The notes beneath the pieces were generated by a model. That model saw nothing but the letters and a program-made list of their open reading frames with translations, had not been told where the DNA came from and did not search any database. Source: Candidatus Kuenenia stuttgartensis (GTDB lineage: Bacteria > Planctomycetota > Planctomycetia > Pirellulales > UBA1268). From it: a stretch of 34,945 nucleotides of DNA. Made by a program: the position numbers and the translations under genes. Location: contig CAMCQY010000028.1 of NCBI GenBank assembly GCA_945877135.1, forward strand, positions 1 to 34,945, in the 5' to 3' direction. Below, piece after piece: positions 1 to 34,945 of the stretch (the stretch's first letter is position 1; the number at the start of each line of letters is the position of its first letter).

Positions 1-105
1 ACACGCGAAACATGGCATCCTGCCATTTTCGCTTGGCCGACCTCCGTCGGCTGGTGCTTACACGGGCCTCCGGCCCTGACGCTGATAGATACGACGTATC
101 CGTGA

Positions 106-237
106 GGGGCTGCCCATGTCCCGAGAGCCGGCGTTGCTGACCAGCGCAGGCAGGATGCCGAAGCGCAGTCAGCATCGAGTGAGCGGAGGCCATGGATGGC
201 CGGAGCGAACGTCCGGCGACGGGGCATGGGCAGCCCC
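106..237 (+). repeat. Palindromic element family, copy 1 (132 bp)
   Basis: The ends are a 17-bp terminal inverted repeat: GGGGCTGCCCATGTCCC at 106-122 and GGGGCATGGGCAGCCCC at 221-237, with one mismatch. The interior contains a nested stem (GTTGCTGAC near 132-140 against GTCAGCATC near 168-176, enclosing GCGC/GCGC and GGCA/TGCC) and a GGCCAT/ATGGCC hairpin near 187-200. Two further copies lie at 24456-24604 and 25625-25781. It encodes no protein and resembles a MITE- or REP-like non-autonomous element. It sits between the two structured units of this region. Confidence 0.8.
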
Positions 238-343
238 GAACCGTATATACGCCGAGCACGGCCATCGTGGCCGTCTCGGCTTGGCGGGCCTCCGCCCGCT
301 GGTGCTGACTCGGACCTCCGGGCCTGGCGATATGGACACCGAG

Positions 344-372
344 CCGACGTCAAGCACCCCGGCGGCTAGAAT
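344..372 (+). promoter_or_regulatory. Possible promoter of uvrC (leaderless)
   Basis: TAGAAT at 367-372 matches the -10 consensus at 5 of 6 positions. A poor -35 (CCGACG, 344-349) lies 17 bp upstream. The hexamer ends 6 nt before the GTG at 379, so transcription from it would begin at or near the start codon. No well-placed Shine-Dalgarno is visible; the GAGG at 373-376 is only 2 nt from the start. This is a pattern-based call only. Confidence 0.35.
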
Positions 373-378
373 GAGGCC

Positions 379-1752
379 GTGAGCGACCACGACCCATCCG
401 ACGCCGAATCCACCCCCGCCGACACCGATCAGGCGGCGACCACCGGTGATCGGGCCGCGGCCGCGCAGAAAGTCAAAACCTTTCCGCAGACGCCGGGCGT
501 CTATCTGATGAAAGACGCCGCCGGCCGCGTGATCTACGTCGGCAAAGCGAAGAATCTGCGGGCCCGAGCGTCGAGCTATTTCCTCAAGGCCGCCGAGCAG
601 GACCGCCGGACTGCCGATCTCGTTCAGGAGATCCGCGACATCGACTACCTCGAGGCCGACAGCGAGGTCGATGCTCTGCTGCTCGAGAGCCGGCTCGTCA
701 AGGACGTCCAGCCGCGGTTCAACTCCGACCTCAAAGACGACAAGACCTTCCCGTATCTCCAGATCACGACCCACGAGGATTACCCACGGGTCGAGTTCAC
801 CCGCACACCGAGGCAGAAGGGCGTGAAGCTCTACGGCCCGTTCACGAGCGCTGGCAGCCTCCGTGGCGCGATCGTGGTGCTCCAGCGGATATTTAAGTTT
901 CGCACCTGCTCGCTCGACATCGACGCCAACGACGACCAGTGGCGGTGGTTCCGCCCTTGCCTGCTCGCCTCGATCGACCAGTGCACCGCTCCCTGCAACC
1001 TCCGCATCTCGAAGGAGGACTACCGCCGCGACATCAACCGGCTGAAGACGTTCCTCGACGGCGGCAAGAAGCGGCTCATCGAGGAGATGCGGCAGGAGAT
1101 GCTCGCCGCGTCGGCGGCGCTTGAATTCGAAAAAGCCGCCCGACTCCGCGATGAGATCCGGCTGCTGGAGACACTCGATCAGCGCGGCGACCTGGAGGAG
1201 CACGTGCAGCCGGAGGTGTTTCTCGTCGACCCGAAGAAGGGGCTGGCCGGACTGGAAAAGGTGCTCGGACTGAAGCGGCCGCCACGAGTCATCGAGGGTG
1301 TCGATATCGCCCATCTGGCGGGCAACGAGACGGTGGCGAGCCTCGTGCAGTTCATCGACGGCCTGCCGTTCAAGCCCGGCTACAAGCGATACCGGATCAA
1401 GACCGTGTCGGGTATCGACGACTTCAAGAGCATTCACGAGGTGGTGTCGCGACGGTTTGCACGGCTGGTTCGCGAGGGCGCATCGCTACCCGACATCTTC
1501 CTTGTGGACGGCGGCAAGGGGCAGCTTTCCGCGGCGATGGACGCGCTCGAGTCGCTCGGGATCGTGGCCCCCTGCGTGATCTCGTTGGCGAAGCGGGAGG
1601 AAGAGGTCTTCTTGCCGGGGCGGAGCGAGCCGCTGCGGCTCTCGCGCGACTCCTATTCGCTGCGACTGTTGGAATACGTCCGCGACGAGGCCCATCGTTT
1701 TGCGCAGCACTACCACCACCTTCTTCGCAGCAAGCGGTCGTTCGACGAGTAG
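379..1752 (+). CDS. uvrC: UvrABC excinuclease subunit C, short form without C-terminal HhH
   Basis: UvrC makes the dual incisions in nucleotide excision repair after UvrA/UvrB damage recognition. The 457-aa protein has a GIY-YIG nuclease domain (GVY at 40-42, YVGKA at 53-57, LRAR at 60-63, conserved Glu in LLLESR near 108). Four cysteines (177, 194, 202, 206) are spaced like the Fe-S cluster ligands of UvrC. A UVR motif lies near 236-265, followed by the RNase H-like endonuclease half (GVDIAH, LVDGGKGQ, RDEAHRFA). It ends at RSKRSFDE. Most UvrC proteins are near 600 aa and carry two helix-hairpin-helix motifs after this point; here they are absent and only repeats follow. Both nuclease centres look intact. 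The start is the GTG after a -10-like TAGAAT; the long Asp/Ala-rich N-terminus makes a later start possible. Confidence 0.95.
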   Translation: MSDHDPSDAESTPADTDQAATTGDRAAAAQKVKTFPQTPGVYLMKDAAGRVIYVGKAKNLRARASSYFLKAAEQDRRTADLVQEIRDIDYLEADSEVDALLLESRLVKDVQPRFNSDLKDDKTFPYLQITTHEDYPRVEFTRTPRQKGVKLYGPFTSAGSLRGAIVVLQRIFKFRTCSLDIDANDDQWRWFRPCLLASIDQCTAPCNLRISKEDYRRDINRLKTFLDGGKKRLIEEMRQEMLAASAALEFEKAARLRDEIRLLETLDQRGDLEEHVQPEVFLVDPKKGLAGLEKVLGLKRPPRVIEGVDIAHLAGNETVASLVQFIDGLPFKPGYKRYRIKTVSGIDDFKSIHEVVSRRFARLVREGASLPDIFLVDGGKGQLSAAMDALESLGIVAPCVISLAKREEEVFLPGRSEPLRLSRDSYSLRLLEYVRDEAHRFAQHYHHLLRSKRSFDE

Positions 1753-1772
1753 CGGTGCATGCGTGGAAGCCA

Positions 1773-1892
1773 CATCCAAGCCCCTCCGCGTCTCTCCCGT
1801 CTCATCCAAGCCCCTCCGCGTCTCTGCCGTCTCATCCAAGCCCCTCCGCGCCAATCCCGTCCCATCCAAGCCCCTCCGCGCCAATCCCGTCC
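1773..1892 (+). repeat. 30-bp tandem repeat, four units
   Basis: Four exact-period units start at 1773, 1803, 1833 and 1863. Each begins CATCCAAGCCCCTCCGCG and continues with a 12-bp tail. The tails of units 1 and 2 resemble each other (TCTCTsCCGTCT), and those of units 3 and 4 are identical (CCAATCCCGTCC), which suggests stepwise duplication. The array runs straight into a full REP-like palindrome that starts with the same CATCCAAGCCC, so it looks like an amplified REP arm. Confidence 0.9.
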
Positions 1893-1984
1893 CATCCAAG
1901 CCCGCAGCGCAAGCAAGGGAAATGCGGGTGGCCTCACGGCAATGGGTCGCGGATTCCTCTCGCTCGCGCTTCGGGCTTGGATGG
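1893..1984. repeat. REP-like palindrome (CATCCAAGCCCG family), copy 1
   Basis: The left arm (1893-1921) begins CATCCAAGCCCGCAGCGC and the right arm (1954-1984) ends GCGCTTCGGGCTTGGATGG. The arms are near-complementary, so the unit can form a long hairpin. The spacer (GGCCTCACGGCAATGG and flanks) is shared with the copy at 11359-11449. I recall this sequence family as common between planctomycete genes, where it gives rise to spurious Arg/Ser-rich ORFs. Confidence 0.85.
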
Positions 1985-2020
1985 AGCGGCAAAGGCGGGG
2001 AGCCCGCCCGGCCCGTGCAC

Positions 2021-2089
2021 GTCTCAGCCTGAGACATGAGGCCGGTCTGCTTTTACGGGCCGTTCCATGCAGGCGTCTCAACCTGAGAC
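2021..2089. promoter_or_regulatory. Two identical palindromes, possible operators of the DUF1501 cluster
   Basis: GTCTCA-GCC-TGAGAC lies at 2021-2035 and GTCTCA-ACC-TGAGAC at 2075-2089. Both are perfect 6-bp arms around a 3-nt centre, they differ only in one central base, and they are 54 bp apart (about five helical turns). They lie 130-200 bp before the first gene of the cluster. This would suit a dimeric regulator bound at two sites with looping; small RNA hairpins are the alternative. No regulator gene is adjacent. Confidence 0.45.
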
Positions 2090-2217
2090 CGATTTCCCCG
2101 CTCCCATGCGACAGTCGGCTCCAGGCTGTCAGTACAGACTAAGGCGTATTTCATGGACTGGTCGATACCTATCGGGTAGGATTGGTGGAATTGGTGTGAC
2201 CTCGGGAGGACGTTTCC

Positions 2218-3549
2218 ATGTCGGGTGTGTCTTGCGATGCTGCGGGGAACGGTGTCCGGCTGAACGGCCGACGCGATTTCCTTCATGTCGGTGCCCTCTC
2301 GGCACTCGGCCTGTCACTCGGCGGCTACCTGCGCGGCCGGTCGGCCCTGGCCGACGCGAAGTCGTTCGCCCACTTCGAGGGAACGGCGAAGAGCGTCATC
2401 CATATCTGGCTGCCGGGCGGGTGGGCGCAGCAGGAGACGTTCGACCCCAAGCCGCTCGCGCCGGCCGAATACCGCGGCGACATGAAGCCGATCGATACGA
2501 AACTCGCGGGCGTCCAGTTCAACGAACTGCTCGGCAAGACGGCGCAGATCGCCGACAAGATCACCGTCGTGCGATCGATGACGCACGGCGAGGCGGCCCA
2601 TGAACGTGGCACGCACAACATGTTCACGGGCTACCGGCCGAGCCCGGCGCTGACCTTTCCGAGCTTTGGCAGTGTGGTCTCTCATGAATATGGACCGCGG
2701 GCCAACCTTCCGCCCTACGTGAGTATTCCCAACCTACCGGCGGCCGACGCCGGCGCGGGCTACCTCGGCAGTGCCTACGGTCCGTTCGCCATCGGCTCCG
2801 ATCCCGCGAACGCCGACTTCACGGTCCGCGATCTGGCCCTCCCCAATGGAGTCGATGCCGATCGGTTTGCGACCCGACAGCGGCTGCGGGATGCCGTGGG
2901 CCGCCACTTTCAACGGCTCGAGGGTTCGGAAAACCTCGCGGCCATGGACTCCTTTTATCAGCGTGCCTACTCGTTGGTGAGTTCCCACGAGGCCCGTAGT
3001 GCCTTCGACATCAAGGCGGAGCCCGATGCGATCCGCGACGACTACGGCCGCAATGCAGCCGGCCAGCGGATGCTCCTGTCGCGGCGGCTCGTCGAGGCGG
3101 GGGTGCGGTTCGTCACGCTCTCCTACGGCGGCTGGGATATGCACCAGAAGATCACCGACAGCATGCGGAAAACACTCCCGCCTTTCGACCAGGCCTATGC
3201 CGCGCTGATCCGCGATCTCGATCAACGCGGCCTGCTGGCATCGACGCTGGTGATGGTGTCGAGCGAGTTCGGCCGCACTCCCCGCATCAACAACGACGCC
3301 GGCCGCGACCACTGGCCGAAGGTGTTCAGCGTGCTGCTGGCCGGCGGCGGCATCAAGGCGGGCACCGTCTACGGCTCTTCCGATGCAATCGCGGCCGAGC
3401 CACAGGACAATCCCCTCACGGTCGAGGACCTGGCGACCACTGTCTATCACTGCCTGGGAATCGTCGCCGACAAGGAACTGATGGCCCCCGGCAATCGTCC
3501 CGTTGAAATCGTTGACGGCGGCAAGGTTCGCGAGGATCTGCTCGCCTGA
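2218..3549 (+). CDS. DUF1501 domain-containing exported protein
   Basis: This 443-aa protein belongs to the DUF1501 family, which is abundant in planctomycetes and has an alkaline phosphatase/sulfatase-like fold; its substrate is unknown. The N-terminus has an RR-D-F-L motif (residues 18-22) and a hydrophobic stretch (about 23-38), which suits Tat export. Family hallmarks are VIHIWLPGGWAQQETFDPKP near residue 60 and SSEFGRTPRINNDAGRDHWP near 345, followed by a Gly-rich strand. GGGAGGA lies about 7 nt before the ATG at 2218. It opens a co-directional cluster with a PPC protein, a DUF1549/1553 protein and a cytochrome-WD40 protein, a combination typical of planctomycetes. Function beyond the family is not visible. 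Confidence 0.93.
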   Translation: MSGVSCDAAGNGVRLNGRRDFLHVGALSALGLSLGGYLRGRSALADAKSFAHFEGTAKSVIHIWLPGGWAQQETFDPKPLAPAEYRGDMKPIDTKLAGVQFNELLGKTAQIADKITVVRSMTHGEAAHERGTHNMFTGYRPSPALTFPSFGSVVSHEYGPRANLPPYVSIPNLPAADAGAGYLGSAYGPFAIGSDPANADFTVRDLALPNGVDADRFATRQRLRDAVGRHFQRLEGSENLAAMDSFYQRAYSLVSSHEARSAFDIKAEPDAIRDDYGRNAAGQRMLLSRRLVEAGVRFVTLSYGGWDMHQKITDSMRKTLPPFDQAYAALIRDLDQRGLLASTLVMVSSEFGRTPRINNDAGRDHWPKVFSVLLAGGGIKAGTVYGSSDAIAAEPQDNPLTVEDLATTVYHCLGIVADKELMAPGNRPVEIVDGGKVREDLLA

Positions 3550-3553
3550 CGGC

Positions 3554-3580
3554 CACAGGCCTGAGGGTCACAGGCCTGAG
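3554..3580 (+). repeat. Short direct repeat between DUF1501 and PPC genes
   Basis: CACAGGCCTGAG occurs at 3554-3565 and again at 3569-3580. Each copy contains the palindrome CAGGCCTG. It lies in the 69-bp spacer after the DUF1501 stop. It could be an RNA processing or translation-attenuating hairpin, or simply a local duplication. Confidence 0.5.
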
Positions 3581-3618
3581 AAACCTGGGGTCGCAGTCGG
3601 CAGCCATCGAGGCGAGGC

Positions 3619-6087
3619 ATGTTCACGCACCGTTCCAGCATCCAATCACGCGGCTCCTTCGCGAGCCGATCGAGCCATTGTGTCGCTCTACTGGCGACCG
3701 TCGTCGCGGCGGCGACATTCGCGACCGCCGGCCCGGCCCATGCCGAACCGGCGATCGACCGCATCGAGCCGGGCGGGGGGCCTCGGGGATCGGAAGTGGA
3801 GATCGCACTGGCCGGCAAGGAACTCGCCGATCCCGAGCAACTCTGGTTCGAGAACGGCTCGATCGCGGTGGTCTCACTCACGGCCGTCGATGCCACGCAT
3901 GTCAAGGCGGTGATCCGCATTCCAGAGAATAGCCCGCTGGGTGCCCATCGGCTTCGGCTTCGGACAAAGCACGGGCTGTCGGAGCTGCGCACATTCCGCG
4001 TTGGCGGCCTGCCGCAGACCGCGGAGCGGGAACCCAACAACGACCCACAGGCCGCGACGGCTGCTGGGGCAACGGTGATTTCACCGGCGACAGCCCAGAC
4101 GATCACCGGCGTCGTGATGGGGGAGGATATCGACTATTTTCCAGTACGTGCCGCCGCCGGTGAGCGAATCGCCATAGCCATCGATGGGATCCGGCTCGAC
4201 CAGGAGATGTTCGATCCCTACCTCGACATCGTCGATGAACGTGGATTCGTGCTGGCGGCCTGCGATGACCATCCGCTCCTGGGCCAGGACGCGATGCTGG
4301 CCGCGACGGCTCCCGCAGATGGCACCTATTTTCTCAGGGTGCGCGAGAGCGCTTACGGCGGCAACAACGGCTGCGTCTACCTGCTCCACATCGGGCGATT
4401 TCCGGTGCCGCACGTGGCCTGGCCGCCGGGCGGCCAGCCGGGTGCCGAGATGGAGGTCGAGTGGATGGGGGATCCGGCCGGCCCGTTTCGCACGAAGATC
4501 GTGCTGCCGCAGCAGGGCGATCATGCGGGGCTCGCCGAGCTGCGACCCGAACGGAATGGCGTGGTCTCGCCCATCGGCGTGCCATTTCGCATCTCCGGGC
4601 TGCCGGCCACGGTGGAATCAGAGCCGAACGACAAGCCCACCGAGGCTGGTCGCGTGTCGGCGCCGGCCAGCCTCGTCGGCCGGATGGACGCGACGGAGGA
4701 TGTCGATTGGATCCGCGTCGAGGCACCGAAGGGATCGGTCTGGCGGGTCCGTGGCCGGGGCCGCCGGCTCGGATCGCCAATCGATCTCGTCATCAACATC
4801 CACCGCGACAACGAGAAACGCGAGAAGATCACCGGCAACGACGACGCCGACGGCCCCGACTGCGAGGCACGGGTCACGACGCCCGACGAGGGATCATTCC
4901 TCGTCCGAGTCAACGATCACCAGCGGCGTGGGGGACCAGAATTCGTCTATTGGATCGACATTGAGCCGGCCGCACCGCAGGTCGTCGTATCGGTACCGCC
5001 ATCGCGATCCAACTCGCAGGAACGGCTGGTGGCGTCCGTGCCTCGTGGCAACCGCACGGCTCTGGTCTTCAACACTGCCCGCACCGACTGCGACACTGCC
5101 GTCCGACTCGCCTTCGACAGCCTGCCAACGGGTGTGCGGGTGATTACGGCACCGGCCATCGGCAAGGCGCCGGGCACATTCGCCGTGTTCGAGGCCACGG
5201 CCGACGCGCCGTCCTCCGCCAGCATGGCGATGGTATGCGTGCAAACCGTCGAAACAGAGGCGGCCGCCACCCGGACGGTCGGGGGCCTGCGGCAGGTAAC
5301 CGAACTGGTCTTCGGGCAGCCGAATAACGCCACGTATCGAACGAGCGTGAGCGACCGGCTTCCCGTCGCTGTCGTCGAGCCGGCGAAAATCCGCGTCGAT
5401 GTCGAGCAGCCATCGGTGCCACTCGTTCGTCGTGGCAGCATGGATCTGCGGGTGCGGGTCGTCCGAGAGCAGGGTTTCACAGGGAGGGTCAAGCTGGGCT
5501 TTCCCTTCAAGCCACCCGGCATCGGTGCCCCGGCGGGCGTTGACGTGCCCGAATCGGACACCGAGGCCGTCTATACGATCAATGCCACTGCCGATGCCCC
5601 TGTCGGCGAGTGGCAGGCGGTGGTGATCGCGGCGGTAAAGGGGAAAGACGATCCATCGGGCTGGGTGTCGAGCCTGCCGATCATGATCCGCGTTGCCGAG
5701 CCGTTCATCGAACTGACCGCTGAGAAGGCCGTCACGGAGCCGGGGCAGGAGGCAAGAATCGTATGCAAGGTCACAAAGCCAGGCAGCTTTGAGGGCACCG
5801 CCACGGCGAAGCTGATGGGCCTGCCGACGAAGACCGCGGCTCCAGAACTCGAGTTCGCCGCGGACGCGACCGAACTGGTCTTCCCCGTCGCCGTCGCAGC
5901 CGATGCCCCGCCGGGACGACACGACAACATTTTCTGCCAGGTCCGTGTGCCGATGGCGGGAACGTGGGTGGTGCACTCGATGCCCGGCACCAATCTCCGC
6001 ATCGACAAGCCGCTGGCTCCACCGAAGTCTCCCTCGAAGCCCGAGCCGACCGATGCCGCGGCAGCAAAAAAGAAGGAGACGCGTTGA
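3619..6087 (+). CDS. PPC-domain exported protein with Ig-like modules
   Basis: This 822-aa secreted protein has a signal peptide ending at about AHA(42)-EP. An IPT/TIG-like module follows (about 45-125, IDRIEPGGGPRGSEVEI). Two pre-peptidase C-terminal (PPC) beta domains are marked by EREPNN near 137 and ESEPND near 334, each followed by a D-x-D-x-F/W segment (EDIDYF, EDVDWI). The C-terminal half consists of beta-rich Ig-like segments, and the last about 25 residues are Pro/Lys/Ala-rich and look disordered. No catalytic domain was recognised, so an envelope binding or scaffold role is inferred. Its stop overlaps the start of the next gene by one base (TGATG at 6085-6089), indicating translational coupling. 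GAGGCGAGG precedes the ATG at 3619. Confidence 0.88.
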   Translation: MFTHRSSIQSRGSFASRSSHCVALLATVVAAATFATAGPAHAEPAIDRIEPGGGPRGSEVEIALAGKELADPEQLWFENGSIAVVSLTAVDATHVKAVIRIPENSPLGAHRLRLRTKHGLSELRTFRVGGLPQTAEREPNNDPQAATAAGATVISPATAQTITGVVMGEDIDYFPVRAAAGERIAIAIDGIRLDQEMFDPYLDIVDERGFVLAACDDHPLLGQDAMLAATAPADGTYFLRVRESAYGGNNGCVYLLHIGRFPVPHVAWPPGGQPGAEMEVEWMGDPAGPFRTKIVLPQQGDHAGLAELRPERNGVVSPIGVPFRISGLPATVESEPNDKPTEAGRVSAPASLVGRMDATEDVDWIRVEAPKGSVWRVRGRGRRLGSPIDLVINIHRDNEKREKITGNDDADGPDCEARVTTPDEGSFLVRVNDHQRRGGPEFVYWIDIEPAAPQVVVSVPPSRSNSQERLVASVPRGNRTALVFNTARTDCDTAVRLAFDSLPTGVRVITAPAIGKAPGTFAVFEATADAPSSASMAMVCVQTVETEAAATRTVGGLRQVTELVFGQPNNATYRTSVSDRLPVAVVEPAKIRVDVEQPSVPLVRRGSMDLRVRVVREQGFTGRVKLGFPFKPPGIGAPAGVDVPESDTEAVYTINATADAPVGEWQAVVIAAVKGKDDPSGWVSSLPIMIRVAEPFIELTAEKAVTEPGQEARIVCKVTKPGSFEGTATAKLMGLPTKTAAPELEFAADATELVFPVAVAADAPPGRHDNIFCQVRVPMAGTWVVHSMPGTNLRIDKPLAPPKSPSKPEPTDAAAAKKKETR

Positions 6088-8567
6088 TGAGACCGCAGCC
6101 GCTGCGACTCGTTGCCGGACTGGCTCTGCTGGCATGCATGGCCGATGGCCTGCTGGCCGCCGACCCCGTGGCCATCGATGTCTATCCACCCGCCGTCCAG
6201 CTCGACTCGGCCCGCGACAGCCAGCAGGTCATCGTGCAGGCCCGGCTCGCGGATGGCCGCACGATCGACGTCACGGGACTGGCCAGCGTGACGGTTTCCA
6301 ACCCAAAACTCGCCGCCGTCGAAAAGGCGGGGGACCAGTCCGGCCGGCTGGTGTTCAAACCGCTGTCCGACGGCGATGGCTCGATCCGCGTGTCCCATGG
6401 CGGGCAGGAGCGATCGATTCCGCTGCGGGTGGTTTCGGCGTCATCCAATCCGCCGCTCTCATTCCGCCTGGATGTGATGCCTGTCTTCGCCCGGGCCGGC
6501 TGCAACATGGGCAGTTGCCACGGCGCGGCACGGGGCAAGGATGGCTTCCGGCTGTCGCTCTTCGGATTCGATCCCGCAGGCGACTACCACCGCATCACCC
6601 GCGAACTGCCGGGCCGACGGATCGATCTGGGGAATCCACAGGCCAGCCTGCTGTTGCTGAAGGCCACAGGCGCGGTGTCGCACACCGGCGGCAAGCGGTT
6701 TACGGCCGACAGCGACCTCGCCGCCCGCATCGAGCAGTGGATCGCTGCCGGCGCGATTGACGACCCAGGGCCCGATCCGGCGCAGAGCGTGCCCGCGCTG
6801 CAATCGCTCGACCTTTATCCGCCGACGGCGCTGCTCGAATCGAGTGGCCCAGCGCAGCCTCTGGTGGCGGTGGCCCGCTTTTCCGACGGCACCGACCGCG
6901 ACGTCACCGATCTTGTCTGGTATGGCTCGAGCAACGAGCCGGCCGCGAAGGTCTCGCCTGCCGGTGTGATCTCGCCGGGGTCGCGTGGCGAATCGTTCGT
7001 GATGGCCCGTTACGACACGATCACAACCGGCACGCCGCTGATCGTCGTGCCAAAGGATCTGACCTTCACCTTCCCAAACAGCGACGGGCAGCCGGTTGGT
7101 ACCCCGTGGATCGACGACCTCGTCGATACCAAGCTCGCCAGCCTGCGGATCGCCCCCTCTGGAATCTGCGACGACGAAACCTTTCTGCGGCGGGCCACGC
7201 TCGACCTCATCGGGCTTGTGCCGACGCCCGAGGAGCGGGCGGCGTTCCTCGCCGACACGTCGCCCGACAAGCGCGGCCGCCTCGTCGATCAGCTCATGGT
7301 CCGCAAGGAGTTCGTCGAACTCTGGGTGATGAAGTGGTCGGAGATTCTGCAGATTCGGTCGCAGGGCAACGATGTCAGCCCGAAGGCGGCGATCCTCTAT
7401 CACCAGTGGCTCGACCGGCGGATCGCCGCCAACGAGCCCATCGACACGATGGTGCGGGATCTGCTCACCGCCACGGGCGGCACCTTCGCCAACCCTGCCT
7501 CGAATTACTTTCAACTCGAACGCAATACGCTCAAGCTGACCGAAAATGTGGCGCAGGCCTTCCTCGGCATGCGCATCCAGTGTGCCCAGTGCCACAACCA
7601 TCCGTTCGACCGCTGGACGATGGACGATTACTACGGCTTTGCCGCGTTCTTCTCGCAAATCGGCCGCAAGCGGGCGGATGATCCGAGGGAAACGATCATC
7701 TTCAACGCCGGCGGCGGCGAGGTGAATCATCCCGTCACGGGCAAACCCGCGCCGCCGAAATTCCTCGGGGGAGAGCGGCCGAAGGTTTCCGACCGTGATC
7801 GGCGTGAGGCCGTGGCCGCGTGGATCACGTCGGCCGACAACCCGTTCTTCGGCCGCCACATCGTGAACCTCGCGTGGGCCCACTTCTTCGGCCGCGGCAT
7901 TGTCCACGAGCCCGATGACGCGCGGGTCAGCAATCCGCCGTCGAACCCCGCCCTACTCGCCGAACTCAGCCGCCGTTTCGCCGAGAGCGGCTGGGATTTC
8001 CGGACGCTGATCCGCGGCATCGTCACCTCCCGCACCTATCAGCGATCGAGCGACTGGAACGACTCCAACCGCGGCGACAGCGTGAACTTCTCGCATGCCG
8101 CTGTCCGCCGCGTGCGGGCAGAGGTGCTGCTCGACGTGCTGGCCGAAGTGACCGACACCAAGAACAAGTTTCCGGGCATGCCGCTTGGCGCCCGCGCCGT
8201 GCAGATGGCCGACGGCCGCACGACCAACTATTTTCTCACCACCTTCGGACGTGCCACCCGCGAGGATGTCTGCACCTGCGCCGTCAGCATGGACCCGAGC
8301 CTGTCGCAAGCGCTCCACCTACTCAATGGCGACGCTGCCAACGACCGCATCCGGCAGGGAAAGCTGATCGAACGGCGGCTGGCGGCCGGTGATACGCCGT
8401 CGGCGATCATCGACGAACTCTTCGTGCGGTGCTACTGCCGGATGCCGACGGAGCGGGAGCGACTGGAAACCCTCGTCACCGTGCTCGATGCGTCCGACAA
8501 GCGTCAGGCGATCGAGGATGTGTTCTGGGCGCTGTTGAACTCGCCCGAGTTCATCTTCAACCACTAA
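6087..8567 (+). CDS. BIG2/DUF1549/DUF1553 protein with cytochrome-like motifs
   Basis: This 826-aa exported protein has a signal peptide ending near GLLA(24)-AD. A BIG2-like Ig segment comes first, then a cytochrome c-like segment with C139-x4-C144-H145 (GCNMGSCHG) rather than the canonical CxxCH. A second Ig-like segment follows, then DUF1549 (from about residue 330) containing a canonical C499-A-Q-C502-H503, and DUF1553 at the C-terminus, where the RTYQRSS and SPEFIFNH motifs are typical. Such proteins are thought to be periplasmic haem or redox proteins of planctomycetes; their reaction is unknown. The ATG at 6087 was chosen over in-frame upstream codons because AGGAG lies 8 nt before it, the signal peptide begins there, and it overlaps the previous stop by one base. 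Confidence 0.92.
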   Translation: MRPQPLRLVAGLALLACMADGLLAADPVAIDVYPPAVQLDSARDSQQVIVQARLADGRTIDVTGLASVTVSNPKLAAVEKAGDQSGRLVFKPLSDGDGSIRVSHGGQERSIPLRVVSASSNPPLSFRLDVMPVFARAGCNMGSCHGAARGKDGFRLSLFGFDPAGDYHRITRELPGRRIDLGNPQASLLLLKATGAVSHTGGKRFTADSDLAARIEQWIAAGAIDDPGPDPAQSVPALQSLDLYPPTALLESSGPAQPLVAVARFSDGTDRDVTDLVWYGSSNEPAAKVSPAGVISPGSRGESFVMARYDTITTGTPLIVVPKDLTFTFPNSDGQPVGTPWIDDLVDTKLASLRIAPSGICDDETFLRRATLDLIGLVPTPEERAAFLADTSPDKRGRLVDQLMVRKEFVELWVMKWSEILQIRSQGNDVSPKAAILYHQWLDRRIAANEPIDTMVRDLLTATGGTFANPASNYFQLERNTLKLTENVAQAFLGMRIQCAQCHNHPFDRWTMDDYYGFAAFFSQIGRKRADDPRETIIFNAGGGEVNHPVTGKPAPPKFLGGERPKVSDRDRREAVAAWITSADNPFFGRHIVNLAWAHFFGRGIVHEPDDARVSNPPSNPALLAELSRRFAESGWDFRTLIRGIVTSRTYQRSSDWNDSNRGDSVNFSHAAVRRVRAEVLLDVLAEVTDTKNKFPGMPLGARAVQMADGRTTNYFLTTFGRATREDVCTCAVSMDPSLSQALHLLNGDAANDRIRQGKLIERRLAAGDTPSAIIDELFVRCYCRMPTERERLETLVTVLDASDKRQAIEDVFWALLNSPEFIFNH

Positions 8568-8578
8568 GGCGGCCCGTC

Positions 8579-10228
8579 ATGCTGCTGCGTTTCGTTCTCG
8601 CCATGCTGCTGCTCGCGGCCTTTTCCAAGGCCCGCGCCGCCGAAGCCCCGCCCACGTTCAACGACCAGGTGCTGCCGATCTTCCGCGAGAAGTGCTGCGG
8701 CTGCCACAACCCCGACAAGAAGAAGGGCGGCCTCGATCTGACAAGCCACGGCCAGACGATGGCGGGGGGCAGTTCGGGCGAGGTGATCGCGGCAGGCGAT
8801 GCCGATGGCTCGTATCTCTGGCAACTGGCGAGCCATGCGTCGGAGCCGAAGATGCCGCCAGAGTCCGACAAGATTCCTGCCGAGATGCTCGACGTGATCA
8901 AGCGTTGGATCGCCGGCGGCGCCATCGAACGCGCGGGCGGCGGTCCGGTCGCCCGCAAGACGGCGGCCATCGCCTTGGACGCGGCCGCCGTAGCGGCTCC
9001 GGAAGGTCCGCTGGTGATGCCGCCGCGGTTGTCACTGGAAGTGATTTCCGAAGCGGCGCGGCCCACGACGATCACGGCCCTGGCCGTCTCGCCCCACGGA
9101 GAGGTCGCGGCGGTGGGTGGCCGCCGCCAGCTGCTGCTCCATCACACGGCATCGCTCGAACTGCTGGGCGTGCTGCCGTTTCCCGAGGGGGTCGTGAAGA
9201 CCGTCCGCTTCACACGCAATGGCAAGCTGCTGCTGGCCGGCGGCGGCGAGGCGGCCAAGAGCGGCCGAGTCGTGATCTGGGACGTCGCGAAGGGAGCCCG
9301 CATCGCCGAGCTCGGCGATGAATACGACGAGGTGCTGGCCGCTGATCTGTCGGCCGATCAGCGGCTGGTCGCGTTGGGTGGCCCGGCACGGGTTGTCCGG
9401 CTGCTGACGACCGCCGACGGCGAGGTCGAGAGTGAGCTTCGCAAACACACCGACTGGGTGACGGCGATTGAGTTCTCCCCGCAGTCATCGCGTCAGGGAG
9501 CACTCCTGGCCACGGGCGATCGCGCCGGCAACCTGTTTCTCTGGGAGCCGCGTGGGGGCCGCGAGCATGGCACGCTCAAGGGCCACACGGCGGCGATCAC
9601 CGCGATGGCCTGGCGACCCGATGGCGGCGTACTCGCAACCGTATCGGAAGACGGGTCGCTTCGGCTCTGGGACCCGAAGGAATCGAAGCAACTGAAGACC
9701 TGGCAGGCCCATTCCGGTGGCGCGGAAGGCGTGGCCTGGCTGCCCAACGGGCGGCTGGTCACCACCGGCCGCGACCGACGCGTGAAGCTCTGGAAGGCCG
9801 ACGGGCCGCTGGAGCGGGAGACAGCTCCGCTCGCCGACATCGGCACGCGAGTCGCCGTGACCACGGACGGTTCTCGAATCTTCGCGGGCGATTGGAGCGG
9901 CGCGGTGACGGCGTTCACCACCGCCGATGCCTCGCAGGCTGGCACGCTCGACACCAATCCGCCTCCCTTGGCCAAGCGCCTGCAACTCGCCGAGAAGGTG
10001 CTCGCCGACGCTGCTGCGGTCGGGCAGTCCGCCGCGGAGAAGGCCAAGGCCGCCGCCGATGCCATGCAAGTCGCGGAATCGCAAGTGGCTGCTGCCCGCA
10101 AGGCTCTCGAAGAGGCCGAGGAGCAGGCCGCCGCGGCGAAAAATGAGCAGGCTGAGACGGCCCGGCGCGTGGAACGCTGGCGGGCCGAACTCGAATTTTC
10201 GCGGGCCCAGGCTGCCCCGGCGAAATAG
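8579..10228 (+). CDS. Planctomycete-type cytochrome c fused to WD40 repeats and a coiled coil
   Basis: This 549-aa exported protein has a signal peptide (MLLRFVLAMLLLAAFSKARA). A cytochrome c domain (about 25-120) carries a haem site C39-C-G-C42-H43 and PKMPPES, which could supply the Met axial ligand. WD40 repeats (about 150-450) follow, with units such as LWDPKESKQLKTWQAHSGG and GHTAAITAMAWRPDG. The C-terminal segment (about 465-545) is Ala/Glu/Lys-rich and strongly predicted to be coiled coil. It starts 11 nt after the DUF1549/1553 stop, so co-expression is likely. A periplasmic redox or scaffold partner of the DUF1549/1553 protein is inferred; the electron donor is not evident. The ATG at 8579 is preferred because it begins the signal peptide. 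Confidence 0.9.
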   Translation: MLLRFVLAMLLLAAFSKARAAEAPPTFNDQVLPIFREKCCGCHNPDKKKGGLDLTSHGQTMAGGSSGEVIAAGDADGSYLWQLASHASEPKMPPESDKIPAEMLDVIKRWIAGGAIERAGGGPVARKTAAIALDAAAVAAPEGPLVMPPRLSLEVISEAARPTTITALAVSPHGEVAAVGGRRQLLLHHTASLELLGVLPFPEGVVKTVRFTRNGKLLLAGGGEAAKSGRVVIWDVAKGARIAELGDEYDEVLAADLSADQRLVALGGPARVVRLLTTADGEVESELRKHTDWVTAIEFSPQSSRQGALLATGDRAGNLFLWEPRGGREHGTLKGHTAAITAMAWRPDGGVLATVSEDGSLRLWDPKESKQLKTWQAHSGGAEGVAWLPNGRLVTTGRDRRVKLWKADGPLERETAPLADIGTRVAVTTDGSRIFAGDWSGAVTAFTTADASQAGTLDTNPPPLAKRLQLAEKVLADAAAVGQSAAEKAKAAADAMQVAESQVAAARKALEEAEEQAAAAKNEQAETARRVERWRAELEFSRAQAAPAK

Positions 10229-10351
10229 CGAAGCAGCAAAAAAGCGGCCCACGTCCTCTTTCGCATCCGCCGTCCCATCGCTCTTGATTCGACGCCGCTC
10301 TCTCCCCATGATCTCGCCCCCGCGGGAGCCGCGGGCCAGAGGAGCGACGCC

Positions 10352-11302
10352 GTGGTCGGATTCGGAGATCATTCATCGTACCTCCGCCAGCCTGCAGGTC
10401 GGGCTGCAGAATGGCCGCGTCTGGTGGTGATCACGCTCGCCTGCCTCGCTCCCTTTGCCGCCGCTGCTGCGGATGAAAAGCCGCCCCTCCCACGACCGAT
10501 CACGGTCATCGAGGCCGGCACGGTGGTGGACGAGCCAGACCGCGACCGCTGGAACCGGATTGTGCTTCTCGCCACACCGCGGTTCGCCAGCGGCGACACC
10601 GCCGATGTCTCCGAATCAATCAAGGCAGTTGTGACCGAGATCACGCTTGCGATCCTCGCCACCGTGCGTCCCGTGGAGACCTCGGTCGCCAGAGGGACCA
10701 CTCCTCGGCACGAACTCGTCGAGGTCGGCATCGGACATTGCATGCGGGTGAACGATCGACTGACCGTGGTCGCCCCCGATGCCACCATCGCGGGCCTGTC
10801 GCTCGACTTTCTGGGCCGGCAGGTGCTGAACGCCAAGCAGAAGAGCCTCGGCGAGATCGCCTGTGTCGGGAGTCACGGCACGGCAGTCGTGTTTGACGCT
10901 CCCTCGCTGATGCTGCGCGACGACGACCACGAGGATCTCATCGTTCGGCACCTCGTGCGGATCGACCCGCAATCGGGCACCTGCTCCACCTGCGCCTGGC
11001 TCGTGTCGTCAGCCAACGATGGCAGCCTCGAGCCTGTCGACGAACCGCTGCGAATCATCGAGGGCGGCACCCGCGAAGAGCGGCCCATCCACGTGGATGG
11101 CCAACGCTTCACCTTCGGGCTGCCCACCAAGCGGGCTTTCGCCGTCGAGGACCTGCCACCCGGCCGGCGGGTGGACTGGTCCACATCGCTGCGGACCGCC
11201 GCCGACAAAGCCACCTACTCGAATGAGGCCCTCGACCATCTCGTCACCGAACTCGACACGGCCGTCGCCAGCCTCCGCACGCTCCGCTCGGCGGAGCGAT
11301 AA
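10352..11302 (+). CDS. Exported protein of unknown function
   Basis: I do not recognise this 316-aa protein. A hydrophobic segment near residues 24-40 (RLVVITLACLAPFAAAAAD) looks like a signal peptide. The rest is soluble, mixed alpha/beta and has no visible catalytic signature; a CSTC pair near residue 211-214 stands out. The GTG at 10352 was chosen because AGAGGAG lies 8-14 nt upstream; a start nearer the signal peptide is possible. It follows the cytochrome-WD40 gene by 123 bp on the same strand and may be the last gene of that cluster. A 7-bp hairpin (11280-11298) lies just before the stop. Confidence 0.75.
   Translation: MVGFGDHSSYLRQPAGRAAEWPRLVVITLACLAPFAAAAADEKPPLPRPITVIEAGTVVDEPDRDRWNRIVLLATPRFASGDTADVSESIKAVVTEITLAILATVRPVETSVARGTTPRHELVEVGIGHCMRVNDRLTVVAPDATIAGLSLDFLGRQVLNAKQKSLGEIACVGSHGTAVVFDAPSLMLRDDDHEDLIVRHLVRIDPQSGTCSTCAWLVSSANDGSLEPVDEPLRIIEGGTREERPIHVDGQRFTFGLPTKRAFAVEDLPPGRRVDWSTSLRTAADKATYSNEALDHLVTELDTAVASLRTLRSAER
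11280..11298 (+). other. Hairpin just before the stop codon
   Basis: CGCTCCG (11280-11286) and CGGAGCG (11292-11298) are perfect complements around a 5-nt loop, at the very end of the coding region. No T-tract follows, so it is not a standard terminator. Together with the following REP-like palindromes it may protect the mRNA 3' end. Confidence 0.45.
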
Positions 11303-11303
11303 C

Positions 11304-11449
11304 GGATTCCCTCGCTCGCGCGTCGGGCTTGCATGGGAGCGGGGGCGCAGGTGCCTCTCATCCAAGCCCGCAGCGCAAGCAAGGGAAATACGGTTGGCCT
11401 CACGGCAATGGATCGAGGATTCCCTCGCTCGCGCGTCGGGCTTGCATGG
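11304..11449. repeat. REP-like palindromes: one half copy and one full copy
   Basis: A right arm alone lies at about 11304-11336 (GGATTCCCTCGCTCGCG...). A full copy follows at 11359-11449, with left arm CATCCAAGCCCGCAGCGC, the spacer GGCCTCACGGCAATGG, and a right arm nearly identical to the half copy. The repeats fill the gap between two convergent genes, a common place for REP-like sequences that act as bidirectional 3'-end structures. Confidence 0.85.
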
Positions 11450-11453
11450 AGAG

Positions 11454-13700
11454 CTACCGGCTGTGCATGTCGCACGACACGCCCCCGGCGGCCGGCACGT
11501 AGCACATCCGGGCGTAATCCATCACCATGCGGTGCGCACTAAACCGCCAGGCCAGTGAACTGATCGAGTTCATCATCATTCTGATCCACGCCCGCGGCAG
11601 GCCGTCGCTGTCGCGATCGTAGAAGAGCGGGATCACCTCTTCTTCCAGCACTTTGTAGAGCGCCTCGCCATCGCGGCGGTCGGTGATCTCGTCATTGGCG
11701 TGCGTCTCGCCGCGGCCGATGGCGAAGCCGTTGCGGCCGTCAAAAGCCTCCGCCCACCAGCCGTCGAGGATGGAGCAGTTGAGCCCGCCGTTATAGACCA
11801 CCTTCTGGCCGCTGGTGCCCGAGGCTTCGAGCGGCCGCCGCGGGTTGTTGAGCCATACGTCCACACCCTGAATCAGATGCCGGCAGACGTTGATGTCATA
11901 GTCTTCGATGAAGACGACGCGGCCTGCGAACCGACTGTCGTTCCGCAGGTTGGCGATCTTGCGAATCAACGCCTTGCCGGGCTCGTCCGCCGGATGCGAC
12001 TTGCCCGCGTAGATGATCTGAATCGGACGGTCGGGATTGCTGATCAACCCATGGAGCCGATCGAGGTCGGCGAGCACGAGATCGGCCCGTTTGTAGGTGG
12101 CGAACCGCCGCGCGAATCCGATCGTGAGGATGTTGGGATCGAGCACCGCGCGTGCTGCCTCAACCGCCTCGTCGGACTCGCCGCGTCGGCGGCACTGCCG
12201 CGCCAGCCGCCGCCGCACGAACTGCAGCAGCAGGTTCTTGAGAGCGTAGTGCGTCTCCCAGAGTTCGCCCGGATCGCACTCGTGGATCTTCTGCCAGACA
12301 TCGGGCTCGCCCATGCGGCGAAACCAGTTCGCCGGGAAGATGCGGTCGTAGAGCTGCAGCATCTGCCAGGAGAGCCAGCTCGGCACGTGCACGCCGTTGG
12401 TGATGTGGCCGATCGGCACCTCTTCCTCGACTCGCCACGGCCACAGGCCCGACCACATCTTGCGGCTCACGTGGCCGTGTAACGCGCTGACGGCATTCGC
12501 CCGCCGCGACATCTTCAGCCCCAGCACCGTCATGCAGAACGGCTCGCTGTGGTTATTGGGATCGACCCGTCCCATTCCCATCAACTGGTCGTGAGAAATC
12601 CCAAGCGAGTCCCGCATCGGGCCGAGGTATTCCTCGATCAGGCCGCCGTCAAAACGGTCGTGGCCGGCGGGCACGGGCGTGTGCGTCGTGAACACGGTCT
12701 GGCGGGCCACCCGGCGGACCGCATCGTCGAAGGAGTAGCCGTCACGCTCCATCCGTCCACGGACTGCCTCCAGCGTGGCGAAGACCGAGTGCCCTTCGTT
12801 GAGGTGGTAGACGCCAGGCACGATCCCCATCGCCCGGATCACCCGCACGCCGCCGACGCCGAGCACGAGTTCCTGCCGAATCCGCAGCCGGGAATCCCCA
12901 CCATAGAGACGGCTCGTCAGTTCGCGGTCCTCCGGGTTGTTCACCTCCACGTCGGAGTCGAGCAGGAACAGGTTGATCCGGCCCACCGCCATCTTCCAGA
13001 CCTTGGCGAAGATCGGTCCCGAACGCGTGTCGATCTGCACGGTGATCGGCTTGCCATCGGCACAGAGCGCCGGCTCGATCGGCAGCGCCTCCGTTCGCGA
13101 CTGCAGGTATTCCTCGTGCTGGTAGCCGTCGATGTCGAGCTGCTGCTTGAAGTAGCCCTGGTCGTAGAACAGGCCCACCGCGATCAGCGGGATGCCCAGG
13201 CCGCTGGCGCTCTTGATGTGGTCGCCGGAGAGCACGCCCAGGCCACCCGAATAGATCGGCACCGACTCATGGATACCGAACTCAGCGGAGAAATAGACCA
13301 CCGGCTTCGAGCCGAGCACGCCAGCATGGACGTTGCTCCAGGTCGAATCGCCGGCCATGTATTCCTTGAGCCGGCGGTACGCCTGGTTGATCCGGCTGTA
13401 GAGCACGAGTTCCGCGGCGCGGGCTTCCAGACGCTCGGGGGTGAACTCCGCCAGCAGCGCGATCGGGTTGTGGTCGAGTTGCCGCCACCGGATCGGATCG
13501 AGCTCCCGGAACAGATTGGTCACTTCCGGATGCCAGCTCCACCAGAGGTTGCGGGCCAGCGCCATGCACTTCTCGTAGAGCTTCTCGGGGGAAAGCTCGT
13601 CGAGCCTCGGCGGTGCATGCAGGCCAAGGCTGGCACTCCCGTTCGCGGGGACGCTGCCTCTGGCTGCACGAATGGCGCGGGATTCTTCGGCCTGGCTCAT
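11454..13700 (-). CDS. glgP: Alpha-glucan phosphorylase (GT35, DUF3417 type)
   Basis: This 748-aa cytoplasmic enzyme releases glucose-1-phosphate from glycogen or maltodextrin using pyridoxal phosphate. The N-terminal DUF3417 segment (about 40-150; LARNLWWSWHPEV) marks the actinobacterial/archaeal-type alpha-glucan phosphorylase subfamily. GIHESVPIYSGGLGVLSGDHIKSASGLGIPL follows near residue 145, then HLNEGHS and FTTHTPVPAGHDRF. The PLP site EASGTSGQK has its Lys at position 633. The C-terminal tail is SISSLAWRFSAHRMVMDYARMCY. GGAG lies about 8 nt before the ATG at 13700. It is transcribed convergently with the preceding cluster and divergently from the acyl-CoA dehydrogenase-like gene, so it appears to stand alone rather than in a glycogen operon. 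Confidence 0.95.
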   Translation of the reverse strand: MSQAEESRAIRAARGSVPANGSASLGLHAPPRLDELSPEKLYEKCMALARNLWWSWHPEVTNLFRELDPIRWRQLDHNPIALLAEFTPERLEARAAELVLYSRINQAYRRLKEYMAGDSTWSNVHAGVLGSKPVVYFSAEFGIHESVPIYSGGLGVLSGDHIKSASGLGIPLIAVGLFYDQGYFKQQLDIDGYQHEEYLQSRTEALPIEPALCADGKPITVQIDTRSGPIFAKVWKMAVGRINLFLLDSDVEVNNPEDRELTSRLYGGDSRLRIRQELVLGVGGVRVIRAMGIVPGVYHLNEGHSVFATLEAVRGRMERDGYSFDDAVRRVARQTVFTTHTPVPAGHDRFDGGLIEEYLGPMRDSLGISHDQLMGMGRVDPNNHSEPFCMTVLGLKMSRRANAVSALHGHVSRKMWSGLWPWRVEEEVPIGHITNGVHVPSWLSWQMLQLYDRIFPANWFRRMGEPDVWQKIHECDPGELWETHYALKNLLLQFVRRRLARQCRRRGESDEAVEAARAVLDPNILTIGFARRFATYKRADLVLADLDRLHGLISNPDRPIQIIYAGKSHPADEPGKALIRKIANLRNDSRFAGRVVFIEDYDINVCRHLIQGVDVWLNNPRRPLEASGTSGQKVVYNGGLNCSILDGWWAEAFDGRNGFAIGRGETHANDEITDRRDGEALYKVLEEEVIPLFYDRDSDGLPRAWIRMMMNSISSLAWRFSAHRMVMDYARMCYVPAAGGVSCDMHSR

Positions 13701-13775
13701 GGTGTGGCTCCGGACGTGAAGTGGAGATGGAGGGGGAGAACCTGCCAGAAGGAGCCGCAGTATAGCGAGCGGCGA

Positions 13776-13803
13776 TTTTCATTCGACCCCCGCCCTGCAT
13801 AAT
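13776..13803 (+). promoter_or_regulatory. Possible promoter of the acyl-CoA dehydrogenase-like gene
   Basis: CATAAT at 13798-13803 matches the -10 box at 5 of 6 positions and TTTTCA at 13776-13781 matches the -35 at 4 of 6, with a 16-bp spacer. The ATG at 13810 begins 6 nt after the -10 box and no Shine-Dalgarno precedes it, so a leaderless transcript is expected. The divergent glgP promoter must lie in the same 109-bp spacer but is not obvious. Confidence 0.45.
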
Positions 13804-13809
13804 AGCGGC

Positions 13810-14865
13810 ATGTTCACTCCCGGCTGCCGCCATCCCGACCCCGCTGCACTCTCGGCCCTCTGCGAAACGTTGGCCGGCCTCGCGCAGGAGACCGCCGACA
13901 TCGGGCCGTGGCGAAGCGGGGCCTTCGCATCGCTGGCCCGGTCGGGGGCGTTGGCGGGATTCATCCCCGCCGACTGCGGCGGCACCGCCGCCACGGAGTC
14001 CGCGGTCCTCGAAATGCTTGCCGCACTCTCGGCCCGCTGCCTGACGACCGCGCTTGCCCTCACCCAGTGGGCCAGCGCCTGCAGGATCATCGCGGGGGGC
14101 GAGCCAGCCCTGCGATCATCCCGGCTGCCTGCCCTGGCCCGTGGCGATACGCCAACCACAGTGGGCATCTCACAGCTCTCGACGAGCCGCCGCCACCTGG
14201 GCACGCCGGCGCTGGTTGCAGCCCGCAGCAACGGCACCTGGCGGCTCACGGGCCTCTGTCCCTGGGTTACCGGCGCCGACTCGAGCGACACGATCGTCAC
14301 CGGTGCCCTCACCGAGACCGGCGAACAGTTTTTCTTCGTCGTGCCTACCGCCGCGCGGGGCCTCGACATCGCGCCGCCCCTGCAGATGCTCGCCCTGTCC
14401 GGAAGCCGCACGTCGAGCGTGGTCTTCCGGGATGTCGAGCCGGCAGACGTCATCGTGCCAGCCGGGGCCGGCGTGCGGACAGGCGGCCTGGCGACGACGG
14501 CGCTGGCGGTGGGCTCCACGTGGGCGGCCATCGCCATCCTCGACGAGGAGGCCCACGGGCGGCCGGCGCTCGAGCCGGTGGCCGCCGGCCTGCGGGCCGA
14601 AGTGGATGAACTCTGGCGGCAGCTCGACGAGGCCGCGGAGGGTGGCATCGAACCGGCCGATCGCGATCGGCTGCGGGCCCACGCCAACGGCCTCGTCGTG
14701 CGGGCCGCGCAGGCGGCGCTCACGGCCTCGAAGGGGGCCGGCTTCGTGGCGGGCCATCCGGCCGAGCGGCTCGTCCGCGAGTCGATGTTCTTTTTGGTGT
14801 GGAGCTGCCCGCAGTCGGTCACATCCGCCGTGATGTGCGAACTGGCCGGAATTGGTGACTCCTAG
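13810..14865 (+). CDS. Acyl-CoA dehydrogenase family protein
   Basis: This 351-aa flavoprotein-like protein is somewhat shorter than typical acyl-CoA dehydrogenases (about 380 aa). The N-terminal helices contain GFIPADCGGTAATES, the usual G-x-P...GG turn. The middle beta domain has WRLTGLCPWVTGADSSD, a variant of the family GxKxWVTxA motif. The C-terminal helical bundle contains GAGFVAGHPAERLVRESMFF, which resembles the GxGY...PxERxxRD motif. The usual catalytic Glu segment near the C-terminus is not recognisable, so the substrate and even dehydrogenase activity are uncertain. It precedes two DUF1254 genes by 21 bp and may be co-transcribed with them. Confidence 0.8.
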   Translation: MFTPGCRHPDPAALSALCETLAGLAQETADIGPWRSGAFASLARSGALAGFIPADCGGTAATESAVLEMLAALSARCLTTALALTQWASACRIIAGGEPALRSSRLPALARGDTPTTVGISQLSTSRRHLGTPALVAARSNGTWRLTGLCPWVTGADSSDTIVTGALTETGEQFFFVVPTAARGLDIAPPLQMLALSGSRTSSVVFRDVEPADVIVPAGAGVRTGGLATTALAVGSTWAAIAILDEEAHGRPALEPVAAGLRAEVDELWRQLDEAAEGGIEPADRDRLRAHANGLVVRAAQAALTASKGAGFVAGHPAERLVRESMFFLVWSCPQSVTSAVMCELAGIGDS

Positions 14866-14886
14866 CGTTTTCCATTGGAGACCGTA

Positions 14887-16419
14887 ATGAAGACCGTTCT
14901 CACTCACGCACTGCTCTCGGCCGCTATCGCTGGCCTACTCCTGCCCGCCGGGTCGGCATCGGCGCAGCTCCCCCGCTTTGAGGAACTCAGCAGCCTCCCA
15001 TTCGCGGAGAACCGGCCCACGCCCGCGACCGCGCAGACGCTGCGTGATGAACTGCTGTTCCAGCGGGCGACGCAGACCTATCTCTGGGCCCTGCCGCTCG
15101 TCAACACGCTCGGCATGAAGGTTGGCTCGGAAAAGGTCTTCGGCGCTGGCTACCACGTCTTACCGGTCTGGAAGAAACGCCTCGACGCCAAGACGCTGGT
15201 GACAACCCCCAACTCCGATGTCATCTATGCCATGGGCTATGTCGACCTCGGAACAGACGGCCCGCTCGTATTCGAGTCACCGCCCAATCTCCAGGGCATC
15301 CTGCTCGATGCCTGGCAGCGGCCGATCCCGGTCGATGGCGGGAGGTTCTTCGGAGACGTCGGCCTGCCGGGACCAGATGCCGGCAAGGGTGGAAAGTTTC
15401 TGCTGCTGCCCCCCGGCTTCAAGGACACGGTGCCGGAAGGCTATTTCGTCTACCGGTCGCCGACCAACACCGCGTTCGTCTTCCTGCGCGCGTTCTATCA
15501 AGACCCGAAGAACCTCGCGCCGGCCGTCGCACTCATCGAGCAGTCGAAGATCTATCCACTCAACGGTAAGGAAACCGCCAGGCCGATGCAGTTTCCCGAT
15601 GCATCCGGCGTGCCGGTCGACATGCTGCCGATTCGTGACGGCAGCGCCTTCGACGAACTGAAGAAACTGGTGGAGAGCGAGGGCACCAGCCTTGCCGACT
15701 CCGATGGGCTCGGCATGCTTGCCTCGATCGGCATTGCCAAGGGTACGCCTTTCGAGCCGGACGCAAAGACACGGGCGATCCTCGATCACGCCGCGAAGAC
15801 GGCCTACAAGATGAGCCGCGTCATCGGTTTCGAGGATGTGGTCGCCGGTCGCTCCCTGCGAATCTATCCTGACCGCCGGTGGATCAACCCGATGGCCGAC
15901 GCGACCCCGGAGCATCTCGGCGGGCCTTTCGACCTCGGCTGGCGCAGGGTGGCCGGGGGTTATCTCGATCTCGACGCCCGGATCTGGTTTTTCACCAACT
16001 ACTATTCGGTCAGTCCGGGCATGCTGTCGCAGACTCCGGGGCGGGGTGCCAAATACATGATCACCTTCGTCGATGGCAACGGTGCGAACCTGTCGGGCGG
16101 CAGCAGCTACCGTCTCCGTCTGCCGGCAGACATCCCTGCCGCCAACTTCTGGTCAGTCACGCTCTACGAGGCCGAAAATGGCTCGGGGCTCGCCAACGGC
16201 CAGCCATTCCCGTCGCTCGGCTCGCGCGACATGCCGGCGCAGAACGCCGACGGCAGCACGGACCTTTATTTCGGCCCCACGCCGCCAGCCGACAAGGCAG
16301 GCAACTGGCTCACAACGGTGCCTGGCAAGGGGTACTTTGCCGTGCTCCGGCTCTATGGCCCGACCGCAGCGGCCATCGACAGGAGCTGGAAGCCCGGCGA
16401 CATCGAGAAGGCGCCGTGA
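14887..16419 (+). CDS. DUF1254/DUF1214 exported protein, paralogue 1
   Basis: This 510-aa protein has a signal peptide (MKTVLTHALLSAAIAGLLLPAGSASA; cleavage near residue 26). DUF1254 covers about 55-200 (QTYLWALPLVNTLGMK, TPNSDVIYAMGYVDL) and DUF1214 the C-terminal part (FWSVTLYEAENGSG, NWLTTVPGKGYFAVLRLYGP). The family is exported and of unknown biochemical role. The ATG at 14887 is chosen because TTGGAG lies just upstream and the signal peptide starts there; an in-frame TTG at 14875 is less likely. A second copy follows 46 bp downstream, so this is a tandem pair, though the two have diverged strongly. Confidence 0.92.
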   Translation: MKTVLTHALLSAAIAGLLLPAGSASAQLPRFEELSSLPFAENRPTPATAQTLRDELLFQRATQTYLWALPLVNTLGMKVGSEKVFGAGYHVLPVWKKRLDAKTLVTTPNSDVIYAMGYVDLGTDGPLVFESPPNLQGILLDAWQRPIPVDGGRFFGDVGLPGPDAGKGGKFLLLPPGFKDTVPEGYFVYRSPTNTAFVFLRAFYQDPKNLAPAVALIEQSKIYPLNGKETARPMQFPDASGVPVDMLPIRDGSAFDELKKLVESEGTSLADSDGLGMLASIGIAKGTPFEPDAKTRAILDHAAKTAYKMSRVIGFEDVVAGRSLRIYPDRRWINPMADATPEHLGGPFDLGWRRVAGGYLDLDARIWFFTNYYSVSPGMLSQTPGRGAKYMITFVDGNGANLSGGSSYRLRLPADIPAANFWSVTLYEAENGSGLANGQPFPSLGSRDMPAQNADGSTDLYFGPTPPADKAGNWLTTVPGKGYFAVLRLYGPTAAAIDRSWKPGDIEKAP

Positions 16420-16465
16420 CCGCGCCACGATGATTTTCAAACAACGCTGCCAGGAGACACACATC

Positions 16466-17935
16466 ATGACCATGTCCAAAGGATTCGCTCTCATCGCCGC
16501 GCTCATCAGCGGCCTGACGTTGCCCGCGGCCCACGGGCAGCTCCTCCCCACCACCGGAACCGTCGCATCGCGGCTCGGCCCGCTCGAGCTGGAGAACGGC
16601 TACCCAACCGACGAAACCGTTGCGAAAGTCTTCGACGACATCGACTTTCAGCGGGCCTGCCAGGCCTACCTCTGGGCCCTGCCACTGATGGCGATGGAGC
16701 AATGGCAGAGCGAGCACCTCAGCAAGTTCGGGGCCGGGAAGCTCGACTACGTTGACTACCTCACCTTTCAGGACAAGCTCGGCCTTCTCACGGCCAACGC
16801 CACGACCCCCTACATCATGGCGTTTCCCAATCTGAAAGAGACCGGTCCGCTGGTGTTCGAGGTGCCCGCCGGCCCGACGGCGGGCGGCTTCACCGATTTC
16901 TGGCAGCGGCCCATCACCGATTCCGGCCAGACCGGCCCCGACAAGGGCGCGGGTGGAAAGTATCTCATTCTCGGCCCCGACGACGCGGACATGTCGCCGG
17001 AGGGGTATTTCGTCTTTCGTTCGCCGACGGTCAACGTCTTTTCCGCCCATCGCGTGCTCGATCCCGATCCGGCCAAAGCGAGGCTGCTCATCGACGGATT
17101 GAAGATCTATCCATACAGCCAGCGGGAAAACCCAGCCCCGACACGACACGTCTCGCCGGCGGGCCGCGCGTGGAGCGGAGAACAACCACGAGGCCTCGCC
17201 TACTGGGAGGGCCTCGCGAAGGTCATTCAGCAGGAACCGGTCCACGAGCGTGACCGGATGATGATGGGGATGCTCCAGCCGCTGGGAATCGAGAAGGGCA
17301 AGCCGTTCAGCCCGACCGAGCGGCAGAAGCAGATTCTCATCGACGCCGCGCAGACCGGTGAGGTGATGGCCCGCGCCATCGCCTACCAGAAGCGGTTCGA
17401 GGGGGCGAAAGTCTGGCCCACCAGAAACTGGGAGATCTCACTGTTCCTCAAGGAGACCAATCAGGAAGCCCCACACCACACGCAACTGGACGAACGCACG
17501 AGCTGGTTCTACGAAGCTGTCGGCGTTTCAGTGGGCATGATGGGCCGCGTTGTCGGCATCGGGCAGGTCTACCTCGAGGCCGCGAAGGACAGCGAGGGCC
17601 GCTGGCTCGACGGTGGAAAGACCTATCGCCTCAGGGTTCCGAAGGACGTTCCCGTAACGCAGTTCTGGTCGGTCACCGTCTACGACAACGAGACCCGTTG
17701 CTTTGTGAAGACGGGCGCTGCTCCCGATCGTTCGTCGCGTGACTCCATCGTCACCAATCCCGATGGATCGGTCGACCTCACGTTCGGCCCCGCGGCCCCA
17801 GCCGGCATGCCTGAGAGCAACTGGATCAAGACACTCCCGGGCAAAGGCTGGTTCAGCTACTTCCGGCTCTACGGCCCGACCCAGCCCTACTTCAACCGCT
17901 CCTGGGTGCTGTCCGACATCGAGTTGATCAAGTAA
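16466..17935 (+). CDS. DUF1254/DUF1214 exported protein, paralogue 2
   Basis: This 489-aa protein has a signal peptide (MTMSKGFALIAALISGLTLPAAHG) and the same architecture as its neighbour: a DUF1254 part (CQAYLWALPLMAMEQWQ, TTPYIMAFPNLKETGPLVFEVP) and a DUF1214 part (TQFWSVTVYDNETRC, NWIKTLPGKGWFSYFRLYGPT). AGGAGA lies 8 nt before the ATG at 16466. Its last 8 bases overlap the 3' end of the convergent desaturase gene. It is not a recent duplicate of paralogue 1; only motif-level similarity is visible. Confidence 0.92.
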   Translation: MTMSKGFALIAALISGLTLPAAHGQLLPTTGTVASRLGPLELENGYPTDETVAKVFDDIDFQRACQAYLWALPLMAMEQWQSEHLSKFGAGKLDYVDYLTFQDKLGLLTANATTPYIMAFPNLKETGPLVFEVPAGPTAGGFTDFWQRPITDSGQTGPDKGAGGKYLILGPDDADMSPEGYFVFRSPTVNVFSAHRVLDPDPAKARLLIDGLKIYPYSQRENPAPTRHVSPAGRAWSGEQPRGLAYWEGLAKVIQQEPVHERDRMMMGMLQPLGIEKGKPFSPTERQKQILIDAAQTGEVMARAIAYQKRFEGAKVWPTRNWEISLFLKETNQEAPHHTQLDERTSWFYEAVGVSVGMMGRVVGIGQVYLEAAKDSEGRWLDGGKTYRLRVPKDVPVTQFWSVTVYDNETRCFVKTGAAPDRSSRDSIVTNPDGSVDLTFGPAAPAGMPESNWIKTLPGKGWFSYFRLYGPTQPYFNRSWVLSDIELIK

Positions 17936-19109
17936 CCGGGGCGGCGACAGACGCCGCCTCGACCGCGGGAAACGCCTCGAGTTGCCGCATGCTTGTCTTT
18001 CCCACGCAGATGTCGAGCATCCTGCCGAAGCGTCGGAACACGCTCTCCTGCCGGTAGGGCAGGCCGTGCTCGAGACACAACGCCTTCACCCGGGGCTGGA
18101 TCAGACAATACTGCCGCATCGGGAGGTCGGGAAAGAGGTGGTGCTCGATCTGGTAGTTGAGCCAGATGCTCATGTAATCGACCAGTTCCGGGCCGCACCG
18201 GTAGTTGGCCGAGCCCAGCACCGATGTCACGTAAAACTCCTCCTTCCGTCCGTAGTGGAAGCGGAAGCGGTAGAGGTCGTCGGCGGTGTGATTGGGGCCG
18301 ATCACGAGGAAGGCGTGGGCATTGGTGATCGCCTCGGCGAGTAGTTTGTTGATCAACACCGCCAGCACCGCGGCCGTGCCGAGCGGCAGAAAGAGGACCG
18401 GCACAACCACGAAGTGCCAGCCAGCGTAGGGGGCGTAGCAGTGCAGCCAGAGCCGTCTCACCGCCGGCCTTCGGAAGTCGAGCACGCTGCCCACCGTGAG
18501 CACGGCAATCGACTCCCGTCGTCGCCGACCGCCGTCGTGGTGCATGACGCCGAGCGAATTCGGCGCGTAGTAGATGATCTTCCAGGTGCAGGCCACGATC
18601 GCGACGAGTGCGTATTTGAGAACCACCGGTATCCGCATGCGGCGGAGGAACTCCAGGTGCCGCTCCGCGACGTCGGGATCGCCGTCCTCACCGGTGTGAT
18701 AGTGATGGAGCGTGTTGTGTTCGTAATCCCAGGCTTCGGGCAGCAGCCAGTCGAACCAGTCGATGTACCGCCGCCAGCCACGTGCGAAGACCCGGCTCGT
18801 GTAGCGACGGGGAACGTCCGGAACGCGGTCGTAGCCGCGGTGCAGGATGTGATGCGCGAGCAGCCAGCGAGTGAATTGCCCGAGGCTGAGCAGGAAGGCG
18901 GAGAGCGGGTTGGGGATGATCCAGGCGGTGGCATAGCCCAGGAGCGTGGCCACGCGGCCATAGGCCTCGATCCGTCGCAGGTGGGCCAGGTCGGCAGGCC
19001 CGATGTTCGCATGTGCCTCGGCCTTCAGACGGTCGATGGCGGCGCAGAAGCCGGCGACATCGATGCCGCGAAAGTCCGGGTGCACCGCCGTTTCGTGGCC
19101 GTGTGTCAT
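17928..19109 (-). CDS. Membrane fatty acid desaturase (front-end/acyl-lipid type)
   Basis: This 393-aa integral membrane di-iron enzyme introduces a double bond into fatty acyl chains. The three histidine boxes are HHILH at 86-90, EHNTLHHYH at 130-138 and YQIEHH ending at 323-324. The Q-x-x-HH third box is typical of acyl-lipid and front-end (delta-6-like) desaturases. Hydrophobic segments flank the boxes. No fused cytochrome b5 domain is present, so an external electron donor is needed. Regioselectivity cannot be read from the sequence. The ATG at 19109 is preferred because the open frame upstream translates non-conserved Pro/Arg-rich sequence. It overlaps the DUF1254 gene tail to tail by 8 bp. 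Confidence 0.9.
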   Translation of the reverse strand: MTHGHETAVHPDFRGIDVAGFCAAIDRLKAEAHANIGPADLAHLRRIEAYGRVATLLGYATAWIIPNPLSAFLLSLGQFTRWLLAHHILHRGYDRVPDVPRRYTSRVFARGWRRYIDWFDWLLPEAWDYEHNTLHHYHTGEDGDPDVAERHLEFLRRMRIPVVLKYALVAIVACTWKIIYYAPNSLGVMHHDGGRRRRESIAVLTVGSVLDFRRPAVRRLWLHCYAPYAGWHFVVVPVLFLPLGTAAVLAVLINKLLAEAITNAHAFLVIGPNHTADDLYRFRFHYGRKEEFYVTSVLGSANYRCGPELVDYMSIWLNYQIEHHLFPDLPMRQYCLIQPRVKALCLEHGLPYRQESVFRRFGRMLDICVGKTSMRQLEAFPAVEAASVAAPVT

Positions 19110-19297
19110 GCAAAGAGACCGTGGTGGAACCGCTGGGGTCGCCGGGTGGAGATGAGCCCTAAGGCTAGGTCCCACACCTCCAACCGACCAGCCCTCGGCC
19201 GGAGCGGCGGACGACAGCCAAACTGGGCTTGCCCGGAAACCCCGGGCCGGGTGAACTTTCGGAGTCGGACAGCGTTTTTCACCACGGAGTGCGAGGC

Positions 19298-20329
19298 ATG
19301 GATGCCCCACACGCGATCGTTCTCGTCAAACTCTCCGCCATCGGCGACGTGCTCCACGGCATCCCCGCCGCGGTGGCGCTGAAGCGGGCGTTTCCCGCCA
19401 CGCGGATCGGCTGGGTGGTCGAAGGCCGCGCCGCCGACGTGCTCGCCGGCCATCCCGCCATCGATCACCTCTTTCGCCTGCCGCGCGGCTGGATGAAGTC
19501 CTGGCAGGCGGTGCGGTCGCTCCGTCGTCAACTGCTCGACTTCCGCGCCGACGTCGCGATCGACATGCAGGGGCTGCTCAAGAGCGCAGTGCCCACCTGG
19601 CTCTCCGGCGCTTCACTGCGGATCGGCCATGCGCGGCCGGAGTCGCGTGAGGCAGCGTGGCTGGCCTATACCTGCACCGTGCCCTCGACGGCCGCACACG
19701 TCGTGGACCGCAACTGCGACCTGCTCGAGCGACTGGGCGTGCGTGAGGCGACGCCTGCCTTCGACATGCCCGACTGGCCTGTGAGTCGCCACCGCATGCA
19801 GGAGTGGCTGGCCTCGCTGCGGCTGGCGTCGACGCCGGTCGTGATCAACCCTGGCGCGGGATGGGCGTCGAAGATCTGGCCAGAGGAACGGTTCGCTGCA
19901 GTGGCCCGCTGTCTGCACGAGCGGCACGGGCTGACATCGGTCATCGTCTGGGGTGGCGACCGGGAGCGGGGCAGTGCCGAGCGGATCGCCGCGGCCGCGC
20001 CCCAGGCGACAGTCGTCGCGCCGCAGACATCGCTCCAAGACCTCGGCGCCCTCTGCCGCCTCGCGCGGCTCTTCGTCTCGGGCGACACCGGACCGCTGCA
20101 CCTCGCTGCGGCGGTGGGCACGCCCTGTGTCGGCCTCTTCGGCCCAGTGCCCGCCGATCGCAATGGCCCCTACGGCCGGATCCATGCCACCGTAGAGCCG
20201 CCGGCCTCGATGCGACCGAAGTGGGATGATCGCAAGACCGACATGCTCGCGATGGCAGGGATCGACGTCGACCGCGTGGTCGAGGCCTGCGAAGGCCTCG
20301 CGTTCCACGGCCATCGGATCACGGCGTAG
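19298..20329 (+). CDS. waaC: Glycosyltransferase family 9, heptosyltransferase I-like
   Basis: This 343-aa cytoplasmic enzyme probably transfers heptose to lipopolysaccharide core on the inner face of the membrane. GT9 features are the N-terminal VLVKLSAIGDVLHGIPAA (residues 9-26), a mid-protein VVINPGAGWASKIWPEERF, and a C-terminal SGDTGPLHLAAAVGTPCVGLFGP. The motif set fits WaaC/RfaC better than WaaF, but the acceptor in a planctomycete is inferred. The ATG at 19298 is preferred because the conserved N-terminal strand begins there; GGAG lies 8 nt upstream. It is monocistronic, with a terminator at 20462-20495. Confidence 0.88.
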   Translation: MDAPHAIVLVKLSAIGDVLHGIPAAVALKRAFPATRIGWVVEGRAADVLAGHPAIDHLFRLPRGWMKSWQAVRSLRRQLLDFRADVAIDMQGLLKSAVPTWLSGASLRIGHARPESREAAWLAYTCTVPSTAAHVVDRNCDLLERLGVREATPAFDMPDWPVSRHRMQEWLASLRLASTPVVINPGAGWASKIWPEERFAAVARCLHERHGLTSVIVWGGDRERGSAERIAAAAPQATVVAPQTSLQDLGALCRLARLFVSGDTGPLHLAAAVGTPCVGLFGPVPADRNGPYGRIHATVEPPASMRPKWDDRKTDMLAMAGIDVDRVVEACEGLAFHGHRITA

Positions 20330-20461
20330 GACAGCCATCCACGCCCGCAGCTATCCAAGCCCGCATCCATCCAAGCCCGCAGCGCAAGCAAGGGAATGCG
20401 TTCGACCTAGCGAGATGGATCGCGGATTCCTCTCGCTTGCGCTTCGGGCTTGCATGGAAAT
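20330..20461. repeat. REP-like palindrome between convergent genes
   Basis: A full copy of the CATCCAAGCCCG family lies at 20368-20457, with the left arm starting at 20368 and the right arm ending CGGGCTTGCATGG at 20457. A degenerate partial arm (ATCCAAGCCCGCATC) lies just before it at about 20353. Its spacer differs from the other full copies but keeps GGATCGCGGATTCC. Confidence 0.85.
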
Positions 20462-20495
20462 GAGGCGCGAGAACACTCTGACGTGCCTCTTTTTT
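20462..20495 (+). terminator. Rho-independent terminator after waaC
   Basis: GAGGCGCG (20462-20469) pairs with CGTGCCTC (20482-20489), with one G-T wobble, around a 12-nt loop. Six T residues follow at once (20490-20495). This is the clearest intrinsic terminator in the window. The opposite strand has only a weak T-tract, so it mainly serves the plus-strand gene. Confidence 0.8.
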
Positions 20496-20496
20496 G

Positions 20497-21534
20497 TCAG
20501 ATGAAAAACAGTTCATCGAGCCGCTCAATGTTCCGGGCCTGCTCAGCCGCCGGCTGGAAGCTCGATTCGAGACTATTCCGCAGGAGCGTGTAGGCGTCGG
20601 CCGCAGTCAGCGGCAAGCTTGCGAACACCTGCCGAACATTCTCGTTCACGTAGCCGCCGAAGTAGGCAGGATCATCGGAATGCACGCTCGCCCGCAGGCC
20701 CGCGGCAAGCAGTTTCGGCAGGGTGTGGTGGGCGAGCGTGTCGAACACGCGGAGTTTCACGTTGGAGAGCGGACAGACCGTCAGCGGAATCCGCTCCCGC
20801 ACGAGCCGGGCGACCACGCTCTGGTCCTCGAGACACCGCACACCGTGATCGATCCGTTCGGCGCCGAGGGCATCGAGGGCTGCCGTGATCGAGGCGGGCG
20901 GTCCCTCTTCGCCCGCATGGGCGACGGCGTGGAGGCCAAGCCTGCGGCAGCGGTCGAACACCTTCGCGAATTTTTCGGGCGGGTTTCCCCGCTCGCCCGA
21001 GTCGAGGCCAACGCCGAGCAGATGCTCGCGGAAAGGCTCGGCCCGTTCGAGCGTCTCGAAGGCCTCCCGTTCCGCGAGATGCCGCAGGAAGCACATGATC
21101 AGTGCCGCCGAGATGCCCAGTTCGTCGCGGGCTCGGGCGATCGCCCGCGACATGCCGCCGACCACCGCTTCGAAGGGCACGCCCCGTGCGGTGTGGGTCT
21201 GCGGATCGAAGAAGATCTCTGCGCGGACCACGGTGTCGGCATGGGCCCTCTGGAGATAGGCCCATGTCAGGTCATGAAAATCGTCTTCCGTGCGAAGCAC
21301 GGCCGCGGCGGCGTAGTAGATGTCGAGAAAGCTCTGCAGGTCGGCGAAGGCAAACGCCTTGCGCAGCGACTCTGGTGAGTCGTAGGGCAACGCGATGCCG
21401 TTGCGGCGGCCGATCTCGAAGGCGAGCTCCGGCTCGAGCGTGCCCTCGATGTGAACATGAAGCTCCGCCTTGGGAGACCGCGAAATAAGGGCGGCGAGCC
21501 TTTCGGGCCGGATGTGTGAAAAGTCGGGGGGCAT
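20497..21534 (-). CDS. Adenosine/adenine deaminase family hydrolase, adenine deaminase-like
   Basis: This 345-aa zinc hydrolase deaminates a purine in salvage. Metal ligands are visible as H26-V-H28 (ELHVHIEGTLEPEL), HAGEE near residue 206 and HSDDP near 285. HIEGTLEPEL and SDDPAYFGGYVNEN are the signatures that, in known families, separate type 2 adenine deaminases from true adenosine deaminases, so adenine to hypoxanthine is the favoured reaction. CPLSNVKLRVF is also present near 260. The start is the ATG at 21534. It is convergent with waaC and divergent from the DUF3088 gene. Confidence 0.88.
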   Translation of the reverse strand: MPPDFSHIRPERLAALISRSPKAELHVHIEGTLEPELAFEIGRRNGIALPYDSPESLRKAFAFADLQSFLDIYYAAAAVLRTEDDFHDLTWAYLQRAHADTVVRAEIFFDPQTHTARGVPFEAVVGGMSRAIARARDELGISAALIMCFLRHLAEREAFETLERAEPFREHLLGVGLDSGERGNPPEKFAKVFDRCRRLGLHAVAHAGEEGPPASITAALDALGAERIDHGVRCLEDQSVVARLVRERIPLTVCPLSNVKLRVFDTLAHHTLPKLLAAGLRASVHSDDPAYFGGYVNENVRQVFASLPLTAADAYTLLRNSLESSFQPAAEQARNIERLDELFFI

Positions 21535-21668
21535 GCTTCCATTTTCCCGTGGCGGTCGTGAGGCGGTATCTTAAGGGGACGCGGCTACACTTCGGGAGCA
21601 CCGTCCGCGGTGCCGCCGATTGCTGGCCTTTGTCCAACCGTGCACTCCGAACACCGAAGAGCCACTCC

Positions 21669-22019
21669 ATGAGCACGACCGCCAAGCCGATCCTGTTTCT
21701 TCTCCGCGCCGGATTCCCCGAGTCCAAGCATGGCACGGGCGGCTTGTATTGCCCGGAGTGCGCGACCATCGCCGGCCTCCTGTACTACTATCCAAAGCTC
21801 GTCGAGGCACTCGACGTCAGACTGGTCGATGTCCCGCGACCCCGGCCCGAGGTGGTGGCGATGGTCGGTGAGGAAAACCAGTCGTGCCCGGTGCTCGTCC
21901 TCCCGCAGGGCGATCTGCCCGCCGGCGTGCCGGTGGCCAACGGCCGGGCCTTCGTCTCCGGCCCAGAGCCAATCGTCAACTTCCTCGCCGATCGCTACGG
22001 CACCGCCCGGTCACACTGA
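21669..22019 (+). CDS. DUF3088 family small protein
   Basis: This 116-aa protein resembles DUF3088, a thioredoxin-like fold family of unknown function. FLLRAGFPE, YCPECATIAGLL (CxxC at about 27-30), VDVPRPRPEVVAMVGEENQSCPVLVLP and a C-terminal NFLADRYG are the recognisable parts. The CxxC could be redox-active or bind metal. The ATG at 21669 begins the conserved first strand; no strong Shine-Dalgarno is visible. An inverted repeat (22007-22023) spans its stop codon. Confidence 0.8.
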   Translation: MSTTAKPILFLLRAGFPESKHGTGGLYCPECATIAGLLYYYPKLVEALDVRLVDVPRPRPEVVAMVGEENQSCPVLVLPQGDLPAGVPVANGRAFVSGPEPIVNFLADRYGTARSH

Positions 22020-22023
22020 CCGG
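22007..22023 (+). other. Hairpin spanning the DUF3088 stop codon
   Basis: CCGGTCA (22007-22013) and TGACCGG (22017-22023) are perfect complements around CAC; the TGA stop (22017-22019) lies in the right arm. There is no T-tract. It may stall or stabilise the message, or limit read-through into the next small gene. Confidence 0.45.
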
Positions 22024-22080
22024 CCGCGCGACTGACGTATCTGAGATTCACCCCGCCTGAAGGCTGAACGGAGCACACCC

Positions 22081-24422
<2,342 letters not shown>

Positions 24423-24455
24423 GACGGCGCGAGTGAGCCTCTCGCGTGGTGGTTC

Positions 24456-24604
24456 GGGGAGGCCTATGCCCCGTCGCCGGACGTTCGCTACGGCCATCCT
24501 GGCCTTCGCTCACTCGATGCTGACTGCGCTAGCCAGATCGCCTCCGCTTCGGCATCCTGCCTGCGCTGGTCAGCAACGCCGGCTCATGGAGCATAGGCCT
24601 CCCC
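24456..24604 (-). repeat. Palindromic element family, copy 2 (149 bp)
   Basis: Read on the minus strand, the ends are GGGGAGGCCTATGCTCC and GGGGCATAGGCCTCCCC, a 17-bp inverted repeat with one mismatch. The interior matches copies 1 and 3 (GCCGGCGTTGCTGACCAGCG..., GTCAGCATCGAGTGAGCG..., GCGAACGTCCGGCGAC) and has a 16-bp extra segment after GATGCCGAAGCG. Similarity with copy 3 continues past the ends: GACGGGAA on one side and CGAACCACCACGCG on the other. It fills most of the gap between ligA and the lipoprotein gene. Confidence 0.88.
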
Positions 24605-24672
24605 TTCCCGTCCGTTCCATCAGGAAAGAAGAGGCGGCGGGAGGATCACCTGCGACCCACACAAGCTCCACA

Positions 24673-25449
24673 TCACCGCACGGTCGGCAGGTCGACTGGC
24701 CGCTGGTCGGCGATGGCGGTGGGAGGGCGGGGCGTCGCGTCGCCTCCCGCAGGCAAACCAGCAAAGACTTTGGGCTTCGAGAGGTCCACCATGCCCGCGA
24801 GCGCCGCGGGATCCTGCGCTACGACGTCGGAAACAGCTTTCGCGTTGCGCTTGTGAATAGCCCGGCCCGCGAACGCCGGCTCGTCGTGAATCTCTCCGTC
24901 TTGCCAGGGCCCGGCTCCGAAGAGCCAGCGGTCGCGGGCATGGCTGGCGACGTGCTCCTCGCCGCTCTGCCAGACCGGCTGCCCACTCTCCCGCTCGTAG
25001 GCATAGACGCTGAGCTTTGCCACCCCGCGTTGCTCTGATCGCTTGGCGAGCACGAGTTCCGGCGTGGAGGTTTCGTTGCCTTTGAGCGTGACACTCGTCG
25101 CCGGGATGCCGAGCAGAACCGAACTGCGGTCCGTGCCGACCGCTCCCGCACGGGCCTCGACCACGACTTCGGCCGCATCGCGATCCTTGGCCAGCAGACA
25201 GCCCGTGGCCATCAACTGGTGCCGCATCGCGCTTTCGAGGTACTTGCCATCCTCGACGTCGTCCATGAACGCCGTTTCGAGGAACACCTTCCTGCCCGCC
25301 AGCGGACGGACGTCGATCCGCATCACGGCCCGGTCGATCGCCTGAGAGACGAGCAACTGCTCTGTGGCGGTGCGTTTTGAATCGCTCATCCTCGTCGTGC
25401 CGCAGCCCACGAGCACGGCCAACAGGATCGTCAGCGCAGAGGCCTGCAT
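24673..25449 (-). CDS. Lipoprotein of unknown function (possibly DUF6655)
   Basis: This 258-aa protein begins with a lipoprotein signal (MQASALTILLAVLVGC, lipobox LVGC with Cys 16), so it is predicted to be anchored in a membrane after processing. The body has GTTRMSDSKRTATEQLLVSQAIDRAV, which I associate with planctomycete DUF6655 proteins, but this was not searched. The C-terminal about 40 residues are Pro/Ala-rich. The ATG at 25449 is preferred for the signal peptide, although its GGAGGG is very close (2-3 nt); an ATG at 25500 would add 17 residues. The gene lies alone between two inverted copies of the palindromic element, an unusual arrangement for a housekeeping-type lipoprotein. Confidence 0.75.
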   Translation of the reverse strand: MQASALTILLAVLVGCGTTRMSDSKRTATEQLLVSQAIDRAVMRIDVRPLAGRKVFLETAFMDDVEDGKYLESAMRHQLMATGCLLAKDRDAAEVVVEARAGAVGTDRSSVLLGIPATSVTLKGNETSTPELVLAKRSEQRGVAKLSVYAYERESGQPVWQSGEEHVASHARDRWLFGAGPWQDGEIHDEPAFAGRAIHKRNAKAVSDVVAQDPAALAGMVDLSKPKVFAGLPAGGDATPRPPTAIADQRPVDLPTVR

Positions 25450-25806
25450 CGCCCTCCGGCCACATGCACTGGAGGCAGTGCTTTGCATGACACAACTCAT
25501 CGATATGCATCTCCGGCGCCGGGGGAACTGCCTCGTGGGGGAAGCGGCGCGCGGAGGGTAACAGCTTTGCCCACCAGGAGAAATGGCGTTCCGCGGGCTG
25601 CTCGCTGGCGGCGGCTGACGGGAAGGGGATGCCTATGCCCCGAGAGCCGGCGTTGCTGACAAGCGCAGGCAGGATGCCGGAGCGCAGTCAGCATCGAGAG
25701 AGCGAAGGACAGCGGGCACCGATCCGTCTAAGCGGATTGGTCGACGGAGCGAACGTCCGGCGTCGGGGCATAGGCATCCCCGAACCACCACGCGTGTCGG
25801 GTCGCA
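25450..25806. other. Non-coding gap holding element copy 3
   Basis: 25450-25624 should contain the promoter of the minus-strand lipoprotein gene, but no convincing -35/-10 pair was seen. The rest (25625-25781) is the third copy of the palindromic element, and about 25 bp remain before the HTTM stop codon. No gene is supported. Confidence 0.65.
25625..25781 (+). repeat. Palindromic element family, copy 3 (157 bp)
   Basis: The ends GGGGATGCCTATGCCCC (25625-25641) and GGGGCATAGGCATCCCC (25765-25781) are a perfect 17-bp inverted repeat. The left interior matches copies 1 and 2 closely. Where copy 1 has the GGCCAT/ATGGCC hairpin, this copy has a different and longer one (ACC-ATCCG against CGGAT-GGT, about 25719-25740). 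So a hairpin is kept at that position despite unrelated sequence. It is inverted relative to copy 2. Confidence 0.88.
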
Positions 25807-26727
25807 CTACCGTCGCATGGCCAGCGGCAACGCGAACAGGGCCATCGTCAGCCCCCAGAGCGGCTCGCCCGCCAACAGGCCGACGAGTGGCCACCCGACC
25901 AGCCCGACTCTGGCCACGAGTTGCTGCGTCGGCCCGCACCACAGGCCGATCGCGAAGATGATCTCGAAGGCGGTCACGCCGTGCGTGAGCAGGTTCGTGA
26001 GATATTCCGATCGCTCCAGCAGAGGCACGAGGCCGGCGGCCCCGCTCCGCGGCCCCGTTGCCAGATACCAGGCAGCCAGACCATCCCACCAGGCATCTCC
26101 CTTCAGCTGCGCGAGCAAACCCGCGACGGTGATCGCCGTGGCGTACACTTTCATGAGCCCCTGCGAGATGCTGGCCCTCCAGCCTGCCGCCGGCACGGGC
26201 CGGCCCGCGCGATTCGCGAACCAGCGATCGAGTGAAAAATGCTCTCCGGCCGGGCCGATAGCCAGGATCCAGAGCAGGACCGACAGGCAGTCGTCGGCAG
26301 GCCCCACGAGCATCGGGCCGCGGTGCAACAGCGACGACCAGAGCACGGCCGCAAGTGGCGCGACCACGGGCGTCGCAAAGCCGACCAGCAGCAGGACGAA
26401 GACCATGCCCGTCGCGGCGAAGAGCACGGTCAGCGTCGCGGACGTCGCCGCCCAATCAAAGAGCGAAAACCCGTACGGCGAACGCCACTCTCGCACGGTG
26501 TCGGCAGGCAGGACGCCCGCGGGCCCAAACCATGCCTGAAGGTCAGCGGCATAGCTCCACCAGAGCGCAAGCGCGATGGCTGCGGCGGCGATCCGCACGA
26601 TCGCCAGCGGCCGGCTGTCGGCGGGACTGAACCAGAACCGGTTCCAGGCATCGCCGACCGCGGCAATGCCGTCAGTGCTGGAGGGGCCTGACATGGAACG
26701 AGTAGCGGCCGATGACCTTGCATTCAT
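25807..26727 (-). CDS. HTTM domain membrane protein
   Basis: This 306-aa polytopic membrane protein resembles the HTTM family (horizontally transferred transmembrane domain, related to vitamin K-dependent gamma-carboxylase). Recognisable parts are RPLAIVRIAAAAIALALWW, the mid-protein DDCLSVLLWILAIGPAGEHFSLDRWFANR, and ISQGLMKVYATAITVAGLLAQLKGDAWWDG. Several hydrophobic helices span the protein. Carboxylase activity is not implied. Its ATG overlaps the stop of the upstream gene by 4 bases (26724-26727), which fixes the start and shows coupling; a later Met (residue 12) is the alternative. Confidence 0.85.
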   Translation of the reverse strand: MNARSSAATRSMSGPSSTDGIAAVGDAWNRFWFSPADSRPLAIVRIAAAAIALALWWSYAADLQAWFGPAGVLPADTVREWRSPYGFSLFDWAATSATLTVLFAATGMVFVLLLVGFATPVVAPLAAVLWSSLLHRGPMLVGPADDCLSVLLWILAIGPAGEHFSLDRWFANRAGRPVPAAGWRASISQGLMKVYATAITVAGLLAQLKGDAWWDGLAAWYLATGPRSGAAGLVPLLERSEYLTNLLTHGVTAFEIIFAIGLWCGPTQQLVARVGLVGWPLVGLLAGEPLWGLTMALFALPLAMRR

Positions 26728-27374
26728 CGCGTGGCCTCCGCGGCGTTTCCAGTACCACCGTCGCTCGGGTTGCCGCTGGCCTCGGGACGCACGAGCGGCG
26801 CAACCTCGCCACGAGGCTCCGCGCGAATCAACTGCAGTTCACCGCCAACCATGCGAACCCGGGCCGATGAGGCCTGTACCGGTGCTGTCGGCGGCCCACC
26901 GCGATCGACCAGCGGAGTCCGCAGCGCACGCACAGTCACGTCCTCGGCGCCCACCTCGTCGAACATACCGCGGCCAAAGGCCGCCGCCAGCAGGCCATCG
27001 CGATCGGCATCTTCCACCGCGATCGACCGCGCGAGCCGCTGCCACCGGGCAGCCCGTTCACCGGTGAGTCGGCCGGGGAGACGCACTGGCGCGGCCTTGC
27101 TATCGCCCTGCCGCCGCACCTCGATTCGAAAGTCACCATCGTCATCGCTGCCATGCGTGAGCCGATACTCGAAGCCGAGGTCGAGCCATGGCGGCACCAT
27201 CCATGGTGAGAAGAGGCGGCTCTTGATCGTGCGAACGACCGCCGACGATCCACTGCCGGTGTTGCCGGCGATCGAGAGCACCAGACCCAGGAGCAACACG
27301 GCCAGCGCCACCGTCACCGCAGCCTGTGTCGCAGGTGACGGCGTCTTGCTATCGGAAGAGGTGTTCATCGGCAT
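26724..27374 (-). CDS. Single-pass membrane protein, partner of the HTTM gene
   Basis: I do not recognise a family in this 216-aa protein. It has a short N-terminal tail, one hydrophobic segment (about 18-40, AAVTVALAVLLLGLVLSIAG) and a soluble domain containing FSPWMVPPWLDLGFEYRLTHG and repeated Arg/Ala/Gly-rich stretches. It is translationally coupled to the HTTM gene (4-bp overlap), so the two products probably act together at the membrane. The start may be 27374 or 27368 (MPM or the second Met). The open frame extends upstream only through REP-like repeat sequence. Confidence 0.72.
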   Translation of the reverse strand: MPMNTSSDSKTPSPATQAAVTVALAVLLLGLVLSIAGNTGSGSSAVVRTIKSRLFSPWMVPPWLDLGFEYRLTHGSDDDGDFRIEVRRQGDSKAAPVRLPGRLTGERAARWQRLARSIAVEDADRDGLLAAAFGRGMFDEVGAEDVTVRALRTPLVDRGGPPTAPVQASSARVRMVGGELQLIRAEPRGEVAPLVRPEASGNPSDGGTGNAAEATR

Positions 27375-27382
27375 TTTCCGCC

Positions 27383-27437
27383 CATCCAAGCCCGAAGCGT
27401 TTTGGCCGCCCATCCAAGCCCGAAGCGCAAGCGAGGG
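27383..27437. repeat. REP-like left arms, two partial copies
   Basis: CATCCAAGCCCGAAGCG begins at 27383 and again at 27411, 28 bp apart; the second continues CAAGCGAGGGTCGG. No complementary right arm follows, so these are half elements. They lie just upstream of the HTTM-operon start. Confidence 0.75.
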
Positions 27438-27590
27438 TCGGACGAGGGGTCCACCAACCGTGTGACTCAGCGCTCACTGGCCGGAAGCCCCCCAGTCTGA
27501 TTCGCCCGCCCACGAATCTCCAGTGCCAGTGTCCCACGGGATTTTTGGTGGTATTTCCGCGGCTCCGCCACCCCGCGGCAGCGGGCCGCG

Positions 27591-27619
27591 TTGACAGGCC
27601 CGCCGTATCGCGATAGTTT
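27591..27619 (+). promoter_or_regulatory. Probable promoter of tRNA-Ala
   Basis: A perfect TTGACA (27591-27596) is followed after 17 bp by TAGTTT (27614-27619), which keeps the first, second and last -10 bases. Transcription would start near 27626, giving a leader of about 80 nt before the mature tRNA. This is the best sigma70-type -35 in the window. Confidence 0.55.
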
Positions 27620-27706
27620 TCTGAAGGCGGTTCGACACCGCCACGGCTCCCCCATCGCACAAGCCACAGGCCCGCTGCCGCAGCGGTCGCGTGGCAAAGG
27701 TTCCAT

Positions 27707-27779
27707 GGGGGATTAGCTCAATTGGGAGAGCGTCTGGCTGGCAGCCAGAAGGTCAGGGGTTCAAATCCCCTATCCTCCA
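27707..27779 (+). tRNA. tRNA-Ala (anticodon GGC)
   Basis: The 73-nt gene folds as a standard cloverleaf. The acceptor GGGGGAT pairs with ATCCTCC and includes the G3-U70 wobble that identifies tRNA-Ala, with discriminator A. The D arm is AGCTCAATTGGGAGAGC-like. The anticodon stem TCTGG/CCAGA encloses CTGGCAG, giving anticodon GGC, and the T arm is AGGGG-TTCAAAT-CCCCT. The 3' CCA is not encoded (ACTTC follows). It reads GCC/GCU codons. Confidence 0.97.
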
Positions 27780-27806
27780 CTTCATTGTGGGGAGCCGGAA
27801 TGTCTC

Positions 27807-28793
27807 GTGGTGAGCCGCATCGCCCGCATGAAAACGCCCGCTGACCCCGCCCCGCAGTCGGCACCGCCGCGGGGCGAAATGGCCTGGGTGGATGGCTCGC
27901 TGATTCCCAGGCAGTCACTGGCAGTGCCCGTTGGCGACGCCGGGTTCGTGCTGGGGGCCACGGTCACCGAGCAACTACGGACGTTTCGCGGCCGGCTCTT
28001 TATGGCCGACGCCCACCAGGAGCGACTGCACGAATCGCTGCAGATCGTCGGCATCGATCTTGGCCGGCCGCTGGCCGGGGTGTTTGCGGCAGCAGCCGAA
28101 CTGGCAGCCTGCAATCACGCCGTCGGTCTGGCGGACGACGATCTGGGGCTTGTGATCTTCGTCACGCCCGGCGACCAGCCCTCGCAGCATCGTGGCATGA
28201 GAGGCAGCCCGCGAGTGGTGATCCACACCTTTCCGTTGGCGTTTCGCCTCTGGGCTGATGCCTACGAGCACGGTGTTCCATTGCGGAGCGTGTCGGTGAA
28301 GCAGGTGCCAGACGCCTGTTGGCCGGTGCAGGCCAAGGTCCGCAGCCGCCTCCATTATTTTCTCGCCGACCGCGAGGCACACGCTGTCGAACCGGGAGCG
28401 AAGGCGGTCGTCTGCCATCTCGACGGCCGCGTCAGCGAGACCTCCACCGCCAACATCGCGATCGTGCGAGACGGCATAATCCTCGCGCCACCGGCGGCAG
28501 ACGCACTCGCGGGTGTGAGTCTGCGATGTGCGGAGAGCCTGGCACAATCGCTGGCAATCACCTGGAACATACGCTCGCTGACCGAGCAGGACCTCGCCGA
28601 CGCCGATGAAATCCTGCTCACGAGCACGCCCAATTGCATCCTACCCGCCACACGCTTCAACGGTCATGCCATCGGCACTGGCCGACCTGGCAGGGTCTAT
28701 CAGTCGCTGCTGGCAGCGTGGACGAGCCTTGTGGGGATCGATATCGCCGCCCAGGCACGGGCAAGGGCAGAGTCCAGTGGCGATCGTGCCTGA
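27807..28793 (+). CDS. Class IV aminotransferase (IlvE/PabC family)
   Basis: This 328-aa PLP enzyme belongs to the family of branched-chain aminotransferase, D-amino acid transaminase and aminodeoxychorismate lyase. Features are DGSLIPRQSLAVPVGDAGFVLGATVTEQ at the N-terminus and the likely PLP lysine in QAKVRSRLHYFLAD (about residue 174). HLDGRVSETSTANIAIV follows near 215, then LLTSTPNCILPATRFNG near 275. Motifs do not decide between transaminase and lyase, so no symbol is given. The start may be GTG 27807 (GGGGAG 12 nt upstream) or ATG 27828. It begins 28 nt after the tRNA and may be read from the same promoter. Confidence 0.85.
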   Translation: MVSRIARMKTPADPAPQSAPPRGEMAWVDGSLIPRQSLAVPVGDAGFVLGATVTEQLRTFRGRLFMADAHQERLHESLQIVGIDLGRPLAGVFAAAAELAACNHAVGLADDDLGLVIFVTPGDQPSQHRGMRGSPRVVIHTFPLAFRLWADAYEHGVPLRSVSVKQVPDACWPVQAKVRSRLHYFLADREAHAVEPGAKAVVCHLDGRVSETSTANIAIVRDGIILAPPAADALAGVSLRCAESLAQSLAITWNIRSLTEQDLADADEILLTSTPNCILPATRFNGHAIGTGRPGRVYQSLLAAWTSLVGIDIAAQARARAESSGDRA

Positions 28794-28830
28794 AAGGAAG
28801 CCGACAGCTTTTTCGCCAGCCGTCACATTC

Positions 28831-29481
28831 ATGCATCGCCCGCTCCGCCTTATCCTGATGCTCGCACTTCTGGCCGTGGCCGTGCCGCTGGTGCCGTTTC
28901 TCGCCTTCGGCACGCGGCTTGATCATGCGGTGGCCGGCTGGCTCGATCCGCCCCCCGCTCCTCAGGTGCTGGCGGCGATCGAGGTGGGCGTGCTCGCCGC
29001 CGACCTGTTGCTGCCGGTGCCCTCGAGCATGGTGGCCACCCTCGGCGGCGCGCATCTCGGCGTCGTGATCGGCACGGGCTGCGCCTGGCTGGGCATGACG
29101 GCCGGCGCGATGGTGGGCTGGTGGCTCGGCCGCACCGCGGGCGCCGCATCGCTCTCCAGCCTCACGCTCGCTGAGCAGGAACGGCTCGCCCGTCAGCAGC
29201 GCCGCTTTGGTCCGCTGGCAGTCGTACTCACCCGGCCCATGCCACTGGTGGCGGAGGCGGCGGCGCTTATGGCCGGTGCGAGCGGCATGAGTTGGCGGGA
29301 CTTTCTCATCGCCGCCGGCAGCGGCAACCTCGCCATCGCGCTGGTCTGGAGCCTTGCCGGCGCCCTCGGCCGGCAGGCCGACTCGCTCCAGTGGGTGCTC
29401 ATGGGATCGCTGGCGGCTCCGGTCGCCATCACGTGGCTGGTGCTGCGTCGCACGTTGCAAACACCGTCGCGCGAACTATGA
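28831..29481 (+). CDS. VTT/SNARE-associated-like membrane protein
   Basis: This is about a 216-aa membrane protein of the DedA/VTT superfamily. It has an N-terminal helix (PLRLILMLALLAVAVPLVPFL), the pattern LLLPVPSSMVATLGGAHLGVVIGTG near 65-90, LTRPMPLVAEAAALMAGASGMSWRDFL near 130-155, and a last helix. Such proteins move lipids or drive membrane homeostasis in other bacteria; the substrate here is unknown. The start is uncertain: ATG 28831 has no good Shine-Dalgarno, and a GTG near 28787 overlapping the upstream stop is possible. A second family member follows. Confidence 0.75.
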   Translation: MHRPLRLILMLALLAVAVPLVPFLAFGTRLDHAVAGWLDPPPAPQVLAAIEVGVLAADLLLPVPSSMVATLGGAHLGVVIGTGCAWLGMTAGAMVGWWLGRTAGAASLSSLTLAEQERLARQQRRFGPLAVVLTRPMPLVAEAAALMAGASGMSWRDFLIAAGSGNLAIALVWSLAGALGRQADSLQWVLMGSLAAPVAITWLVLRRTLQTPSREL

Positions 29482-29548
29482 TCCGCTGCACGACTCGAGT
29501 GATCGGCACGCATCGGACCGCGACACCACACCCTGCGACGGACACGCC

Positions 29549-30196
29549 ATGGAAGCTCTGAAGCCGTTTCTCGATCTTTTCCTGAACCTCGACGAGAAGT
29601 TGCACGAAATCCTCAACGTCTGGGGGCCGTGGACCTACGTGCTGTTGTTCGCGATCATCCTCTGCGAGACAGGCCTCGTGGTGACGCCCTTCCTACCCGG
29701 CGATTCACTGCTCTTCGCGGCGGGAGCCATGGCGGCGCTCCACCCCGATTCGCTCAGTATCGTCCTGCTGCTGATCCTACTGTCAATTGCCGCGGTGCTC
29801 GGCGACACGATCAACTACGCTATCGGCCGGGCCGTCGGCCCCCGCGCCTTCCGCATCAATGCCTGGTTTTTGAAACACGAGCACCTCGTCAAGACGCAGG
29901 AGTTCTACGATCGGCACGGCGGCAAGACGATCGTGCTCGCCCGGTTCGTGCCGATCGTCCGCACCTTCGCTCCCTTCATTGCCGGCGTCGGCAAGATGAA
30001 CTATCCGCAGTTCCTCTATTACAACGTCGTCGGCGGACTGGCCTGGGTGCTGATCTGCACGCTGGCCGGGTATTTCTTCGGCGGGCTGGAGATCGTGAAG
30101 AAGAACTTCGAGCTGGTGGTGGTCGGCATCGTGCTCGTGTCGGTGCTGCCCGTGGCCTGGGAACTCTGGGCAGCCCGCCGCCGCGGCGCGGAGTGA
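29549..30196 (+). CDS. DedA family membrane protein
   Basis: This 215-aa protein is a clear DedA member: WGPWTYVLLFAIILCETGLVVTPFLPGDSLLFAAGA (about 26-61), LGDTINYAIGRAVGPRAF (about 87-104), the basic motif GGKTIVLARFVPIVRTFAPFIAGVGKM (about 128-154) and a final helix with VSVLPVAWE. DedA proteins are flippases or exchangers for undecaprenyl phosphate and related lipids. The ATG at 29549 begins the conserved region; an open frame upstream is a shadow of the preceding gene. It ends 12 bp from the convergent glnE. Confidence 0.93.
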   Translation: MEALKPFLDLFLNLDEKLHEILNVWGPWTYVLLFAIILCETGLVVTPFLPGDSLLFAAGAMAALHPDSLSIVLLLILLSIAAVLGDTINYAIGRAVGPRAFRINAWFLKHEHLVKTQEFYDRHGGKTIVLARFVPIVRTFAPFIAGVGKMNYPQFLYYNVVGGLAWVLICTLAGYFFGGLEIVKKNFELVVVGIVLVSVLPVAWELWAARRRGAE

Positions 30197-30208
30197 TCAC
30201 GCATCACG

Positions 30209-33200
30209 TTACGCCAACGATGCCTCGACGCGGTCGAACACAGCGTCGAAATGCTGCCGCGTGCGCGAGGTGAGTGACTGCACCTCCGCCACGAGGTCTT
30301 CCGGGCTGCCGTAGCCGAGCAGATGGGCGAGCGTCCTCTGCTCTGACTGCAGCGACGGGAAATCGTGCCGGGCTGGTGCGTCGAGCAGCCGCAGATGCCC
30401 CTCGATCGTGCGGAGCGTTCGGTAGGCCTGTTCGAGAAACGCAAACTCCGGACTGGAGAGATGCCCCGCCGCCTGCAATCGCTCGAGGCCCACGAGCGTC
30501 TCGGGCGTGCGGACCGCGGGCTCGTGGCCGCCGTGCACGAGCTGCAGGACCTGTGCGATGAACTCGATGTCCACCACGCCGCCGGGACCGCGTTTGAGGT
30601 TGGTCGCCCGGGCGCCCTCTTCCATGCGGTGCCGCATCCGGCGGATCTCGACGACCTCGGCCGCGGTCCACTTCCGCTCGTAGGCGGCGGCATGGACGAT
30701 CCGCATGGCCCGGGTGGCCGCCGCGGGGCTGCCCACGACCACCCTCGCCTTCACCAGCGCCTGCCGCTCCCAGATCGCGGCCGGGCCGTCCTCGGCGAAG
30801 TAGCGGGCAAAGTCATCGAGCGATATCGCCGCCGGCCCGCTGCGGCCGCTGGGGCGCAGCCGGGAATCCATTTCATAAAGCCGACCATGGGGGCCGAACG
30901 TGTTGAACACCTTCATCGTCCGCTGCGACAGCTCCGCGAAGAAGTGGCCGTTGGTCGTGCCCTCGACGCTCCGCCGCGTGCGGCGGCGGTGGAAGGAAAT
31001 GCCGTCGTGGTCGTAGAGAAAGACGAGGTCCACGTCGCTGGCGTAATTCATCTCGCGGCCGCCGAACTTGCCCATCGCCAGCACGACGGGCCCGGCCCGC
31101 ACGCCCACGGTCTCTCCCTGCCCCGCCATCGGCTCGCCGAGCCGCTCCACGAGTTTCTCCTCCTCACGGGCCATCACGACCCGCAGGATCGATTCCGGGA
31201 TGGCCGAGACCGCGGCGGTCGTCTCCGCGACATTCTGCCGACCGAGGATGTCACGCACTCCCACCCGCAGCTGCTGCGAGGCCTTGAAGGCATGGATGAT
31301 CGGTTCGAGCTCGACCGCCCCCTTGCAGAGTTCCGTGAGGACGGTGTCGAGCTCCGCCGGCCTGGGCAGCCTTGGCACCACGAGGCTGTCGAGCAGTTCG
31401 TCGATCATGCCCGGATTGCTGACCAGCAGTTTGGCAAGGAACGGGCTCGATGAGCAGAGCCGCACCGTCAGCGTCAGTGATGGTGGATGGAAGCTGAACA
31501 GTTCCCAGAGCACCCCCTTGCCGCCGAGGGAATCGCTGACCGCGACAAGGTTCACGAGCGTGGCGTCGGGGTCGGGAGTGGTGGCGATGGCCGCCAGGAG
31601 TCGGCCCGCGATCGCCGCCAGAAAATGCCGGCACCGTCGCGTGGAAAGAAACCGCACCTGCTCCTCGCCGAGGCTCTCGATCGCCCGATGTGCGGCGGGG
31701 ATGTCGCGGAAACCGTGCCGCGACAACACCTCGCGGACAAACGCCTCCGGCGGCGACGGATCGAGCACAAGGTCCACTTCCGGCTCGGGCTCCGCCTCCT
31801 CAGGGAAGGCGTCGTGCAGCAGGTGGTCGAGGATGCGGCGATTGACGTCCGTCGCCTCGGCCAGTTCCTGTCGCAGCCGATCGGCGGCCGCCTCGCCCGT
31901 GCCGTAGCCCATGCGGACCGCCAGCCTGGTGAACTCGATCGGATCCCGCGGCACGGCATGCGTCTGCCGATCGTAGAGCATCTGAAGCCGATGCTCGACG
32001 GTCCGCAGGAGGGTGTAGGTGCGTTCCAGAATGCCGCGTTCCTGGTCGGTCAGTCCGCCTGCCTCCACGAGCCGCCGCATCGCCTCGAGCGTCGTGCCGG
32101 TGCGGACTTGCGGCACATCGCCCCCGCTCAGGAGTTGGAGGAATTGGATCGTGAACTCGATATCGCGAATCCCACCCCGGCCGCTCTTGATGTCGGCATC
32201 GTCCGTCCCGTCGCGGACGGCCCGGTGTTCGATCCGTCGCTTGAGCGCCTTGATGCCGCTGATGTCGGCCCGCGTCAGCCAGCGGCGGTAGATCCACGGC
32301 TCCATCTCGGCAAGCACCCGCGCTCCGAGGGCCTCGTCGCCGGCGATGCAGCGGGCCTTCACCCACGCCTGCCGCTCCCAGGTGCGGCCATGGCGGTCGT
32401 AATACTGGAGCAGCTCTTCCTGCGACATCGTCGCGGGTCCGTTCGCCCCGTGCGGCCGCAGCCGCAGATCAACTCGGTAGGCGGCTCCCAGGTCGGTTGG
32501 TTCCACGATCAGCCGAACCGTCTCCTGCACCACGCGTTCGAAGAATTCAGCGTTCGAGCAGGGTTTGGGCCCATCCACGCGGCCTTCGGCCGAATAGACG
32601 AACACGAGGTCGATGTCGCTGGAGTAGTTCAGCTCCACGCCGCCAAGCTTGCCCATCGCGATCACCGTGATGGTGGCGTGTTCCCCGGCCAGACCGCGGG
32701 GAATGCCTCGCAGCTTTTCGAGTCTTGACACGGCCGACGCGACCGACGCCCGTACCACGCAGTCGGCGACGTACGAAATCTGCGTCACCACCGTCTCCAG
32801 CCGCTGCCCGCCAACGATGTCGCCGTAGGCGATGCGGAGCGTCTCGCGACGTTTGAATCGACGCAGCGCCCGCATCATGCAACCGGGCTCGGTGAGCAGG
32901 GCCATCTCCGCGGCCAACGCTGCGGCCAGGCTCTGGCGACTCTCGGGCCTTCCCTCGCCCACGCGGACCTGCTCCCACGATTCAGGGTCGAGGATCACGA
33001 GGTCTGCCAGATAGGGGCTGGCGGAGAAGAGCTTGAGCAGAATCTCCAGGCTCCGCGGATCACGCTGGAAGAGCGTGCCGGTGGAGAGCGGGCTGCGAAC
33101 GGCACCGAGGAGCCGCTCGACCGCGACGAGCACACGATCGGGATCGCTCACGGCTGGCAGGAGTTCGCCCAGCCGACCACAGAGAAACGCCATCAGATCG

Positions 33201-33352
33201 AGCGTCAGCCCGTGGGCGGCGAGCCCGCAGAGCGAGCGGTGGGCCTGCTGAGGATCCGTGAGTCCTGCACGCCGTCCCCACTCCGCCGCGGCGGTGGGCT
33301 CGTCGAGGAGCCGTTCCATCTCCGCGATCGAACCGGGGAAGTCCGGCGGCAC
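30209..33352 (-). CDS. glnE: Bifunctional glutamine synthetase adenylyltransferase/deadenylylase
   Basis: GlnE adds and removes AMP on glutamine synthetase under control of PII, tuning nitrogen assimilation. The 1047-aa protein has two nucleotidyltransferase domains: GKLGGVELNYSSDIDLVFVY with catalytic Asp near 245, and GKFGGREMNYASDVDLVFLY with Asp near 772. Between and after them are alpha-helical segments (KSGRGGIRDIEFTIQFLQLL; RGPGGVVDIEFIAQVLQLVHG). Both active centres look intact and the length is slightly above the usual about 950. It starts 2 nt after miaB, so the two are in one operon. No glnA or glnB lies nearby, so the target is encoded elsewhere. Confidence 0.96.
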   Translation of the reverse strand: MPPDFPGSIAEMERLLDEPTAAAEWGRRAGLTDPQQAHRSLCGLAAHGLTLDLMAFLCGRLGELLPAVSDPDRVLVAVERLLGAVRSPLSTGTLFQRDPRSLEILLKLFSASPYLADLVILDPESWEQVRVGEGRPESRQSLAAALAAEMALLTEPGCMMRALRRFKRRETLRIAYGDIVGGQRLETVVTQISYVADCVVRASVASAVSRLEKLRGIPRGLAGEHATITVIAMGKLGGVELNYSSDIDLVFVYSAEGRVDGPKPCSNAEFFERVVQETVRLIVEPTDLGAAYRVDLRLRPHGANGPATMSQEELLQYYDRHGRTWERQAWVKARCIAGDEALGARVLAEMEPWIYRRWLTRADISGIKALKRRIEHRAVRDGTDDADIKSGRGGIRDIEFTIQFLQLLSGGDVPQVRTGTTLEAMRRLVEAGGLTDQERGILERTYTLLRTVEHRLQMLYDRQTHAVPRDPIEFTRLAVRMGYGTGEAAADRLRQELAEATDVNRRILDHLLHDAFPEEAEPEPEVDLVLDPSPPEAFVREVLSRHGFRDIPAAHRAIESLGEEQVRFLSTRRCRHFLAAIAGRLLAAIATTPDPDATLVNLVAVSDSLGGKGVLWELFSFHPPSLTLTVRLCSSSPFLAKLLVSNPGMIDELLDSLVVPRLPRPAELDTVLTELCKGAVELEPIIHAFKASQQLRVGVRDILGRQNVAETTAAVSAIPESILRVVMAREEEKLVERLGEPMAGQGETVGVRAGPVVLAMGKFGGREMNYASDVDLVFLYDHDGISFHRRRTRRSVEGTTNGHFFAELSQRTMKVFNTFGPHGRLYEMDSRLRPSGRSGPAAISLDDFARYFAEDGPAAIWERQALVKARVVVGSPAAATRAMRIVHAAAYERKWTAAEVVEIRRMRHRMEEGARATNLKRGPGGVVDIEFIAQVLQLVHGGHEPAVRTPETLVGLERLQAAGHLSSPEFAFLEQAYRTLRTIEGHLRLLDAPARHDFPSLQSEQRTLAHLLGYGSPEDLVAEVQSLTSRTRQHFDAVFDRVEASLA

Positions 33353-33354
33353 GG

Positions 33355-34944
33355 CTAGGCTCCTGCAGTCGTGTCGGTCGGCGTCGTGTCAGATGCCGTC
33401 GTGTCAGATGCCGTCGTGTCAGATCGTCCAGAGGACGCCGGTTGGCAAACAACGCTTTTTGTCAGATCGATGTCGTAGACGTCTGGGGCAGCCGCGGCAT
33501 CACCGCCTGAGAAGAGATGCTCCAGCGGCATCGCTTCGGCGAGCCCGTCAGCCACGTCGCCGGCCAGCGACCAGGCCCCGGCCGCCTGGATGTCGATATC
33601 GACGAGTCGCCCGACGAGCCGCAGTGGGGCGTCGAAGACCACGATCCGGTCGCACATCGTCCGTCCCGTCAGCTGCGCGATTCCATCCGGGGATGCGGGC
33701 TGCTCACCGTGCCTCCGTTCCTCACGCACCGACAGGCCTTCCACGAGTACCTGCTGCCGCGTGCCGATGAACCGCAGATTGCCGGCGAGGCTCACCGTCG
33801 CCTGGGCCTCGAGCAGCGCCTGGTTGCGTTCCTTCTTGACCGTCTCCGGCACATCGTCGGGCTGCCGATCGAAGGCCTTCGTACCGGGCCGCGGGCTGTA
33901 TTTGAAGATGAAGCTGTTTTTGAAATCAGCGGTGCGGACGAGATCGAGCGTGGTCTGAAATTCGGCGTCTGTCTCGCCGCAGAAGCCGACGATGAAGTCG
34001 CTCGTCACGGCCGCGTGTGGGATTGCCTCACGCAGGCGGCCGAGCATCTCCATGTATTCGCCGATCGAATAACCACGTTTCATCCGGGTGAGCACGGCGT
34101 CGGAGCCATGCTGTGCCGGCACATGCAGATAGTGGCTCACCGTCGGTAGGTCGCGGACGGCCGCGATCAGGTCGTCGGTCATGTCGCGCGGGTAGTTGGT
34201 CACGAACTTGATCCGGTCGAGTCCGTCGATCGCGTCGAGGAGCGCGAGCAGATCGGCAAGCCGCGTCGTCTTTCCGCCATCGGTGAAGCGGTAGCTGTTG
34301 ACGGTCTGGCCGATCAGCGTGATCTCGCGGCAGCCCTCGGCCACGAGCTTCCTCGCCTCGGCGACGATCGTGGCCGGTGCGCGGGCCTGCTCGGGGCCGC
34401 GGACGTGCGGTACCACACAGAAGGCACAGAACTTGTCGCAGCCGGTCTGCGTCCGAATGAACGCCTGGAAGGGCGTCGGCCGCATCTGGGGATCACGGTC
34501 GGGGTCGTAGCTCTCGAAGCTCTGGGCAATCGCCTCGCGGCTGCCGCCGGTGCGATCGAGGCTCACCTCCAGCCTGGGGCCGCCGCCGGCGAGCACGTCA
34601 TCGACGAGGCCGGGCACGCGATGGAGCTGGCCGGGACCGACGACGAGATCGACCCACGGTGCCCGCTTGCGGACGAGTTCCTGATCCTTCTGAGCCATGC
34701 AGCCGAGCACGCCAACGACGAGGCCTGGCCGCTGCTGCTTTTCGAGTCGGATCCGGCCGAGGGCGGAGTAGATCTTGTCCTCCGCATGCTGACGCACGCT
34801 GCAGGTGTTGTAAAAGACGGCGTCTGCCTCGGCGGTGGTGCTCGCCAGCTCCCAGCCCTGCCGGCGCAGCGCGGCGACGACGAGCTCGCTGTCGAGCACG
34901 TTCATCTGGCAGCCGACCGTTTCGATCCAGAGCCGTTTCGTCAT
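33355..34944 (-). CDS. miaB: tRNA-2-methylthio-N6-dimethylallyladenosine synthase MiaB
   Basis: MiaB is a radical-SAM methylthiotransferase that converts i6A37 to ms2i6A37 in tRNAs reading UNN codons. The 529-aa protein has the UPF0004 domain with C12, C48 and C82 for the auxiliary cluster, and the radical SAM cluster C169-x3-C173-x2-C176 (TGCDKFCAFC). GEITLIGQTVNSY-like and HVPAQHGSDAVLTRMKRGY segments follow, then a TRAM-like segment (about 395-460). The last about 60 residues are not part of the usual enzyme and end in SDTTA-type repeats coded by a 15-bp tandem repeat. The start ATG is at 34944, one base from the window edge, so the gene is complete but its promoter is outside. Confidence 0.94.
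   Translation of the reverse strand: MTKRLWIETVGCQMNVLDSELVVAALRRQGWELASTTAEADAVFYNTCSVRQHAEDKIYSALGRIRLEKQQRPGLVVGVLGCMAQKDQELVRKRAPWVDLVVGPGQLHRVPGLVDDVLAGGGPRLEVSLDRTGGSREAIAQSFESYDPDRDPQMRPTPFQAFIRTQTGCDKFCAFCVVPHVRGPEQARAPATIVAEARKLVAEGCREITLIGQTVNSYRFTDGGKTTRLADLLALLDAIDGLDRIKFVTNYPRDMTDDLIAAVRDLPTVSHYLHVPAQHGSDAVLTRMKRGYSIGEYMEMLGRLREAIPHAAVTSDFIVGFCGETDAEFQTTLDLVRTADFKNSFIFKYSPRPGTKAFDRQPDDVPETVKKERNQALLEAQATVSLAGNLRFIGTRQQVLVEGLSVREERRHGEQPASPDGIAQLTGRTMCDRIVVFDAPLRLVGRLVDIDIQAAGAWSLAGDVADGLAEAMPLEHLFSGGDAAAAPDVYDIDLTKSVVCQPASSGRSDTTASDTTASDTTPTDTTAGA
33383..33427. repeat. 15-bp tandem repeat at the 3' end of miaB
   Basis: GTCGTGTCAGATGCC repeats at 33383, 33398 and, incomplete, 33413. 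On the minus strand it codes S-D-T-T-A units at the MiaB C-terminus. The 15-bp period keeps the reading frame. Confidence 0.8.
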
Positions 34945-34945
34945 G

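Follow-up and report, generated by a model that had tools for sequence, protein, structure and literature searches.

The window analysed here, a stretch of 34,945 nt whose position 1 is the first base of a contig in a 3.92-Mb draft planctomycete genome, opens with two copies of a three-hairpin repeat, termed family A, followed by uvrC (379–1752). The gene was assigned from its ORF, its homologues and the congener loci, and its association with the units is not conserved; all these features lie on the plus strand. Unit 1 occupies 1–82 (85.4 bits with the covariance model R1), with its core at 3–58 and its left end (consensus CTG.NT[T/A]C) cut off at the contig start. Its first hairpin, H1 (5–32, GCGAAA-(C11 bulge)-ATGGCA-TCC-TGCCAT-TTTCGC), pairs 5–10 with 27–32 and 12–17 with 21–26, leaving C11 bulged and a TCC loop at 18–20. 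H2 (36–51, GCCGAC-CTCC-GTCGGC, 36–41 paired with 46–51) sits between the linkers CTTGG before and TGGTGCT after it, and H3 (64–76, GGGCC-TCC-GGCCC) pairs 64–68 with 72–76. Unit 2 spans 241–329, with the left end CCGTATAT and the core at 249–306. Its H1 (251–280, GCCGAG-(C257 bulge)-ACGGCCA-TCG-TGGCCGT-CTCGGC), placed by sequence, fold and R1, pairs 251–256 with 275–280 and 258–264 with 268–274 around a bulged C257 and a TCG loop, H2 (284–299, GCGGGC-CTCC-GCCCGC) pairs 284–289 with 294–299, and H3 (312–324, GGACC-TCC-GGGCC) is degenerate, with one A.G mismatch in the pairing of 312–316 with 320–324. Fold z-scores of the two units are -3.3 and -4.5.

An earlier note on this DNA had proposed that the units share one hairpin order, namely a bulged-C, a CTCC-loop and a TCC-loop hairpin, and sequence and folding bear this out, with the third hairpin the weaker. 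The TCC-loop hairpin stands in unit 1, but in unit 2 the MFE fold takes other partners for the degenerate stem, and the partial outer pairing said to follow is not consistent across family A. Two pairs have indeed changed between the H2 stems, both with compensation, whereas the reading that nearly all H1 stem bases differ was overstated, as 4 of the 12 pairs that can be aligned have changed, each with compensation, and one pair has been inserted. The likeness nevertheless lies beyond chance, as had been suspected: R1 (56 positions, 17 pairs), built from 16 genomic copies including unit 1 and without unit 2, scores unit 2 at 68.8 bits (E=1.8e-16), and the next-best place in the window reaches E=0.056.

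Repeats beside the units and the locus of uvrC

Between the two units lies a separate 146-nt imperfect palindrome, family B (98–244, plus strand), defined by its copies, fold and alignment. No other repeat seen here is as abundant; family B has at least 40 copies, about 80–97% identical (fold z -9.0), and precedes uvrC in all four congeners, being cut short in G003 and carrying insertions in G002. Its side hairpin varies with compensation, reading GGCCATGGATGGCC, GGCAGGATGCC, GGGCAGGATGCCC or GGACAGGATGTCC (window 98–244; L002–L020), and some family A units are inserted into family B at GTTGCTG (L075, L138). Further along the window, 1773–1990 holds a tandem array of the 30-nt unit CATCCAAGCCCCTCCGCGCCAATCCCGTCC in 4.4 copies, then repeats of the family C type, CATCCAAGCCCGCAGCGCAAGCAAGGG and its inverted form.

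The position of the units, 120–370 nt ahead of uvrC, might point to an RNA that regulates uvrC in cis or to a small RNA transcribed ahead of the gene, and the earlier note had considered a structured RNA here. Comparison of homologous loci went against an RNA tied to uvrC: family A is absent before uvrC in the congeners G001, G002 and G003 and in 18 more distant relatives, and G004 has one unit. The named relatives found by the uvrC search are for the most part planctomycete metagenome-assembled genomes (MAGs) from lakes and other environments, and the gene before uvrC in three of the four congeners, ending in ...ARPSGTEPKIKFYLF..., looks phosphomannomutase-like by its sequence. Moreover, the remaining copies of family A lie mostly behind the ends of unrelated genes instead of in front of genes, and a tRNA was the one Rfam family to reach gathering score in the window, with chance-level matches only for other copies. 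Since orthologous loci lack the units, a uvrC leader RNA is rejected, and a cis-regulatory or small upstream RNA of this kind is considered highly improbable.

Copies, architecture and spread of family A

The other possibility raised by the earlier note, a second repeat family, was confirmed: a covariance-model search of the genome and its relatives uncovered many further copies with compensated stems, and family A amounts to about 80 dispersed copies per genome, with compensated stem changes throughout. In this genome, R1 found at least 86 places with E no higher than 1, and about 80 of these had E<0.003. In total, 59 genomes were searched with R1. All five members of the genus, including the four congeners, carry 32–81 copies, while the spread in the rest of the same GTDB family is patchy, with 1–95 copies in about half of its other members. 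Outside that GTDB family, the same order included, family A is practically absent, with one weak R1 match (E=0.008). Among the genomes searched, family A is confined to one freshwater planctomycete family.

The element is about 88 nt long and is built in the order left end, H1, linker, H2, linker, H3, then often CAG. The consensus left end is CTG[A/T]NT[T/A]C-ACG and often reads CTGA; the left boundary is sharp, with conservation beginning abruptly at -8, eight bases ahead of the core, and exact left-end motifs number 33 against 0 in a reversed control. H1 has its bulged C and a TCC or TCG loop, the linker CTTGG leads to H2 with a CTCC or GCA loop, and the linker (C)TGGTGCTG leads to H3 with its TCC loop, around which at least seven unrelated stems occur. 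At other loci, family A also forms tandem arrays with periods of about 112–130 nt. At L036, L114, L115, L118, L132, L134, L135 and L138, a branched H1 variant contains the extra hairpin GGGCGGATGCCCGTCC (or ACAGGCGGATGCCTGT); this longer form has a second hairpin with a GGAT loop and retains the pairing of its outer stem (GCGA/TCGC or GAAA/TTTC). A recurrent sequence, GAGCCGGGGATCGGCGAAGGTGGAGGAGACGAGGAGGATGTCCGACTTG, termed family D, directly follows some units (L016, L045, L060, L061, L118).

The stems vary while the bulged C, the loops and the linkers are invariant, and the pairs are conserved by covariation, as in structured RNA elements. The 16-sequence alignment has pairs in 98.5% of its cells and shows 46 two-sided changes, compared with 41–50% and at most 8 when the partners were slid; as H1 is gapless in this alignment, the alignment itself cannot make the covariation signal. 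An alignment of 83 copies, which was fitted to R1 and hence biased toward the model, has 97.3% of its cells paired and 258 two-sided changes, where the slid controls reach no more than 51% and 33. The hairpins are also combined as a mosaic: 67 copies in the genome yield 61 distinct H1/H2/H3 combinations, and two H1 outer stems and two H2 stems occur in all four combinations.

Stop codons and turnover of whole hairpins

By a codon-usage method of our own, trained on the window and differing from standard annotation, a left neighbour was called for 66 copies. Of these, 57 lie in sense behind the 3' end of that gene, and 16 begin exactly with its stop codon (TGA, TAG or TAA). Convergent genes enclose 28 copies, divergent genes none. 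Four copies in other genera likewise start at a stop codon. Where empty orthologues could be compared, most end at the same codon as the filled ones, which shows that the gene itself provides the stop. The placement at stop codons suggests, from sequence, a putative role of family A as a 3'-end hairpin in RNA.

Such a placement can be read as that of an RNA element that works at mRNA 3' ends (as a terminator, an RNase-resistant end or a protein-binding site) and is kept by selection. The stem sequence would then be free to vary as long as structure, bulge and loops are preserved, and the covariation would reflect ordinary compensatory evolution. The strong covariation, the invariant bulged C, loops and linkers, and the copies lying in sense directly behind stop codons agree with this explanation, as does the fact that the same stop keeps its element in several congeners, for example at L114, L115 and L124. 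Some copies even carry an A-tract/T-tract outer stem (GAAAAA/TTTTTC) resembling a bidirectional intrinsic terminator, but many copies have no T-tract; as this holds for many H1 variants, the idea that the element is nothing but an intrinsic terminator was abandoned. Away from stops, the copies favour neither orientation clearly (about 8 versus 5), and compensated stems alone are no proof of RNA function, since mobile palindromes, in the cited passages on REPINs (PMC3116915), have them too.

The comparison of close relatives weighs further against a selected RNA element as the explanation. In total, 29 orthologous gene ends were compared with the closest congener, G001, and were assigned by eye from sequences of MAGs whose contigs often break at family A repeats: 13 have no element at the stop in G001 and five have a remnant (L111, L127, L132, L135, L137), even though the coding flanks are mostly 92–98% identical. 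The element is complete in G001 at the other 11 (L076, L079, L109, L112, L113, L114, L115, L116, L118, L124, L128). It is unchanged or nearly so at L079, L109 and L113; H2 only is replaced at L116, H1 only at L118, H1 and H2 at L112 and L114, and H1 and H3 at L128, while the H1 form and H3 have changed at L115, and L124 and L076 differ too. The replaced hairpins still fold. Whole hairpins were replaced in most of the 11 complete elements, each independently of the others, and this change by entire hairpins instead of pair by pair speaks against ordinary compensatory evolution. That the element at several loci persists after one and the same stop codon, in as many as five species, fits selection for function as well, and the explanation by a selected 3'-end RNA is regarded as possible, though doubtful.

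As for the marks of a MITE, no clean target-site duplication was found in the filled/empty pairs, and terminal inverted repeats amount at most to CTG...CAG at the ends of the element. The 62-nt direct repeat at L127 marks a tandem gain or loss and agrees as well with tandem duplication as with deletion. In three genera (L127 in G000, L094 in G017, L098 in G031), a family A element also seems to occupy one and the same convergent gene end; the shared flank is GTGCACGTC.GT.A.CC, and two of the three adjoin a direct repeat of about 20–60 nt.

Three further readings were discarded. Integron attC-like and hammerhead-like elements, judged by their generally known features, were dropped as the conserved boxes or the core in order are missing. 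Likewise, stop-codon readthrough was dropped because H1 varies in length between the simple and the longer branched form, and the frame is lost after the stop.

Proposed mobility, known repeats and the meaning of covariation

Family A is dispersed, non-coding, modular and of high copy number, is gained and lost between close relatives, and is mosaic by whole hairpins. It is best explained, with a probability that we put somewhat above even, as a mobile, recombining palindromic element of the REP/BIME/BOX kind that supplies putative 3'-end hairpins. Its spread and renewal would take place at the DNA level, through insertion plus short-tract recombination between copies. Recombination would swap a hairpin as one cassette, so the hairpin would stay paired; pairing is then kept without selection on single pairs, and selection for structure may act in addition. 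In transcripts, the element may serve as a generic 3'-end hairpin, with a predicted role as a termination aid or exonuclease barrier, which would make sites behind stops tolerable or favoured. An unlikely extension is a hairpin-cassette system, in which hairpins behind stops are exchanged whole between dispersed copies by a dedicated single-strand or hairpin-specific recombinase or transposase. If true, such a system would account for orthologous elements, in species whose genes are about 96% identical, that have unrelated, fully paired stems with fixed loops, bulge and linkers.

The planctomycete class-3 TnpA-Y1 transposases, of the HUH type, offer a candidate for the movement of family A, which would then be their non-autonomous partner. 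The genome contains a class-3-like TnpA-Y1 fragment with HVH, WAT and YVTECQ motifs, in line with the class-3 signature described for planctomycetes, where high-copy atypical secondary structures and a 5' CnGA foot are likewise reported (PMC6006769), and the left end of family A, often CTGA, could be taken as this foot. The TnpA-Y1 genes in this genome and in relatives are instead flanked by family C (AAGCCC.GAGCGCAAGCGACGGGA type), in the relatives on either side wherever both can be seen (L180, around 1105–2200; L182; L187; L051, 1–560), and an A-like unit was found at 1 of the 11 loci in these draft genomes. No such gene turned up in the drafts of three congeners that carry 32–81 copies of family A. 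A TnpA-Y1 flanked by the repeat, as in a REPtron/RAYT, was thus not seen for family A in the drafts examined, and no autonomous partner of it was found. Mobilisation by class-3 TnpA-Y1, attractive from the CTGA start, was rejected on account of the family C flanks, and we hold it to be improbable. TnpA-Y1 together with family C, on the other hand, is likely a REPtron of planctomycetes with a nameable repeat.

Among known systems, the REP/BIME/REPIN elements (PMC3733652, PMC3116915) are, in the passages cited, likewise short high-copy extragenic palindromes, single or clustered and mostly downstream of genes, with compensated stem changes and a proposed nature as mobile DNA affecting mRNA 3' ends. 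Family A shares the general REP traits of high copy number and an extragenic position mostly downstream of genes. Unlike REP elements, it strings together three distinct hairpins, always in one order and joined by conserved linkers, with a bulged C and with TCC loops, and it lacks the single 20–40 bp palindrome with an unpaired tag at one end that defines the GTAG and CGTC super-families. It measures about 88 nt against 20–40 for REPs as given in those passages, and no GTAG or CGTC tag was identified in it; the exact stop-codon starts and the whole-hairpin replacement between close relatives likewise set it apart from REPs as portrayed there.

The BOX elements of Streptococcus pneumoniae, as portrayed in the cited parts of PMC3049150, are also modular interspersed repeats that form structured RNA, cluster with other repeats and insert into them. 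Their modules vary in number, whereas in family A the number is mostly fixed and the module sequence is exchanged; no sequence relation between the two is known, and they were set apart by description and by the lack of an Rfam match. YPAL/RU-2 of Yersinia is palindromic and mobile and of comparable scale (168 bp); close relatives differ in which of its sites are filled or empty, and it is co-transcribed with upstream genes, but it differs in architecture and has target-site duplications according to the cited portion of PMC2229807, and none were found for family A. The planctomycete class-3 TnpA-Y1 structures differ in that their genes are flanked by family C instead of family A. In the passages cited, none of the REPIN, BOX and YPAL accounts describes exact stop-codon starts combined with whole-hairpin exchange.

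No description of planctomycete repeats of this kind was found in the open-access PMC literature. We file family A as a previously undescribed member of the interspersed palindromic repeats, belonging to none of the named families.

Covariation is routinely counted as proof of a selected RNA structure. In family A, strong covariation is probably made, at least largely, by hairpin swaps between dispersed copies, and these can be traced at orthologous sites. Family A is moreover a clear-cut example of repeats that begin exactly at stop codons. The stop-codon starts could make an old question testable, namely whether such repeats are parasites or parts of mRNA 3' ends, by comparison of filled, empty and swapped family A sites.
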